Positions 1 through 64,000 of a DNA stretch of 64,000 nucleotides are shown piece after piece. Under the pieces are notes generated by a model, which was given only the letters and a program-made list of their open reading frames with translations, had not been told where the DNA came from and did no database searches. The first letter of the stretch is position 1; every line of letters starts with the position of its first letter. The position numbers were made by a program, and so were the translations under genes. Location: NCBI GenBank assembly GCA_022824465.1, contig JAJDZV010000008.1:186001-250000 (forward strand), given 5' to 3'. The DNA comes from Anaerolineae bacterium. GTDB lineage: Bacteria; Chloroflexota; Anaerolineae; Aggregatilineales; Phototrophicaceae.

Positions 1-1
1 T

Positions 2-745
2 TCGCTGGTCGCGGACGATACGATTTATGTACCGTTTCAGAACGGTGGCTTGAGCGCAATCTCGCTCCAGGATTTCCGTCTCAAGTGGAAACTTGCGACG
101 GATGCCGGCGTCTGGGCGCAGCCGCTGCTTGTTGATGATATGCTCATCGTGCCGTCGATAGACCACTTCTTGTACGCGGTCGACAGTTCAACTGGCGCGC
201 GTCTTTGGACTGCCGATCTGGGTGGGGCGGTCGCGTCGACCCCTTTGCATGCCAATGGGCGACTTTATGTCGGCAGCTTCAACAAGAGCTTCTTTGAAAT
301 CTCCCTCGATGGCGCGATCATGAGCACATACGCCACCCAGAATTGGGTTTGGGGCACGCCAGCCATTGATGAGTATGGCGTGATTTATGTCGCCGACCTG
401 AGCGGCTATGTACATGCGCTGGATAGCGAAAACGGTCTGCGTGAACGCTGGTCCGTGCAGATTGCCGAGCGCGGCATTCGGGCGGGGCCCCTGGTGTACG
501 GCGACCGCGTAATCGTGGCGTCGCGCGACGGCAAGGTCTATTGGCTGGACCGACGCGATGGCCAGCTGCTCAATGCGCGCGAAATCGACGAACGGCCCGA
601 ATTGCTCGGTGATATGATGTTGTTGGAGCCGGGCGCTGACTTGACAATTGACGAACCGCTTCTGTTGGTCAGTTCGGTGCACGATGCTCGCCTTCTTATT
701 GCCTTCGGCGTCGACGGGCGCCAAACCTGGGTCTATCCTCGCTAG
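2..745 (+). CDS. PQQ-type beta-propeller repeat protein, 5' end outside window
   Basis: The reading frame is open from base 2, so the gene starts left of the window; a TTG at base 50 lies inside a repeat and is not the true start. The visible 247 residues contain several blades of the PQQ/YVTN propeller type, recognised by recurring patterns such as IYVADLSGYVHALDSENG and LYAVDSSTG-LW. Such proteins are usually exported or outer-face scaffolds, or BamB-like; no enzyme residues can be seen in this part. It ends 23 bases before yidC on the same strand, so it may belong to the yidC-jag operon. Family assignment is good, function unknown. Confidence 0.8.
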   Translation, partial: SLVADDTIYVPFQNGGLSAISLQDFRLKWKLATDAGVWAQPLLVDDMLIVPSIDHFLYAVDSSTGARLWTADLGGAVASTPLHANGRLYVGSFNKSFFEISLDGAIMSTYATQNWVWGTPAIDEYGVIYVADLSGYVHALDSENGLRERWSVQIAERGIRAGPLVYGDRVIVASRDGKVYWLDRRDGQLLNAREIDERPELLGDMMLLEPGADLTIDEPLLLVSSVHDARLLIAFGVDGRQTWVYPR

Positions 746-768
746 TACGGCGGCTGGAGCGCAACTGA

Positions 769-1662
769 ATGTGGGACATAATCCTCAACCCGTTTGTAAC
801 AATACTCGCATGGCTCTACGCCGCGCTCAACCAGGACATCGTGCTGGCGATCGTCGTATTGACGGTAATCATTCGCATTCTGACTTTCCCGCTCTTCGCC
901 AAACAGCAGGAATCTCAAAAGAAGATGCAGCAGATTCAGCCTCAACTGAAGAAGCTGCAGGAGAAGTATAAAGGCGACAAAGAGAAGATGTCGCAAGCCC
1001 AGATGAAGCTCTACCGGGAGAATAAGGTCAACCCGGTCGGTGGCTGCTTTCCTATGCTCATTCAGTTTCCCATCCTTATCGGCTTGTACCAGGCGATCTT
1101 CTTTGCCTTGGCCGCGACGCCCTTTCAGTTGGTTGATTTGTCGGAAAGGCTTTTGATTCCGGGCCTCGATTCTTTGATTCCGCTTCAACGGATGTGGTCG
1201 CCAATTCCCCAATTGACGGCGCTTCTTCCTGAGCTTGATCTGACGCTTTCGCCGATGGAAAACCCGACCTACGCCTTGGCATTGCCGCTGCTGGTGCTGG
1301 TCACCACCTGGGGCCAGCAAAAGCTGACCATGTCTTCCGTTGGCCAGAAGCCAGCGAAGAAGGACGATGACGACGGCGACGGCGCCGGCGGTCAAGCGGC
1401 CGCCATGACCAAGAGCATGACCACGATTATGCCCATCATGTTTGGCTTCTTTTCGCTATCGTTTTCGGTGGGTCTGTCGATCTACTTTGTGACGTCCAAT
1501 TTGATTGGCGTCGTGCAATATAGTCCGCAAGGCAAGCAATTCTTGGGACGTATCTTCGGGCGAAAGAGCTCCGAAGAAGCGCCGGTGGAAGTTGTCTTTG
1601 AAGACGACGAGCCAGTCAAGAAGACGCGGAAACGACGGAAGAAGAAGCCGCGGCGCAAGTAG
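769..1662 (+). CDS. yidC: Membrane protein insertase YidC/Oxa1 family
   Basis: Inserts and folds membrane proteins, alone or with SecYEG. The 297-residue protein is the short (Gram-positive/Oxa1-like) form without the large periplasmic domain. It has a hydrophobic segment at about 22-43 containing the conserved groove arginine (R36, in IIRILTFPL), a coiled basic loop (about 45-85), then hydrophobic segments near 90-115, 168-188 and 215-250. A very basic C-terminal tail (about 283-297) fits ribosome binding. An acidic, Gly-rich loop (DDDDGDGAGG, about 198-208) precedes the last membrane segments. A GGAG lies nine bases before the ATG. jag follows 42 bases downstream, the usual partner. Confidence 0.95.
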   Translation: MWDIILNPFVTILAWLYAALNQDIVLAIVVLTVIIRILTFPLFAKQQESQKKMQQIQPQLKKLQEKYKGDKEKMSQAQMKLYRENKVNPVGGCFPMLIQFPILIGLYQAIFFALAATPFQLVDLSERLLIPGLDSLIPLQRMWSPIPQLTALLPELDLTLSPMENPTYALALPLLVLVTTWGQQKLTMSSVGQKPAKKDDDDGDGAGGQAAAMTKSMTTIMPIMFGFFSLSFSVGLSIYFVTSNLIGVVQYSPQGKQFLGRIFGRKSSEEAPVEVVFEDDEPVKKTRKRRKKKPRRK

Positions 1663-1704
1663 ACCCTTGCCAGTGCTAGCGGACGATCAACAGGTGATGA
1701 AACC

Positions 1705-2448
1705 ATGGAAATGATTGAAGTAACTGCCAACTCGGTGCAGGCGGCGATCGATAAAGGCTTGGCGCAATTGAAGGCGCGCCCCGGCGAAGTTGTCGTCGAG
1801 GTGCTTGAAGAACCGAATACCGGCTTGTTTGGCTTTGGCGCTCGCGAAGCACGGGTGCGGCTGGTCTTGATTAGTCGCCGCCGCGAAGAACGTCAGGAAG
1901 ACTACAACCAGTTTGGAGACTCACCCGGCGAGTCGCGTCAGCATCCAGCGCGGCCGAAGTCCGTTTCCGAAGAAGATATGGACGAGGATGCCTTAGTTGG
2001 CAAGCAAGTGCTGGAAGAATTGCTGGCGAAAATGGGCGTGGATGCGCGAATTGACGTCCAATTGGCCGAAGATGATGACGATGGCGAGAAGCCGCACTGG
2101 ATGCTCAATGTGTCCGGCGGTCGCGTTAACCGCTTGATCGGGCGCAGAGGCGAGACTTTGTCCGCGCTTCAGCATATTGTTCGTTTGATCTGCAGCCGAC
2201 GCCTCGAGCGGCGAGCCAACATCATCATTGATGCCGGCGCTTACAAATTCGGACGTACTAAACGACTTCGGGGCTTGGCGAAGCGGATGGCAAAGCAGGC
2301 CGTGCAGCAGGGACGTACGATAACGCTCGAGCCAATGCTTCCCAATGAACGGCGGATCATCCATCTAACCTTGCGCGGCCGCAACGATGTCCAAACCCGC
2401 AGCGTCGGCGAGGGCCGTTCGCGCAAAGTGACAATCGTGCCAAATTAA
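1705..2448 (+). CDS. jag: Jag/KhpB RNA-binding protein (Jag-N, KH, R3H)
   Basis: Cytoplasmic RNA-binding protein normally paired with yidC; in Gram-positive bacteria it is known as KhpB/EloR and links RNA binding to cell elongation. Domain order in 247 residues: Jag-N (about 3-52, ending in the typical GLFGFGAREARV), an acidic disordered linker (about 60-100), a KH domain with the GRRG loop at 146-149, and an R3H domain with the R-x3-H signature at 216-220. AGGTGATG lies just upstream of the ATG; a second in-frame ATG two codons later is possible. The classical yidC-jag order supports the call. Confidence 0.95.
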   Translation: MEMIEVTANSVQAAIDKGLAQLKARPGEVVVEVLEEPNTGLFGFGAREARVRLVLISRRREERQEDYNQFGDSPGESRQHPARPKSVSEEDMDEDALVGKQVLEELLAKMGVDARIDVQLAEDDDDGEKPHWMLNVSGGRVNRLIGRRGETLSALQHIVRLICSRRLERRANIIIDAGAYKFGRTKRLRGLAKRMAKQAVQQGRTITLEPMLPNERRIIHLTLRGRNDVQTRSVGEGRSRKVTIVPN

Positions 2449-2521
2449 AGCCCTTTGCGCCTGAGATTGCATCGACCATCTCGAATTCCGACTTAGCTGC
2501 TTCTACTTGCGGCACGCGCCT

Positions 2522-3364
2522 ATGTGGACCTCCATTGATGTCTTGTTGCTAGGTCACATGACCGTCGACTTGGTTCCTGGCGGAAGAATGCTGGGTGGGA
2601 CCGTAGCCTATGCCGCCGCGACCTATGCCGCCTTTGGCCACGATACCGGTATTGTCACGAGCGCCGCCGCCAGCGAACCCCTGCTCAAGCAATTGGAACC
2701 ATATGCCCGGCTTGCAGTTGTCCCTTCAGATCAGTGCTTGACCTACGAAAATGTGTATGGAGATTGCGGACGACAGCAATACGTCCGCGCGACTGCGCAG
2801 CCCTTGCAGTTCGCCGATATCCCGCCTGACTGGGCCGCCGCGCGCTATGTGCATTTGGCGCCGCTCGCTGCGGAAATAGATCCGCGCAAGTTGGCGGAGC
2901 AACTGCCCGAAGCGACGATCATGCTGACCTTGCAGGGTATGATGCGCCGCTGGGATGCGGACGGCTTGGTGAGATTCCGCAAGTGGTTTGATAAGCGCGC
3001 CGCAGAGTTGATCGACATTATCGTATATAGCGAAGAAGACATCGCCGAGCAGCCTGCGCTTACCGACCAGTTGCGTCCGATTTGCCGGCACTTGGTGGTC
3101 ACCAACGGGCGATTTGGCGGAACCTATTACCATGATGGCGGGTCCATGCGCTACGATAGCATAGCTGTGGAGCCCTGCGATTTGACGGGCGCCGGCGATG
3201 TATTTGCGGCGTCGCTGCTTGCTGCCATGCCGCTGCTTGACGGCGATGTCGCGCGATCGGTCCAGGCAGCTGGCAGGCTGGCCGCCTATTCCGTCACGCG
3301 TTCCGGGCTTGACAGCGCGCCTGTACGCGCAGAAATTGACGCCGAAATCCCGCGAAGCGTTTAG
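2522..3364 (+). CDS. PfkB/ribokinase-family sugar or nucleoside kinase
   Basis: Likely phosphorylates a sugar, nucleoside or similar alcohol with ATP; the substrate cannot be told. The C-terminal PfkB signature is intact (DLTGAGDVFAASLL; the GAGD anion hole and catalytic Asp are near residue 226), and the N-terminal part has GGTVAYAAATYAAFG, matching the substrate-binding glycines. I chose the ATG at 2522; a TTG five codons upstream (2507) is less likely and neither has a clear Shine-Dalgarno. At 280 residues it is slightly short for the family, and the lid region is reduced. It ends nine bases before the next gene, so the two are probably cotranscribed. Confidence 0.8.
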   Translation: MWTSIDVLLLGHMTVDLVPGGRMLGGTVAYAAATYAAFGHDTGIVTSAAASEPLLKQLEPYARLAVVPSDQCLTYENVYGDCGRQQYVRATAQPLQFADIPPDWAAARYVHLAPLAAEIDPRKLAEQLPEATIMLTLQGMMRRWDADGLVRFRKWFDKRAAELIDIIVYSEEDIAEQPALTDQLRPICRHLVVTNGRFGGTYYHDGGSMRYDSIAVEPCDLTGAGDVFAASLLAAMPLLDGDVARSVQAAGRLAAYSVTRSGLDSAPVRAEIDAEIPRSV

Positions 3365-3373
3365 GACAGGGAA

Positions 3374-4975
3374 ATGATTCAGTCGATCCTCTACAATGGC
3401 AACATCATTACACTGGATGAGCGGCGACCACGGGTCAGCGCGCTCGCTATCAGTTACGGACGAATTGTTGCGCTGGGCGGCGACGACGAGATACGGACCT
3501 TGTCCAGCCGGCGCGCCGCCACCCTTGACCTGGGAGGCAAGACCGTCCTGCCCGGGCTGACTGACGCGCACCTGCATTGGGAAGCGCAAGCGCTCGCGCT
3601 AAAGTCAGTCGACGTCTTCGAAGCGGCCAGCCGCGACCTTGCCATCGCTCGCGTCGCCGAGCGCGTCCGGCAAACTCCTGCTGGCGAATGGGTAACCGGG
3701 CAGGGCTGGGCGCAAGATCTATGGTCTGACCGCGCTTTCCCAAGCAAGATGGATCTTGACATTGTGGCGCCCCAGAATCCGGTCTATCTAAGCGCGAAAA
3801 GCGGCCATGCTGGCTGGACGAATTCAGCTGCGCTGGCGGCCGCCGGCATCACGGATTCCACGCCCGATCCCGAAGGCGGTCAAATCGTGAGGGACCCCTC
3901 GGGCGAGGCCAACGGCATCTTGCTGGAAACCGCGATGGAAATCGTGGAAGACCAGATTCCCCGACCGACCGCGGAGCAGCTAGCCGACATGATGGTTGAT
4001 GCGCAGACGCTGGCTTTGAGAGCCGGCATTACCATGATCCACGATTTTGACGAGCCCTCGTGTCTGGTCGCGCTGCAGATTCTGCGCGAGCAAAGCCGGC
4101 TGGACCTGCGCGTCATGAAGCAGATCAATCAGCAGTGGTTGGATGCGGCCTTGGATTCAGGCTTGCGTCGCGGATTCGGCGACGATTGGATTCGCATCGG
4201 CGCGCTGAAACTCTTTGCCGACGGCGCCCTGGGACCGAAGACCGCCTTGATGTTTGAACCCTACGCCGGCGAGCCGGACAACTATGGCATGGCTGTGGTT
4301 GACAAAGAAGAAATGGTCGAACTGGTCAGTCGCGCCAGCAAATTCGGTCTGCCCTCGAGCGTGCACGCCATCGGCGACAAAGCGGTGCATGACGTGTTGG
4401 ACGTATTCGAGATCACTCGGCGCGAAGAGGCGGCGCGCGCCGAACCGGTCAGCAACCGCCGGCATCGTATTGAGCACGTGCAAATCATCCACCCGCGCGA
4501 TGCAGGGCGCCTGGCTGCGCTGGATATCATCGCTTCCATGCAGCCGATTCACGCCACCTCCGACATGATGACCGCCGACCGCTATTGGGGCGACCGCAAT
4601 CGCTACGCTTATAACCCGCGACTGCAACTGGACTACGGCGCTCGCATCGCCTTCGGGTCGGATGCGCCGGTCGAGCCCTTTGACCCTCTTCTAGGCATCC
4701 ACGCCGCGATCACGCGTCAGCGCGATGGCAAGCCCGCGGGCGGCTGGTATCCGGAAGCGCGTTTGAATCTGCGCGAGACTTTGCTCGGTTTCACACAAGG
4801 TCCCGCCTATGCCGCCGGCATGGAAGACCGTTTGGGAAAGCTCGCCGAAGGCTTCCTCGCTGATCTAATCGTGCTCGACCGCGACATCACCAAGGTCGAG
4901 CCCGACGCCATCCCCGAGTTAAACGTGCTCGGCGCCATGGTAGATGGGCAATGGCGACATCGCGAGTTTGACTAG
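3374..4975 (+). CDS. Amidohydrolase family protein (YtcJ-like, Amidohydro_3)
   Basis: Metal-dependent hydrolase of the amidohydrolase superfamily, 533 residues, the full length of YtcJ-type proteins. The metal-binding HxH is at 66-68 (DAHLHWE), later metal histidines fit SVHAIGDKAVHD and RIEHVQ, and the catalytic Asp fits FGSDAPVEPFDP near residue 430. The N-terminal composite domain (VLPGLTDAH) and C-terminal cap are complete. A strong GGACAGGGAA precedes the ATG, nine bases after the PfkB gene's stop. Real substrates of YtcJ-like enzymes are mostly unknown, and nothing here narrows it. Confidence 0.85.
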   Translation: MIQSILYNGNIITLDERRPRVSALAISYGRIVALGGDDEIRTLSSRRAATLDLGGKTVLPGLTDAHLHWEAQALALKSVDVFEAASRDLAIARVAERVRQTPAGEWVTGQGWAQDLWSDRAFPSKMDLDIVAPQNPVYLSAKSGHAGWTNSAALAAAGITDSTPDPEGGQIVRDPSGEANGILLETAMEIVEDQIPRPTAEQLADMMVDAQTLALRAGITMIHDFDEPSCLVALQILREQSRLDLRVMKQINQQWLDAALDSGLRRGFGDDWIRIGALKLFADGALGPKTALMFEPYAGEPDNYGMAVVDKEEMVELVSRASKFGLPSSVHAIGDKAVHDVLDVFEITRREEAARAEPVSNRRHRIEHVQIIHPRDAGRLAALDIIASMQPIHATSDMMTADRYWGDRNRYAYNPRLQLDYGARIAFGSDAPVEPFDPLLGIHAAITRQRDGKPAGGWYPEARLNLRETLLGFTQGPAYAAGMEDRLGKLAEGFLADLIVLDRDITKVEPDAIPELNVLGAMVDGQWRHREFD

Positions 4976-4997
4976 GCAGTCATTGCGCCACGACCGC

Positions 4998-5633
4998 TTA
5001 ACTGAATTCCGCCGTGCTGAAGACGACACGGAAGGGCCGGCAATAGATGACGACGCTTCGGTAGGAGCCCAGGTCAATTTCAGACGGAAGCTCGTAATTC
5101 TGGTTTCCGACATTGCCCTTCAGCTCTCCGAGATGCACCTCGTTTTCGCCTAAGCCGGCGAATGTGCTGGTGGGGGCTTCAGTCGACAGATAGACATGCA
5201 AGTCGGGTCCGTTTTTGGAGCGGAAGTCCTCAAAGCGCAGAATCCGTTCGCCGTCCGGCAGCTCGTATATTGATGCTGTACCGACGGCGCCGTGGATCGG
5301 GTCTATGTCAATGAACGATCCCATAGCGATCACCGTTGGTTCAGCCGGCATCTCCGGCGGCATCGCTTGATCCCCCGCTGGCACGACATTGTCGTCACCG
5401 ATTTGCGCTCTGGCGGTTTGCTCAGCCATGTCGCGGTTTTCCTTCGCCATGTCAATTAGCGCCTGCTTTTCTTCTTCCGGCATGTTGCCGACCGCCTCGC
5501 GCTGTTCTGCTGTCAAACCCGGAAATGCTTCATTGACTTCGCGATTTACGAAATAAAGCCAAGGTCTGGTAATCGCCAAACCGACGACAACCACCACCGC
5601 CACCACCGCTATCACAATCAATCGTCGCTGCAT
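4998..5633 (-). CDS. Membrane-anchored DM13-domain protein
   Basis: Begins at the ATG that has GGGAG eight bases upstream; a longer frame to 5681 lacks such a site. The 211 residues are one N-terminal membrane anchor (about 5-28), a helical, charged stretch (35-80), a short Pro-rich linker and a DM13 domain (about 100-211), recognised by GSFIDIDPIHGAVGTASIY, NGPDLHVYLS and the terminal VIYCRPFRVVFSTAEF. The single conserved cysteine of DM13, proposed for electron transfer, is present (C198). It converges with the amidohydrolase and is divergent from tpx, so a redox role at the outer face of the membrane is plausible but inferred. Confidence 0.85.
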   Translation of the reverse strand: MQRRLIVIAVVAVVVVVGLAITRPWLYFVNREVNEAFPGLTAEQREAVGNMPEEEKQALIDMAKENRDMAEQTARAQIGDDNVVPAGDQAMPPEMPAEPTVIAMGSFIDIDPIHGAVGTASIYELPDGERILRFEDFRSKNGPDLHVYLSTEAPTSTFAGLGENEVHLGELKGNVGNQNYELPSEIDLGSYRSVVIYCRPFRVVFSTAEFS

Positions 5634-5682
5634 TTGATAGTCTCCCTCGCGCGATATTCCCTCCGCAGACGCCTTTATCACT

Positions 5683-5710
5683 TTGCCTGAGACAGTGTTG
5701 CGCCTATAAT
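5683..5710 (+). promoter_or_regulatory. Sigma70-type promoter of tpx
   Basis: TTGCCT (5683-5688), 16-base spacer, TATAAT (5705-5710, perfect -10). It points at tpx, whose ATG is 58 bases further on and has a good AAGGAG site. Seen by eye only. Confidence 0.6.
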
Positions 5711-5768
5711 CTTCATCATATCTGATTCGACCTTAGAACAACATGAGAAGCATAAAGGAGAATTCAAG

Positions 5769-6275
5769 ATGGCACGCCCAGGCATGATGGTTGGCGACAA
5801 CGAACACCATATTCAGAACGACATGCTGGCGATCGGCTCATCGGCGCCGGATTTCGTATTGATCGCCAACGATCTGAGCAGTAAGACTTTGGCGGACTAC
5901 AGCGGCAAGGTGAAGGTCATTAGCGTCGTGCCTTCCATTGACACCGGCGTCTGCGCCGATCAAACACGACGATTCAACCTGGAGGCGGCGGGGCTGAACG
6001 ACACCGTCGTGCTCACGGTCAGCGCGGACATGCCTTTTGCTCTCGGCCGTTTCTGCGGCGCCGAAGGCATCGAGAATTCCGAGACGCTTAGCGCCCATCG
6101 CGATATGAAATTCGCCGATGACTTTGGCGTCCACGACACCGAGTGGCGTATTTGCCAGCGGGCGGTATTCGTGCTTGACCGCGACGATATCGTTCGTCAC
6201 GCTGAGTACGTGCCGATTATCGGCGATGAAGTGGACTATGACGCCGCGTTGGCCAAAGCCAGGGAACTGGCATAA
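5769..6275 (+). CDS. tpx: Thiol peroxidase, atypical 2-Cys peroxiredoxin (Tpx)
   Basis: Reduces hydrogen peroxide and alkyl hydroperoxides using thioredoxin. The 168-residue length is normal for Tpx. The peroxidatic cysteine is C62 in the family signature PSIDTGVCADQTRRFN, and the resolving cysteine is C96 in ALGRFCGAEGIEN, which gives the intramolecular disulfide of the atypical 2-Cys class. AAGGAG is placed well before the ATG. It has its own promoter (5683-5710) and lies 25 bases before an M29 aminopeptidase on the same strand. No signal peptide, so cytoplasmic. Confidence 0.95.
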   Translation: MARPGMMVGDNEHHIQNDMLAIGSSAPDFVLIANDLSSKTLADYSGKVKVISVVPSIDTGVCADQTRRFNLEAAGLNDTVVLTVSADMPFALGRFCGAEGIENSETLSAHRDMKFADDFGVHDTEWRICQRAVFVLDRDDIVRHAEYVPIIGDEVDYDAALAKARELA

Positions 6276-6300
6276 CTACGCGAATCGGCGAAGGGACTGA

Positions 6301-7407
6301 ATGATGAGCGACTTACGACGAAGAAGACTGGCTGATCTGCTGGTCAATTATTCGACGGCGGTTAAGCCTGGCGATTGGGTCGGGATACTGGGCGAATTTA
6401 CGTCGCTGCCGATTCTGCGCGAGGTGCACCAGTCAGTAATCGACGCCGGCGGTCATCCGACGCTGCTTATCAACGATGGCCACATGCAGCGTTACTTTCT
6501 GCGCAGGGCCAGCGACGAGCAGATAAACTGGATCGACCCCAGCCTAAAACTCTATACCGAAGAGGCCGATGTTTACATTCGGGTCGGCGCGCCGTCAAAC
6601 ACGCGAGCGATGAGCAGCATCAGCGCCGACAAGATGCGCCAGCAGCAATCCGCTCAAAGTGAAATCCTTCACACTCGCTTGGAACGCGCCGCGCGGGGAG
6701 AATTCCGCTGGGTGGGCGCTCTCTATCCCACCGATGCCAGCGCGCAAGAAGCCAACATGAGCCTTGAAGAATACGAAGACTTCGTCTATGGCGCCTGCTT
6801 CTGTGATTGCGCTGACCCGGCCGCGGAATGGCGAAAGCTCAGCCAGATGCAGCAGCACAAGGTCGACTTTCTCACCGGCAAAGACAAAGTTGTTCTGCGC
6901 GGACCTAACATAGACCTCGCGCTCAGTATTGCGGGCCGAAGCTTTGTCAACAGCGATGGCCGGCGCAACATGCCCAGCGGTGAGATCTTCACGGGTCCAG
7001 TTGAGGATAGCGTCAACGGCTGGGTCCGCTTTAGCTATCCGGCCATCGTCGGCGGCCGCGCGGTCAGCGGCATTGAGCTTAGATTCACCGACGGGAAAGT
7101 GACTGACGCCTCCGCTGAAATGAACGAAGCCTTGTTGCACGCGCAACTGGACACGGACCCGGGCGCGCGCTATCTCGGCGAATTTGCCATCGGCACGAAC
7201 TTCGGCATCAGCCAGTTTACCGGCATGATACTCTTTGACGAGAAAATCGGCGGCACGGTGCACATGGCGGTTGGTATGGGCTATCCGGAGACCGGCAGCC
7301 AAAACCGGAGCGCGGTTCATTGGGACATGATCTGCGATATGCGCGCCGAGAGCGAAATCCACGTCGATGGCGAGCTCTTTTACAAGGACGGCGGTTTCGT
7401 CGTCTGA
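6301..7407 (+). CDS. M29-family metallo-aminopeptidase
   Basis: Thermophilic-type aminopeptidase (AmpS/PepS/aminopeptidase T family) that removes N-terminal amino acids using two metal ions. The 368 residues cover the whole family. Recognisable landmarks are NMPSGEIFTGPVEDSVNG (metal-ligand glutamates), GARYLGEFAIGTN, and the C-terminal SAVHWDMICDM carrying the His and Asp ligands. Two consecutive ATGs (6301, 6304) are both possible; GAAGGGA lies upstream. A rho-independent terminator follows at 7475-7497. It probably shares a transcript with tpx. Confidence 0.92.
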   Translation: MMSDLRRRRLADLLVNYSTAVKPGDWVGILGEFTSLPILREVHQSVIDAGGHPTLLINDGHMQRYFLRRASDEQINWIDPSLKLYTEEADVYIRVGAPSNTRAMSSISADKMRQQQSAQSEILHTRLERAARGEFRWVGALYPTDASAQEANMSLEEYEDFVYGACFCDCADPAAEWRKLSQMQQHKVDFLTGKDKVVLRGPNIDLALSIAGRSFVNSDGRRNMPSGEIFTGPVEDSVNGWVRFSYPAIVGGRAVSGIELRFTDGKVTDASAEMNEALLHAQLDTDPGARYLGEFAIGTNFGISQFTGMILFDEKIGGTVHMAVGMGYPETGSQNRSAVHWDMICDMRAESEIHVDGELFYKDGGFVV

Positions 7408-7474
7408 GCATGCGCAAGCTCTATCGAATCGACTAGGCGACCAAATAAACCAATTCGCCAATACGTGAACAAAT

Positions 7475-7497
7475 AGTCGCCTTTGGGCGGCTTTTTT
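7475..7497 (+). terminator. Rho-independent terminator after the M29 aminopeptidase
   Basis: Seven-base-pair stem AGTCGCC / GGCGGCT (one G-U pair), four-base loop, followed directly by six Ts (7492-7497). It lies between two plus-strand genes and would close the tpx-aminopeptidase transcript. Confidence 0.85.
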
Positions 7498-7587
7498 GTG
7501 CCAGGCTAAGGATGGTTGCCGTTTGCTTTGCCCAGAATCGGCGGCTGAACTAGTATGCGTATAGTCTAATGAGACGAGGTTGCAAGC

Positions 7588-9708
7588 ATGAGCAGTCACA
7601 ATGCAGTTCCTAAGCCCGACGATGCCGGCGGCGGCGTGGTGGCGGTCGCCAATACAAGATCCGCCCTTAGCAACATTCGCCGAGGACCCGGCGTCCAGTA
7701 TCAAGACATCGGCGACATCCTTGACAACTCGCTCCTCGTCTACTACCCCGGATCGCGCACCAGCAGCAACTGGGTTTGGGTCGAGAAGGGCGGGTTGAAG
7801 GGCTGGCTCTACGCCGGTTATGTCGAGTTTATTGAAGCGATCGGCGCCGCGCCGTCGCCGCACCAGCCGACGCCCTACGACGGCAAGGTAGCCGTCTGGC
7901 ACTGGAAAGGCACGGCCGTTCCCGAAGACTCGATTGCGCAGTTGCTAGATAATATCAAGCGGAACGCGCCAAACGTCAACCAGATTTGGGTGAAGGTCAC
8001 CAACGGCGTCAAGTGGATGAGCGCTTACGATCCCAGCGACTTGGCGATAACGGGTCCGGCCGGCATCGACCAATGGGTGGCCGCCTGTCAAGCCGCCGGC
8101 ATGGAATTCCACGCCTGGTGCGTGCCGCTCGGCTTAGATATTGAGGCGGAAGCCGCTATCATCGTTGAAGCCTGCAAACGTCCCGGCGTCGGCTCGCTGA
8201 TTCTCGATATCGAGCCCTACGACGACTATTGGCAGGGCGGATCCTCAGCTGTGCGTCCATTCATGCTGGCGCTGCGCCGCGGCCTGGGCACGCGCTTTCA
8301 CATTGGCTTGAGCGTTGACCCGCGACCGCAGCATTATCGCACCATCTTCCCAAACGAGTGGAAGCCCTTTGTCGACAGCGTGCATCCGCAGTCCTACTGG
8401 AATATCTTTCGCAGGACGCCTGAAGAGACGCTTTCATCGGTCTGGACGGTTTGGGGCGGCTACGACAAACCCATCATCCCGGCGCTGCAAGGCACGGCGA
8501 TTGCGCAAGAACAAACTGACGCGCACACCATAGCCACCCAGGTTCACGGCGCCAAGGGGATCAGTTGGTGGCGCCACGGCGTCATCTCGCAGTGGGCTGG
8601 CGTCAATACGCCAATCAACTTGTCAAGTTCGCCGGAAGATCCGGCGTCGGATATCATCCAGAACTTCGCCGACGAAGTCATCATTTTCCCAACCAGGCAG
8701 GGCTTTCGCAGCGGCACTTACACGGGCAAGCCCGAATTCAGCGCGCGCCGAAATACCTGGGGTTGGGATTATCTCTATGTGACGACGGAGGAACGCACAA
8801 GCAAGGTCTGGGCGGAATGGCGCGATGACTTGCCTCGCAACGGCTTGTACGATATAGCGGTTTTCATTCCTAATCGCAAGGCGACGACAACGCGCGCTCG
8901 CTACAAAGTACATGGCATTGTCGGCACAACCACCGAAGTAGTCGTCGATATCAATCAAAACCAGAATCGCAACGCCTGGATCTCCCTGGGTGTCTTTGAC
9001 CTCGACCGCTCGATGGAGAATGCCGGGCGCGTTTTCCTCAATGATGTCACGGGCGAGCCCGATAAAGAGATCGCCTTTGATGCCGTACGCTTTCGCCGGA
9101 TTGTGTCAACGCCCGCTGGTTACACCCCCGCGCCGGAGCCGCCCCGGCCGACGGAGATCGATGGCGTAAAGGTTGCCGACGGTTACGACTCGCCCGTCGG
9201 CACCAGCGAGCAGCGGCGCAGCGAAACCGTTTGGCCGCCCGGTTGGCGCGACGCCGCGCCTTTCGGTCAACTCTATTTTGTAGGGACGCCGAGCGAAGCC
9301 TATCATACCGGCGCCGACCTGAATTTCGGCAAACCTTACGCAGACAAGGGCATGGCTTGTTATGCCTGCGCCAGCGGCGTCGTGACGCTAGCCGCGCGGA
9401 TGGGCGTCTGGGGCAATCTAGTAATCATCCGCCACGACCCGCTCTACGAACCGTCAGGACGCGTGCTTTATAGTCGCTACGGCCATGTTCAGAATATGCG
9501 GGTCTCCGCCGGCGACCGTGTGGCGCGCGGACAGCGCATCTGCGAAATCAGCGACGCCTTCGGTCGTTTCGTCCCGCATCTGCACTTTGACTTGAGCCCA
9601 ACAACCTTGCTCGAAACGCGCCCAAGCAATTGGCCCAAGACCAACTACAACCTGCTGGTCGCCAATTACGTCGATCCCTTGGATTGGATCCGGCGCCATC
9701 GCCCATAG
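7588..9708 (+). CDS. Multidomain SH3b / TIM-barrel / golvesin-like / M23 peptidase protein
   Basis: A 706-residue protein with four modules in order. First a bacterial SH3 domain (about 20-88; TRSALSNIRRGPG and GWLYAGYVEF). Then a glycosidase-like TIM barrel (about 100-355) with an acidic strand end SLILDIEPYDDYW that resembles a GH18/GH25-type active strand. Next a golvesin-type beta-sandwich (about 380-515). Last an M23 metallopeptidase domain (about 560-706) with its zinc ligands in HTGADLNFG and the HxH of PHLHFDLS intact. The combination suggests cleavage of peptidoglycan glycan or peptide bonds. No signal peptide or membrane segment is visible; the N-terminus is polar. GAGG lies eight bases before the ATG. 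Weak promoter-like boxes (TAGTAT at 7551, TATAGT at 7560) lie upstream. Confidence 0.88.
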   Translation: MSSHNAVPKPDDAGGGVVAVANTRSALSNIRRGPGVQYQDIGDILDNSLLVYYPGSRTSSNWVWVEKGGLKGWLYAGYVEFIEAIGAAPSPHQPTPYDGKVAVWHWKGTAVPEDSIAQLLDNIKRNAPNVNQIWVKVTNGVKWMSAYDPSDLAITGPAGIDQWVAACQAAGMEFHAWCVPLGLDIEAEAAIIVEACKRPGVGSLILDIEPYDDYWQGGSSAVRPFMLALRRGLGTRFHIGLSVDPRPQHYRTIFPNEWKPFVDSVHPQSYWNIFRRTPEETLSSVWTVWGGYDKPIIPALQGTAIAQEQTDAHTIATQVHGAKGISWWRHGVISQWAGVNTPINLSSSPEDPASDIIQNFADEVIIFPTRQGFRSGTYTGKPEFSARRNTWGWDYLYVTTEERTSKVWAEWRDDLPRNGLYDIAVFIPNRKATTTRARYKVHGIVGTTTEVVVDINQNQNRNAWISLGVFDLDRSMENAGRVFLNDVTGEPDKEIAFDAVRFRRIVSTPAGYTPAPEPPRPTEIDGVKVADGYDSPVGTSEQRRSETVWPPGWRDAAPFGQLYFVGTPSEAYHTGADLNFGKPYADKGMACYACASGVVTLAARMGVWGNLVIIRHDPLYEPSGRVLYSRYGHVQNMRVSAGDRVARGQRICEISDAFGRFVPHLHFDLSPTTLLETRPSNWPKTNYNLLVANYVDPLDWIRRHRP

Positions 9709-9714
9709 ACTACG

Positions 9715-10011
9715 CTAGAACAGACCCCAGTCGCTGGCGGCGCCCTCTTCCATCATGCTGGGGTCCCACATTTCCATTCCCATTTCAATGGTAGTAGGCA
9801 CGCCCAGGTAATCCTGCGCTGTACGCCGCGTCTGCTCCAGCAGCTGCGGCGCATAAGGGCAGAACGGCGTCGTCATGATCATGTTTACATGGGCGCTATC
9901 CTCGCCGATCTCGACGCCGCGCACCAAACCCAATTCGATGATGTTCATGCCGATTTCAGGATCTATGACGGCACGCATGGCTTCATACAGTCCCGCTTCT
10001 TTGTCGCTCAT
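9715..10011 (-). CDS. MIP18/DUF59-type iron-sulfur cluster assembly factor
   Basis: Small (98-residue) protein of the MIP18/PaaD/SufT-type family, which helps load Fe-S clusters onto target proteins. It has the signature DPEIGMNIIELGLV (17-30) and the TTPFCPYAP motif with the conserved cysteine C51. The acidic, Met-rich C-terminal tail (about 76-98) is variable in the family. It is divergent from the suf operon, has its own promoter (10089-10117), and stops six bases from the convergent M23 gene. Context strongly supports a role in Fe-S assembly. Confidence 0.88.
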   Translation of the reverse strand: MSDKEAGLYEAMRAVIDPEIGMNIIELGLVRGVEIGEDSAHVNMIMTTPFCPYAPQLLEQTRRTAQDYLGVPTTIEMGMEMWDPSMMEEGAASDWGLF

Positions 10012-10088
10012 TGTTCTAGTCCTCGAGGCTGCCGCATTATTCGCGACTGGCTACGCATTCTCCGCCAATGTGACGGTTTTAGCACAGT

Positions 10089-10117
10089 AGCATAGTACAG
10101 CGGGTTCACTCTGTCAA
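10089..10117 (-). promoter_or_regulatory. Promoter of the MIP18-type gene
   Basis: On the minus strand: TTGACA (10117-10112, perfect), 17-base spacer, TATGCT (10094-10089). The start codon at 10011 is about 78 bases downstream. The -35 box lies inside a perfect inverted repeat GTCAA-T-TTGAC (10113-10123) that could be an operator. Confidence 0.6.
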
Positions 10118-10123
10118 TTTGAC
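10113..10123. promoter_or_regulatory. Inverted repeat over a -35 box, possible operator
   Basis: GTCAA-T-TTGAC is a perfect 11-base inverted repeat covering most of the -35 element of the minus-strand promoter. Protein binding here would block that promoter. No regulator gene is next to it, and no family can be named. Confidence 0.3.
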
Positions 10124-10360
10124 GCTTGTCAGCGAAAGCCACAATTACTCTAATAAGCTCATTCTACATTGATTGACGCTAATCCAGTGGCAAATCAGCT
10201 GTGACTGCCGCTTGCGCGAGTGTATCCAGGGTATACATAGGATTGTCTGAAGGCGCCGATTATTCTGCGGCGATAGCTGTGGACCTGCGCGCAGTGATTG
10301 CAAGATGTCCCCGCAACAGTCGTCTACCGGTCACGCGTTCAAAACAGCTCGCGCGCGCCG

Positions 10361-10389
10361 TTGACATCCCGCTCGCGGGCTGCTACACT
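10361..10389 (+). promoter_or_regulatory. suf operon promoter with inverted repeat in its spacer
   Basis: TTGACA (10361-10366, perfect), exactly 17 bases, then TACACT (10384-10389) preceded by TGC, an extended -10. The spacer holds a perfect repeat CCCGC-TC-GCGGG (10368-10379), a natural site for a repressor between the two boxes. sufC starts 74 bases downstream with GGAAGGGAG upstream. The rest of the 451-base intergenic region (10012-10462) shows no gene. Confidence 0.75.
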
Positions 10390-10462
10390 GCCACTATGTT
10401 CGTCTCGGTTAAACGGATTCTATAACCGACATTAAACTTAGCGGAAGGGAGACTCGCCGCGA

Positions 10463-11254
10463 ATGGCCGCAACCTTGGAAATACGAAATCTACACGCGAG
10501 TGTGGACGGCGACGAGAGCTTAATATTGCGCGGTGTAGATCTCACCGTGAAAGAGGGTGAGATCCATGCCCTGATGGGACCAAATGGATCGGGCAAAAGC
10601 ACCTTGGCCAATGTGTTGATGGGCAATCCTGCCTACGAAGTGCAAGCCGGCGCCGTCCTGCTTGATGACGCGGACGTCTTGGAAATGGAACCGGATGAAC
10701 GCAGCCGCGCGGGCCTCTTTCTAGCGTTTCAGTATCCGGTCGCCATTCCCGGCGTGACCGTGGCGAACTTCTTGCGCCACGCCATAAACGCGCGCATGAA
10801 GGCGGAGGATCCCGAAAGCAAGGGCATCTCGATTCCCAAATTCGCTCGCATGATGCGCCAGAAGATGACACAGTTGCATATCGACCATAATTTCGCCGGT
10901 CGCTACCTGAATGAGGGCTTTAGCGGTGGCGAGAAAAAGCGCGCCGAAGTCCTGCAAATGGCAGTCTTGGAGCCGCGCATTGCCGTCCTCGACGAGACCG
11001 ACTCGGGTTTGGATATCGACGCGCTGCGCATCGTTGCTGACGGCGTCAACTCTCTGACGGGCCCCAGTATGGGCGCGCTTGTTATCACGCACTATCAGCG
11101 CATGTTAAATTACATAAAGCCGGATTTCGTCCACGTTATGTATGACGGGCGGCTGGTCGAGAGTGGTGGTCCCGAATTGGCGCATGAGCTCGAAGAAAAG
11201 GGCTACGAGTGGATACGTGAAAAACACGAGGCCATGACTCAAGCCTTGGTTTGA
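10463..11254 (+). CDS. sufC: SufC, ATPase of the Suf iron-sulfur assembly scaffold
   Basis: Cytoplasmic ABC-type ATPase that drives the SufBCD scaffold on which Fe-S clusters are built. In 263 residues: Walker A GPNGSGKST (39-47), ABC signature FSGGEKKR (153-160), and Walker B with catalytic glutamate IAVLDE (173-178) followed by TDSGLD, all intact. The SufC-specific GLFLAFQYPVAIPGV region is also present. First gene after the suf promoter. A 254-base spacer separates it from sufB, longer than in most suf operons. Confidence 0.97.
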   Translation: MAATLEIRNLHASVDGDESLILRGVDLTVKEGEIHALMGPNGSGKSTLANVLMGNPAYEVQAGAVLLDDADVLEMEPDERSRAGLFLAFQYPVAIPGVTVANFLRHAINARMKAEDPESKGISIPKFARMMRQKMTQLHIDHNFAGRYLNEGFSGGEKKRAEVLQMAVLEPRIAVLDETDSGLDIDALRIVADGVNSLTGPSMGALVITHYQRMLNYIKPDFVHVMYDGRLVESGGPELAHELEEKGYEWIREKHEAMTQALV

Positions 11255-11508
11255 GACAGTAAAACGAGGCTGCGACCGTGGCGAGCGAAGCGCATATTGA
11301 AAGCTCTGCGAGTGTCGCGCTTGAACTGCGTAAAGCCGACTTCGAGTCAGAACGTCAGCATCTCGCTGGCGGGGCGGACCTTTCGCGGTTCGAAACGCGT
11401 CTGATCAAGTGGCCAATTGCCACACAACTTGCAGTGATATGCTGCTTGCTCAGGTCGCCGTAGTTGTCCATTAGACGCAATAGATAGTCGATTCCAGGAG
11501 AAGAAGAC

Positions 11509-12957
11509 ATGGCTGACATGATTCAGAGCGAAAAGCAACTGACGCGCGAAGAAGAAGCCTTGAAAGATGTCGGCTTGAGTTATGCCGAGAAATACGGCTT
11601 CCACGATGACGATGTGGACTATGCCTTCAAGAGCCAGAAAGGCATTAACGAAGACATCGTCCGCCAAATCAGCGCGATGAAAGACGAGCCAAAGTGGATG
11701 ACTGATCGACGCGTCGAGGCTTACCATATCTTCATGGACAAGCCCACGCCGCAGTGGGGCGGCGACTTGAATCAGATCGACTACGACGACATCTACTATT
11801 ACGTCCGCGCGACTGACAGAACCGAAGATGACTGGGATGAGGTCCCGCAAGAAATCAAGGAGACCTTCGACAAGCTCGGAATTCCCGAGGCGGAACAGAA
11901 ATTCCTGCACGGCGTTTCGGCGCAGTACGACAGTGAGTCGGTCTATCACAACATTCAGGAGAATCTTGAAGAGCAAGGCGTCATTTTCCTCGACATGGAT
12001 TCCGGCTTGCGCGATCATCCCGAGATTGTGCAGGAATACTTCGGCGCCGTGATTCCGTCCAACGACAACAAGTTCGCCGCTTTGAACACGGCAGTCTGGT
12101 CCGGCGGCAGCTTCATTTATGTGCCGCCCGGCGTCGAAGTTGAGATGCCACTGCAAGCCTATTTCCGTATCAACACGCAAAACATGGGCCAATTCGAGCG
12201 CACTCTCATCATTGTTGACGAAGGCGCCTATGTGCATTATGTCGAAGGCTGCACCGCGCCAATCTACAGCTCGGACAGCTTGCACAGCGCCGTCGTCGAG
12301 ATTATCGTGAAGAAGGGTGGGCGCTGCCGCTACACCACGATTCAGAACTGGTCGAACAACGTTTACAACCTGGTGACGAAACGCGCTGTTGCCGAAGAAA
12401 GCGCGACCATGGAGTGGGTCGATGGCAACCTGGGCAGCCGCCTCACCATGAAATACCCGGCGGTGATACTCCGGGGAGAAGGCGCGCATGGCGAGGTGCT
12501 TTCGATTGCTTTCGCCGGCGAGGGCCAGCATCAGGATGCCGGCGCCAAGATCACCCATCTCGCGCCCGATACCACCAGCCAGATCATCAGCAAGTCCATC
12601 AGCAAGGACGGCGGGCGCGCCAGTTATCGTGGTCTGCTGAAAATCGACGAGGCTGCTCGCCGCAGCAAGAGCAACGTGGTTTGCGACGCATTGCTGCTAG
12701 ACGACGCCAGCCGCTCAGATACCTACCCGACCATCGAAATCGACGCCAAAGACGTGACCATGGGCCACGAAGCCTCCGTCAGCAAAGTCGGAGAAGATCA
12801 ACTTTTCTACTTGATGAGCCGCGGCATCAGCGAAGACGAAGCCAACGCCATGATTGTGAATGGTTTTCTCGAACCCTTGGTCAAGGAATTGCCGATGGAG
12901 TATGCGCTGGAATTGAACCGGCTTATCCAGATTCAATTGGAGGGCTCCATCGGCTAG
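11509..12957 (+). CDS. sufB: SufB, Fe-S cluster scaffold protein
   Basis: Core scaffold of the SufBC2D complex. The 482-residue protein matches SufB end to end, with the N-terminal [17 protein letters not shown], the central beta-helix ([38 protein letters not shown]) and the C-terminal [22 protein letters not shown]. The cysteine in NVVCDALL is in the region of the cluster-assembly cysteine. An AGGAG precedes the ATG. The 254 bases upstream of it hold no convincing gene; a 61-codon GTG frame at 11278-11463 has no recognisable product. Confidence 0.97.
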
Positions 12958-13208
12958 TCGCGCCAACAGCGGTTTGACGGGCCCAAACGGAGCAACGAAT
13001 TGGTCGATTACGTGTGACTTGTCGGAGCCAGCGAGTCGAGCAGTCCGACATAGATTTCCGCCTTGAGTGTGTCGGCAAAGCGCAGGCATACAGCGAGCGC
13101 AGCATTTCAACCGGGCAGTCTGCTGTTGACGCGCCGATGGCCTGTCGAGCGCGCCCAAGCAGGCAATCCTGATCAGCAGTCAATTCACTACACAAAAGGA
13201 GAATGAAC

Positions 13209-14543
13209 GTGGCAGTAGTTCGCAGACGATCCGCGTCGCCGCAGGCGCCTCGATATACGCGCGCCGATGTCGAAGCGCTAAGCGGCTCACTTGGCGAGCC
13301 AAGCTGGTTATTGGAGAGGCGACTGGAGGCTTGGGAGCATTATCAGCGGACGCCGATGCCATTCATGGAAGAGGAATGGCGCCGCACAGACTATCGGCAT
13401 ATACGCTGGGATGAAGCCGACAGACTGATCCGCGCTAACGGCGCCACGGCCGCAGACGAGCCCGGCAGGAACATCGAGCCTTTGACCGGCGATGAGCAGG
13501 GCGGGCGTCTTGTCATCGTGGATGGCAAGGTCGCGCAGTTTGAATTGGCCGATCGTCTGGTTAAACAGGGCGTCATTTTCACCGATCTCGGCACAGCGGT
13601 TCGCGAGCACGAAGAACTCGTAAGAGCGCATCTCTTGACGCGCGCTGTAACGCCCGCCGACGGCAAATTCGCCGCCTTGCATACAGCGCTGTGGGATGCC
13701 GGCGTGTTCGTCTACGTGCCGCGGAACACCGTCGCCGAATTGCCGCTTCATGCCGTCTGTTTCAATACGGCCACTGGAGCCGCCTTTGGCCACGTCCTGG
13801 TCGTACTGGAGGACAATGCGCAAGCGACCATGCAGGTCGAATACGCCTCGCGCCAGAGCGACAAGCAGTCGGCCTACATCGGCGCGACCGAGCTCATCGT
13901 CGGCGCCGCTGGCAATCTGCGCTATGTTTCTTTGCAAGACTGGAATCGTGAGACATTCGAGTTCAGCCATCAACGCGGCGTCGTCGGCAGGGACGCTCAG
14001 TTGGATTGGGTCAATGGCGTGATGGGCAGCCGTCTGACCAAAGCATTCATCGAAGTTGATGCCGTCGGTCCCCGCGCCAACGCCCGTGTCAGCGGCTTCT
14101 TCTTCGCCGACCGCGACCAATTCTTCGACCTCGACACGCAGCAAAACCACAACGCGCCCTTGACCAACACTGATCTGCTTTTCAAAGGCGCTGCGCGTGA
14201 CAATGCGCGTACGCTCTGGCAAGGCATGATCAAGTCTTTACCGCAGATGCAGCAGATCGACGGTTACCAGGTCTGCCGCAATCTGATGCTCAGCGATGAG
14301 GCTCGCATGGACAGTATCCCCGGGCTGGAAATTGAAGCCGACGATGTCGCCTGTTCGCACGCCGCGACTTTTGGCACGCTGGAACAAGAACCGATCTACT
14401 ATCTCATGAGCCGCGGCATTTCCCGACCGCAGGCGCAACTGATGATTATTGAAGGCTTCTTCGACGAGCTGCTGCAACGTGTCCCCTTTGAGCGCGTGCG
14501 TCAACGCCTGGTGGAAGAGATCAAAGCCAAGATCATCGGCTGA
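13209..14543 (+). CDS. sufD: SufD, Fe-S cluster scaffold subunit
   Basis: Partner of SufB in the SufBC2D complex, about 444 residues. It shares the SufB-like beta-helix (FAALHTALWDAGVFVYVPRN, SLQDWNRETFEFSHQRG) and the C-terminal ACSHAATFG with the histidine typical of SufD, followed by EPIYYLMSRGI. The start needs a choice: an ATG at 13203 begins only one base after AGGAG (13197-13201), whereas the in-frame GTG at 13209 has seven bases of spacing, so I prefer GTG. A 251-base spacer precedes it. No sufS follows; sufU comes next. Confidence 0.95.
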   Translation: MAVVRRRSASPQAPRYTRADVEALSGSLGEPSWLLERRLEAWEHYQRTPMPFMEEEWRRTDYRHIRWDEADRLIRANGATAADEPGRNIEPLTGDEQGGRLVIVDGKVAQFELADRLVKQGVIFTDLGTAVREHEELVRAHLLTRAVTPADGKFAALHTALWDAGVFVYVPRNTVAELPLHAVCFNTATGAAFGHVLVVLEDNAQATMQVEYASRQSDKQSAYIGATELIVGAAGNLRYVSLQDWNRETFEFSHQRGVVGRDAQLDWVNGVMGSRLTKAFIEVDAVGPRANARVSGFFFADRDQFFDLDTQQNHNAPLTNTDLLFKGAARDNARTLWQGMIKSLPQMQQIDGYQVCRNLMLSDEARMDSIPGLEIEADDVACSHAATFGTLEQEPIYYLMSRGISRPQAQLMIIEGFFDELLQRVPFERVRQRLVEEIKAKIIG

Positions 14544-14563
14544 TGTGGCTCTGTCAGCGATGA

Positions 14564-14593
14564 TTGCCACTGCCTAGCGTCCAGTGCTAGAAT
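14564..14593 (+). promoter_or_regulatory. Internal promoter for sufU-Rieske
   Basis: TTGCCA (14564-14569), 18-base spacer, then TGC-extended TAGAAT (14588-14593). It lies between sufD and sufU and could let sufU be expressed separately from sufCBD. Confidence 0.6.
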
Positions 14594-14652
14594 CTGGGCA
14601 GCGTCGGATGGCGCGCCGTGCCTGTTTGTGGCGTCCGTGACCAGGAGTTGCC

Positions 14653-15057
14653 ATGCAAGAGATGTTCCGCGAGCTCATTCTGGACCACGCGAGAAACCAG
14701 CGCAATTGGGGTTTGCTAGCGCCATGTGATTTCGATCATGAAGAATCCAATCCCCTTTGTGGCGATCGTCTCCGGCTGACCTTGCGCTTGGACCAGCAGG
14801 GCGCAATCGCTGAGGTAGGCTGGGACGGCGAAGGCTGCGCGATCAGCCAGGCCTCAGCCTCAATGTTCGGTGAAGAATTGCTGGGCATGACGCTTGCGCA
14901 AGCGCGCGAGATTGACAAACAACAACTGTTGGACAACATTGGTCTGACGCTTAGCATCAACCGTGTCAAGTGCGCCCTGCTTCCACTGCAGGTTCTGGTT
15001 GTCGGCGCATGCGACCACGCCGGACGCGAGCGATGGCCTGCTTTGAGCGAGGACTGA
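14653..15057 (+). CDS. sufU: SufU, sulfur-transfer protein
   Basis: Zinc-containing relay that accepts persulfide sulfur from a cysteine desulfurase and passes it to SufBCD. The 134 residues carry the three ligand cysteines in normal contexts: NPLCGD (C36, D38), GEGCAIS (C62) and RVKCALLPL (C107). The SufU-type insertion between the second and third cysteine is present, separating it from IscU. AGGAG lies five bases before the ATG. It normally follows sufS, which is missing here; the nearest desulfurase in view is at 37267. Confidence 0.95.
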   Translation: MQEMFRELILDHARNQRNWGLLAPCDFDHEESNPLCGDRLRLTLRLDQQGAIAEVGWDGEGCAISQASASMFGEELLGMTLAQAREIDKQQLLDNIGLTLSINRVKCALLPLQVLVVGACDHAGRERWPALSED

Positions 15058-15064
15058 GACGGCA

Positions 15065-15391
15065 ATGGCGGAATGGGTGACGCTCTGCGCCGAGGACGAG
15101 TTGCCGCCTGGGCAGCGCGAAGTCTTCGGCATAAACAATCGCTGGATCGCCGTCTTCAACGTCGGCGGCGTGATCTATGCCATTGAGGACCTCTGCACGC
15201 ACGACGGCAATGTCCTCGCATTCGACCAGTATGACCGGCCCAGCAAGCTGATCGGATTTGAGGTCGAATGCCCGCGGCATGGCGCCCGCTTTGACCTCCG
15301 CGATGGCAAAGCAACCCGCCGGCCCGCCGAAGTCGATGTGCCCTGGTTTCAAGCGCGCGTCAGCAATCGCCAGGTGCAGGTTTTGATTTAG
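15065..15391 (+). CDS. Rieske [2Fe-2S] ferredoxin-like protein
   Basis: Small soluble Rieske protein (108 residues) of the dioxygenase-ferredoxin/NirD type. Both cluster-binding boxes are present: C44-T-H46 in LCTHDG and C69-P-R-H72 in ECPRHGARFDL. It starts seven bases after the sufU stop, so it is surely cotranscribed. It may supply electrons for cluster assembly or be a client of it; that is inference from position. Confidence 0.92.
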   Translation: MAEWVTLCAEDELPPGQREVFGINNRWIAVFNVGGVIYAIEDLCTHDGNVLAFDQYDRPSKLIGFEVECPRHGARFDLRDGKATRRPAEVDVPWFQARVSNRQVQVLI

Positions 15392-15414
15392 CTTGGCGGA
15401 TCTATCCAAGTCAG

Positions 15415-16179
15415 ATGCGATTTGAAACGATTGGCGAAGCGATGCAATCCGGCGAAACCATGGTGTTTGGCCATCGCGGCGCTTCGGCTTCCGCGCCTAT
15501 GAATACGCTGGCGGCATTCCAGTTGGCATACGATCAAGGCGCTGACGGCATTGAGCTGGATACGCGGCTTTCCAAAGACGGGCGGCTTTTCGTTTTGCAC
15601 GACTTCACAGTGGACGCCACGACCGACGGCCATGGATGCGCCGCCGACATGACCCTATCGCAGCTAAAGCGCTTGGACGCCGGAAGCTGGTTCTCGTCCG
15701 AGTTCGCTGGCGAAGGTATCCCGACGCTTGACGAGATCTTTGATTCGTTCGGCGATGCCCTGCTGATAAATGTCGAGATAAAATCGACCCGCAACTCGAT
15801 AGGGCGCATGGAGAAAGCGCTGGCGGACTGTATTCGGCGCCACAACCTGCGCGAGCGTGTCATCGTCTCATCTTTTGATCCGGTGATTCTGAAGCGCCTT
15901 AGCGGAATGATGCCTATGGTGATGATGGGCTTTCTCTATCAGCCCGAGACGCCGGCCGAATATTGTCTTGCGCTCAAATCAATGCAGTGCGAAGCGCGAC
16001 ATCCGCGGCATGACATGGTTGACGCCGGCTACATGAATTGGTCGCGGGCGCAGGGCTACCATGTCAATGTTTGGACCGTCAACGACTCGCGGCGCGCCTG
16101 CGCTCTAAAGCAACTTGGCGTCAACAGCATCATCACCGACGATCCCGCACGGATTGTCGCCGCGCTGGCCGAATGCTGA
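15415..16179 (+). CDS. Glycerophosphodiester phosphodiesterase
   Basis: Hydrolyses glycerophosphodiesters to glycerol-3-phosphate and an alcohol. 254 residues (from the ATG at 15415; ATGs at 15442 and 15460 are alternatives). The catalytic FGHRGAS, metal-binding ELDTRLSKDG, second histidine in VLHD, and NVEIKS glutamate are all visible. The family's usual PENT after the first motif reads PMNT. No signal peptide, so cytoplasmic (UgpQ-like). It lies 23 bases after the Rieske gene and overlaps the next gene by seven bases. Confidence 0.9.
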   Translation: MRFETIGEAMQSGETMVFGHRGASASAPMNTLAAFQLAYDQGADGIELDTRLSKDGRLFVLHDFTVDATTDGHGCAADMTLSQLKRLDAGSWFSSEFAGEGIPTLDEIFDSFGDALLINVEIKSTRNSIGRMEKALADCIRRHNLRERVIVSSFDPVILKRLSGMMPMVMMGFLYQPETPAEYCLALKSMQCEARHPRHDMVDAGYMNWSRAQGYHVNVWTVNDSRRACALKQLGVNSIITDDPARIVAALAEC

Positions 16180-16841
16180 CGCGCGTTTGGCGCTGCTGCT
16201 TTCGGCTGCTCTACAACGAGCTGGCTTGGACCTACGACTTCGTCAGTCGGCTTGTATCGCTCGGGCATTGGCGCAGATGGCAGCGCTGCGCACTGGAATC
16301 GCTTCCCGATCCGGCTGACGGCGTAATCCTGGAAGTAGCGCACGGCACCGGCGATCTGCAGATCGATTTGCAGCGTAGCGGCTACACGACAGCCGCTTTA
16401 GACCTCTCTCCGTATATGGGTCGCCTGGCGCGGCGAAAGCTGCAAAAGACCGGGCTTGAAGCCAATCTAGTCAGGAGCGATGCCTTGCGCTTGCCGTACC
16501 GGTCGAATGCTTTTGCTGCCGCCGTCTGTACTTTTCCTGCATCGTTCGTGATTCAACCCCTGGCACTCGCCGAGTTGGCGCGCGTCTTGCAACCTTCAGG
16601 GCGGGCCGTGCTTGTGCTTGTCGGCCAACTTAAAGGCAAGGGTCCCTTGCCGTGGCTCATCCGACTGCTGTACCGCCTGACCGGGCAGCGGGATGCAGCG
16701 CTAAGCAGTTTTGCGGTTGCTGAGCTCTTTTGCGGCGCTCGCTTTGAGGTCGCAACACATATCGTTCGCTTTCCCGGCAGCGCCGCGCAGGTCGTTGTGT
16801 TGACATCGGTCCCGGCGCTGAATCGCCAGATACGAGACTAG
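16173..16841 (+). CDS. Class I SAM-dependent methyltransferase
   Basis: 222 residues starting at the ATG that overlaps the GDPD stop (16173-16179), a sign of translational coupling. Motif I is VILEVAHGTGDL (51-62), the acidic end of strand 2 is AALDLSPYMGRLA, and a post-motif region DALRLPYRSNAFAAAVCTFP is typical of UbiE/MenG-like class I enzymes. The N-terminus is hydrophobic and Trp/Arg-rich (LYNELAWTYDFVSRLVSLGHW), which resembles phospholipid or quinone methyltransferases. Pairing with a GDPD hints at lipid metabolism but does not prove it. Confidence 0.82.
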   Translation: MLTRVWRCCFRLLYNELAWTYDFVSRLVSLGHWRRWQRCALESLPDPADGVILEVAHGTGDLQIDLQRSGYTTAALDLSPYMGRLARRKLQKTGLEANLVRSDALRLPYRSNAFAAAVCTFPASFVIQPLALAELARVLQPSGRAVLVLVGQLKGKGPLPWLIRLLYRLTGQRDAALSSFAVAELFCGARFEVATHIVRFPGSAAQVVVLTSVPALNRQIRD

Positions 16842-16858
16842 ATTTGGCGCAGTTTTCA

Positions 16859-16867
16859 TGGTAAAAT
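16859..16867 (+). promoter_or_regulatory. Extended -10 element for tRNA-His
   Basis: TGG followed by TAAAAT (16862-16867). It is fifteen bases before the tRNA. No good -35 box at normal spacing. Confidence 0.45.
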
Positions 16868-16881
16868 CACACACTGTATTT

Positions 16882-16957
16882 GGTGGGCGTAGCTCAATGG
16901 CAGAGCACCTGATTGTGGTTCAGGCGGTTGAGGGTTCGAGCCCCTTCGTCCACCCCA
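16882..16957 (+). tRNA. tRNA-His (anticodon GTG)
   Basis: Full cloverleaf. Acceptor stem GTGGGCG (16883-16889) with CGTCCAC (16947-16953). The anticodon arm CCTGA-TTGTGGT-TCAGG gives GTG. The T arm contains GGTTCGAGCC. The extra 5' G (16882) pairs with the C at the discriminator position (16954), the identity element specific to tRNA-His, and CCA is encoded (16955-16957). Confidence 0.98.
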
Positions 16958-17026
16958 TGTATCACCAGCATCACTCCCCGCTTGTGGTGGCCGCCTCATG
17001 TTGGCGCGGCAAGTCGCTCATTGGGA

Positions 17027-18175
17027 TTACGACGAGTGCGAACGTAGCAAAGACCGGCGTCGCCGTTCGCGCCGACGTAGACCGGTGATCAAGTCCGGTT
17101 GCGCTTCAGTTGAAGCCTCGGTCGGCGTCAGCGCGCTGCGCTCTTCAAAGCGGCTCGGTTCAACCGGCGCGGCGCCGATAGCCTGCGGGGCAGGGGCATC
17201 AATATCGCGCAGGCTATCGCCCAAAGTCCGCTCCGCGTTGCTGGCTTCGCTTGGCTTTTGCAGTCCGAATATCTCGAATACGCTGAGCTCTGACGAATCT
17301 CGCGTTTCCCTGGGCGGCGAACGTAGCGGTTCTGGCGCCCAGGACTCGGGCCAGTCGCTCGTTTGCGCGCGCGGCGGCACTGTCGGCTTCGGGCTGGGAG
17401 GCGGCGGTGCTGCGATCAGCGCTTCGACCACGACCGGCTCAGTGTCACCAAGTTGCGGCGCCGGCTGGATGTCGCCCTCCAGTTCAAAGGCGGGCGCAAG
17501 CACGACTGGATTAGGCTTTGTGTCGGTCTCGAGCGCGGCGGGCAAGGGCGCCGCCCCAACATCAAAATCGTAAAGCGCCGCCTGCCTGTCGGTGTCTGTA
17601 TCGAGCTCGTCCCCGGCAAGCTCCTGCACTGCCGGATCTTGGAAAGCCGAAGGATGCCGCGGCTGATAAGCTAAACGTTCGCCCACATCGGGCGCTTCTT
17701 TGACGCTCGCCTTGGCTTCATGAGTCGAGATTCCGCCTGACTCCTTCATGACAAGCTGATGCAGATTGCGCAGGCTGTCCTGAATCTGCTTCGTAGTCGC
17801 GCGCTTGATCCGCATGGTGTTGCGGATGCCGCCCAGCACGCCCTTGAGCTCGTAGTGAAAGGTCCAGCGCACCAAGGTGCCATCGGTCGATTCATGCAGG
17901 CGTACGCGACCCTGGTTCTCTCCGAAGCTCGTCCCATCCTTCACTCTGTATTCATAACCTAGCGTGTCGTACCAGGCGCTTGCCTCGTAAACAACATCGC
18001 CGCTATTTTCGGATGATGCGCGCCAACGGGCGCCGCGGCCCTCTCTCTGTGTCGACAAAAACGAGACCGAGACGACATCTTTCTGCCATTGCGGAAGGGC
18101 GGCGAGATCGCCCAGAAAGCGCCAAATGAACTCTGGCGATGCGGGGATTAGGATCTCGAGATCAATGACGTTCAT
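17027..18175 (-). CDS. START/SRPBCC-fold protein with long disordered tail
   Basis: 382 residues. The first about 150 form a SRPBCC (polyketide cyclase/START-like) domain: it begins VIDLEILIPASPEFIWRFLGD, with repeated amphipathic strands and a final helix near 120-145. The rest (about 155-382) is rich in Pro, Ala, Glu and Asp and has no recognisable fold, ending in a very basic RRRERRRRSLLRSHSS. SRPBCC domains bind hydrophobic ligands; the tail might bind partners or membrane lipids. No signal peptide. Divergent from a set of small membrane proteins. Confidence 0.72.
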   Translation of the reverse strand: MNVIDLEILIPASPEFIWRFLGDLAALPQWQKDVVSVSFLSTQREGRGARWRASSENSGDVVYEASAWYDTLGYEYRVKDGTSFGENQGRVRLHESTDGTLVRWTFHYELKGVLGGIRNTMRIKRATTKQIQDSLRNLHQLVMKESGGISTHEAKASVKEAPDVGERLAYQPRHPSAFQDPAVQELAGDELDTDTDRQAALYDFDVGAAPLPAALETDTKPNPVVLAPAFELEGDIQPAPQLGDTEPVVVEALIAAPPPPSPKPTVPPRAQTSDWPESWAPEPLRSPPRETRDSSELSVFEIFGLQKPSEASNAERTLGDSLRDIDAPAPQAIGAAPVEPSRFEERSALTPTEASTEAQPDLITGLRRRERRRRSLLRSHSS

Positions 18176-18193
18176 GGGTTAAGTCACCGTGGC

Positions 18194-18222
18194 GTGACCG
18201 GAATCGCGCTTTATGCTACACT
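18194..18222 (+). promoter_or_regulatory. Promoter of the small-membrane-protein cluster
   Basis: GTGACC (18194-18199), 17 bases, then TGC-extended TACACT (18217-18222). The nine bases TGCTACACT are identical to those of the suf promoter. Confidence 0.55.
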
Positions 18223-18263
18223 GATAAACGATTTTACCATTGGAAGACTGAATCGCAACCACG

Positions 18264-18542
18264 ATGCCCAACCCCATCATTGTCTTCGCCTTCATCATCG
18301 CTACTATGTTTGGCTTGGCTTTCCATGTCGTGATGGGCGGCGACGCGCGCCGCATGGTGCTGTTTATTGTCACCAGTTGGCTTGGCTTTCTGCTGGGGCA
18401 ATTTGTCGGCAACCACATCGAAATCGCGCTCCTAAAGATCGGCGTCGTGCATTTGCTTCCGGCCTCGGTCGGCGCCCTCGGCATGTTGATCTTCGCCCAC
18501 GTCTTAACCGCGGAACCAACGACCCCTGTTTCGCGGCGGTAG
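18264..18542 (+). CDS. Small three-helix membrane protein
   Basis: 92 residues with hydrophobic segments at about 4-22, 31-50 and 58-82 and short charged loops. No family recognised. The ATG has no strong ribosome site. Its stop is three bases before the next ATG, and it follows the promoter at 18194-18222, so it is the first gene of a three-gene cluster of tiny membrane proteins. Confidence 0.72.
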   Translation: MPNPIIVFAFIIATMFGLAFHVVMGGDARRMVLFIVTSWLGFLLGQFVGNHIEIALLKIGVVHLLPASVGALGMLIFAHVLTAEPTTPVSRR

Positions 18543-18545
18543 CTC

Positions 18546-19055
18546 ATGTCCGAGGCTGAGACCGGCGTCGATACTGCGTCGCAGCAAAGGCAATCTGCCA
18601 GCGGAGTTAGCATCACGCGCCTAATCAAGCTTACGGCGATCTTTGGCATCGTTCTTATCCTGCTGCTGCTTGTCGCCGCTCTCGCCGCGGCTCTGACCGC
18701 CGCCGAGACTTGGGCGCCTTTCGTTCAAGTCTTTCGCGATCTATTCCTCCTCCTTCTCTTGTTGGAGTCGGTACTGGTGATCGCCGCCCTGGCGATCCTC
18801 TTGTTGCAGGCGGCTGGCTTTCTTATCATGCTGCGATCGGAGGTCAAGCCGATATTGGATAATGCCCGCGAAACAACGCGATTGAGCAAAGCGACCGCTC
18901 AATTCGTCAACACGAATGCCATTGACCCGATAATACAGATCAAGAGTTTCCTGGCCGGCTTGCTAGCATTTCTGCGCGAACTGATTCGCCTGCGCGCCAT
19001 AGTTATCAGCCAGGAGTCCCAAGGTGAAGACTCACATGAGACCGAAACGCTCTGA
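18546..19055 (+). CDS. Membrane protein, two to three helices plus amphipathic C-terminus
   Basis: 169 residues: a polar N-terminus, then strong hydrophobic segments at about 30-52 and 68-96, and a helical cytoplasmic part (100-150) in a pattern like DUF948-type proteins (EVKPILDNARETTRLSKATAQFV). It overlaps the next gene by 32 bases. Function unknown; the shape suggests a helical partner of the other two proteins in the cluster. Confidence 0.75.
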   Translation: MSEAETGVDTASQQRQSASGVSITRLIKLTAIFGIVLILLLLVAALAAALTAAETWAPFVQVFRDLFLLLLLLESVLVIAALAILLLQAAGFLIMLRSEVKPILDNARETTRLSKATAQFVNTNAIDPIIQIKSFLAGLLAFLRELIRLRAIVISQESQGEDSHETETL

Positions 19056-19260
19056 CCTGGACGATGGCGCAGCATTCGTCGGCATTCTGCTTGGCATTGT
19101 GCTGGGCGCAATCTACGCCCTGCTTCGCATAAAACAGAATGGACCCTCTCGGCGTCGGGACTTAACGCAATTTGGCGCCGCAAGGGCCGAAGTCGAAATG
19201 CAGGCGAGAATGAACCAGGCAAAAGCTGAGGCCAAGGCGCGTCTGGAACGCGACGACTAA
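19024..19260 (+). CDS. Small single-helix membrane protein, YtxH-like shape
   Basis: 78 residues. A GTG at 19024 has AGGAG (19012-19016) exactly seven bases upstream, so I choose it over an ATG four codons later. One hydrophobic segment (about 17-35, GAAFVGILLGIVLGAIYALL) is followed by a basic, then charged helical tail (AEVEMQARMNQAKAEAKARLE), the usual look of YtxH/gas-vesicle-like accessory proteins. Its stop overlaps the convergent NAD(P)HX repair gene by four bases. Confidence 0.7.
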   Translation: MKTHMRPKRSDLDDGAAFVGILLGIVLGAIYALLRIKQNGPSRRRDLTQFGAARAEVEMQARMNQAKAEAKARLERDD

Positions 19261-20882
19261 GCTCGCTCAAGCCGCGCGAACGCGCCGCCAAGCGCCGTAA
19301 GCACATCGCCAGCAATCACGCTGCGGCTGCTGCCGTTCTTCTCGGCCGCGCTCATCCCAGCCGAAGCATGCACATAAGCGCCCAAGCGCGCGCTGTCGTA
19401 TGCGCCAAGCCCTTGAGCGCGCAATCCGGCGATCAAGCCAGCCAGAATGTCGCCGGTGCCGGCCGTGCCAAGCGCATCGGTTTTGAAGGGGATCACGCTA
19501 GTCCTGCCGGATGGCGCGGCAATAAGCGTATGCGCGCCCTTTAGAACGACCACAACTCGCCATTGCGCCGCGTATTTCTTTGCGATGAGCCAGCGATCGG
19601 CGTTTATCTCCGTAACCGCCAGCCCGGTCAAGCGCGACATCTCGCCGGCGTGCGGCGTGATGACTGTTCCGTCTGGCAATTCGCTCCACCAGTCCGGCAG
19701 CTGGCTTAGAATGTTCAGGGCGTCGGCGTCGAGGATGAGCGGCGGCAACCCGCCATCCCGCGCCAATCGCTCAACGAAGGCGCGCGTGCCGTGATGCAGC
19801 CCCAATCCGCAGCCGACCAGCAGCGCGTCATAAGCCCGGGCGCTTGAGGCAATCTCGGGCGCGGCCTGCTCGTTGATGGCGCCGCCGTCAGAGCTCAAGG
19901 GCAGCCAGGTTGGCTCGCGCAAGTGGCTTGAAACAATCTCAACAAGCAATCGCGACGTGGCGATGGTGACCAGCCCGACGCCCGATCGACTGGCGGACTC
20001 GCCGGACAGGGCGACGGCGCCGATGTAGTTGGGCGAACCAGCCGCGATCATTACCTTGCCAAAGGTCCCCTTATGACCATTGAGCGGCCTGGGCGGGAGC
20101 AGCGTCGCAGCCAGCTCGCCGTTGACCAGCGTTGCTCCTATGTTCTTCAACTCTGGCAAGTCCTCCGGCACTCCAATCGGCGACACGACGAGTTCGCCCA
20201 CCGCTTCCGCAGCCGGGAATGTCAGCAAGCCCGTTTTCGCCGCGATGAAGGTGATCGTCGCATCGGCTGTGATGGTGTTGCCAGCCGCAGCCCCGCTGTC
20301 ACAGTCAACGCCGCTGGGGCAGTCTAGCGCCAAAACAAAGGGACGCCCGATCTCACCCCGGAGGCTGTCGCCGGCGGGAATTATCTCGCGCTCGCAATTG
20401 CCGGACGCCCGTAGGCTCAGAAGACTCTTGACGCGATCCAGGAATGCGGATGCCCTGTCCCGCAACGGAAGTCGCAATCCAATACCAAATATGGCATCGA
20501 CTATGACGGCGGCATCGCCTAACCATTCAGAGAGCGTCTCGCCATCGCTGTCATTTGCGGCAATTGCTGTGTTGAGTTCCTCCCTGATGGCGGACCGCAA
20601 TTGCTCATTGTCAGCGTCCCGCGCATCAAGCAAGTAAAGCCGTATGTCAGCAGCCGTGTTGCGCGCCAGGTCAAGCGCCATAACCAGACCATCGCCGCCG
20701 TTATTGCCCTTGCCAATCAGGAATACCACTACCGTGCCGCTGTCGCATGCGAACCGAGATTGCAGATAAGCGCTGGCCGCTCGCCCGGCCTTGAGCATCA
20801 TCTGCCGGTAGCTGAGGCCCGAGCGGTCGGCAGCCGCTTCAATCGCGCGTGTCGCAGCTGTACTCGCTACTTTTATGGTCAT
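19257..20882 (-). CDS. nnr: Bifunctional NAD(P)H-hydrate repair enzyme (epimerase/dehydratase)
   Basis: Repairs hydrated NADH and NADPH. The N-terminal YjeF-N epimerase domain (about 1-225) has the FLIGKGNNGGDGLVMALDLAR motif; the C-terminal ribokinase-like dehydratase domain (about 245-541) has VITPHAGEMSRL and the GTAGTGDILAGLIAG phosphate-binding loop. I start at the ATG at 20882; frames up to 20930 run into a terminator hairpin. Length about 541, normal for the fused form. No clear ribosome site. Confidence 0.93.
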   Translation of the reverse strand: MTIKVASTAATRAIEAAADRSGLSYRQMMLKAGRAASAYLQSRFACDSGTVVVFLIGKGNNGGDGLVMALDLARNTAADIRLYLLDARDADNEQLRSAIREELNTAIAANDSDGETLSEWLGDAAVIVDAIFGIGLRLPLRDRASAFLDRVKSLLSLRASGNCEREIIPAGDSLRGEIGRPFVLALDCPSGVDCDSGAAAGNTITADATITFIAAKTGLLTFPAAEAVGELVVSPIGVPEDLPELKNIGATLVNGELAATLLPPRPLNGHKGTFGKVMIAAGSPNYIGAVALSGESASRSGVGLVTIATSRLLVEIVSSHLREPTWLPLSSDGGAINEQAAPEIASSARAYDALLVGCGLGLHHGTRAFVERLARDGGLPPLILDADALNILSQLPDWWSELPDGTVITPHAGEMSRLTGLAVTEINADRWLIAKKYAAQWRVVVVLKGAHTLIAAPSGRTSVIPFKTDALGTAGTGDILAGLIAGLRAQGLGAYDSARLGAYVHASAGMSAAEKNGSSRSVIAGDVLTALGGAFARLERA

Positions 20883-20908
20883 CGGTCGCTGTCCCATACT
20901 GGCGCAAA

Positions 20909-20944
20909 TAAAAAGAGACGCGCATCTCAATGATACACGCCTCT
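20909..20944 (-). terminator. Rho-independent terminator after the prenyl synthase
   Basis: Minus strand: AGAGGCGTG / CGCGTCTCT, nine base pairs including two G-U pairs, 13-base loop, followed by TTTTT (20914-20910). It separates the prenyl synthase from nnr. Confidence 0.75.
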
Positions 20945-20967
20945 GCTAGGCTAGACCAAGTTGTTGC

Positions 20968-21915
20968 TCAAGCGTCTCGTTCAATCACCGTCAGCGCGAG
21001 CTCTTCAAGCGCTGCCTTGGCTGGCGTGCTCGGTAGCACGCTGAGCGCGTCAACCGCGCTCTTGACTAGCCGACCGGCCTGGCTGCGCGCCTCATCAATC
21101 GTATCACCCTCCATCGCCTGGCGCTTGATAGCGTCCACCGGGTTGGCGGCTAGCGCGCTGCCGTTGCCGTTTCCCCCTCGGAGCGCCACGGCGACCCCGC
21201 GCCCCTGGCGACAGTCGAGGCCGCTGGTCTTTCCCAGGCTTTCCTCATCCGCCACAATATCAAGGATGTCGTCAATGATCTGGAATGCCAGCCCCAATTT
21301 GTATCCGAAGTCCGCAAGCGCGTCGATTGTGTCCCGGTCCGTCTCCGCGAGCTTAGCGCCGATCACTGCGGCGGCGCGGAAGAGCGCGGCCGTCTTCAAT
21401 GCGATAATCTCCATGTAAACTTCGCGCGTAAACGTGCTGTTCTTGACCGCGCTCGCTTGCAGCGTCTCGCCTTCCACAAGCGCAGTCGCCGCGCGCGCCA
21501 AGTCGACATTGAGTTCCTGGTAAGGCGCCATCAACTCGTAAACGGCCGTGAACAGGAAATCACCGGTCAACAGCGCGAAGGTCCGCCCCCAGGCTGCATT
21601 CACTGAGGGTCGCCCCCGGCGCATGATGCCGTGATCATTGATGTCGTCGTGCACCACGCTGGCGGTATGCATCAATTCCACCGCCGCCGCCGGTCTGGCC
21701 GCAAGCGCTATGTCGTCGCCGCCGAGCGCCAGATAGGTCAACAGCAGGAGTCGCGGTCGAATCCGCTTGCCGCCGGCGCTGAGGATATGCCGGCTCGCCT
21801 CGCGCAGGACCTCGACCTGACTATCGGTAACGTCGAGCATGGCGCGTTCAACGGCGGCCAGTCCATCGTCAATACGCTTTGATAGTCTGGCCGGGCTCGC
21901 TACTGTCCCCGTCAT
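20968..21915 (-). CDS. Polyprenyl diphosphate synthase (long-chain trans type)
   Basis: Builds an isoprenoid chain, probably for quinones. Start at the ATG with GGAG six bases upstream (21915). In 315 residues: GGKRIRPRL (48-56), first Asp-rich motif DDIND (90-94) and second DDILD (215-219), both intact. Residues just before the first motif (TASVV) are small, which in this family usually allows chains longer than C20. The part after the second motif (CRQGRGVAVALRGGNGNG) differs from textbook sequences, but the frame stays coding to the end. Own promoter at 21963-21990. Confidence 0.9.
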   Translation of the reverse strand: MTGTVASPARLSKRIDDGLAAVERAMLDVTDSQVEVLREASRHILSAGGKRIRPRLLLLTYLALGGDDIALAARPAAAVELMHTASVVHDDINDHGIMRRGRPSVNAAWGRTFALLTGDFLFTAVYELMAPYQELNVDLARAATALVEGETLQASAVKNSTFTREVYMEIIALKTAALFRAAAVIGAKLAETDRDTIDALADFGYKLGLAFQIIDDILDIVADEESLGKTSGLDCRQGRGVAVALRGGNGNGSALAANPVDAIKRQAMEGDTIDEARSQAGRLVKSAVDALSVLPSTPAKAALEELALTVIERDA

Positions 21916-21962
21916 GAGTGGCTCCAAGAATGCTATTGTGAAGTTCAGAACTATCTTAACCC

Positions 21963-21990
21963 ATTGTACATTATGCCCAGTATTCGTCAA
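21963..21990 (-). promoter_or_regulatory. Promoter of the prenyl synthase
   Basis: Minus strand: TTGACG (21990-21985), 16 bases, TACAAT (21968-21963). Start codon 48 bases downstream. Confidence 0.65.
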
Positions 21991-22033
21991 CGGAATCCAG
22001 CGCTAGTCTTGCCAGCGCGCCTTGCGGACGCCT

Positions 22034-23197
22034 CTAGTCCGGGCATTGTCCTAGCGTCTGACAGAGTTGCGTGATATGCAGTCGATCATGCTGCGCAGTG
22101 AAATGCGCCATCTCCAGCAGATTGGTCAAGCCAAAAATACTGTGACGCGCGGGCCGGCGCCAATCCTCATCCCTTATTTCGGCCAGCATCGCCATCGTCG
22201 CCCGTCGCTCAGCGCGAAATCGCTCGAATACTTCGAAGCCATCGTCGTGGCAGGCGGGGATATCCGGTCCCGGTGGCGGCAGAGCGGGAATGAACGGATT
22301 GTCCTCGCTGTGGATTCGCCACAGCCGCTGCTGGTGAACTTCTGATTCCGCGCGCCAAAGGTGACAAAGAATCTGCAAGATGGACCATTCTTGCGGGTCG
22401 GGGCGCAGGAGCCATTGATGCGGCTTCACTTCCGCCAAAAGGCCCCGTAACGCGGCGAGGTTGCCCCTGAATTGCGGCTCAAGCATTTCTGAATGCAGTT
22501 CCTGCGTGATGAGATTATCCTGCCAGTTCGGACGCTGCAGCCGCTCCACGAGTGGTTCAAGTCCAGTATCGGGCGTGACTCGCCACGCGTGCATGCCCAG
22601 CGATTTCGCCGGTTTGATATCGTTGGAAACGCTGTCGCCGATGACGAGACACTCATCCGGCTCGATGCCAACGCGCGCGGCGACCTCAGCATAGTAGGCT
22701 GCGTCCGGCTTGGCGAAGTGCATATTCTCGCTATGCGTGACAAACGCAAACGCATTCTCATAAGACTGCAAACCAGCCCACTTGAGTCGCTGACGGGTGG
22801 CAGCCTCCGGATAAAGCGGATTGGTCGCGACCGCCACATGCAGCTTTGAAGCGAGAAGCGCCTCGACGAGCGAATCCGCGTTTCTCATTGGCGCGGTCAA
22901 CGGGCGCAATTCCAGGTATGGCTCGGCATAGAACGAGACGAGCCCATCCGATGCCGACTCGACGCTCAAGCCGATGCCGTCTGCTAGGCAACGCAGCATG
23001 ACGTCATGATTCGCGCGGCTGCCATCAGAATATTCGCTGACGGCGACGATGCCCGGTCGCAATGCCTCAGCCGCGGCAACCACGCCGAAGCGCCTGTAGA
23101 AATGCTCATCGAAAAGATGCCTGAACGCGCGCGCAAAAGGGCGATCGGGATTGTGCAGCAGCGTATTGTCCAGGTCGAGAAGGACGCCCTTAATCAT
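22034..23197 (-). CDS. HAD-type hydrolase fused to a DinB-like domain
   Basis: 387 residues from the ATG at 23197, which overlaps the preceding gene by eight bases. Residues 1-220 are a HAD phosphatase: DLDNT with nucleophile D8 and D10, the motif III lysine in FAKPDAAYY, and GDSVSNDI. Residues about 225-387 form a DinB-like four-helix domain with well-placed histidines in ILCHLWRAE and HFTAQHDRLHITQL, as in the metal site of DinB/YfiT proteins. The HAD part looks like a nucleotidase or sugar phosphatase, but the substrate is unknown. The fusion is unusual. Confidence 0.85.
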   Translation of the reverse strand: MIKGVLLDLDNTLLHNPDRPFARAFRHLFDEHFYRRFGVVAAAEALRPGIVAVSEYSDGSRANHDVMLRCLADGIGLSVESASDGLVSFYAEPYLELRPLTAPMRNADSLVEALLASKLHVAVATNPLYPEAATRQRLKWAGLQSYENAFAFVTHSENMHFAKPDAAYYAEVAARVGIEPDECLVIGDSVSNDIKPAKSLGMHAWRVTPDTGLEPLVERLQRPNWQDNLITQELHSEMLEPQFRGNLAALRGLLAEVKPHQWLLRPDPQEWSILQILCHLWRAESEVHQQRLWRIHSEDNPFIPALPPPGPDIPACHDDGFEVFERFRAERRATMAMLAEIRDEDWRRPARHSIFGLTNLLEMAHFTAQHDRLHITQLCQTLGQCPD

Positions 23198-23537
23198 CGC
23201 CGCTTTCCAGTGCTTGACGGAATATCTCCAAGCCCGGATGCTCGTCCGGGCAGCCGACATAGGGGTCCACCAATTCGCCGTTTTTCAGGCAGATCGCCTC
23301 TACTTCCGCTCGTCTGACCAAGCCAAAGAAACTGGACTTGATGGTCAACTTCAACTGGGTATCCGGGCTGGCATTGGCGAGCAATATGTCTGGCACCGGG
23401 CATTTCTGGCAGTCCTTTGGATGCCAAACTTCTGAGTCTGGATTGCGCTTGGCCAAGCGGCATTCTTCAACATCGCGAGTATGACGACTGTAGTCGGCAT
23501 AGTAATGCGGGCATTCTCTGCCGGCCGGTGTCTTCAT
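23190..23537 (-). CDS. Small cysteine-rich protein, unknown
   Basis: 115 residues with six cysteines (C9, C26, C43, C46, C83, C96), the first four spaced so that C43-x2-C46 with C9 and C26 could bind zinc or an Fe-S cluster. I do not recognise the family. It sits nine bases after a helicase gene and overlaps the HAD-DinB gene by eight bases, so the three form one operon. Coding is supported by the overlaps and the continuous frame, not by homology. Confidence 0.65.
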   Translation of the reverse strand: MKTPAGRECPHYYADYSRHTRDVEECRLAKRNPDSEVWHPKDCQKCPVPDILLANASPDTQLKLTIKSSFFGLVRRAEVEAICLKNGELVDPYVGCPDEHPGLEIFRQALESGDD

Positions 23538-23546
23538 CTCTTGCGC

Positions 23547-26315
23547 CTACTCGCGATCGATCCAGGCTCTCGCTGCCTGCGGCAACTTGTCCAATGTGCC
23601 GAATTGTACTGTGCAATCGGGCAACGATTCGAGAAACCTGGCGCCGTACTGCTTGCGAATCACGCGACTGTCAAATATGGCGACTATGCCTTTGTCGCTG
23701 CGCCGCCGAATCAAACGGCCGAATCCCTGTCGAAAGCGCAGAATCGCGTCCGGCACGGCATAGTCTTGGAAGGCGTTGGCGTAGGTCTCACTGCGCGCCG
23801 CGAAGATAGGGTCTGAAGGCACGGCAAAAGGCAGCTTGACAATGACCACCGCGCTTAGATCATCGCCCGGGATGTCCACCCCTTCCCAGAAACTTCTCGT
23901 GCCCATGAGCACCGCCCGGTCGGCTTGCTTGAAACTATCGAGCAATAATTCGCGGCTCGTGCCGAAGCTCTGATCAAAGACCCTTATGTCGCCCAAAGTC
24001 AGCCGCGGCGTAATCGCTTTGGATACTTCGCGTAGCTGCGCGTAGCTGGTGAATAGCGCCATCACGCGCCCGTTCAGTTCCGCCGCCAGTTCAATTATTC
24101 CGCGCTCGACCATCCGTTGATAACGGTTGCGCTCCTTCGGTTCGGGGATGTCCTGCGGGACGTAAACCAGGGTGGAGCGCTTGTAATCAAATGGCGAGCC
24201 GACCGCTCGCGCCGCGTATTCGTCGGTGTATAGCCGCTCCCTGATATGTTCAAAGTTCTCGTTGGTTCGCAGTGTGGCGCTGGTTAAGATTATGCCTTCC
24301 AGCCGCTGGCTCAAGTATTCCTCCATCAGCGGTCCAACATGAATCGGCGAAATCTGCAGTTCCAGCCGCTCGGGACGCTCGCCAGCCGTCAGAGAGTAAA
24401 CCGCCTTGGGGTCCGGCGATTCCGTATAGCCCTCTAGCTGCTCCTGCAAATCCGCCAGGTAACGCCAGTGCCCGCGGATTTCGCTTCGGTAGTCGCCGAA
24501 GTCCGGCAACTCAAAGCGTTCGTAGCGGGGCAGGGTATCGTATAGATGCTCCACAGCGTCGGCTACCGCCAACAAGAAATTGGCGAGTTGCCGCCAAGCA
24601 TTTACAACACCGATGAAACTGCCGTCGTCTCTGTGGGAAGCGGTCACGCGCATGGCGTAACGATTAGACGCCTTCTGCTTGGTTGCAAACTCGTGCAGCG
24701 CCTGGAAGTATTGACGAACGTAAGACCTCATCTCGGCGACGGCCGCAGCAATATTCAACGCGAATAACTCGAGCCGCGCGACATCGCTCGGCGGAACGCA
24801 ACTGCGCGCGGCGGCGAGAAACTCGCCCAGGAGCCCGTTGCCGTCATCGCCAAAGTCACGCAGTCGCCCGATAATCTGTTGCTGATTGATTCGGCGACTC
24901 ATGCCGTCGGTAATCGCCTCTTCAAGATGATGCGCCTCGTCAACCACCAGATTGCGAAAAGCCGGCAAGGCGCGATTCTCGATGCTGGCGTCTGCGATGA
25001 GCAGCGCATGATTCGTGATGAGCAGGTGTGCGGTTTCCGCGCGCTTGCGAGCGCGATAGAAAGGACAAACACCCGCCATCTCGCTTGCGCAACGAAAAGT
25101 CGAACAGCCTTCGTCCTGGGCGCTCAAACGTGCCCAAACAGCCCACTCGCGTCCCCGCAGTGTGATGTCGCCGCGGTCGCCCGAGTCGCATTGCTGTAGC
25201 CACACGAGGATTTTCGCCAGGGCCTTGGCTTCGTCCAGAGAGCCAGGCGTTCGTCGGCGCATTGTCTCCAGCCGTCGCGGGCAAAGGTAATTGCCGCGTC
25301 CCTTCATCAGCGCCGCCCGCAAGCGCGACCCAACAACCCGCTTCACTTGCGGGATGTCCTTCTTCAGCAACTGCTCTTGCAGGTTTATTGTATATGTCGA
25401 GATTGTGACGCGCTGCCCATTCCGCACAGCCCAAAGCGCCGCAGGCAGCAGGTAGGCCAATGACTTGCCCGTGCCCGTGCCCGCCTCGATCATAACCTGA
25501 CGGCCGCGGTTGAGCGCCGCGCAAACTTCCTGCGCCATGTCTCGCTGTTCATCGCGGCTTTCGTAATGGTCAAGCGATGCGGCCAATCGTCCGTCGCCGC
25601 CGAAATATGCCCCAACCAACTCGGTGGCGACCGGGTCATGCCGCGCGTCAGCGATGTCCAGGTCGGGCCCGTCGAGAATCTCGGCTTGGAAGGGCATGAC
25701 GGGGCGCTGCGCGCGACCCGCTGCTAGGCTTGCCTCCAGCGCTGCCTGGAAGACTTCTCGCAGAGGCCAGCGCTTGCCGGCGCCGGCGCGGATGATCTCC
25801 GCCAGGATGTTTGGCGGAAGCTTACATAGGCTTTGCCACAGGCGCCAATACAGATGACCAGTGGCGCGCGCGTCGTCAAAGGCGCGATGCGCTTTCGCTA
25901 GCTCAATGCCCTCCTGCGCCGCCAAGGCGCCAAGCCCGTATCGCGGCGCTGATGGCAGGACGATCGCCGCCAGAGCCAGCGTGTCAATTGCCAGGTTTGC
26001 CCGCAACATGTCGTGCTTCCGCATGAAGGAAAGATCAAACTGCGCATTGTGCGCGATGATCGGCGCATCAGCAAAATAGTTGGCGAGCTGAGGCAAGAGC
26101 TCATTGATTGCCGGCGCGTCCTCGACATCCTCCTGATGAATGCCGGTGAGGTGCGTGATATCCTCCGGTATCGGGATCGAGGGCTTCACCAGCGACTGAA
26201 ACTTGTCGATTAATTCGCCATCGCGGAACCTCGCCACGCCGATCTCGATGATCTCGTCGGTCGCGGGATTCAAGCCAGTCGTTTCAATGTCGAACGCGAG
26301 CAATTCGCCGCGCAT
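23547..26315 (-). CDS. DinG-type helicase with N-terminal DnaQ-like exonuclease
   Basis: 922 residues. The N-terminal DEDDh 3'-5' exonuclease (about 5-165) has D9-x-E11 (DIETTGLNP), D94 in HNAQFD, and H143-x4-D148. The XPD/DinG-family superfamily 2 helicase (about 245-922) has Walker A EAGTGTGKS (277-285), DEAH (459-462) and motif VI QGFGRLIRR. Four cysteines (C345, C404, C409, C417) are placed like the 4Fe-4S ligands of XPD and DinG. Such proteins unwind DNA during repair. GGAG lies six bases before the ATG. First gene of a three-gene operon. Confidence 0.93.
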   Translation of the reverse strand: MRGELLAFDIETTGLNPATDEIIEIGVARFRDGELIDKFQSLVKPSIPIPEDITHLTGIHQEDVEDAPAINELLPQLANYFADAPIIAHNAQFDLSFMRKHDMLRANLAIDTLALAAIVLPSAPRYGLGALAAQEGIELAKAHRAFDDARATGHLYWRLWQSLCKLPPNILAEIIRAGAGKRWPLREVFQAALEASLAAGRAQRPVMPFQAEILDGPDLDIADARHDPVATELVGAYFGGDGRLAASLDHYESRDEQRDMAQEVCAALNRGRQVMIEAGTGTGKSLAYLLPAALWAVRNGQRVTISTYTINLQEQLLKKDIPQVKRVVGSRLRAALMKGRGNYLCPRRLETMRRRTPGSLDEAKALAKILVWLQQCDSGDRGDITLRGREWAVWARLSAQDEGCSTFRCASEMAGVCPFYRARKRAETAHLLITNHALLIADASIENRALPAFRNLVVDEAHHLEEAITDGMSRRINQQQIIGRLRDFGDDGNGLLGEFLAAARSCVPPSDVARLELFALNIAAAVAEMRSYVRQYFQALHEFATKQKASNRYAMRVTASHRDDGSFIGVVNAWRQLANFLLAVADAVEHLYDTLPRYERFELPDFGDYRSEIRGHWRYLADLQEQLEGYTESPDPKAVYSLTAGERPERLELQISPIHVGPLMEEYLSQRLEGIILTSATLRTNENFEHIRERLYTDEYAARAVGSPFDYKRSTLVYVPQDIPEPKERNRYQRMVERGIIELAAELNGRVMALFTSYAQLREVSKAITPRLTLGDIRVFDQSFGTSRELLLDSFKQADRAVLMGTRSFWEGVDIPGDDLSAVVIVKLPFAVPSDPIFAARSETYANAFQDYAVPDAILRFRQGFGRLIRRRSDKGIVAIFDSRVIRKQYGARFLESLPDCTVQFGTLDKLPQAARAWIDRE

Positions 26316-26425
26316 GGAGTACTCCCGTCATTGCCAAGCATGACGCGCGCTAATTGACAGACGGCGGGGAAGCCTGGTCCCTCGCCATGCGCGGCCCGCC
26401 AGATATAAAGCGCCGACTGAACTTA

Positions 26426-28312
26426 TCAACCGTCGCCTTCGCCCGCGTCGGCCGGCTGGGTCTCCGTCTCTGCGTCCGCAGCCACAACCGAGTATTGACT
26501 TTCGGCATCGACGAAAAGACGGTGCAGCTCCCGCCTCATAATCGGCAGTTCCAGGCTCGAGGCGCTAACAAAGCCATCGCCTTGCAGGGCGGCCCAGTTG
26601 TCGTCATCAAGCAGTTGCCACATGAGAGACTGAACATTGACGTCAGCTAAAGACGCCTCGCTCACGAGCATGCTGGCGGTCCGGGAAAGGGCATAAGCAC
26701 CGGCCTCAATCGTAGCGCGACTCGGCTCGACGCAGCCGAAACCGCCGTCCACCTTAACGAGTTGGATATTTGGCTGTCCGGCTTCCAGCACAGTTTGATA
26801 ATCTTGCCAACTCATATAGGTCAGGCTCCCGCTCACGTTGCCGACCGCTGCCGCGCGGTAGAGCGGATCGAAGTCTCTCTCGGTATCGAGGCGAATCGGC
26901 GGAATCGTTTCGCCGGCCGTCTGCAGCAAAACATCGGCGCCAACATCAAGCGTCGACAAGCCGAAGAGCGTCAGCGGCGAGTCCGGCAACGATTCGGCGA
27001 CATCCGCCCAGCGCGCGACGATATTTGCGGATTCGGCTCGCCAGATCCGGTTTATCTGGTCAGTCGTGAGACAGCTGGCAAAGTTGTCGCCGGCGTTGCT
27101 AATGAGCACGGTCGCCTGGGCGCCCAAGAGGAATGGCACAGTCGCGATGCCATTGGTCGCGCAGGCCGCCAACGAATCCGCCTCGGCTTTATCATCGAGA
27201 GTCGCGATATCTGCCTCGCCATCGCACAAGGCGCTGATCCCGGCGTGCATGCCGGCGTAGTTTTGCGCGACATTCAACTGCTCGCCGAGACCATCCCCAG
27301 CGCGGCTAATCGCTTGATGCGCGTTTGCAGCGCCGACGATGGTAATCTCTCCACTCAGGACCGGCGGAATGCGGAAATCATCCGGATCGCCGCCCACGCC
27401 TGCTTGAGCGTCCGCATCCGCCAAGATCCGTGCATTCAACTCCATGACCGCGCTGGATGGCGGCACAGCGCCAACTGACTCCACGATCGCCGCGCTCGCT
27501 TCGCTGACGACAAACTGCATCAATTCGGTCAAGCCCGCTGCGCCATCCAGACCCGCGCGATTGAGGTAAACATACATGGACAGGGCAAACGGGTAGCTTT
27601 CGCTCTCAACCGCTTCCGCTGACGGCAAGGCGCATGCGCCTAGCTCGCCGCCCGATTCCAGCAGCTTGACTAAGTCGCCGGTCCCGAGCGCCTCAGTCCA
27701 CGGGACCAATGCCAGCGCTCCAGCGCTTTCGGCCACCAGAGTCGTCGCCTCCGACGCGTCCTCGTAATGGCGGCCGTCCAGGCGCAATCCGTCGCCGACG
27801 AGCTCGCCGTCGACAATGACATAAGCCAATTCGTTAACGTCCGGCAGCACAATGTTCAGCGGCAGGTCGGCATTTTCATCTTGATAAAATGACCAGTCCG
27901 CCACCACATTGCTTGCGGTAGGCTTGAGCGCGTCTTGCACGGCGTCAAAAGACAGGCATTCTGCTGGCGCATCCACATGGCTGATGAAAGCCGCGATATG
28001 ATGCGCGATCAAGAATTCGCTGGGCGTGATTTCATTGGCTCGGCAAATCTCCCGTTCGGCGGCGGTCAACTTCCTCGACGCGGTCGCCAGCTTAATCTCG
28101 CCTGCGCAAAACTCGTCGATACCGCGCGCTGTACCCACCGAGTCGAAGCCGATCGCTTCGCTGCCGCTGGCCCGCGCCAACTCTTCTAACACCGCGTTGA
28201 CAATTGCCGAGCCGCGCGCGCTAACCCGTGCTTGATCTTGTGCCAGACTTGCGCCGGCAATCGCCAGGACCAGCCAAACGAGCAAACTTGCCCGAAGTCC
28301 AATATTCGCCAT
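26426..28312 (-). CDS. Exported protein with two tandem PstS-like binding domains
   Basis: 628 residues with a clear Sec signal peptide (about 1-24, cleavage near SLA-QDQ). Two halves (about 25-310 and 330-600) each look like a PstS-type phosphate-binding domain: VSARGSAIVNAVLEELA and EITIVGAANAHQAISRAG start equivalent lobes, and both continue with cysteine-bearing CAGEIKLATASRKLTAAE / CDGEADIATLDDKAEAD and later Tyr/Trp-rich lobes. No PstCAB transporter genes are near. Ligand unknown; it could be a sensor rather than a transporter subunit. Own promoter at 28353-28380. Confidence 0.8.
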   Translation of the reverse strand: MANIGLRASLLVWLVLAIAGASLAQDQARVSARGSAIVNAVLEELARASGSEAIGFDSVGTARGIDEFCAGEIKLATASRKLTAAEREICRANEITPSEFLIAHHIAAFISHVDAPAECLSFDAVQDALKPTASNVVADWSFYQDENADLPLNIVLPDVNELAYVIVDGELVGDGLRLDGRHYEDASEATTLVAESAGALALVPWTEALGTGDLVKLLESGGELGACALPSAEAVESESYPFALSMYVYLNRAGLDGAAGLTELMQFVVSEASAAIVESVGAVPPSSAVMELNARILADADAQAGVGGDPDDFRIPPVLSGEITIVGAANAHQAISRAGDGLGEQLNVAQNYAGMHAGISALCDGEADIATLDDKAEADSLAACATNGIATVPFLLGAQATVLISNAGDNFASCLTTDQINRIWRAESANIVARWADVAESLPDSPLTLFGLSTLDVGADVLLQTAGETIPPIRLDTERDFDPLYRAAAVGNVSGSLTYMSWQDYQTVLEAGQPNIQLVKVDGGFGCVEPSRATIEAGAYALSRTASMLVSEASLADVNVQSLMWQLLDDDNWAALQGDGFVSASSLELPIMRRELHRLFVDAESQYSVVAADAETETQPADAGEGDG

Positions 28313-28352
28313 AAAATCAAAAGTCCTTGATTGCGTCCGTGCTAACTCAGGG

Positions 28353-28380
28353 ATTGTACAAGCCGCGCAACGATTGTAAA
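28353..28380 (-). promoter_or_regulatory. Promoter of the tandem binding-protein gene
   Basis: Minus strand: TTTACA (28380-28375), 16 bases, TACAAT (28358-28353). The -35 box overlaps that of the plus-strand globin promoter. Confidence 0.65.
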
Positions 28381-28401
28381 GCCGAACTTTTCTGCTAACA
28401 T
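28374..28401 (+). promoter_or_regulatory. Promoter of the truncated haemoglobin gene
   Basis: TTGTAA (28374-28379), 16 bases, TGC-extended TAACAT (28396-28401). It shares bases 28375-28379 with the opposite promoter's -35 box. Confidence 0.5.
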
Positions 28402-28474
28402 CACTAAAGGTCGCGCGCTATTTCGTAAAGGCGCGACTCAACCGATTGGCGTGTCGCGATTCGCGGGAATCTCC

Positions 28475-28876
28475 GTGGCATATACTCCCAAAAGCGTATT
28501 CGAGCTTATCGGCGGCGCCGAGCCTATCGCCGCCATGGTTGAGTCATTTTACGCTGCGGTCGTTGATGATCCAGTGCTGCGCCCGATGTATCCCGCCGAT
28601 CTTGAGCCGCCCAAGCGCAGACTCGCCCTCTTCCTCGTCCAGTTCTTTGGCGGCCCGTCGACTTACAGTCAAGAACGCGGACATCCCCGTCTGCGCATGC
28701 GCCACGTCCCTTTCCCAATCGACCAGCGCGCGCGCGACAACTGGCTGCGCCATATGCTGCAAGCGATCGACGACGCCGGCATCGACGAGCCGGCGCGCTC
28801 GCGAATGCGCGAATACTTTGAACGCGCCTCCGCCTTCCTCATAAATCGGGCGGATCCGGTCCAAATCGACGACTAA
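28475..28876 (+). CDS. Truncated haemoglobin, group II (HbO-like)
   Basis: 133 residues from a GTG with GGGA six bases upstream; an earlier GTG (28451) adds eight residues. Helix B Tyr (Y26, in SFYAAVVDDP), proximal His (H77 in RMRHVPFPI) and the Trp at G8 (W90 in NWLRHM) fit group II truncated globins, as does FGGPSTYSQERGHPRLRMRH. Likely binds O2 or NO; role in nitrosative stress or oxygen scavenging is inferred from the family. Confidence 0.9.
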   Translation: MAYTPKSVFELIGGAEPIAAMVESFYAAVVDDPVLRPMYPADLEPPKRRLALFLVQFFGGPSTYSQERGHPRLRMRHVPFPIDQRARDNWLRHMLQAIDDAGIDEPARSRMREYFERASAFLINRADPVQIDD

Positions 28877-28889
28877 CGCCGCTGCCAAA

Positions 28890-29609
28890 TCAATCGGTCT
28901 GCAGGATGTACCGGTCAAAGGCTTCCGCCGTCCAGGGCAGCGCCGGCTGGAAAAAGTGTTTATGGATAGCCTCCGCAAACACGCGGATCTCATATTGCGC
29001 GTCGCTTGCCATCCGCAGGCGCAGAAAGTGCATCAAATTATGCGCGTCAATCTTCGTCACCCAGGTGTAATAAACGCTGAATCCCGGCAGAAAAAGCCGC
29101 GCCATCTCTTTCGATACGCCGGCGTCAAGCGCCTCCTTGTACAGGCGGAAGCCATCATCGTAGTGGCGCAGCAGCTTCGCGGTCAGCGCGTCGCTATCCG
29201 CTGGTGCGATGGCGCCTTCGCTCGCCTGTTTGTTGTCTTTGCTTTGCCGCCGCCAAGTATCCGGCACATAAAGGTCGCTCTCTTGGAAAGGCGTATAACG
29301 CCCGGATTGCGCGTTCATGTTCCAGGTGCGATGTCGCACCCATTGCCACCAGGTGACGAGCGGCGCGCGCACCCGAAACTTGAACTCGACCATTTCAAAC
29401 GGCGATGTATGGCGCTGCCGCAAAAGATACATTAGCAACCTTTTGTCCCGCTCCGGCCCTTTGCTCTCGCCCAGAAAGCTGACCCGCGCCGCGTTTACGA
29501 TCGCCAAATCGCCGCTGACACCAGACGCGGGGTGGGGCATGAGGTCGACAAGCTCAATCCAGCCCTTGTCCAACACCTCAACGCGCTTGCCAATTAGCTG
29601 CTCGGTCAT
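28890..29609 (-). CDS. thyX: Flavin-dependent thymidylate synthase ThyX
   Basis: Makes dTMP from dUMP using FAD and methylene-tetrahydrofolate. Start at the ATG with GGAG six bases upstream (29609). 239 residues. The ThyX motif RHR-x7-S is present (R92, H93, R94, S102) in RHRTWNMNAQSGRY; two positions differ from the most common form (N97 and A100 replace the usual Ser and Glu). The RQRHTSPFE motif is also intact. Converges with the globin gene. Confidence 0.95.
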   Translation of the reverse strand: MTEQLIGKRVEVLDKGWIELVDLMPHPASGVSGDLAIVNAARVSFLGESKGPERDKRLLMYLLRQRHTSPFEMVEFKFRVRAPLVTWWQWVRHRTWNMNAQSGRYTPFQESDLYVPDTWRRQSKDNKQASEGAIAPADSDALTAKLLRHYDDGFRLYKEALDAGVSKEMARLFLPGFSVYYTWVTKIDAHNLMHFLRLRMASDAQYEIRVFAEAIHKHFFQPALPWTAEAFDRYILQTD

Positions 29610-29749
29610 TCCAATCTCCAACACGAGATCATTCACAGGCCAACGCAACTGCCGACATCGGCGCCGCATAATGCGACCTCGTCATGCGTTGCAGCGGTCG
29701 ACTAACCCAGGCCTCTCTTCGCCCCATCGACTGCGCCGGGTACATCTTG

Positions 29750-30325
29750 TTAACCGGCCAGACTCTGCAGCGCAAGCCGAATGCGGTCTTCAATACTATC
29801 TGGCGCGTCTCGTGGAATCGCCTGCATCGCCGCTTGCGCCTCCACCACGCTGTAACCGAGACCGGTCAAGGCATCCAGGACATCGGCGCTAGAGTCGTCT
29901 TCAACTGGTTGCGGCACGCCATCCAACCCCGCCGGGAATCTGTCCTTTAATTCCAGCAGGATCTTTTGCGCCGTCTTCTTGCCGATGCCGGGCACGCGAG
30001 TGATGATCTCCGCGCGGTCACGGACTACCGCCTGGCGTATGTTCTCAACGCTGAGCGTACTCAAGATGGCAACCGCCAACTTCGGTCCGACGCCGCTGAT
30101 CTTCAAGGCCGTGTCAAACAGCTCGCGCTCGCTCGCCTGGGCGAACCCGTAGAGCGTCAGCGAGTCTTCCCTGACGACGAGCCGCGTATACAAGAAAACC
30201 CGTTCGCCTTGCAGCCGCTCAATCGTGCTGAATGGCGCGACAACCTCAATGCCGACGCCGCCCACCATAACAACTACATGGTCAGCCGCCTTGTGGCTCA
30301 ACTCGCCTTCAATCGTCGATATCAT
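29750..30325 (-). CDS. ruvA: RuvA, Holliday junction branch-migration subunit
   Basis: Binds Holliday junctions and loads RuvB. 191 residues from the ATG at 30325 (a TTG two codons upstream is less likely). OB-fold domain I, helix-hairpin-helix motifs ISGVGPKLAVAIL and VPGIGKKTAQKILLELKDR, then the acidic hinge and a RuvB-binding domain III (LTGLGYSVVEAQAAM). Third gene of yebC-ruvC-ruvA; ruvB is separate at 54.6 kb. Confidence 0.97.
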   Translation of the reverse strand: MISTIEGELSHKAADHVVVMVGGVGIEVVAPFSTIERLQGERVFLYTRLVVREDSLTLYGFAQASERELFDTALKISGVGPKLAVAILSTLSVENIRQAVVRDRAEIITRVPGIGKKTAQKILLELKDRFPAGLDGVPQPVEDDSSADVLDALTGLGYSVVEAQAAMQAIPRDAPDSIEDRIRLALQSLAG

Positions 30326-30340
30326 CGGCAAAGGCTTCCG

Positions 30341-30835
30341 CTAGACCAAGCCAACTTCGCGCATCCGAAAACTGTGCAAATCCGTGATAGCCACCGCCAA
30401 CGCGTCTGCGGCATCATCCGGACGCGGCGGCGCGTCCAGCCCCAGCCAGACACTCACCATCCGCTTGATCTGAGCCTTGTCGGCGCTGCCATCGCTGCAG
30501 ACCGACCGCTTAATCACATTGGGCTTGTACTCGGCAATCGTCACGCCCGCCATATTGAGTGTCAGCAAGACCACGCCACGGGCCTGCGCGACCGTCAGCG
30601 CCGTCGTCACGTTGCGCGCAAAAAACAACTCTTCAACCGCCGCGCGATCCGGTTGAAACTCATCGATCAATGCGCGCAACTCTTCGTGAATATGCTGCAG
30701 CCGCCGCGGCATCGGCTCACTCGACTTGGTGCGGATTACGCCATGGTCAAGCTCTTCCAGCGCGCCGTCCTCGCGTTCACGCACAAAGCCATAACCGAGC
30801 GATGCCGTGCCGGGATCAATGCCAAGCGAAATCAT
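30341..30835 (-). CDS. ruvC: RuvC, Holliday junction resolvase
   Basis: Endonuclease that cuts Holliday junctions. 164 residues from the ATG at 30835, one base after the yebC stop. Catalytic acidic residues are in GIDPGTAS (D7), AAVEELFF (glutamate), and DDAADALAVA (two aspartates). The YKPNVIKRSV loop is typical. Coupled to yebC upstream and followed by ruvA after 15 bases. Confidence 0.97.
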   Translation of the reverse strand: MISLGIDPGTASLGYGFVREREDGALEELDHGVIRTKSSEPMPRRLQHIHEELRALIDEFQPDRAAVEELFFARNVTTALTVAQARGVVLLTLNMAGVTIAEYKPNVIKRSVCSDGSADKAQIKRMVSVWLGLDAPPRPDDAADALAVAITDLHSFRMREVGLV

Positions 30836-30836
30836 G

Positions 30837-31583
30837 CTAGCTCGCAAATGCCGCGAGGAGTTCGTCCGTGATGCTCAGATTAGACGCGACCGTTTGCACA
30901 TCGTCCGATTCTTCCAACTGCTCCATCAGACGCAGATTCTGCAACGCTCTGCTCTTGGAGATGTCCAACTCATTCTGCGGGAACCAGCGCAGCTCGGCGT
31001 CAGTAATTTTATAACCCGCGTCGATCAGCGCCTGTTCGACCGCCGAGAATTCGTCTCTAGGCGTGTAAACCGCGATGATGCCGTCTTCTTCAACCACATC
31101 GTCAGCGCCAGCCTCCGCCGCTTCCATGAAAAGCGCGTCGTATTCGCAGTCGCCCTTGATCGTCAGGTAACCCTTTTGATCAAACTGCCAGCGGACGGCG
31201 CCATTTGTCGCCAGGCTGCCCTCGTGTTTGCTGAAGGCATGCTTTATCTCCGCCAGCGCGCGATTCTTGTTGTCGGTCAATATCTCAACAATATACGCGA
31301 CGCCTTCGGGACCATAGCCTTCATAGAGCATCTCGACGACTTCTCCGCCGGCGATCTCTCCTGTGCCCTTCTTGATGGCTCGCTCGATATTCTCTTTGGG
31401 CATATTGGCGGCTCGAGCCTTCGCGACCGCCAGCTTCAGCTTTGGATTGGCGCTTTCGTCACCGCCGCCATCGCGGGCCGCCACCATGACATCACGTCCC
31501 AAACGCGTGAAGATCTTGGCGCGCTTGGCGTCTTCCGCGCCTTTCTTGCGCTTGATCGTCGACCATTTGCTATGACCGGACAT
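30837..31583 (-). CDS. YebC/PmpR-family protein (TACO1 type)
   Basis: 248 residues from the ATG at 31583, which starts the family hallmark MSGHSKWSTIKRKKGAEDAKR and has AAGGA eight bases upstream; the longer frame to 31922 is not coding. The ENIERAIKKGTG motif and three-domain layout are complete. Recent work ties this family to translation of proline-rich stretches; older work to transcription. First gene of the ruv operon. Confidence 0.96.
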   Translation of the reverse strand: MSGHSKWSTIKRKKGAEDAKRAKIFTRLGRDVMVAARDGGGDESANPKLKLAVAKARAANMPKENIERAIKKGTGEIAGGEVVEMLYEGYGPEGVAYIVEILTDNKNRALAEIKHAFSKHEGSLATNGAVRWQFDQKGYLTIKGDCEYDALFMEAAEAGADDVVEEDGIIAVYTPRDEFSAVEQALIDAGYKITDAELRWFPQNELDISKSRALQNLRLMEQLEESDDVQTVASNLSITDELLAAFAS

Positions 31584-31628
31584 GATCGGAATCCTTCCGC
31601 ATCCGCACAGGCTTGTTTTACTATGCAG

Positions 31629-31634
31629 ATTATA
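31629..31634 (-). promoter_or_regulatory. -10 box of the yebC-ruvCA operon
   Basis: Perfect TATAAT on the minus strand (31634-31629), 46 bases before the yebC start. No convincing -35 box. Confidence 0.45.
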
Positions 31635-31666
31635 CCGCAATCGCGTCACTGCTAGACAGTCTACAA

Positions 31667-31675
31667 TGCTATAAT
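31667..31675 (+). promoter_or_regulatory. Extended -10 promoter of the FecR-like gene
   Basis: TGC then TATAAT (31670-31675, perfect). The -35 region is weak, as expected of an extended -10 promoter. ATG is 38 bases downstream. Confidence 0.6.
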
Positions 31676-31712
31676 TACTTCTGCCTACAGCTTTGATTGA
31701 GGTCGTCTTCCG

Positions 31713-33095
31713 ATGGACGTCATGCAGCAGGCTGAAGAAGTCCTCGAGGCGGCCAGCCAAGATTCGCCGCCTCCGTATTCCGGTCCGCTCTCGCCGGACA
31801 GAATCGCCTGGTTGGTTCTGATTGCCGCGTTCATTCTCTTTTGCACCGTCACGCTCAGCACCGCGCTTGGCGTATGGCACTATCTTTTTCGCTCGACAGT
31901 CGCCATGTCGGCTACGCTGCAAGTAGCGACCGGCACCGTTGGCATCGTCCCAGGCGCGGACCCCACCGTCGTCGCCGTGCGTGAAGACCGCGAACTGACG
32001 AATACTCTAACGGGCATCAGCACTGATTCGCTTTCCCAGGCCACTATACTAATCCGCGAGAATCCGCTGGAAGGCGACTCGTCCACACTGCTAGCCGCTG
32101 TAACGCTCCAGGGCGACACCCAGCTAAAATTTAACTTCGCCCGTCGTCCCCGCTTTGAATGGAGCCAGAATCCGCAACATGTCTACTTCTCCGCCCTGCG
32201 AGGAGACTTGGATATTATGGTGTCCGGCGTCGGCGACCGCCGCTTTCTGATGGAATTCGCCAGCGACGATCTGGGCTCGACCGAGGGCGTGGTTGTACAG
32301 ATTCGAAACAACGGTCGCTTTCGCGTCAGCGTCACCGAGGATGAGGTCCGGGTGCTCAATCTCTCAGGCGAAGCCTTCGTCTTCTTCCGCGAAGATGAAA
32401 GTCGTAGGGCTGTCGTAAGCGACGGACAGGAGTTGGTCGCCCGGATCGGCGCGCGCAGCCTGACTCGCCGCAACGACTCCACAAACGTCTTGCAGAGCGG
32501 GAGTTTCAGCCTGCTTCGCGGCCCCCAGCTTATAGGCGCGCTGACCGACTGGCAATGTAGCGTACGGCAACAACAGGCGCCGCCGGGCAATTTCTCGCTT
32601 GAGCCCTTCGACGGCCGAGTCTCACTTCGCCTAAACCGCTTCAACAATGCCCAATCAAATGGCGAGGTGCGCTGCACGCAAACCTTTGCCGGCGACGGCC
32701 TGTCGGTCGCTGAATTCGACTCGCTGCGAATTCTGACCACTTTCCGGACTGATTATCAATCACTTAGCGTTTGTGGCCGTGCCGCCAGTGAATGCCCGCT
32801 GATGCTTCAAGTCACCTATTTCGAAAAGAACGGGCAAGATATCAGCCACTGGTACCGCGGCTTCTACTACGCCGACGCCGACGCTCGCAAACGCTGCGAT
32901 ACCTGCATTGAAGATCACGTCAATATCAACCAAGGCGCCTGGTACACCTTTGATTCGGATAATCTCTTCAACTTGATCGCCGAAGATGAAAAACCCGCCC
33001 GCGTCAAGTCGGTATCGTTTTACGCGTCGGGCCACCAGTTCGATACCATCGTAAGTGAAATGATCCTCTTGCTCGGCGAATCGACCGCCGGTTAG
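31713..33095 (+). CDS. Single-pass membrane protein with FecR-like and beta-sandwich regions
   Basis: 460 residues. A Pro-rich cytoplasmic start (1-30), one membrane helix (about 32-55), then a large external part. Residues about 190-250 (VRVLNLSGEAFVF, RRAVVSDGQELVAR) resemble a FecR-type repeat, and the remainder (about 290-460) is strand-rich with six cysteines and aromatic residues, like a carbohydrate-binding sandwich. Function unknown. An in-frame ATG three codons in (31722) is an alternative start. Followed by a zinc-ribbon membrane protein 46 bases later. Confidence 0.72.
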   Translation: MDVMQQAEEVLEAASQDSPPPYSGPLSPDRIAWLVLIAAFILFCTVTLSTALGVWHYLFRSTVAMSATLQVATGTVGIVPGADPTVVAVREDRELTNTLTGISTDSLSQATILIRENPLEGDSSTLLAAVTLQGDTQLKFNFARRPRFEWSQNPQHVYFSALRGDLDIMVSGVGDRRFLMEFASDDLGSTEGVVVQIRNNGRFRVSVTEDEVRVLNLSGEAFVFFREDESRRAVVSDGQELVARIGARSLTRRNDSTNVLQSGSFSLLRGPQLIGALTDWQCSVRQQQAPPGNFSLEPFDGRVSLRLNRFNNAQSNGEVRCTQTFAGDGLSVAEFDSLRILTTFRTDYQSLSVCGRAASECPLMLQVTYFEKNGQDISHWYRGFYYADADARKRCDTCIEDHVNINQGAWYTFDSDNLFNLIAEDEKPARVKSVSFYASGHQFDTIVSEMILLLGESTAG

Positions 33096-33141
33096 CGGCG
33101 AGACAAGATCGTTCCGGATTGACGCCGCAAAGGGCTTAGGC

Positions 33142-33672
33142 ATGACTGAGAATCTCAACGACATACTGCTTGTGGCGACCGTGCTCTTAGCCGTTATCAT
33201 CGCGGCGTTCTGGCTGGCGATCGTCTTGTGGGCTTATCGCGATATGCGCTCCCGCTCGCGCGATCCGCTTGCGCAGTTACTGGTAGCGCTGCTCGTCTTC
33301 CTGCTGAACGCGCCCGGGCTGATCGTGTACATCTTGCTGCGACCGCGCGAAACTCTGTCCGATGCCTACGAGCGTTCGCTGGAAGAAGAAGCGCTGCTCC
33401 AGGAAATCGAGGAACGCCCTCTATGCCCGGGTTGCGGCCAGCGCGTTCAGCACGACTGGCAAGCCTGCCCCCACTGTCATCACCGTTTGAAGAAAGCCTG
33501 CGTAAACTGCGAATACTTGCTGGAGCTTCCCTGGAATATCTGCCCCCGCTGCACGACCAGCCAGGTCAAATACACGTCAGACGGCGATATCGCCTTGAAC
33601 TCTCGCCACGTGCAGCCGTCTCAGCCCGCGCCAATCGACGCCAAATGGGTCGCCTCGCAAGAACTGGACTGA
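33142..33672 (+). CDS. Membrane protein with two zinc ribbons
   Basis: 176 residues. Two hydrophobic segments (about 8-32 and 43-66), a helical acidic linker (72-92), then four CxxC knuckles: C95/C98, C109/C112, C120/C123 and C134/C137, i.e. two zinc ribbons facing the cytoplasm, and a polar tail. Such double zinc ribbon proteins are common but uncharacterised. Probably cotranscribed with the FecR-like gene. Confidence 0.8.
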   Translation: MTENLNDILLVATVLLAVIIAAFWLAIVLWAYRDMRSRSRDPLAQLLVALLVFLLNAPGLIVYILLRPRETLSDAYERSLEEEALLQEIEERPLCPGCGQRVQHDWQACPHCHHRLKKACVNCEYLLELPWNICPRCTTSQVKYTSDGDIALNSRHVQPSQPAPIDAKWVASQELD

Positions 33673-33690
33673 TGCCGCCGACGCTCGACC

Positions 33691-37199
<3,509 letters not shown>

Positions 37200-37229
37200 T
37201 TGTAAGGCGCCGCTTGCATCGTTTAGAAT
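37200..37229 (+). promoter_or_regulatory. Promoter of iscS-mnmA
   Basis: TTGTAA (37200-37205), 18 bases, TAGAAT (37224-37229). iscS ATG is 38 bases downstream, which argues against starts further upstream. Confidence 0.5.
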
Positions 37230-37266
37230 GATGACGATACGAAACACGCCGAGAGTCGCTATAACC

Positions 37267-38445
37267 ATGAGAGCCAGCCGCCAGGTCTACCTCGATCACT
37301 CGGCTTCCACGCCCGTCGATCCGCGGGTGCTGGACGCAATGATGCCCTATTTCAGCGACATCTACGGCAATCCAACATCGGCCCACAATCAGGGGAGGGA
37401 CGCCGCGCGCGTTATCGAAGCGGCTCGCGAGACGGTGGCAGCCATTCTCAACTGTCGCGCGAACGAAATCGTCTTCACTGGCGGCGGCTCGGAAAGCGAC
37501 AACCTCGCGATTCGCGGCGCCGCCTGGCGAGCGCGGCAGCACAACTTGTCCGCTCGCCTGATCACATCGCCGGTCGAGCATAGCGCCGTCGCCAACACCA
37601 TTGCTCAATTACGCGACCTCATGGGATTCGAGTCGGTAGCGGCGCCCGTGGATCGGTATGGACTGGTGGACGAAGACGCCTTTGTCAAAGCCTGCAATGA
37701 TGGCGGCGCGATCGCCAGTGTCATCTACGCCAACAACGAACTTGGCAGCATCAACGACTTGCCCGCTCTTTCATCGATCGCCAGAGACAGAGGCATTCTC
37801 TTCCACACCGACGCGGTCCAGGCCGGCGGCCAGCTGACCTTGGATGTTGAGCGGCTCGGCGTCGACATGCTCAGCCTCTCGGCGCACAAGTTTTATGGAC
37901 CCAAAGGCGTCGGCGTTTTGTACATCCGCAGCGGGCTGGACTTGCCGTCCGCCATCACTGGTGGCGGCCACGAGGGCGGGCGCCGCGCCGGCACCCAGAA
38001 CACAGCCTTCATCGTCGGTCTGGCTCGCGCGCTTGAACTGGCGCATCAAGCGAAGGCCGAGCGCTGCGCTCATTTTCGTTTGATGCGAGACAGGCTCATC
38101 AGCGGCGTACTGACTCGCGTACCGGGCGCGCAACTCTCAGGACAGCCCGACAAACGCTTGCCCTCCCACGCCAGCTTCATCATCGCCGGCATCGACGCCA
38201 ACGCCCTGCTGATGCACCTCGATATAAACGGCATCGCGGCCAGCAGCGGCTCCGCTTGCATGACTGGCAATCCCGAACCCTCTGAGATTCTCTTGGCGGT
38301 CGGCTACACCGCTGAGCAGGCGAAGTGCGGCTTGCGCTTTTCAGTCGGCGTCCGCACCAATGAAGACGATATTGACTATACGGTTGACGCGCTTGCCCGC
38401 GCCGTTGACAAGCTGAGCCAGTTAAGTCGCGAGCGCGCGCCATGA
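37267..38445 (+). CDS. iscS: Cysteine desulfurase, IscS/NifS type
   Basis: PLP enzyme that takes sulfur from cysteine as a persulfide. 392 residues from the ATG at 37267, matching family length; the frame is open further upstream but the promoter at 37200-37229 and loss of homology argue against a longer protein. PLP lysine K208 in SLSAHKFYGPKG, His H105 in SPVEHSAV, and the persulfide cysteine C331 in SSGSACMTG on the long, mobile loop place it in class I (IscS/NifS), not SufS. Overlaps mnmA by four bases (ATGA). Confidence 0.95.
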   Translation: MRASRQVYLDHSASTPVDPRVLDAMMPYFSDIYGNPTSAHNQGRDAARVIEAARETVAAILNCRANEIVFTGGGSESDNLAIRGAAWRARQHNLSARLITSPVEHSAVANTIAQLRDLMGFESVAAPVDRYGLVDEDAFVKACNDGGAIASVIYANNELGSINDLPALSSIARDRGILFHTDAVQAGGQLTLDVERLGVDMLSLSAHKFYGPKGVGVLYIRSGLDLPSAITGGGHEGGRRAGTQNTAFIVGLARALELAHQAKAERCAHFRLMRDRLISGVLTRVPGAQLSGQPDKRLPSHASFIIAGIDANALLMHLDINGIAASSGSACMTGNPEPSEILLAVGYTAEQAKCGLRFSVGVRTNEDDIDYTVDALARAVDKLSQLSRERAP

Positions 38446-39566
38446 GCCGGTCGGATACGCGCGTGGTCGTCGCCATGAGCGGCGGCGTCGACAGCTCGGT
38501 AGCGGCCGCGCTACTGGTTGAAGCCGGCTACGATGTTGTTGGCATGATGATGCGCCTTTGGTCGGATCCGACGATGGGCGGCGCCGAGCACAACCGCTGC
38601 TGCACCCCGGTCCAGATGAATGATGCCCGCCACATCGCCGAAAAGCTGGGCATTCCCTTCTACGTTCTGGATAGCAAGGACATTTTCCGCGAAACCGTCG
38701 TTCAATATTTCATCGACGGACACCGCGACGGCTTTACGCCGAACCCCTGCCTGGAGTGCAATCGCCGCATTCGTTTCGACTGGCTGCTGCGCAACGCCCT
38801 GGCGCTCGACGCTGACTTTCTCGCCACAGGCCATTACGCCCGCATCACAAAGGACGACGGCGGCTGGCGGCTGCGCCGCGGCGTCGACGCCGATAAAGAC
38901 CAAAGCTATGTGCTGAGCGTATTGGGCCAAGAACAGCTCCGACGGGCGCTCTTCCCGGTCGGCGAATATCCCAAGTCCAAAGTGCGCAAGCTCGCCGCCA
39001 CACTCGGCTTTGACGTCGCTGGCAAAAGGGACAGTCAGGACCTCTGCTTCCTGGGCAAGAGCGATTATCGCAGCTTCTTGCGGCTGCACGCGCCCGATGT
39101 CATCGCGCCGGGACCCATCGTGAACCGCGACGGCCTCGTCCTTGGACAGCATCAGGGACTGGCGAATTATACCATCGGCCAACGGAAAGGCTTGGGCATT
39201 TCTTCGCGCGAGCCGCTCTATGTCCTGGCGATGGACGAAAGGCGCAACGCCCTCGTAGTCGGCGCGAGAGACCAACTTGGGCGCGACGAGCTTGTCGCTG
39301 AAAATGTCAATTGGGTGAGCGGCAGCCCGCCAGCTGCGTCATTCCGCGCCGATGTCAAGATCCGCTACCGCGCGCGATCCCAGCCGGCTGAAATCGAGGT
39401 GATGGCCGACGGCGCCATGAAAGCGCGCTTCGACCAGCCGCAGCGCGACATCACGCCCGGACAGGCGGCCGTGGTCTATCGCGGCGATATTTGCCTCGGT
39501 GGCGGCGTCATCGCCAAATACGAGAATCGGTCTGCAGCGCAGAACGGCAGCACGCATATCGCCTGA
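38442..39566 (+). CDS. mnmA: tRNA-specific 2-thiouridylase MnmA
   Basis: Adds sulfur to U34 of tRNA-Lys, -Glu and -Gln. 374 residues. PP-loop SGGVDSS (13-19), the catalytic cysteine pair C103 (NPCLECN) and C202 (QDLCFLG), and the tRNA-binding GQRKGLGI region are intact. Its ATG overlaps the iscS stop, so the desulfurase and the thiolase are made together, a direct sulfur-relay unit. Confidence 0.97.
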   Translation: MSRSDTRVVVAMSGGVDSSVAAALLVEAGYDVVGMMMRLWSDPTMGGAEHNRCCTPVQMNDARHIAEKLGIPFYVLDSKDIFRETVVQYFIDGHRDGFTPNPCLECNRRIRFDWLLRNALALDADFLATGHYARITKDDGGWRLRRGVDADKDQSYVLSVLGQEQLRRALFPVGEYPKSKVRKLAATLGFDVAGKRDSQDLCFLGKSDYRSFLRLHAPDVIAPGPIVNRDGLVLGQHQGLANYTIGQRKGLGISSREPLYVLAMDERRNALVVGARDQLGRDELVAENVNWVSGSPPAASFRADVKIRYRARSQPAEIEVMADGAMKARFDQPQRDITPGQAAVVYRGDICLGGGVIAKYENRSAAQNGSTHIA

Positions 39567-39601
39567 GTCCAAACTTGCTTGTCTACGCTTGACGAGGATC
39601 C

Positions 39602-40408
39602 CTAGCCGAAAATGCCGACTGCCGCGCGACTGAATTCGTCCGGAAACAGGAGCAGCGCGTATGTCGCCGCCAGGATGTAGGGCGCGTAGGGCAGGGCAGT
39701 GAAGCGCCGGTAGCGCCGGCCGCGCAGCCGTAGCTGAGTCAAGTAGATCAGCGCGCCGATGCCGCCCAATACAATCGTCAAAATCATCGCCACCAGGATA
39801 TGGGGAAAACCAACGATCAGCCCGCTCAGCGCCATAAGATACACATCGCCCGCGCCAAATGCCGGCGACCTGACTCTTGCCGCCAATCGTCCATAGAGCT
39901 GGCCACCAAGATATGCGAAACCAAACACAAGGCCGCCGCATGCTCCGCCGAAAAGCGCCGACGCCAGATTGGGCGGTGGCTGCGGCAAGGCGACCGCGTC
40001 AAACAGAGCGAGGAGGGCTGCCGCGATCAGGGGCGCCAGCAGTATTCGCTTTCGCTGCAGGTCGACAAGCGCGAGCAGAACAAACGCCACGGCGTATGCT
40101 TGCCATACAAATAACTGCGCGCCCGGCGGCCTTGCGTTTTGCGCGGCAAAGTGATGTGTGGCCAGCAGCAGGCTCGCGACAGTTAGCTCAGTCGCGGGAT
40201 AGCGCCAGGGAAGACGAGGACGTCGCGTGTCGGCTCGCCCGGGGCGCGCAAGCCAATCGGCGACGCCAAGCCAGGCGATTACCGGCCGCGGACTGCCATC
40301 AGCGTAGCGCGGACGACGTAGCCATGGACCATCCGGCAGCGCGTCAGCCAGGGCGTTGACGACGGCGCCAGCCAGGAGTCCGATTATGACGGTGAGTAGC
40401 GCGTCCAT
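39602..40408 (-). CDS. A24-family prepilin peptidase-like protein
   Basis: Polytopic membrane aspartic protease of the type IV prepilin peptidase family. 268 residues; the two catalytic aspartates are in LVDLQRKRI and the GxGD motif FGAGDVYLMA. About six to seven hydrophobic segments. The N-terminal cysteines of the bifunctional PilD form are missing, so an N-methyltransferase activity is unlikely. No pilin genes are in the window. It starts 25 bases after the JAMM gene and is probably the last gene of that operon. Confidence 0.85.
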   Translation of the reverse strand: MDALLTVIIGLLAGAVVNALADALPDGPWLRRPRYADGSPRPVIAWLGVADWLARPGRADTRRPRLPWRYPATELTVASLLLATHHFAAQNARPPGAQLFVWQAYAVAFVLLALVDLQRKRILLAPLIAAALLALFDAVALPQPPPNLASALFGGACGGLVFGFAYLGGQLYGRLAARVRSPAFGAGDVYLMALSGLIVGFPHILVAMILTIVLGGIGALIYLTQLRLRGRRYRRFTALPYAPYILAATYALLLFPDEFSRAAVGIFG

Positions 40409-40433
40409 GGTTGAGTCTTGGCAGCGGCAAGGG

Positions 40434-40973
40434 CTAGGGCGCGAGCTCCGGCGGCGGAGGCAGCAGCGCCACGGACAGCGCGACCAAGAGCAGCAAACTC
40501 GCGATTCCGGCGGCCACGATGGCGATTTTCTGCTGCTTGGACAACTGCTCGGTTTCGCCGCCGAACATTTCGCTGTGGAGAATTAAGTCAAGGGGCGTCG
40601 CGGATTGACTGTCGATCCGCCAGAGCTTCAACTGAGGCTTGGCGCGCTCGAGCGAAACTATCAGATGCAGCAAGTTGGAGTCGGCCGCTTCGGCGATGTC
40701 CGCGCGCGATGGAATCGGCGCGGAGCGAGGATGCGAATGGTAGACGCCAATCCAGGCGAGACCGTCCGCGTCGATCGCCTTGAGCGCCGCCAATTGCTCC
40801 TCAGGATCAAGGCCGAAGCTTTTGGCTGGCGCCGCAGCGGCGTTGCGCAGGGGCAGCGCCTTGACGATGGTCGCGCCATTGCCAGCGAGCAAGCCGCAAG
40901 CTTCGTTCGGGGCGGCAGCCTCGGCGTGATTGACGATCTGACGCGCCACGCGGTATGCGATCCTCTCTGGCAT
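40434..40973 (-). CDS. Membrane-anchored JAMM/MPN metalloprotease-like protein
   Basis: 179 residues from the ATG two bases after the upstream stop. The JAB1/MPN/Mov34 motif is complete: E24 (NEACGLLAG), H79-S-H81 and D92 (HxH-x10-D), so zinc binding and isopeptidase/peptidase activity are plausible. Relatives include Mec+, which releases cysteine from the sulfur carrier CysO, and de-ubiquitinating-type JAMM enzymes. Unusually, one hydrophobic helix (about 149-171) at the C-terminus should anchor it to the membrane, with a short PPPPELAP tail. No ubiquitin-like carrier with terminal Gly-Gly is next to it. Confidence 0.85.
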   Translation of the reverse strand: MPERIAYRVARQIVNHAEAAAPNEACGLLAGNGATIVKALPLRNAAAAPAKSFGLDPEEQLAALKAIDADGLAWIGVYHSHPRSAPIPSRADIAEAADSNLLHLIVSLERAKPQLKLWRIDSQSATPLDLILHSEMFGGETEQLSKQQKIAIVAAGIASLLLLVALSVALLPPPPELAP

Positions 40974-40975
40974 CG

Positions 40976-41338
40976 TCAGTCGGCATCCGGCGGGATGTTG
41001 AAGCTGATTTCGGCACAATCCTGCGGCGGGTCGCGCGATTCATAGTATAGCTCGGCTTTGAGCGTATACTCGCCGCTCGGATCATCGACGCCGCGAATGT
41101 GCATGGTGAATTCGTTGTCGAAGTGCATCGTAGCAATGACATCCAGATCGCTGACCATTGTGCCATCGTTTCGGCGCGCGGCGATAAGCAAATTGGGCCG
41201 TTCTTGAAAGGGCGTCAGCGTAAGATTGACCTTGACGCGAAAACGATCGCGGTAGGGCGATGCGCTCAGCGTTTCGATCTTGACCTTATGCCTCGGCTGC
41301 GGAACGAGGTTGGCATCGTTGAAGAGATTGATTTCCAC
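40976..41338 (-). CDS. Beta-rich protein of unknown function in the JAMM operon
   Basis: 120 residues with no signal peptide, predicted by eye to be mostly strands (KVKIETLSASPYRDRFRVKVNLTL, GEYTLKAELYYES). I do not recognise it, and its C-terminus (PPDAD) is not the Gly-Gly of a ubiquitin-like protein. Three bases after the ACT gene's stop and two bases before the JAMM start, so it is almost certainly their functional partner; it could be a substrate or adaptor. Confidence 0.65.
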   Translation of the reverse strand: MEINLFNDANLVPQPRHKVKIETLSASPYRDRFRVKVNLTLTPFQERPNLLIAARRNDGTMVSDLDVIATMHFDNEFTMHIRGVDDPSGEYTLKAELYYESRDPPQDCAEISFNIPPDAD

Positions 41339-41341
41339 CGC

Positions 41342-41788
41342 TCACTGTCCCTGTCTGAGATCGTCTTGCAGCGTCTGCAAAACCGCGACCGCCTTGGAAA
41401 GGGCATCCGCGGGCACGAAGACGTGATCGCGCGAGAAGGCGGCGAAGGCGAGAACCGGTATTTCCGCCGCTGCCAGCGCCTGGCTGATCCGCGCGATGAA
41501 ACCGACGAGATCCGGCTCAAGAATTGCGGAGAATGATATGAGCCGGTAACGCTGGTCGCTAATGTTCGCGACGCGCAGTCGAGCGCGAAAGGCGGGCAAA
41601 ACAGCGTCTTGCAGCACAAGCGTTGTTTCGTCCTTGTCGCAGATTAGCGCGCTGAAAGGCAGTCCCGCCTCCGCCAGGATGGCGGCGGCCAGGGTGATGG
41701 CATTGGCTGGCAGACTGACGAGGCGGTAGTCGCGTTCGTCAGCGCATATTGCGGTTTGGCTAAGCGTCTGGTCTGCGTCTGGCGTCAT
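41342..41788 (-). CDS. ACT-domain protein
   Basis: 148 residues with two ACT-like halves (about 15-75 and 80-140). The second ends in the recognisable HVFVPADALSKAVAVLQTL, as in CASTOR-like/ACT_7 proteins that bind amino acids. There is no enzyme domain, so it is probably a ligand-sensing regulator. Lies six bases after the SerK-like gene stop and three before the next gene. Confidence 0.75.
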   Translation of the reverse strand: MTPDADQTLSQTAICADERDYRLVSLPANAITLAAAILAEAGLPFSALICDKDETTLVLQDAVLPAFRARLRVANISDQRYRLISFSAILEPDLVGFIARISQALAAAEIPVLAFAAFSRDHVFVPADALSKAVAVLQTLQDDLRQGQ

Positions 41789-41794
41789 GGTTGC

Positions 41795-42613
41795 CTACTC
41801 GGCGAATTGGAAGGTTGATTCGGCATAATAGCGTATGCTGCGGGCGGCGTACTGCTCGCGCAGCCAGTCTTGCAGCAAGGCATTCTTGGCGTCCAGCGGC
41901 GCGTCGGCGCGCAGGCTCTCCATCGGATAGTTGACGTTGAGGGCGCGGCCGTGCACGATGTGACGGCTGACGCCAGGCGGAAGATAGGCGCCATCGACCG
42001 CGGCTTGGATGATTTCCGCTGGCGTATAGACGGGAAACATGATCAAAGCGATGCCGCTGGGGAAAAGAGACCAGATCTGGCCCGGATCGCTTAGCGGCGT
42101 CCGATACAAGCTGGCTGAGTTGTGATAGGCGTTTACCAGGTTGGCGAGCGTCGCGTTCCGTTGCGTCAAGTTCTCGGCGGCGGCATGAATTGAGTATACG
42201 GGTCCTTCTCTAAGCAGGATCTGCGCCACCGCGCTGCCGTCCCAGCCGGTCCGGATGTCGGTGTGGTTGATCGCGTCCAACTTTCGCAGAAGGCGATCGG
42301 CTTTCCAATCAGCGACTACATGCTGCCAGACGCCTAGCTCGACATAGTCGCTCTCGTAGTCGAGTATCTGCGCCAGGATATGTTTGTATCCGAGCAAAGA
42401 CATCGACAAATGCCGATTTGAGCCATCCATCAAGACGTAGCGGTCGTCAGGCAGTTCGGCGACGAGCGGCGGATTTGTAAAGAACTCGGCTCGAGCAAGC
42501 CGCTTCATCAAAGGCTTCGAGCGCTGCGCATCGCTCTTTTCGTGCGGCAAAATGGCATCGACGCGGACGATTCTCAATTCGGGCGAGGGTGCGCTTATTG
42601 GATTCGAAAACAT
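41795..42613 (-). CDS. ParB/Srx-fold protein, SerK/SbnI-like
   Basis: 272 residues. The N-terminal ParB-like fold has ILPHE (21-25, a potential catalytic glutamate), and the MDGSNRHLS loop (62-70) at the DGxxR motif, followed by LLGYKHILAQILDY. This pattern and the later W-x-H in GVWQHVVADW match the family of the free serine kinase SerK and the siderophore-pathway kinase SbnI, which make O-phosphoserine. Enzyme activity here is inference. First gene of the tight operon to 39602. The ATG has no good ribosome site. Confidence 0.7.
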   Translation of the reverse strand: MFSNPISAPSPELRIVRVDAILPHEKSDAQRSKPLMKRLARAEFFTNPPLVAELPDDRYVLMDGSNRHLSMSLLGYKHILAQILDYESDYVELGVWQHVVADWKADRLLRKLDAINHTDIRTGWDGSAVAQILLREGPVYSIHAAAENLTQRNATLANLVNAYHNSASLYRTPLSDPGQIWSLFPSGIALIMFPVYTPAEIIQAAVDGAYLPPGVSRHIVHGRALNVNYPMESLRADAPLDAKNALLQDWLREQYAARSIRYYAESTFQFAE

Positions 42614-42711
42614 CGGATTCGCGAGTACAATGTCAATGGGATGGCGACTAGCGTATCACGAACTGAGGCGCGCGGCAATTGCGCCGGCGCGCTTGGAGCG
42701 AGGAGTAGGCG

Positions 42712-43230
42712 ATGGGCGCGAAGCAGCAAGGCGCGGACGCGACAAACGGCCGCTGGCTGACGATCCCGCGAACCTTGTCTTTCGTCTTGAACGGGAATGA
42801 CATCTTGCTCATGAAGCGGGCGGGAAACAGGCACGTCTTTCCAAATCAGTACAATGGGCTGGGCGGACATATCGAGCGCTTTGAAGATCCGGCCGCCAGC
42901 GCGATGCGCGAAATCTACGAGGAGTCGGGTTTGGCGGCGCATACTCTGCGGCTGCGCAGCATCCACAATATCGACGCCGGCGCCGACACGGGCATTATGC
43001 TGTTTGTGTATACTGCCATCAGCGATAGCCGTGAGTTTTCGCGGCAGTCCGCAGAAGGACGGCTGGAGTGGGTTTCGCGGTCGCGCATAAGCGAGCTGGA
43101 CCTGGTCGAGGATCTACCGCAGCTCTTGCCGCGAATTCTGGACATGGGCGCGGACGAGCCGCCGCTGCACGCACACGCCAGTTATGACGCCACTGACCGG
43201 GTCGTTCTGCGCTTCCGCGACGGTGGTTAA
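42712..43230 (+). CDS. NUDIX hydrolase
   Basis: 172 residues with a complete Nudix box: G52-x5-E58-x7-R66-E67-x2-E70-E71-x-G73. Hydrolyses a nucleoside diphosphate linked to some moiety; the surrounding sequence resembles MutT/8-oxo-dGTPase-like members. GAGGAG lies six bases before the ATG. TACAAT (42626-42631) upstream may be its -10 box. Divergent from the JAMM operon. Confidence 0.92.
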   Translation: MGAKQQGADATNGRWLTIPRTLSFVLNGNDILLMKRAGNRHVFPNQYNGLGGHIERFEDPAASAMREIYEESGLAAHTLRLRSIHNIDAGADTGIMLFVYTAISDSREFSRQSAEGRLEWVSRSRISELDLVEDLPQLLPRILDMGADEPPLHAHASYDATDRVVLRFRDGG

Positions 43231-43301
43231 GTCGAGGCCGCGGCTCAGCTGCGGATCTGCTTCATTGGCGCTTCGTTACCCTTGGGACCATTGGACGTCA
43301 A

Positions 43302-43742
43302 ATGCCTGAATCGCTGGATACGGACGCGACTGTAGAGGCCGCGCCAGCAGCTGAGTCCAAACGCAATCCGTTGCGTCGCGTCGGCTGTCTGCTGCTGCTG
43401 ACTTTATGGTTCCTGCTTTTGCTGACGCCCTGCGGATTGTTCTATCTGGCGGCAAATGGCGAAATTCGCCTGGATCACGCGGATATTCCGGCGCCACACT
43501 CGCACCCGCTGCTGCTCGTCACGCTGCTTAGCAATGCGGACTATCGAGGGCTGCAGATCACGCGGTCCTCGATCGTCAGCGCGATTGACGGGGCGGCGGT
43601 CTGCATTGAAACTGCCGTAAGCTACCTGCTATGGTCAACCAGCGGCGGCGACCAGAACGTCAAATACTGCGACTGTTACTCGCGCGCGGACGCGGAAGCA
43701 GCCTGGGCGCTGACGGGGACGCATTCCTCGGCCTGCGAGTAG
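43302..43742 (+). CDS. Single-pass membrane protein, unknown
   Basis: 146 residues with a basic stretch and one strong hydrophobic segment (about 27-50), then an outer domain with four cysteines (including C-D-C and a C-terminal C) that could form disulfides. No family recognised. It lies 71 bases after the NUDIX gene and is followed by another small membrane protein. Confidence 0.65.
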   Translation: MPESLDTDATVEAAPAAESKRNPLRRVGCLLLLTLWFLLLLTPCGLFYLAANGEIRLDHADIPAPHSHPLLLVTLLSNADYRGLQITRSSIVSAIDGAAVCIETAVSYLLWSTSGGDQNVKYCDCYSRADAEAAWALTGTHSSACE

Positions 43743-43781
43743 AATAAGACCGGCGGCAATTTCAGAAAGCGGAGCCAAGTG

Positions 43782-44093
43782 ATGGAAGCGCTGCAAAACA
43801 TCGACCCGGCGCATCTGCCTATCATAGGGGTTGGTTGCGCCGCGCTGTGCATCGTGGCCTTCGTCATTGCCTTTGCCCTGCAGGCGGTAAGCAGCATTTT
43901 TGAAGTCATATTCGGCCTGGTAGAACTTCTGATCGAGTTGCTTCAAGGGGGGCCTGTGGCTTGGTGCGGCTGCATCTTGCTGATCGCTGGCGCGCTTGCC
44001 TTCGCTGGCGCGATAATCCTGGTGGCACATGCGCCCGAGAGCTGCGCGGCGCATCCGACGCGTTTCTGTCAGTGGTTTGGCTTTCTGCCGTAA
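43782..44093 (+). CDS. Small two-helix membrane protein
   Basis: 103 residues from the ATG with GGAG seven bases upstream (a GTG one codon earlier is less likely). Hydrophobic segments at about 14-40 and 58-82; short polar tail with three cysteines. Unrecognised. Cotranscribed with the preceding gene by position. Confidence 0.65.
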   Translation: MEALQNIDPAHLPIIGVGCAALCIVAFVIAFALQAVSSIFEVIFGLVELLIELLQGGPVAWCGCILLIAGALAFAGAIILVAHAPESCAAHPTRFCQWFGFLP

Positions 44094-44130
44094 GGATCGA
44101 GGAACTTCATCGGCGAGCAGGAAAATTACT

Positions 44131-44159
44131 TTGCGATGCTAAGTAAACTCTGCTAAGAT
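44131..44159 (+). promoter_or_regulatory. Promoter of the histidine-rich membrane protein
   Basis: TTGCGA (44131-44136), 17 bases, TGC-extended TAAGAT (44154-44159). ATG 29 bases downstream with AGGAG. Confidence 0.6.
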
Positions 44160-44187
44160 AGAGAAAGCAGAATTCGCAGGAGACATC

Positions 44188-45336
44188 ATGGCAACCTCGG
44201 CTATTTCACTAGCCCGCGTTGACTCGCGCTCGGATATTGACAAAGGCAGTCTTTGGCTGCGGAACAGGCGCTGGGACCTGTTCTTCATCACGTTAAGCGT
44301 TGTAGTGGTCCCGCTGCCATATCTGATGTATCTCTTTGGCGTAGAGCTTGGCATAGACGATGACGCCAGCCGCAATCTCGTGAACTTCTTCGTGGCGGTG
44401 GCGATTGGCGGTCCGCACATGATGTCGACATTCTTGCGGACTGGGCTTGACGAGCGCTTCAAGGAGCGCAATCCGACCTTGATCCGCTCCTCGATTATTA
44501 TCCCGGTAATCGTCATTTCCCTGGCCTTCTTGAATCTCAGCCTGATGTTGACCTTCTTCTTCTTCTGGGCTTCCTTGCATGTGCTGCATCAAGTCACTTA
44601 TATCGTTGAGCTATACAATCACAAAGAAGCGAAGTTCGTACGCAAGAGCGCGGTGAGCCCGGTCGCCCGATTGATAGACTATGCGATTGTGCTGACCAGT
44701 CTATTCCCGGTGGCGATGTGGAAGATTAGCCAAGGCGCCTTCGAGATCGGCCAGAACGATTTAGGCGAAGCGATACCTGATTTGTTCCAACAGCCTGACA
44801 ATCCCTGGTTCTTCCTAGTGGTGACGGCCATTTTTGGAGCGGCGCTGATTTCATACATTGGCAAGTCGATTTACGAGCGCTATCACGGCATTCTCAATGC
44901 GCCGAAGTTTGTGTTCATTTCGCTGACGGTGATTGTCGCTTTTTTGACGCCGCTGCTGCCCAACCTCGATACGGCGTTTCAGGGCTTGAACACCTGGCAC
45001 TCATTTCAATACCTGGCTATCACGTTTTACATCATCAAGATACGGCAAATGGCGGGCGAGCTGGACCAAGACGCGCCGCTAGTGGCGCGCTTCAGCCGCC
45101 GCACGCCGGACGCGCGCGCGCTATATGCCTTCAGCGCGGCGATGTTGGCCGGCTCGGCGGCGATATTCGTGATGGTCTACGCGCTGGCTGGCATAGTGAA
45201 GCCCGGCATTGACGGAAATACGCACTTTGATATCGCCTATTACACGGCGATTCTATCGTTCCTCTGGATTCACTATTATCACGACCATTTTCTCTTCACC
45301 GACTTTGAAGCGCTGGACGGCGCGTACACGAGTTGA
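44188..45336 (+). CDS. Polytopic membrane protein with conserved-looking histidines
   Basis: 382 residues, about eight hydrophobic segments and a positively charged N-terminus. Histidines sit at membrane edges in short motifs: GGPHMMSTFLR, ASLHVLHQ, NTWHSFQY and HYYHDHFLFTD. Such clusters are seen in membrane di-iron oxygenases and in the Brp/Blh carotene-cleavage family, to which this might be distantly related; I cannot confirm it. AGGAG lies before the ATG. Own promoter. Confidence 0.7.
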   Translation: MATSAISLARVDSRSDIDKGSLWLRNRRWDLFFITLSVVVVPLPYLMYLFGVELGIDDDASRNLVNFFVAVAIGGPHMMSTFLRTGLDERFKERNPTLIRSSIIIPVIVISLAFLNLSLMLTFFFFWASLHVLHQVTYIVELYNHKEAKFVRKSAVSPVARLIDYAIVLTSLFPVAMWKISQGAFEIGQNDLGEAIPDLFQQPDNPWFFLVVTAIFGAALISYIGKSIYERYHGILNAPKFVFISLTVIVAFLTPLLPNLDTAFQGLNTWHSFQYLAITFYIIKIRQMAGELDQDAPLVARFSRRTPDARALYAFSAAMLAGSAAIFVMVYALAGIVKPGIDGNTHFDIAYYTAILSFLWIHYYHDHFLFTDFEALDGAYTS

Positions 45337-45361
45337 CGCCGTGATGTAACGCGCTGGCGAA

Positions 45362-46879
45362 TCAGGGGAATACCTGCCGCACCCATTGCAGCGGGTCGAC
45401 ATTGACGCCGTTGAGCCATACTTCCCAGTGAAGATGCGGTCCGGTGCTTCTGCCAGTTGAGCCAATCGTGCCAATCACCTGGCCTGAAGACACAATTTCG
45501 CCCGCTTGAACCAGTGTTTCTTGTTGATGCGCGTAGAGCGTGTAGACGCCCCAGCCGTGATCGATGACGGTGGTGTTGCCGCGGATGTGCAGTCGGTCGG
45601 CCAGTATGACGCGGCCCTCGGCGGCGGCCAGGACGGACGTGCCGGGCGGACCAGCGAAATCAACGCCGCGATGATAGCGATTGTATTCGCTGCCGTTGTA
45701 AGAGCGCAGCGTGCCGAATACGGCATTCATCGCGGCAGCGGCCGGCAAGCTGAGCGAGTCGCTCCAACTGCGCTCCGGCGTGAAGCCGCTGGTCTGCTCG
45801 ACGAGCAGGGCGATCTCAGCTTCTTCGATGGCTGGCGCGAGAAGCTCGTTGTCGTTGAGCGTGATCGACTGATAGCCGTAACCGCCGCCGATGACCTGCA
45901 AATTGGCGGAGACGGATTCGCTTTCGCCGTTGCGATATCTAAGCTGAAGCTGCAGCGGATAGACTGCTTTGGCGGTGAACATGGGCACGCCGACGAGAAC
46001 GTTGTGTCGCTTGCCGTTGTCCCGCGCGATTACATGCAGATCCTGATTCAGGAATTGCCCGGCGAGTCGGACTGGCTCGTTGGTTAGCAACTCGATGCGC
46101 GCGCTGCGTCCGGTCTCGAGCACCAGGGGATCAATCGTAAAGGAATCGACGACCGCGGGAAGGACTTGCGCCAGGCGCGGCAACTGGATGCCGGGAATGA
46201 TAAGCTTCTGTCCGACGCTTAAGGCATCCGGATTGCGGAGATTGTTGGTATGGACGAGCGCTTCGACGGTCAAGTCATAACGCAGTCCGATCTCAAAAAG
46301 CGTATCACCGCTCGCGACGGTATGCACAAAGGTCGCGCTCATGCTGCCGTTGCGCGCGAAGGAGTGTTGTGAAGCGGCGAGCGAGGGGGACGGCGTGGCG
46401 GTGACGGGCGCGTTGCCGTCCGCTGTCGCTGTTGGTTGGATGGCAATGGGCGTGACTTCCGGTTCGGCGCTGCCAGCGACGATGACTAACTCCTGGCCCA
46501 CGTAAATTGCTTCACCCGATTCGAGGTTGTTCAGCGCGATCAAATCGGCCGCGCTTCGGCTGTAGGCGGCGGCGATGCTCGCCAAGGTTTCGCCGGCGGC
46601 GACAATATGAGTCAGGCGTTGATCCATGCCGTCAGTGGCGAGCGGAATTATCAACCGCTGCCCTACGACGATGCTGTTGCTATCGGTTATGCCGTTGGCG
46701 GCTGCGACCTGCTCGGCGAAGAGGTTGTATTGCAGTGCGATCCGGAACAGGTTTTCACCGCGCTGGACTACGTGCACGGTGAATCTCGCGTCAATCTGCT
46801 CTTGGGCGCGCGACAGCCAGGGCAGCATGCCCGCGCACATCAGCAGTATCGCTAAGACGCTGCGAAAGTGCTTAGTCAA
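45362..46879 (-). CDS. Exported LysM / M23 peptidoglycan endopeptidase
   Basis: 505 residues, starting at a TTG that has GAGGT six bases upstream and overlaps the previous stop (TTGA). A signal peptide (about 1-25) is followed by three LysM domains (about 34-77, 90-133, 184-229) that bind peptidoglycan, a beta-rich middle (240-370) and an M23 domain (about 385-500) with HRGVDFAGP and HLHWEVW intact. Likely cuts peptidoglycan cross-links. Last gene of a three-gene operon. Confidence 0.9.
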   Translation of the reverse strand: MTKHFRSVLAILLMCAGMLPWLSRAQEQIDARFTVHVVQRGENLFRIALQYNLFAEQVAAANGITDSNSIVVGQRLIIPLATDGMDQRLTHIVAAGETLASIAAAYSRSAADLIALNNLESGEAIYVGQELVIVAGSAEPEVTPIAIQPTATADGNAPVTATPSPSLAASQHSFARNGSMSATFVHTVASGDTLFEIGLRYDLTVEALVHTNNLRNPDALSVGQKLIIPGIQLPRLAQVLPAVVDSFTIDPLVLETGRSARIELLTNEPVRLAGQFLNQDLHVIARDNGKRHNVLVGVPMFTAKAVYPLQLQLRYRNGESESVSANLQVIGGGYGYQSITLNDNELLAPAIEEAEIALLVEQTSGFTPERSWSDSLSLPAAAAMNAVFGTLRSYNGSEYNRYHRGVDFAGPPGTSVLAAAEGRVILADRLHIRGNTTVIDHGWGVYTLYAHQQETLVQAGEIVSSGQVIGTIGSTGRSTGPHLHWEVWLNGVNVDPLQWVRQVFP

Positions 46880-47253
46880 GAAACGACCTCGTCAATGCGC
46901 AGTTGATCGCCGATCCGCGCGAGATTCAGAATCTCGGGATTGGCTTCCAGATAATACATTGCCGAAGCCTTGGGCACATGGGCGAATCTCATCGGCTTTG
47001 CCAATCGCATATCCACGACGAACCCTTCGGCATCCAACCAGATGACGCCAATGGCAATGCGAAGTCCGAAGGTGTGAATGGCGGCTGCGAGCCGTCCCGG
47101 GCGCCTGCAAACGAAGAGCGCTCCGTGACCTGGGCTAAGGCTGCGCTGGCAGAGCAGACCGCGCAGACGGGACGAAAAGCCCGCACAAACGCGAGCGCGA
47201 GCTATGATTACTTGACTTGTTCGTAAATTCAGTACAGAGAGATACGAACTCAT
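46876..47253 (-). CDS. DUF192-family protein
   Basis: 125 residues matching DUF192 (RGLLCQRSL, GALFVCRRPGRLAAAIHTFG, VIWLDAEGFVVDMRLAKP). Function of the family is unknown; many members are exported, but here the N-terminus shows no clear signal peptide. It overlaps the upstream LysM gene by four bases (ATGA) and the downstream M23 gene by four bases (TTGA), so the three proteins are translated together. Confidence 0.85.
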   Translation of the reverse strand: MSSYLSVLNLRTSQVIIARARVCAGFSSRLRGLLCQRSLSPGHGALFVCRRPGRLAAAIHTFGLRIAIGVIWLDAEGFVVDMRLAKPMRFAHVPKASAMYYLEANPEILNLARIGDQLRIDEVVS

Positions 47254-49115
47254 CCCGGAATGGTCAACACTTGGCCGACGCTTAATTGGTTGTAATTGGT
47301 GATGCCGTTCAGCTGGGCGAGCTCGACAACGCTAACGCCGTACGCGGCCGCGATGCCGAAAAGGGTATCGCCAAATTGCACCGTGTATGTCGTAGGGACA
47401 GCGGTCGGAAGCGGCGTCGGGGTTGGTACGCTGGTCGGGGTGGCGGTGGGTATCGCCGGGTCGGGCGTGGCAGTAGCGACTGCGGCACTGGGAATCAGCA
47501 GAATCTGTCCGGGGAAGATGCGACTGGGATTCGCGATGCCGTTGAGTTGTGCGATAGCCGCAACGGTTGTGTCATGCTCGGCGGCGATTTCGCTAAGCAA
47601 ATCGCCTGCCTGTACGACATATTCTATGGTTGAACCTATGGAGATAACGGGCACTGGCGTTGCCGTCGGGAAGGGCGTTGCTGTGGGCAGGGGAGTCGGA
47701 GTAGCGGTTGGCGGGACGGGCGTCGGGATTACCAGAATTTGCCCAACATCTATCTGGTGGACATTCGCGATGTTATTTTGCTGCGCCAGCAAGTCCACAG
47801 TTGTGCCATAACGCCCGGCGATTGTCTCCAGCGTGTCGCCCGGCAGGACCTGGTAGGTGACTGGCGTAGGCGTAGGCGATGGCGTCGATGTGAACGTCGG
47901 TGTAATCGTTGGCGTATTGGTTGGCGTGGCCGTCGGCTGGTCGGCGACTATCGAATCGTCGGTTTCGGGCAAGTTGATCGGTATGATCAGCCGCTGACCG
48001 ATGGCGATCAGGTTGGCGGCATTCAAGCCATTGGCACGATTGATCGCAGCGACAGTACTGCCGTATTCGATCGCCAGCGCGCTGACGGTATCGCCCGCGA
48101 CCACTACATGCACGACGGTTTCGGGAAACTCGTCGCTAATCGGTGTGTCGCCGCTATCTGTCGCGGTCGCACTGGGCGTGGCCGTAGGCGTCGCGGATGC
48201 GGTCGGCGTTGGGCTTGGCGCCATAGTCGGCGTCATGGTAGGGGTGTCGGTCGGTGTTTCCGTGGCGGTCGGCGTCGGGGATGGCTGCTCGTCTCGTTCC
48301 GGGTCGGTCGAACCCCGGGTGTCTCTTTGGAGGCGTTCCACAGTGGCAGTCGCAGTGGGTGTGGCGCTTGCCGTTTCTGTGGCGGTGGCCGTATTGTCGC
48401 CGCTAGTACCGGAGAGATCGGTATTCGTTTCTGATGTAGGCGTTGCATCGACGACCGCGCCGCCGGCCGATTCCAGCACAGCGTCATCGAGATAGATATA
48501 GTTGTTGGCGCGCGGCTCGCCCACGGTGGATTCTACGAAGACGGTGATGGTCGAGCTTTCGGCGGTGGCGATAACCGCATATTGGCGATAGGCGTCATAG
48601 AAGAATGTCGCCGCGGTTGACCAGACGATGTCTTCGCTTTCGCCGTCGGTCCCGCCGTTGGGGTCGATGCCGACGCGAACCACGACATCGCCGGGGTCTT
48701 CGCTGACATCGGCGTCTTCAAAGCTCGAAGACCAAACGTAGGCATAAATGCTGAAGCGATATGTCGCGCCGCTGGTTAAAGAATCCACTTCCTGGTAAAT
48801 GCCGCCTTGATGGGTTGCGAAAAGAGTGAAGAACTTCTGCGCGCTGCCGGCTTCATCGAGGCGTATTCGGTCGGTCTCTTCATCGTAGTTAGGATCGTGA
48901 TTGGCAAAGGAAGGACTGGAATCGGACGCCGGGACATGCCAAGGCGTCCATCCTGCAGCGACATTGCGCGGTTCGGCGCCATCCAAAACGCTGAAGTCGC
49001 CTTCAAAGTCGCCATTCTCCAGCAGGTTCGCGGTGGTATCTTCTTCTTGGCCAAACGCCACAATAAGCGAAACAAGTATGATTGCGATGTAAAACGCCGC
49101 CACTCTTGCTTTCAT
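47250..49115 (-). CDS. Exported protein with carbohydrate-binding-like domain and four LysM domains
   Basis: 621 residues with a signal peptide (about 1-23). The N-terminal beta-sandwich (about 28-215) begins NLLENGDFEGDFSV, as in CBM4/9-like domains. Long Thr-Pro-rich linkers (about 225-325, 378-408 and 458-485) separate four LysM domains (about 330-375, 410-455, 490-535, 573-620), each with the GDT-I/V-IA core. No enzyme domain, so it is probably a cell-wall-binding protein. Linkers are low-complexity DNA. First gene of the operon; promoter at 49168-49196. Confidence 0.9.
   Translation of the reverse strand: MKARVAAFYIAIILVSLIVAFGQEEDTTANLLENGDFEGDFSVLDGAEPRNVAAGWTPWHVPASDSSPSFANHDPNYDEETDRIRLDEAGSAQKFFTLFATHQGGIYQEVDSLTSGATYRFSIYAYVWSSSFEDADVSEDPGDVVVRVGIDPNGGTDGESEDIVWSTAATFFYDAYRQYAVIATAESSTITVFVESTVGEPRANNYIYLDDAVLESAGGAVVDATPTSETNTDLSGTSGDNTATATETASATPTATATVERLQRDTRGSTDPERDEQPSPTPTATETPTDTPTMTPTMAPSPTPTASATPTATPSATATDSGDTPISDEFPETVVHVVVAGDTVSALAIEYGSTVAAINRANGLNAANLIAIGQRLIIPINLPETDDSIVADQPTATPTNTPTITPTFTSTPSPTPTPVTYQVLPGDTLETIAGRYGTTVDLLAQQNNIANVHQIDVGQILVIPTPVPPTATPTPLPTATPFPTATPVPVISIGSTIEYVVQAGDLLSEIAAEHDTTVAAIAQLNGIANPSRIFPGQILLIPSAAVATATPDPAIPTATPTSVPTPTPLPTAVPTTYTVQFGDTLFGIAAAYGVSVVELAQLNGITNYNQLSVGQVLTIPG
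48164..48293 (-). repeat. Low-complexity DNA coding for the Thr-Pro linker
   Basis: Repeated GGCGTnGG-type triplets, coding for Thr-Pro-Thr-Ala runs; similar short tracts lie at about 47400-47480, 47660-47730 and 47860-47945 inside the same gene. These could expand or contract by replication slippage. Confidence 0.7.
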
Positions 49116-49167
49116 TATCTGCCCCCAGCCGTCGATTGCGTGGCTAAGCTCCTAGACCCTGCCACCT

Positions 49168-49196
49168 AGTGTACTCAAATTCGATTGTGCGCACAA
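49168..49196 (-). promoter_or_regulatory. Promoter of the LysM-DUF192-M23 operon
   Basis: Minus strand: TTGTGC (49196-49191), 17 bases, TACACT (49173-49168). The start at 49115 has GGGGG nearby. Confidence 0.5.
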
Positions 49197-49493
49197 AGCC
49201 ATATGACGCCGATTGCGAATGAGCGATTGTCACTTGAGATTGTGAGAAGCATGGCGTAACCTAGCGCGGCCGGTCATGGCGATTGCGCCATAGGTATTGA
49301 GGCGCATCGTTTCCCTATCGCTGGACAGCGGGTTGAACGATCCGGCTAATCAGAGTTGGTCGAAGGCGAATCAGCATTTTGTTGCGCGAGCGCTTTGCAA
49401 CAGGCGATGCGCAATGAAGACGCAACGGCGCTAAGAAGGCGCGCGTCGCAGCGGTGGGACAGGGACCAGCGAAATAGACGGAGGGCAGCGGCA
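49197..49493. other. Noncoding stretch before sucC
   Basis: No gene seen in the remainder of this 378-base gap (49116-49493). A perfect six-base-pair hairpin ATGGCG-ATTG-CGCCAT lies at 49276-49291 without a T-run. No convincing sucC promoter could be picked. Confidence 0.5.
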
Positions 49494-50654
49494 TTGAAGT
49501 TGCATGAATATCAGTCCAAGTTTCTCTTCCGGGAATATAGCATCCCGATTCCGCAAGGCAAAGTGGCGACGACGCCCGAGGAGGCGCAGGCTATTGCGGC
49601 CGAGATTGGCGGCGTCGTGGTGGTGAAGGCGCAGGTGCATGTCGGCGGACGCGGCAAGGCTGGCGGCGTCAGGGTCGCGCAGAATGCGGAACAAGCCCGG
49701 CATCATGCCGCCAACATACTGGGAATGGATATTAAGGGCTTGACGGTAGGCAAGGTGCTGATTGACCCCGGCGCCGATATACGTCAAGAGATTTACCTGG
49801 CTATCACCAACGATCGTGGCGCGTCGATGCCGCTGGTTATGGCGTCGATGGAAGGCGGGATGGACATTGAAGAGCTCAACCGCGAACGCCCGGAGGCGAT
49901 TGTTCGCGAGCATGTTGATCCTATTATGGGATTGCAGGACTACCAAATGACATACATCGCCAGCGCGATGGGCCTGCCGCGGGAGAACTGGCGCGATTTC
50001 GGCAAGATTCTGCGGAGCCTTTACGAATGCTATATCAAGAGCGACGCCGAATTAGCCGAGATCAATCCATTGGTCATCACCGGCGGCGGCGAGCTGGTTG
50101 CGGTCGATGGCAAGGTGATCATAGATGAAAACGCGCTATTTCGTCAGCGGGCTTTGAGCGCGGATCGCGATACCAGCGACGAACCCGAATCCGAGCGCCA
50201 GGCGCGCGAAGCCGGCATCACCTATATCAAGCTTGATGGTCAAATCGGCTGCATGGTAAATGGCGCCGGACTGGCGATGACGACGATGGACATGACCAAG
50301 CTCTACGGCGATGCTGACGGTATTGGACCGGCAAACTTCCTCGACATCGGCGGCGGCGCTACGCCCGAGCAAGTCGCGGCGGCGCTGCGCATTATTCTTT
50401 CCGATGATAATGTGCGCTGCGTGCTCTTCAATATCTTCGGCGGGATCACGCGCTGCGATGAGGTCGCCAATGGCATACTGACCGCGTACAACGAGGTCAA
50501 CCCGGATGTGCCGATGGTCATCCGCCTGCAAGGCACAAACGCCGCCGAAGGCAACCGCATCATCAGCCAGGCTCGGCTGCCCAATCTACTATCGGCGGAA
50601 ACCTTGACAGAAGCAGCTCAACTCGCTGTTGCCGCCGTAAAGAAGGGGGCATAA
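49494..50654 (+). CDS. sucC: Succinyl-CoA synthetase (ADP-forming) beta subunit
   Basis: TCA-cycle enzyme. I start at the TTG at 49494, with GGAGGG eight bases upstream; the first residues then read [14 protein letters not shown] as in all SucC, and the length of 386 is normal. A frame further upstream is not homologous. ATP-grasp region [29 protein letters not shown] and the [14 protein letters not shown] strand are intact. sucD follows one base after the stop. Confidence 0.96.
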
Positions 50655-50655
50655 G

Positions 50656-51513
50656 ATGGCGATTCTCATTGACAAGAGCGCCCGGGTGGTGGTGCAGGGA
50701 ATAACGGGCAGGCAAGGCGGCTTTCACGCCAAGTTGATGATGGAGTACGGCACGGATGTGGTCGGCGGCGTCACGCCAGGGAAAGGCGGCGAATGGTTCG
50801 AGGGCAAGCCTGTCTTTGACACGATGCGTCGAGCGGTCGAGACGACGAACGCCGATGTCAGTTTGGTGACAGTGCCGGCGCGCTTCGCCGCCGATGCCAT
50901 CATGGAAGCGGCTGACGCTGGCATCCGCCTGGTAATCTGCCTTACCGAGCACATCCCGGTCGCCGACATGATGAAGGTGGTCGCCTTTTGTCGCCGGCGC
51001 GGCGCCCGTCTGCTGGGACCCAACTGTCCGGGCGTCATGACGCCGGGACAAGCCAAGGTCGGCATCATCCCGGCGATGGTCGCCAGTGCGGGCAATGTCG
51101 GGGTGGTTTCCAAGAGCGGGACGCTTACGTATGAAGTTGGCTTCGCCATGAAGAATGCCGGCATTGGCATATCGACGATCGTCGGGATCGGCGGCGACCC
51201 GGTAATCGGCACGACATTCGTCGAGGTGCTGGAGATGTTTGAGGACGATCCGGAAACTGAGAAGGTCGCGCTGCTCGGCGAGATCGGCGGCAGCGCCGAA
51301 ATTGTCGCGGCTGATTATATAAAGAACGCCATGACCAAGCCGGTGGCGGCCTTCATCGCTGGCCGCAGCGCGCCGCCGGGCAAACGCATGGGGCACGCTG
51401 GCGCAATCGTCGATGGGGGAGAAGGCTCCGCGGAAGAGAAGATCGTGGCGCTGGAAGCGGCCGGCGCGCGCGTCGCCGCCAACCCCGAAGAGATACCCGG
51501 TTTGCTCGCCTAG
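50656..51513 (+). CDS. sucD: Succinyl-CoA synthetase alpha subunit
   Basis: 285 residues. CoA-binding start [19 protein letters not shown] and the phosphorylated histidine in [18 protein letters not shown] are intact. Forms the enzyme with SucC; the two genes are separated by one base. Converges with the thymidine kinase gene. Confidence 0.97.
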
Positions 51514-51526
51514 TTAGTCAATTGCG

Positions 51527-52111
51527 CTAGTCGCTATTCGCGGGCAGAATCTGATGATGGCGCCGGCATCGCGCCTCATAAGACTCTTGGGCGCCGACCA
51601 GAATGATGGGATCGTCGTAAGCGGCCGGCTCGCCATCGACCAGACGCTGCGTACGGCTGGCAGGCCCGCCGCAGACGACGCAAATTGCGTGCAGCTTTAC
51701 CACTTCTTCCGCGATGCTTAGCAGGTCTGGCATAGCGCCGAATGGTTCGCCGCGAAAGTCGGTATCCAAGCCAGCGATGATCACGCGCAAGTTCAGTTCG
51801 TCGACCAGGCGTTGCACGACATCAATGATCTTCGCGTCAAAGAATTGCGCTTCGTCGATGGCGACTACGGTTGTCTCGCCGTTGGCAAGATCAAAAATGT
51901 CTGCGGCCGCGCCAACCGCCACCGCTTCGACTGATTGTCCGGTGTGGCTGGTGATGTTCTGAATGCCATAGCGATCGTCGATCTTGGGCTTGAAGACCTT
52001 GACCCTTTGCCGCGCGATAATGGCGCGCCGCACTCGGCGGATGAGTTCCTCGGTCTTGCCACAGAACATGCTGCCGCAGATGACTTCAATCCGGCCCGAC
52101 TCGTGCTTCAT
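51527..52111 (-). CDS. tdk: Thymidine kinase (TK1 type)
   Basis: Phosphorylates thymidine for salvage. 194 residues: P-loop [18 protein letters not shown], and the zinc-binding CVVCGG with a later C-RRHH are all present. It is the last gene of the ribosomal-protein group on the minus strand; a 127-base spacer separates it from the bL31 fusion gene. Confidence 0.95.
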
Positions 52112-52238
52112 TTGCGCGCTCCTGCAGGTACAGAGTCGCTTGCCGCCCGGGAGCGGCGCATGGATGCAAAAGGGCCGAGTAGCGCAGACGTACAGTCATA
52201 GTTAAGGCATGACTAACGGGAGTAGCGCGCCAGTGGCG

Positions 52239-52697
52239 TTAGCTGGTCAGTTCGTAGCCTCGGCTGCGGAGCGTCTTCTTCATGTCGCTGACGACCTTGC
52301 GCCCGATCCCCTGTATTGCCAGGATGCTGTTTTCGTCGTCTTCATCGCCGAGGCGATCAAGCACATCGCCCACAAGCTTGATGCCATTATCTTCCAGGAT
52401 ACTGACGTATCGAACGCCGATTTCCAATTCGGTAATTGGCAGGTCGAGCGGTGTGCGTTCTTCTGTGTTGCGCTGAAGCGTGGAGCGGATCTCGTCGCGC
52501 TGCTGCAAGCGCTTCATGAACTTATCGACTCGACCCTCAGTGTCGACAATGCGCTGTTCGCCGGTGTAAAAGGGATGGCAATTAGAGCAGATTTCCACAG
52601 CCAGCGATTCTACGGTGGAGCCGGTCGTCCAGGTCGTGCCACAGGTCATGCAACGCACGGGCGTTTGATGCCATGCGGGATGAATCCCCTGTTTCAT
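52239..52697 (-). CDS. rpmE: Ribosomal protein bL31 fused to an RNAP-alpha-CTD-like domain
   Basis: 152 residues, twice the usual bL31 length. Residues 1-65 are standard zinc-form bL31: [11 protein letters not shown]16-x2-C19, C37-x2-C40, [24 protein letters not shown] charged linker (66-83) leads to residues 85-150, which read [25 protein letters not shown], and [23 protein letters not shown]. This lines up with the RNA polymerase alpha C-terminal domain (the ELELSVR, IxxVGDL, NLGKKSLxEIKxxLxxxGLxL pattern) through its helix-hairpin-helix. Fused in one frame, with no sign of frameshift. bL31 sits outside the ribosome; the added domain could bind RNA, DNA or a partner. Family call sure, role of tail open. 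Confidence 0.9.
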
Positions 52698-52755
52698 AGT
52701 AGCCTCCGCGCATTTGCGGCTCTCGCGAGTACCGCAAATGACTAGTTCGATCTAT

Positions 52756-53043
52756 TCACTCGATGGATTGTCCGGTTTTTGCGTGGGTAGCGTAAACCGA
52801 GATACGCTTTTGGCCTCGGCGACCGCGCATCTTTTCGAAAGTCACGAAACCGGGGCGGGTGGCGAAGATGGTGTAGTCTTTGCCCATGCCGACGCCTTCG
52901 CCGGGGTGAAACTTGCTGCCGCGCTGCCGCACGATGATATTGCCCGCGATCACAAACTCACCGCCATAGTTCTTCACGCCCAAGCGTTTGGAGTTGCTAT
53001 CACGCCCGTTGCTGGATGAACCGCCGCCTTTTTTGTGAGCCAT
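52756..53043 (-). CDS. rpmA: Ribosomal protein bL27
   Basis: 95 residues beginning [28 protein letters not shown], the typical bL27 start whose N-terminus reaches the peptidyl-transferase centre. No leader peptide of the type cleaved in Firmicutes. The body ([23 protein letters not shown]) is normal; the C-terminal part is somewhat extended. Follows rplU by 17 bases. Confidence 0.97.
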
Positions 53044-53060
53044 AGCTGATTGCCTCCGCT

Positions 53061-53372
53061 CTAGACTGAGATGCCGTCAATGCGCAGCCGCGTGTGATAC
53101 TGGCGATGCCCTTGCTTGCGGCGATAACTGGTGCGTTGACGGTACTTGTAGACAATGATCTTCTTTCCCCGAAACTGCTCGACCACGGTCGCGCTCACGG
53201 TCGCGCCGTCAATCGTCGGCTGCCCAATCGTTGCGACGTCGCCGTTGACGACCAAGAGCACATCCGAGATGTCAAGCGAGTCGCCGACCTCGTTGGGCAA
53301 GCGGTCGACGTCAATCGTCGCGCCTACTTCAGCCCGGTATTGCTTGCCGCCGCTACGGATGATTGCGTACAT
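53061..53372 (-). CDS. rplU: Ribosomal protein bL21
   Basis: 103 residues: [46 protein letters not shown]. First gene of rplU-rpmA-rpmE. A leader of about 110 bases lies between the promoter (53489-53518) and the ATG and could carry an autoregulatory structure; I could not define it. Confidence 0.97.
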
Positions 53373-53488
53373 AAGGATTCTCCCAACCTTCGCTTGTCAT
53401 CTCCGCGCCGGAGGCCGATCAGGGCTCCGCAAACGGGGAAAATTGGTCATACAACAAAAGCCCCACAATTGTCGGCAGGGCAAGTGGC

Positions 53489-53518
53489 ATTGTAAATGAC
53501 GTTTCCAATGCCAGTCAA
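53489..53518 (-). promoter_or_regulatory. Promoter of rplU-rpmA-rpmE
   Basis: Minus strand: TTGACT (53518-53513), 18 bases, TACAAT (53494-53489). Followed by a leader of about 110 bases. Confidence 0.65.
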
Positions 53519-53541
53519 GCGCGAATATGACGACTGGGCGC

Positions 53542-54612
53542 TCAGGCGACGAACATGGCATCGCCAAACGTATAGAAGCGATATTCGCAGTCTTTCGCAG
53601 TTTCGTACGCTTGCAGGAGATGGTCGCGCCCGGCAAATGCGCTGAGCATCATAAGCAAGGTGGAGCGCGGCAGGTGAAAGTTGGTGATCAGCGCGTCAAC
53701 CACGCGCCAGCGGTAGCCGGGGGTGATGAATAGCTCGGTGTTCGCTTCAAACGGGATCACCGGCGGTTGGGGGTTGCAGGCGCGACGAGCAGCAGGATTG
53801 GCAGGATCGCCGCCCTGGCTGAGGATTCCGGCGGTCTCCAAGGCGCGCGCGGAGGTCGTGCCAACTGCGATGATCCGGCGCCCGGTCGCCTTGGCATGGT
53901 TGATCAGGTCCGCGTTTTGCGCATCCAGACGCGCGAATTCGCTGTGAATGGCGTGCTCGTGTATGTATTCGACCGCGACCGGCTGAAATGTATCAAGCCC
54001 GATATGCAGGGTGCAGCAAGCCAGCTTGATCCCCTTGTTTTCCAGTTTCTGAAGAAGTCCAGGCGTGAAATGCAGACCAGCGGTGGGCGCCGCCGCCGAT
54101 CCTTCGCGGTCGCAGTAGACCGTTTGGTATCGTTCGTTGTCTTTGATCGCGGAGCGGATATAGGGTGGCAACGGCATTTCGCCCAGCTTCGAAAGCGTTT
54201 GACGGTCCAGCGCCCGGCTGAACTCGATAATGCGCTTCGCTCCGTCAAGCATCGCTACGACGCGACACTCCAGATCGCTTCCGTGGAAAGCCAGCAGCGC
54301 GCCACTTTTGACGTTCCTTCCGCCTACGAGAGCCTGCCAGCGCCGGGCATCGAGTTGCTTCAGCAGCAAGATCTCGACTGCTCCGCCAGTGTTGCGCTTA
54401 TGAGCGCGCATCCGCGCCGGGATCACTCGGGTGTTGTTGAGCGCCAGCACATCGCCTGGCGAGAGCATCGCCTCAATGTCGGTAAATGCGTGGTGGGAGA
54501 TTGCGCCGCTCTCTCGGTCGAGGCGCATCAAACGAGAGGCGTCGCGCTGCTCAAGCGGCTCCTGCGCGATGAATTGTGGCGGCAGATCGTAGTCAAAGTC
54601 GGCGATGTTCAT
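53542..54612 (-). CDS. queA: S-adenosylmethionine:tRNA ribosyltransferase-isomerase QueA
   Basis: Queuosine pathway: transfers ribosyl from SAM to preQ1 on tRNA. 356 residues. [34 protein letters not shown] and [17 protein letters not shown] are intact. Its ATG overlaps the ruvB stop (ATGA), as in many bacteria where ruvB and queA are neighbours. Confidence 0.97.
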
Positions 54613-55634
54613 AGCAGGCGCTGCTGCCCGGCGTCGTCGATGTACTCGATACCGAGATGAGCGTAGGCATGCCGCGTGCAGGTCCTTCCGCGCGGCGTCC
54701 GATCGATGAAGCCAAGTTGAATTAGATAGGGTTCGTAGACATCCATAATTGTCGCGCGGTCTTCGCTGATCGCGGCGGCTATCGTATCGAGGCCCACCGG
54801 TCCGCCGCCGAATTTCTCGATGATGACGCGCAGGATGCGGCGATCGACATCATCCAAGCCTAGTTCATCGATTTCCATCAGCGCCAGCGCGTCGTAGGCG
54901 GCGTCAAGCGTGATATCGCCATCAGCGCGCGCCTCGGCATAGTCTCTGACGCGGCGCAGCAGCCGCAAGCCCGCTCGCGGCGTACCGCGCGAACGCCTAG
55001 CGATTTCGTCGGCGGCATCATCGCTGATTTGAACTTCCAGCATGCCGGCGGCGCGGCGAAGGATCTGCTCAATCGCCGACTGCTCGTAGAAATCGAGCCG
55101 GAAGCGCGCGCCGAATCTATCGCGCAGGGGACCCGCCAGCAGCGCCAGCCGCGTAGTCGCGCCGATGACAGTGAATCGCGGCAGGTTCAGTCGTAAGTTT
55201 TTCGCCGCCGGTCCCTTGCCGATGACAATATCAAGCACGAAATCTTCCATAGCCGGATAAAGTATCTCTTCAACGGCTTTGCCCAGGCGATGGACTTCAT
55301 CAATGAAGAGGATGTCGCCTTTTTTGAGATGCGTTAAGATGGCGGCGAGGTCTCCGGCGCGCTCGATTGCTGGTCCAGCGGTGACACGAATGTTGCCCTG
55401 CACTTCATTGGAGATTACGAAAGCCAGCGAGGTCTTGCCCAGACCCGGCGGACCGTAAAACAGGATGTGATCAATCGGCTCGGCGCGCCCCGCCGCCGCT
55501 TCAATGATGATGCTTAGGTTTTCGCGAACGCGATCCTGCCCGACCATGTCAGCCAGTCGCTGCGGACGCAAGGCGAAGTTTTCGCGTTCACGCTTGCGCT
55601 GCTGCCCGCTTACCACGCGTTGGTCGTCGCTCAT
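54609..55634 (-). CDS. ruvB: RuvB, Holliday junction branch-migration ATPase
   Basis: 341 residues. [18 protein letters not shown], Walker [13 protein letters not shown], Walker [10 protein letters not shown], the arginine finger region [16 protein letters not shown], and the winged-helix C-terminus with [23 protein letters not shown] are complete. Works with RuvA and RuvC (29.7-30.8 kb). Own promoter at 55667-55694. Confidence 0.98.
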
Positions 55635-55666
55635 TGCTCATAGCCTGTTTCAGCCTGCCGCCACCG

Positions 55667-55694
55667 AGTATAGACGAGCGACTAGCCGTTTCAA
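55667..55694 (-). promoter_or_regulatory. Promoter of ruvB-queA
   Basis: Minus strand: TTGAAA (55694-55689), 16 bases, TATACT (55672-55667). Confidence 0.65.
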
Positions 55695-55701
55695 TGCTTG
55701 C

Positions 55702-55730
55702 TTTACACAGCGCCCGCCAACTCGTACACT
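55702..55730 (+). promoter_or_regulatory. Promoter of upp
   Basis: TTTACA (55702-55707), 17 bases, TACACT (55725-55730). Back to back with the ruvB promoter, eight bases apart. Confidence 0.65.
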
Positions 55731-55765
55731 TATTTGTGAACCGATGCCGAAAGGACGAAGAGCTT

Positions 55766-56392
55766 ATGTCATCCAATCTGCAGGTTTCCTCTCATCCGCT
55801 GGTGAAACATAAACTTACGCGACTGCGCGACATCGCTACGGATCATCGCAATTTTCGCGAGCTAGCGCGCGAGTTGGCGCTGCTGCTCTGCTACGAAGCG
55901 ACGCTTGACTTGGCGCTGGCTCCAAGCGCAGTGCAGACGCCTATGGGGGAGGCAGCCGGCTGGGAAGCGCGAGAGGTCATCGGAGTCGTGCCGATCTTGC
56001 GCGCTGGATTGGGTCTCGTTGACGGCATCCAGGAGCTCCTGCCCAACGTACAAGTTTGGCATATCGGTCTTTACCGCGATGAAGCAACGCTGCGCCCGGT
56101 CGAGTATTACAACCGACTGCCGGGCGAACCGACCGTTCAGCTTTGCCTGGTCCTTGATCCGATGCTGGCGACCGGCGGCTCCGCGATCGCCACGGTCGGC
56201 ATTCTAAAGCGCTGGGGCGCCAAACGCATCAAGTTTGTGGGCATATTGGCCGCGCCCGAGGGCGTCGAGGCGCTACACGCGGCGCATCCGGACGTGGATA
56301 TCCACGTCGGCGAGTTGGACGAGCGCCTCAACGACATCGGTTTTATCGTGCCTGGCTTGGGCGATGCCGGCGATCGGATGTTTGGCACCTGA
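55766..56392 (+). CDS. upp: Uracil phosphoribosyltransferase
   Basis: Salvages uracil to UMP using PRPP. 208 residues from the ATG at 55766, equal to the normal length; the frame is open further upstream but not homologous. [20 protein letters not shown] and the PRPP-binding [13 protein letters not shown] are intact. Its stop overlaps the next ATG by one base (TGATG). Confidence 0.96.
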
Positions 56393-57435
56393 TGCTGACG
56401 CAGTTCGCCTTTGTGATCGTCTTCAATGCAGCCTTGGCAAGCGCGCTGCTGACAGTGCCGCTGGCGCGCGCGCTTAGTTTTCGCTTCAAGATCATTTCCG
56501 TGCCGGGGGGCCGCCGCCAAGAACCGACGCCGATGGCGAAGATGGGAGGCCTGGTGATCTTTGTTGGCTTTGTCGTTGGCATCCTCCTGGCGCAATTTGT
56601 CGCAGTTGAGCGGCAAGATCCCAACGAGATAACACGCCTCGCGGGCTTGGTCATAGGCAGCGTCGTCATCGCGCTTCTCGGTATCGCTGATGACGCATTT
56701 GATCTGAACTACGTGCAGATTTTTTTGGGCCAGGCGCTAACGTCAGCCATCGCGATCGCCTTTCAGATCTTCATCGCATTCTTTAACAATCCCTTGACGG
56801 GCGCGCAGACTGATCCATGGTCGCCTGTCGTCACTGTAGCGCTAACGCTTTTCTGGCTGGTCCTGATGATGAATACTGTGAACTTGCTTGACGGCTCGGA
56901 TGGCTTGGCCGGCGGCATCGCATTGATTGCCGGCATCGTGCTATTTGTGAATAGCGCGCTGCTGCAACAGCCGCCCCAGACGAGCGTGAGTCTGCTGCCG
57001 CTGGCCTTGACGGGCTCGCTGGCAGGATTCCTCATGCACAACTTTTATCCGGCGCGCATCTACATGGGCGGCAGCGCCTGGTTTCTCGGCTACGCGCTCG
57101 GATCGCTGAGCATCATTGGCGGCGCCAAAATGGCTACGATTCTGCTCGTCATGGGCTTGCCGCTGATGGACCTGGGCTGGCAGATTGTCAACCGGCTGCG
57201 TCATGGCGCCAATCCCTTCCGGGGCGACCGCGGTCATCTGCACTTTCGCCTGCTGGACTCGGGCATTCTGACGCCTCGGCAATTGGCGCTGTCGTATTAT
57301 GCCTTCTGCGCCTGTTTCGGCGTCCTCACCTTGGTAACCACCAGCGAAATGTTCAAGTTTATCGCCTTTGCCGTCATGCTCATCTGTATCGCAATCGGGT
57401 TCATCGCCCTGGGTCGAAGCGCCGACGCGGAATAG
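56392..57435 (+). CDS. WecA/MraY-type polyprenyl-phosphate sugar transferase
   Basis: 347 residues with about ten membrane segments. Moves a sugar-phosphate from a UDP-sugar to undecaprenyl phosphate. Asp-rich GIADDAFDL, catalytic NLLDGSDGLAGG and the cytoplasmic GDRGHLHFRLLDSG with its HxH are intact, placing it in the WecA/TagO group rather than MraY. Coupled to upp (TGATG), and convergent with the next gene one base apart. Confidence 0.88.
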   Translation: MLTQFAFVIVFNAALASALLTVPLARALSFRFKIISVPGGRRQEPTPMAKMGGLVIFVGFVVGILLAQFVAVERQDPNEITRLAGLVIGSVVIALLGIADDAFDLNYVQIFLGQALTSAIAIAFQIFIAFFNNPLTGAQTDPWSPVVTVALTLFWLVLMMNTVNLLDGSDGLAGGIALIAGIVLFVNSALLQQPPQTSVSLLPLALTGSLAGFLMHNFYPARIYMGGSAWFLGYALGSLSIIGGAKMATILLVMGLPLMDLGWQIVNRLRHGANPFRGDRGHLHFRLLDSGILTPRQLALSYYAFCACFGVLTLVTTSEMFKFIAFAVMLICIAIGFIALGRSADAE

Positions 57436-57436
57436 A

Positions 57437-58948
57437 TCAGCGCTCGTCGTCATAGAATCCTTCGCCATCGTTGCGCTCCGCCATGTCGTCTTGTAAGGCG
57501 GAGTATTCCAGTTCGCCGCTGTCGTTAACCGTTTCGGGCTGCCTGGCGCGCTCAGCACGGGCAGAAGGCTTCGGGGCAGGGCGGGTGCGGCTGCGATATT
57601 GTTCGCGTTTGCTCGGCGCCATTCGCGAGCCCGTTTGCGGGACCGGTTCCGCCGTCAGCTTCTGGTCCTCCTGCGCGCCTGGCTCGAGCGGCGACGCGTC
57701 AGCCGCAGGCTCGTCAGCACGCGAAGTCATGCGAAATGGCCGTGCGAAGGGTTCCGTCACATCCGGCTCCGCCTGATCAGACCAAGACGCGCGTCTTTCG
57801 CCTGCGAACGCCGAATTCACGAAGGGCCGCGGGAAAGGCGCTTCTACAGAATCAGGCGGAGACTTGGATGCCATGTTGCGTGACCTGGTCGGATTGGGCA
57901 TAGGCTCCGACGGCGGATTGTCGGTGTCAGCGTCGGCGGAATCACCCTCGACAAAAGATGGCGCGGGAGACTCGAGGCTTGATGTTGCATCGTCGTCGGT
58001 CCAGCGGTTATTGTTTTGTTCGTCAGGCATGATTACGGAGACGACGCTGCGGCTGACGGGCTCTCTTCCCGGCGGACCCGGAATGGGCAGTTTGACCTCG
58101 TAAATCGAGTTGAGCGACGGCGCCGACGCGCGCGTCTGGACAGGCGAGTTGGCCTCTCGCGGGCTTCGACTGTCGCACGTATTGGGCTCCAGCGTCGATT
58201 TGGGCGTCGTCGTGATCAATTTTCCGTCGCGGAAGGTCGCGCGCCGGTCGGAGGCGCTTTCAATCAGCGATTCAAGAGCGCCGAGGAAGGCAAGGGCGCA
58301 GATGTTGACAAGTGTGATCGGAGCGATTATGAGTCCGACGCCGCGCAGCATCGCCTCGACGGCGGCGCCGATTGCAGGATAAGCTGCGCCGCCGATTCGC
58401 CAGGCGCCCAGAGCCAGGACCGGCGCTATAGCCAGTACAAGCGCCGTTTCGCGCCGGACGCGGCTTTGGGAGCGCCGGGGAAACATGGTGTTGGCGATGA
58501 CAAACGCCATATAGAACCACAGCCAGACATCGGCGGCGCCGGTGAAGGTCCGCAGCGCCGCGAGAAGTCCCTCAGCCGAACCATCCGTAGCGAGCGCTAG
58601 AATCGCCTCCCAGCGGAAAACCCTCGCGGAAATCGCCCAAAGCGCAAGCGTGCCGACCGCCAGCGGGCACAGGCCAATAACTATGCGTTTGACAGGTCCG
58701 ACGTCATTCGCCAAGCGGATGAAATTCAGGCGCAGCTCGCCAAGGTCTTGCGTCTCGGGGAAGCCTATCGCCCTTTCGGCGCGCGCATTGAGCACAAACG
58801 CCGCCAACCAACGCGTCGCCTCATGCAATGTGATGCCAGGCAAGAAGAAGATATAGTAAATGATAGTGGTCGTCTGCAAGCTGTTGCTGAGCAGCCAGCC
58901 GATTTTGAAGATATGCTGGTGCAGCCAGCGCTCGACCTGACGGAACAA
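57437..58948 (-). CDS. Membrane protein with long disordered C-terminus, start uncertain
   Basis: 503 residues from a TTG at 58948; the true start may be further upstream (see finding). About five hydrophobic segments in residues 15-240, then a long acidic, Pro- and Ser-rich cytoplasmic tail (about 250-503). The first helix has LPGITLHEATRWLAAF, resembling the HExxH helix of M50-type membrane proteases but with Arg where the second His would be, so metal binding is doubtful. Unknown function; 58 bases after tpiA. Confidence 0.7.
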   Translation of the reverse strand: MFRQVERWLHQHIFKIGWLLSNSLQTTTIIYYIFFLPGITLHEATRWLAAFVLNARAERAIGFPETQDLGELRLNFIRLANDVGPVKRIVIGLCPLAVGTLALWAISARVFRWEAILALATDGSAEGLLAALRTFTGAADVWLWFYMAFVIANTMFPRRSQSRVRRETALVLAIAPVLALGAWRIGGAAYPAIGAAVEAMLRGVGLIIAPITLVNICALAFLGALESLIESASDRRATFRDGKLITTTPKSTLEPNTCDSRSPREANSPVQTRASAPSLNSIYEVKLPIPGPPGREPVSRSVVSVIMPDEQNNNRWTDDDATSSLESPAPSFVEGDSADADTDNPPSEPMPNPTRSRNMASKSPPDSVEAPFPRPFVNSAFAGERRASWSDQAEPDVTEPFARPFRMTSRADEPAADASPLEPGAQEDQKLTAEPVPQTGSRMAPSKREQYRSRTRPAPKPSARAERARQPETVNDSGELEYSALQDDMAERNDGEGFYDDER

Positions 58949-59006
58949 GACGAAGAGCAGCCCCAGCCCAAAGGCGAAGGCGAGGAAATCAAGCTCTTTC
59001 AGACTG

Positions 59007-59777
59007 TCATCCCTTCACTCGCGCCGCAATTTCGATCAATGCCGTGAAGTCATCCACCTGGAGCGAAGCGCCGCCTACAAGCGCGCCGTCGATATTCGGT
59101 TGCGACATGAACTCTTCCATGTTTCCGGGTTTCACACTGCCGCCATATTGAATGCGGATGCTGCTGGCAACCGCGTCATCGTATAGCGCGGCAATAGTAT
59201 CGCGCACGGCAGACTTGATGATCGCGTCGGCCATGCTGCCGCTCGCGCTTAAGCCGGTTCCGATCGCCCAGATGGGTTCATAGGCGATGACTACATTTGC
59301 CATGTCGCGCGCGCTGACACCCGCGAGCGCCGCTTTGACTTGCGACTGAACAAAGTCGACCGTTTCGCCCGCTTGATTTTGTTCGAGGCTCTCGCCCACC
59401 GCGATAATCGGACGCAGTCCCGCTGCAAGTATCGCTTTGGCTTTACGGTTTACGTTTACGTCGGTTTCATTGAGAAAAGCCCGGCATTCTGAGTGTCCGA
59501 TGATGACGTAGTTGACATATGGGCGCAGCATCTCGGCCGACACTTGTGAGGTGTAGGCGCCTTGGGGAGCCCAATGGCCGTCCTGCGCCGCCACCTGCAG
59601 CGGGGCGCCATGCGCGGCCACAGCCACGGCCGCCAACGCCAGGAAGGTCGGCGCGAGCACGCGTTCAACGCTGTCGTAGCCAGCGACTCGCGGCGCAAGC
59701 TCGTTGACGAAGGCGACCGCTTCATTAGGCGACTTGTGCATTTTCCAGTTGCCGCAGATGATGGGTGTTCTTGGCAT
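59007..59777 (-). CDS. tpiA: Triosephosphate isomerase
   Basis: Interconverts glyceraldehyde-3-phosphate and DHAP. 256 residues. GNWKMHKS, catalytic His in IIGHSECR, catalytic Glu in AYEPIWAIGTG and the GGSVKPGNMEEF phosphate loop are present. The normally invariant GHSERR reads GHSECR, an Arg-to-Cys change beside the catalytic site. GGGAG lies seven bases before the ATG. Confidence 0.96.
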   Translation of the reverse strand: MPRTPIICGNWKMHKSPNEAVAFVNELAPRVAGYDSVERVLAPTFLALAAVAVAAHGAPLQVAAQDGHWAPQGAYTSQVSAEMLRPYVNYVIIGHSECRAFLNETDVNVNRKAKAILAAGLRPIIAVGESLEQNQAGETVDFVQSQVKAALAGVSARDMANVVIAYEPIWAIGTGLSASGSMADAIIKSAVRDTIAALYDDAVASSIRIQYGGSVKPGNMEEFMSQPNIDGALVGGASLQVDDFTALIEIAARVKG

Positions 59778-60112
59778 GGTCGTCTCCCGGTTTCCATCGG
59801 CTGATATCAGCCATTGTAGCAGCGAATCTCTTGCGATTGTCGTGGCGGGACGGCCATTTCAGTGGCGAACGCGGAGCAATTGCCTGGCCGCCGATGACGG
59901 CCGCAATGAAGTTTGACGCCGAAGACCATTAGCGCACTCGCAGACCTTGCAGCATAGTCAATCCGCTGGCCGGTCAATGCGGGCGCTCCTTGGATTCATA
60001 ATCGCGTCGCGCATGCGTGTCACGGGGTTGGCATTACGTAGACTCAGCGAAGTTTGTGCAGCTCTACATTGGACGCGGGCGCCCGGACGGCGATCGTATT
60101 TATCGCAATTTC
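59778..60112. other. 335-base gap between pgk and tpiA
   Basis: No gene or clear promoter can be supported here. It contains GC-rich dyads such as GGGCGCCC near 60078-60085, in the region downstream of pgk, but no T-run makes a firm terminator. Confidence 0.45.
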
Positions 60113-61300
60113 TTAACGATCGGCCAGAGCGACGATGCCGGGCAGATCTTTGCCTTCCAGCAGCTCGAGGCTGGCGCCGCCGCCAGTTGAGATATGCGAC
60201 ATCTGTCCGGCAAGACCGGCCTGCTCGACGGCCGCAGCCGAGTCGCCGCCGCCGATGATGGTGATGGCGCCGCGCTCCGTTTGAGCCGCCAGCGCCTTCG
60301 CCAGGCCGAACGTGCCTTCGGCGAAGCTGGGAAGTTCAAAAACCCCCATGGGTCCGTTCCAGACGATTGTCTTCGCGTCACTCAGCGCCGTCGCGAAGGC
60401 GTTGACCGTGGCGGGACCAATATCGAGCGACTGCCAGCCCAAGGGCACATCTCGGTCGACGCCGATGATCCGCTGTTTGCTGCTATCGCTGAAGTCGTCG
60501 GCGATGCGCTGATCAAGCGGCAGCATCAGCTTGTGGCCCTGGGAGGAAAGCAGTTCGCGCGCGATATCCAGCGCCTCCTGCTCGACCAAGGAGTCTGCCA
60601 TTTCCCGCCCTTGCGCGGCGAAGAAGGTGTTAGCCATCCCACCGCCGATCAGCAAGGCATCGACCTTGCCGAGCAGCGCCTCAATAACTTCGATCTTGTC
60701 CGAGACTTTGGCGCCGCCCAAGATTGCGACGAAGGGTCGCTGCGGCGAAGCCAGCGCGGTGGCGAGATAATCGAGTTCCTTTTCCAGGAGCAAGCCGGCC
60801 ACCGCGGTAAGATGGGCGGCCACGCCGACGTTGGAGGCATGGGCGCGATGCGCTGTGCCGAAGGCGTCGTTGACGAAGATATCACCGTGCCGGGAAAGCT
60901 GGGCGGCAAAGGCGGCGTCGTTTTTCGTTTCCCCGTCGTGGAAACGCGTATTCTCGAGCAGGATTAGGCCGCCGGTTGGCAAAGCGGCGACGGCGGCCGA
61001 CGCTTCCTCTCCAATGCAATCGTCCGCGAAGGCGACAGCTCGGTCCAGGCGTTCAGCCAAGGCGCGCGCAACTGGCGCCAATGACAATTCCGGGAGTCTT
61101 TGACCTTTGGGACGCCCTAAATGAGACATGAGCGCGACCGATCGCGGTTGCTGGTCCAGAATGTAATTGATGGTCGGCAAGGCGGCGACGATGCGCGTAT
61201 CGTCGGTGATGCGGTCATCGGAAAGCGGCACGTTGAAATCGGCTCGCATCAGTACGCGCTTGCCCGTCAGGTCGATATCACGCACGGTCATTTTCTTCAT
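60113..61300 (-). CDS. pgk: Phosphoglycerate kinase
   Basis: 395 residues. [50 protein letters not shown] and the C-terminal [10 protein letters not shown] nucleotide loop are intact. Follows gap by 72 bases and precedes tpiA on the same strand, a standard glycolytic cluster. Confidence 0.98.
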
Positions 61301-61372
61301 GTCGATTTACCTACCATCAACGTAAGCGGTGAGGGCAGAAGTCTCGCCAACAGCGTCGCACGGTAATGAGCG

Positions 61373-62380
61373 CTACAAGCGTTCACCGATAAAGTTGGCA
61401 AGATCGGCCGTACGGCAGGAATAGCCCCATTCATTGTCATACCAGGTGATAACTTTGACCAGGTTGCCGGCCACGTCGGTCGCCAGCGCGTCGACTATGC
61501 TGGAATGCGGATTGCCGACGTAGTCAATGGAAACCAGCGGTTCGTGGGAGACATCAAGGTAGCCGTTCATTGGTCCGGCAGCGGCTTCTTCCATAGCGTC
61601 GATTAGCTCGGCTTTGCTTGGCGCGCGGTCGACGCTGGCGACAAAATCGACCAGGGACCCGGTCGGCGTCGGGACGCGAACCGCCATGCCGTCGAACTTG
61701 CCATCTAGCTCCGGCACAACCAGCGCCACCGCCTGCGCCGCGCCGGTGGTGGTGGGAATCATGTTGACGGCGGCAGCGCGCGCACGACGCATATCAGAGT
61801 GGGGCAGGTCCAGGATCCGCTGGTCGGTCGTATAACTGTGAATCGTAGTCATGAAGCCTTGCTGAATGCCAAAGGCGTCATTGACCACTTTGGCCGGCGG
61901 CGCCAAGCAATTGGTGGTGCAAGACGCGTTTGAAAGCACGTGATGAGCAGCCGCGTCGTACTTGTCCTGATTGACGCCGAGCACGATCGTGATGTCCTCG
62001 CCTTTAGCTGGCGCGGAGATAATTACCTTGTTAGCGCCAGCGGCGATGTGCTTTGACGCGCTGGCTTTGTCACGGAAGATGCCGGTGCTCTCGATGACTA
62101 TCTCGACTCCCAATTCGCCCCAGGGCAACTCGGCTGGATCCCGTTCAGAAAGCGCCTTTATTTCGTTGCCATCGACGATCAGCGCTCCATTGGCGACTTC
62201 GACCGCGCCGGGATAGACACCGTAATTCGAGTCATAGCGGAAAAGATGCGCCATCGTCTGCAAGTCGCCAAGATCATTGAAGGCGACGACTTCCAGATCA
62301 TTTGCGTAACGCTCAAGCATCGCCTTTAGTACTTGGCGACCAATTCGTCCGAATCCGTTTATGCCGACGCGAACGGTCAT
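61373..62380 (-). CDS. gap: Glyceraldehyde-3-phosphate dehydrogenase, type I
   Basis: 335 residues from the ATG at 62380 with AAGGAG eight bases upstream. [15 protein letters not shown], the active-site [12 protein letters not shown] (C154) and NEWGYS are intact. The AFNDLGD end of strand 2 looks NAD-type. First gene of gap-pgk-tpiA. Confidence 0.98.
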
Positions 62381-62592
62381 TTGCAATTCTCCTTGTTCTT
62401 GTCACCAACTGCCGCTATCGCAATGCCCCAAGCTTAGTACAGGACAGATGATAATTGAATGCTGAAACGCGCATGGCATGTTTCGCGCGGTTGACGCGCT
62501 TCGGCTCCGAGAGAGTCGGCGGCAGAGGTGTTTGCTTTCGGACGGGCGACATTGCGCGGCGGACAAGAGCTGGTGCGCGCAGGTCCTTCCGC

Positions 62593-63489
62593 CTATCCGG
62601 ATGTCAACAATTCGCTGAGCCGGACTGGCTGAAGATTCCAGTCGTCGAGGAATGCCTTGATACGGTCGATAGCCAGGTAGGAAGATTCGAGGGTGTGATG
62701 CAGGATGATCGTGCCGGGCCGCATGTACGTCTCGTAGCTGTTCATAATCACGTTAACGCATCGGTTGACGCAACTTGACTTAATGCAAATCGGGTCGTGC
62801 AGAGTCCTTGATTGAGTATCCGCGTGATATTCGTCGGTGGTCAGGCAGCCGTCAGCGTCTTCTCTTTTGCAGCGCCAGACACAAATCGCGTCCTGAGAAT
62901 CCAAGCCCCACAGGACTAGAGGAATGCCATATCTGACAGCAAGCTCCTTCAGCGCGTCGGTGACCACACCGTAGGGCGGGCGAATGCCAATGGGTTTGAA
63001 ATTGGAGCCGAGGGCGCGGCGCATGACCTCAAGCGACGGTTCCATTTCCTCGTCGATGAGCTGCTGCAAGCTGAAGTCGCGGATATCGCGATGGGTATGG
63101 AGGTGACAGCCGAATTCGTGCCCCATGTCCCGCATGCGCGCGTACATATTCTGATAGCCGCTTAGGGGGCGTACGAGATTGTTGCGGACGGCGAAGCCCA
63201 CCGGAAACAACGTCAAGCGGATATTCAGACGATGGTATTCGCGGCAGATCTTCCAGGAGTAATATTCGCTCCACATGTCGTCAAAACTCAGGCAGACTTT
63301 TCGCTCGTTGGTGCGCACGTGTCGGATAACGCGCGCTTGGCTCGCGGTCGACGATTGCTCGCCAAGGCCGGAATTAGCCAGTGTGGTCAGTTCGCTCCCC
63401 AATATTGAGCCAGCAACGATTCCTGCGCCCAGGCGCATGAATTGCCGCCGCGAAATGTTCGATAGCGAGTGCATGTCTGAGTTTGGCAT
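62593..63489 (-). CDS. TAT-exported polysaccharide deacetylase (NodB fold)
   Basis: 298 residues from the ATG with GAGG eight bases upstream (63489). A twin-arginine signal SRRQFM (13-18) precedes a hydrophobic stretch to about 40, so the protein goes out folded. The NodB-type domain has SFDDMW (D70, D71), HLHTHRD (H129, H131, H133), RPPYG and LVLWGLDSQD. Three cysteine pairs in the last third may form disulfides. Likely deacetylates a wall or capsule sugar. Confidence 0.85.
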   Translation of the reverse strand: MPNSDMHSLSNISRRQFMRLGAGIVAGSILGSELTTLANSGLGEQSSTASQARVIRHVRTNERKVCLSFDDMWSEYYSWKICREYHRLNIRLTLFPVGFAVRNNLVRPLSGYQNMYARMRDMGHEFGCHLHTHRDIRDFSLQQLIDEEMEPSLEVMRRALGSNFKPIGIRPPYGVVTDALKELAVRYGIPLVLWGLDSQDAICVWRCKREDADGCLTTDEYHADTQSRTLHDPICIKSSCVNRCVNVIMNSYETYMRPGTIILHHTLESSYLAIDRIKAFLDDWNLQPVRLSELLTSG

Positions 63490-63636
63490 GAATAACGCCT
63501 CTATTAGTACACGAAGACCAGACTTTAACTCATTGCCTGCTGCTTTCTCAACTAGCGCGCGGCAGCAAACCAGGGCAAAGCCGGCGCCCAGTCTGTCGTA
63601 AGGGCGCACTTTTGCAATTGCGCGCCCAAGATGGAC

Positions 63637-63999
63637 TTACCGTTGATATCGTCTCCAGATCTTGAGCAGGAGAAGTATCAAGATTGCTGAAGCAGCCGCG
63701 AAGCCGCCGATGAACAGGGCGGCGTCCACGAAGAGCTGTTCGGGATAGAGCCGGATTAGGCTGTCCGAATAGGGGAAGCGCCAAGTGCCGGCCGTGAAGA
63801 ACAGCCGGTGAAAGGCATCAAAGGCGCGATCCCAAGCCGCGGCCGCAAGCGTCGCCAGAACCAGAACTAAAGCGAGCGTTATGATTGCGCCGCGCCGGAG
63901 ACCGTCTCGGTGTATGCGCCAAAGCGCAGCGCGATATTGCGTGGCAAGCGGCAGAAAATATGCAAGCAGAAGTCCGGTTACTGCCAAAATGAGGGACAG
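63637..63999 (-). CDS. DUF1461/TIGR01906 membrane protein, 5' end outside window
   Basis: The frame is open to the right edge; the TTG at 63987 lies inside a membrane helix and is not a trusted start. The visible 120 residues have four hydrophobic segments and the motif FHRLFFTAGTWRFPYSDSLIRLYPEQLFVD, typical of the family that includes the lipoprotein acyl-shift enzyme Lit. Function here unknown. Confidence 0.75.
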   Translation of the reverse strand: MSLILAVTGLLLAYFLPLATQYRAALWRIHRDGLRRGAIITLALVLVLATLAAAAWDRAFDAFHRLFFTAGTWRFPYSDSLIRLYPEQLFVDAALFIGGFAAASAILILLLLKIWRRYQR

Positions 64000-64000
64000 A

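Follow-up and report, generated by a model that had tools for sequence, protein, structure and literature searches.

Why does a ribosomal protein carry a domain that resembles the C-terminal domain of the RNA polymerase alpha subunit (alpha-CTD)? The question is raised by the rpmE gene of an Anaerolineae bacterium, which lies in the stretch of 64,000 nucleotides that we analysed (the window; contig JAJDZV010000008.1). Few bacterial proteins are as conserved as the core ribosomal proteins, and it is unusual for one of them to gain a folded foreign domain. In this gene the two parts form a single open frame on the minus strand (52697-52239, 152 aa; Table 1). The original prediction took the first part for a zinc-form bL31 and the tail for an alpha-CTD-like domain, and both identifications held up in profile searches. 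The PF01197 match (101.2 bits, cut-off 27) spans residues 1-64 and covers the whole bL31 core, and the four zinc ligands of the CxxC...CxxC pattern (C16, C19, C37 and C40) are invariant in 26 of 26 aligned fusions. PF03118 (RNA_pol_A_CTD) matches residues 78-144 with 27.0 bits and still gives 26.8 bits when the tail is scanned alone, above its cut-off of 23.8. NCBIfam rpoA models hit residues 61-151, the best with 30.8 bits, far under the whole-protein cut-off of 277. When 16 RpoA CTDs from the class are made into a profile, the window tail reaches 45.0 bits and the best of 1820 shuffled tails 9.5. We assign the tail to the alpha-CTD fold. The chain has no alpha N-terminal domain, its N-terminal part being bL31, and is not an RNA polymerase alpha subunit; those sources that give names to the fusion proteins label them L31.

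Table 1. Features of the window and carriers of the alpha-CTD-like domain elsewhere in the class; plain coordinates are window positions, L numbers denote other loci.
Feature	Position	Strand	Remarks
rpmE, bL31 with C-terminal alpha-CTD-like domain	52239..52697	-	152 aa, complete including stop
bL31 core, residues 1-64	52506..52697	-	PF01197, 101.2 bits
Linker, residues 65-84	52446..52505	-	least constrained part, median dN/dS 0.185
Alpha-CTD-like helix-hairpin-helix (HhH) domain, residues 85-150	52248..52445	-	Pfam match 78-144
Leader hairpin of rpmE, 30 nt	52711..52740	-	8-bp outer and 3-bp inner stem; covariation, 12 sequences
rpmA, bL27, upstream neighbour	52756..53043	-	PF01016, 125.5 bits
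rplU, bL21 without tail in the window genome	53061..53372	-	103 aa; PF00829, 129.5 bits, residues 1-101
tdk, thymidine kinase, downstream neighbour	51527..52111	-	PF00265, 179.6 bits
RpoC insert	L188 ORF 2440-6000, residues 728-787	+	also L233-L243
NusA with alpha-CTD-like domain C-terminal to KH domains	L183:1619-3667	-	also L138-L141, L186, L187, L189-L194, L227-L232
bS16 with alpha-CTD-like tail	L179:678-1262; L195:544-1041; L181:267-788	-; +; +	also L196, L205-L210, L226
bL21 with alpha-CTD-like tail	L177:777-1313; L178:601-1179; L062:2993-3661	+; +; +	also L199, L200

The fusion was predicted to be genuine rather than the product of a frameshift in related genomes, and this has stood: the same architecture is uninterrupted at 36 loci of 35-85% identity, which argues against a frameshift between two genes. 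It is also present in the single-contig genome assemblies G027, G213 and G253. An assembly or annotation artefact joining two genes can be dismissed with near certainty, since a single ORF is read at 36 loci, in 95 or more genomes and in assemblies that consist of one contig.

The genome from which the window derives (3.27 Mb in 14 contigs, 87% complete) yielded no second bL31 above the cut-off. A conserved alpha-CTD-like HhH domain sits on the C-terminus of the sole bL31 found in this genome. Across the genome the tail profile matches bL31 and RpoA alone, the next row having an E value of 0.38. The separate rpoA encodes the alpha N-terminal domains and its own CTD (74.7 bits), as had been left to be checked and as a Pfam scan of the ORF also showed, and the notion that the tail substitutes for a lost rpoA CTD is rejected on that ground. 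No significant tail match was found in the first 661 residues of the 779-aa NusA frame of this genome; the best stretch, at -0.7 bits, is at the position where relatives carry the domain. By eye, residues ~470-496 of this NusA (L257:1393-3375, plus strand) look like a decayed first half of the domain, at the same non-significant score. If that reading is real, the NusA of the window lineage lost the domain while bL31 has it.

Among other Chloroflexota, where the same fusion was to be looked for, it recurs within the class. With a profile of 26 fusions, bL31 matches that extend into the tail turned up in at least 95 of the 298 class genomes searched, spread over 19 of 59 families, the figure of 95 being a lower bound that counts hand-transcribed rows reaching profile position 135 or beyond at an E value of 4.5e-39 or stronger. 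All 21 genomes of the window's order in this sample have such a match. In a sample of 331 genomes of the phylum the long match occurs in 30, all of them from the same class; the other classes gave 42 matches at E <= 1e-33, none of which passes position 122 of 157, and the farthest crosses a stop. At this threshold 254 of the 331 genomes have no match, and any more divergent fusions in other classes would fall outside it. The 36 full-length loci are among the best 80 loci listed, and their titles name Chloroflexi/Chloroflexota or Anaerolineae groups (MAGs). A search with the tail region returned 134 proteins, and each of the 120 listed is either a bL31 fusion or a fragment containing the same domains; since its candidates were length-limited, this search is uninformative on longer carriers, which came from the genome profile searches. 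Twenty bL31 proteins without the domain are 68-192 aa long, and the longest of them have low-complexity tails. Among ten close sequences (45 pairs, 40-44 with finite dS) the median dN/dS is highest in the linker (0.185), lower in the tail (0.131; finite dS in 44 of 45 pairs) and lowest in the core (0.025), so the tail is constrained, less so than the ribosomal core.

The window gene order is rplU, rpmA, rpmE, tdk. The order rplU-rpmA-rpmE is kept in 34 of the 36 fusion loci, and tdk was found in 31; of the two exceptions to the order, L057 is cut by a contig end and for L058 a separate bL27 was not listed. Just 5' of the rpmE ribosome-binding site (GGAGG, 52703-52707) lies a hairpin that is a candidate leader element controlling bL31. 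Over 12 sequences (the window and 11 close relatives, L036-L046) 96.9% of its cells are paired, and both sides have changed in 5 of its 11 pairs. None of 500 shuffles scores as high on four of five measures, and the best slid version has 44.3% of cells paired, a comparison in which the structure is favoured because it was drawn from the same sequences. The fifth measure, further pair types, goes the opposite way (7 observed, shuffled mean 8.5, all 500 shuffles at least equal). Of the 11 loci L036-L046, 9 have an exact 8-bp inverted repeat upstream of rpmE, and one was also read in the window. None of the 25 other fusion loci has such a repeat; among 8 fusion-free loci there is 1, differing in sequence, and 98 of 7200 random 60-mers contain one. 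A search of positions 51400-53800 against Rfam gave nothing at the gathering threshold. The tail could itself be regulatory, if bL31 controlled its own synthesis by using the alpha-CTD-like domain to bind the leader or promoter of its gene (autogenous control). This would suit both the place of the covarying hairpin in the window and its 11 relatives and the role of bL31 as an autogenous repressor in gamma-proteobacteria (PMC10931766). The same report assigns the repressor function of E. coli bL31 to an N-terminal segment, and the repeat is missing from all 25 of the other tail-carrying loci tested; we consider autogenous control through the tail very improbable.

What, then, has the tail kept of alpha-CTD? 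In E. coli alpha numbering, the window tail has R96, G130 and K134 at the places of R265, N294 and K298. Two are thus kept of the three residues that contact the DNA minor groove (PMC5101437). Over the 62 bL31 tails R265 is kept in 52, N268 in 20, G296 in all 62, K298 in 56 and S299 in 29; N294 is found in none, being Gly in 62 of 62. The 16 RpoA CTDs, in contrast, have all six residues in 16 of 16, and the bL31 tails therefore differ from them by the uniform Gly and by changes at N268 and S299 in over half. The other fused domains resemble the bL31 tails: R265, N294 and K298 are present in 10, 0 and 10 of ten bS16 tails, in 5, 0 and 5 of five bL21 tails, and in 13, 2 and 13 of fourteen NusA domains. 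The fused family thus mostly retains the basic HhH hairpin without the full promoter-reading set. Since N294 is missing from nearly all tails, canonical promoter recognition is unlikely, and the view of the tail as a full promoter-binding alpha-CTD has to be given up (N294 absent in 62 of 62 and N268 kept in 20 of 62 bL31 tails). Net charge averages -1.0 in bL31 tails and -0.6 in RpoA CTDs, too close for charge to separate them.

The domain is not confined to bL31. One domain family in the class is found on bL31, bS16, bL21 and NusA, and as an insert in RpoC. The tail profile was run at E <= 0.001 against 62 genomes chosen by hand so that every family of the class had at least one; family f29 was represented by G087, chosen because the fusion is present there. 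The 127 resulting rows comprise 62 RpoA and 65 others in 62 proteins, namely 20 bL31, 16 NusA (17 rows), 12 RpoC, 5 bS16, 2 bL21 and 7 other proteins (9 rows). Carriers were identified from Pfam matches, from blastp comparison with NusA and RpoC or by direct reading of the ORF, and RpoA rows mostly from ORF length. A ribosomal protein, NusA or RpoC has the domain in 42 of the 62 genomes. In family f9 (28 genomes searched) bL31 is short and the domain is at the end of NusA instead.

In RpoC (beta') the insert is in the same place in 12 genomes of 11 families, at ORF residues ~730-810 (528-587 in the shorter L242); PF03118 gives 25.8, 21.4 and 20.0 bits in the three inserts scanned, two of them below the cut-off of 23.8. 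Genomes with this insert have no tail match on NusA, bL31, bS16 or bL21, and there is no overlap among the 62 between the 12 RpoC-insert genomes and the 30 with a ribosomal-protein or NusA tail, so the two are not combined there. Fisher's exact p is 0.00014 for 0 of 12 against 30 of 50 genomes, and 0.17 for bL31 against bS16/bL21 carriers, values that we do not take as a test because families are not independent. Eleven NusA proteins were scanned: PF03118 gives 22.8-52.9 bits in the ten with a single copy, where L191 (22.8) is below the cut-off, and L183 has two copies of the domain. The NusA proteins of L231 and L232 match the tail profile weakly (21.4 and 16.1 bits). For bS16 the PF03118 scores are 60.1 (L179), 44.9 (L195), 41.7 (L181) and 39.1 bits (L226), and the tail of L196 (genome G037) has no PF03118 match at E <= 0.001; linkers hold acidic repeats in L226 and alanine-rich repeats in L196. 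bS16 fusions occur in at least 9 of the 298 class genomes, to which G037 and G116 from that sample are to be added. The bL21 tails score 51.6 (L178), 44.0 (L177) and 26.3 bits (L062), and bL21 fusions occur in at least 4 of the 298 genomes, plus L062, a fifth row (G186) stopping before the tail. Among the 120 listed of 1031 homologues of the bL21 fusion, 83 combine PF00829 with PF03118; two of those 83 have an organism in the source name (Anaerolineae bacterium and Chloroflexi bacterium).

Among the 7 remaining carriers in the survey are an HTH protein and sigma-region-4 proteins that have the domain in several copies. Several alpha-CTD-like copies per protein are seen in L184:2-1681 (-), L185:3-1538 (-), L244:64-4185 (-) and L245:230-2854 (+), and in L184 and L185 a sigma-70 region 4 match follows the copies. 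Two adjoining proteins, L182:3261-6014 (+) and L182:6248-7201 (+), both have the domain N-terminally; the former has an N_BRCA1_IG match at its end and a sub-threshold GH18 match, the latter a hydrophobic stretch that by eye resembles a membrane segment. In L180:619-1137 (+), by eye a putative HTH-type regulator, the domain is C-terminal.

Such a range of carriers could mean that the tail is a mobile, weakly sticky HhH module binding DNA, RNA or the nucleoid, which in this class is easily copied to the C-termini of proteins and brings a mild, unspecific gain, for instance by keeping ribosomes near the nucleoid. The HTH, sigma-region-4 and other carriers are in line with this, as are the local copying seen in G087 (below) and the fact that the tails mostly retain R265 and K298 but have lost residues on which alpha-CTD specificity depends. 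A merely sticky module is harder to reconcile with the fact that 55 of the 62 non-RpoA carriers in the 62 genomes are proteins of the expression machinery (bL31, NusA, RpoC, bS16 or bL21), and with a bL31 version that spans 19 families and, among close relatives of the window, shows selection. We regard it as decidedly unlikely.

The main bL31 tail may derive from RpoA or from NusA. A tree of 77 rows and 71 columns was built from all 46 other tails and from alternate members of the 62 distinct bL31 tails (31, with that of the window among them); the program warned that many of its forks are not resolvable. RpoA forms one group (90). Twenty-eight of the 31 bL31 tails fall in another (97), together with the RpoC insert and the bL21 tail of L062. 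A single origin of all bL31 tails is not rejected (AU p 0.109). L062, from the Chloroflexi isolate CFX15, has the tail on both bL21 and bL31 of one rplU-rpmA-rpmE operon. In G087 a nusA with two domain copies divergently adjoins rplU-rpmA-rpmE-tdk, and 53 of 64 residues are identical between the bL31 tail and the second NusA copy; the two kinds of row cluster with an SH-aLRT value of 93 (the program's star is set at 95). That family is represented by three genomes. The other two, G059 and G024, both have a NusA-length carrier; bL31 is unfused in G059 and was not found in G024, which is 79% complete. On this tree of 71 columns, the G087 case is best read as a local copy from NusA to bL31, independent of the main bL31 clade, and the identity of 53 in 64 is evidence that copying took place between a transcription and a translation gene.

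The position of bL31 on the ribosome offers a further clue. Its C-terminal part touches uS13, uS14, uS19 and h42 of the 30S head and holds the head, while both subunit association and the formation of 100S particles are influenced by its final residues (PMC7530986); from these contacts, the tail should start at the 30S head. In an AlphaFold2 model of the fusion, residues 56-81 are predicted to form one long helix, and the core-to-tail spacing is 36-41 residues in 55 of the 61 fusions measured and 44-49 in the other six. In bS16 the linker is predicted to be disordered (pLDDT below 50 at residues 99-130; tail block means 77-89) and the distance from motif to tail varies from 37 to 198 residues. 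A disordered linker of variable length is what one would expect of a tether, whereas the near-fixed distance in bL31 fits docking just as well. The tail may therefore be a ribosomal docking domain without a role in transcription, which packs on 16S rRNA or on uS13, uS14 or uS19 and reinforces or tunes the B1 bridge between the subunits, with effects on subunit association, head rotation or 100S dimers. Apart from the constant spacing, the predicted continuous helix would run into the domain, the GxGRK hairpin of the HhH is retained, and the known part played by the bL31 C-terminus in the 30S head, subunit association and 100S points the same way. The model, at a pTM of only 0.36, does not fix the placement of the tail relative to the core, however, and docking at one site leaves unexplained why the domain is also on NusA, on RpoC and on bS16 with its variable, predicted disordered linkers. 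We find docking somewhat unlikely.

We tentatively prefer another mechanism, judging from position and fusion partners and at a confidence somewhat short of even: the tail ties the ribosome to the transcription complex. The HhH domain would be displayed at the 30S head on a short helical arm and could serve as a contact module between the ribosome and RNA polymerase, NusA or their nucleic acid. Such a contact might supplement or replace coupling of the NusG type, and would be made through the retained basic face of the HhH (R96, G132 and K134) and/or protein surfaces rather than by promoter recognition of the UP-element kind. We favour a contact between ribosome and transcription because of the set of fusion partners, the location of bL31 and two lines of structural work. 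In an E. coli early expressome RNA polymerase lies atop the 30S head (PMC12820379), and in M. pneumoniae the C-terminal extension of NusA touches ribosomal proteins (PMC8116511).

Several points stand against such a tether. N294 is lost in all bL31 tails and N268 in most, and the mean net charge of -1.0 gives no sign of strong nucleic-acid binding. bS16, bL21 and bL31 would place a tail at different sites of the ribosome, and 7 of the 62 non-RpoA carriers lie outside this machinery. NusA of the window genome has no significant match, and RpoC-insert and tail genomes are disjoint. In E. coli, moreover, coupling in the early expressome depends on NusG, and the 30S showed no NusA density there (PMC12820379). 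In a broader form, the alpha-CTD-derived family might be a transcription-translation adaptor that some families have on RpoC and others on NusA, bL31, bS16 or bL21, and that was copied across (NusA to bL31 in G087), giving a ribosome-polymerase or ribosome-nucleoid contact independent of NusG-uS10. This wider proposal strikes us as rather unlikely.

The fusion can be set beside several known arrangements. Compared with RNA polymerase alpha (PF03118), the domain sits on bL31 and not on an alpha N-terminal domain. The protein shares with ordinary zinc-form bL31 (PF01197) the full core, the four Cys ligands and the rplU-rpmA-rpmE(-tdk) order, and differs by an added folded domain of ~66 residues. 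Additional C-terminal parts on ribosomal proteins have a precedent in bL21 with a C-terminal HhH (NCBIfam PRK12278, NF008915/NF008916); PRK12278 proteins are presumably bL21/HhH fusions, and proteins with PF00829 and PF14520 are among the listed homologues (e.g. P0216 and P0235). PRK12278-like tails are listed with HHH_5 and not PF03118, whereas the bL21 tails of the class match PF03118 at 26-52 bits, and the two bL21 fusions of the class that we tested against NF008915/NF008916 fail their cut-offs of 281 and 193 bits, reaching at most 98.8 (L178) and 116 (L062). In E. coli the C-terminal extension of NusA consists of AR1/AR2. NusA with a C-terminal extension (E. coli; M. pneumoniae, PMC8116511) is likewise a transcription factor coupled to the ribosome with an accessory C-terminal part, and in many families of the class the NusA extension is the same alpha-CTD-like domain. 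The bL31 fusion differs in being on the ribosome side, in a genome whose NusA has no significant match.

A description of the bL31/alpha-CTD-like fusion was not found in the openly licensed literature (PMC full text; titles and starts of abstracts), in agreement with the original prediction. The fusion is therefore a lineage-specific extension of a ribosomal protein, of a known kind and with unusual repetition, for which HhH tails on bL21 are a precedent with a different domain. In one class, a single type of domain, best known from RNA polymerase, is found on three ribosomal proteins, on NusA and in RpoC. If the tether holds true, the existence of relatives with and without the tail makes it directly testable whether coupling is selected. 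Should the domain link both machines, the coupling architecture of these bacteria would differ from the models known from E. coli and Mycoplasma.
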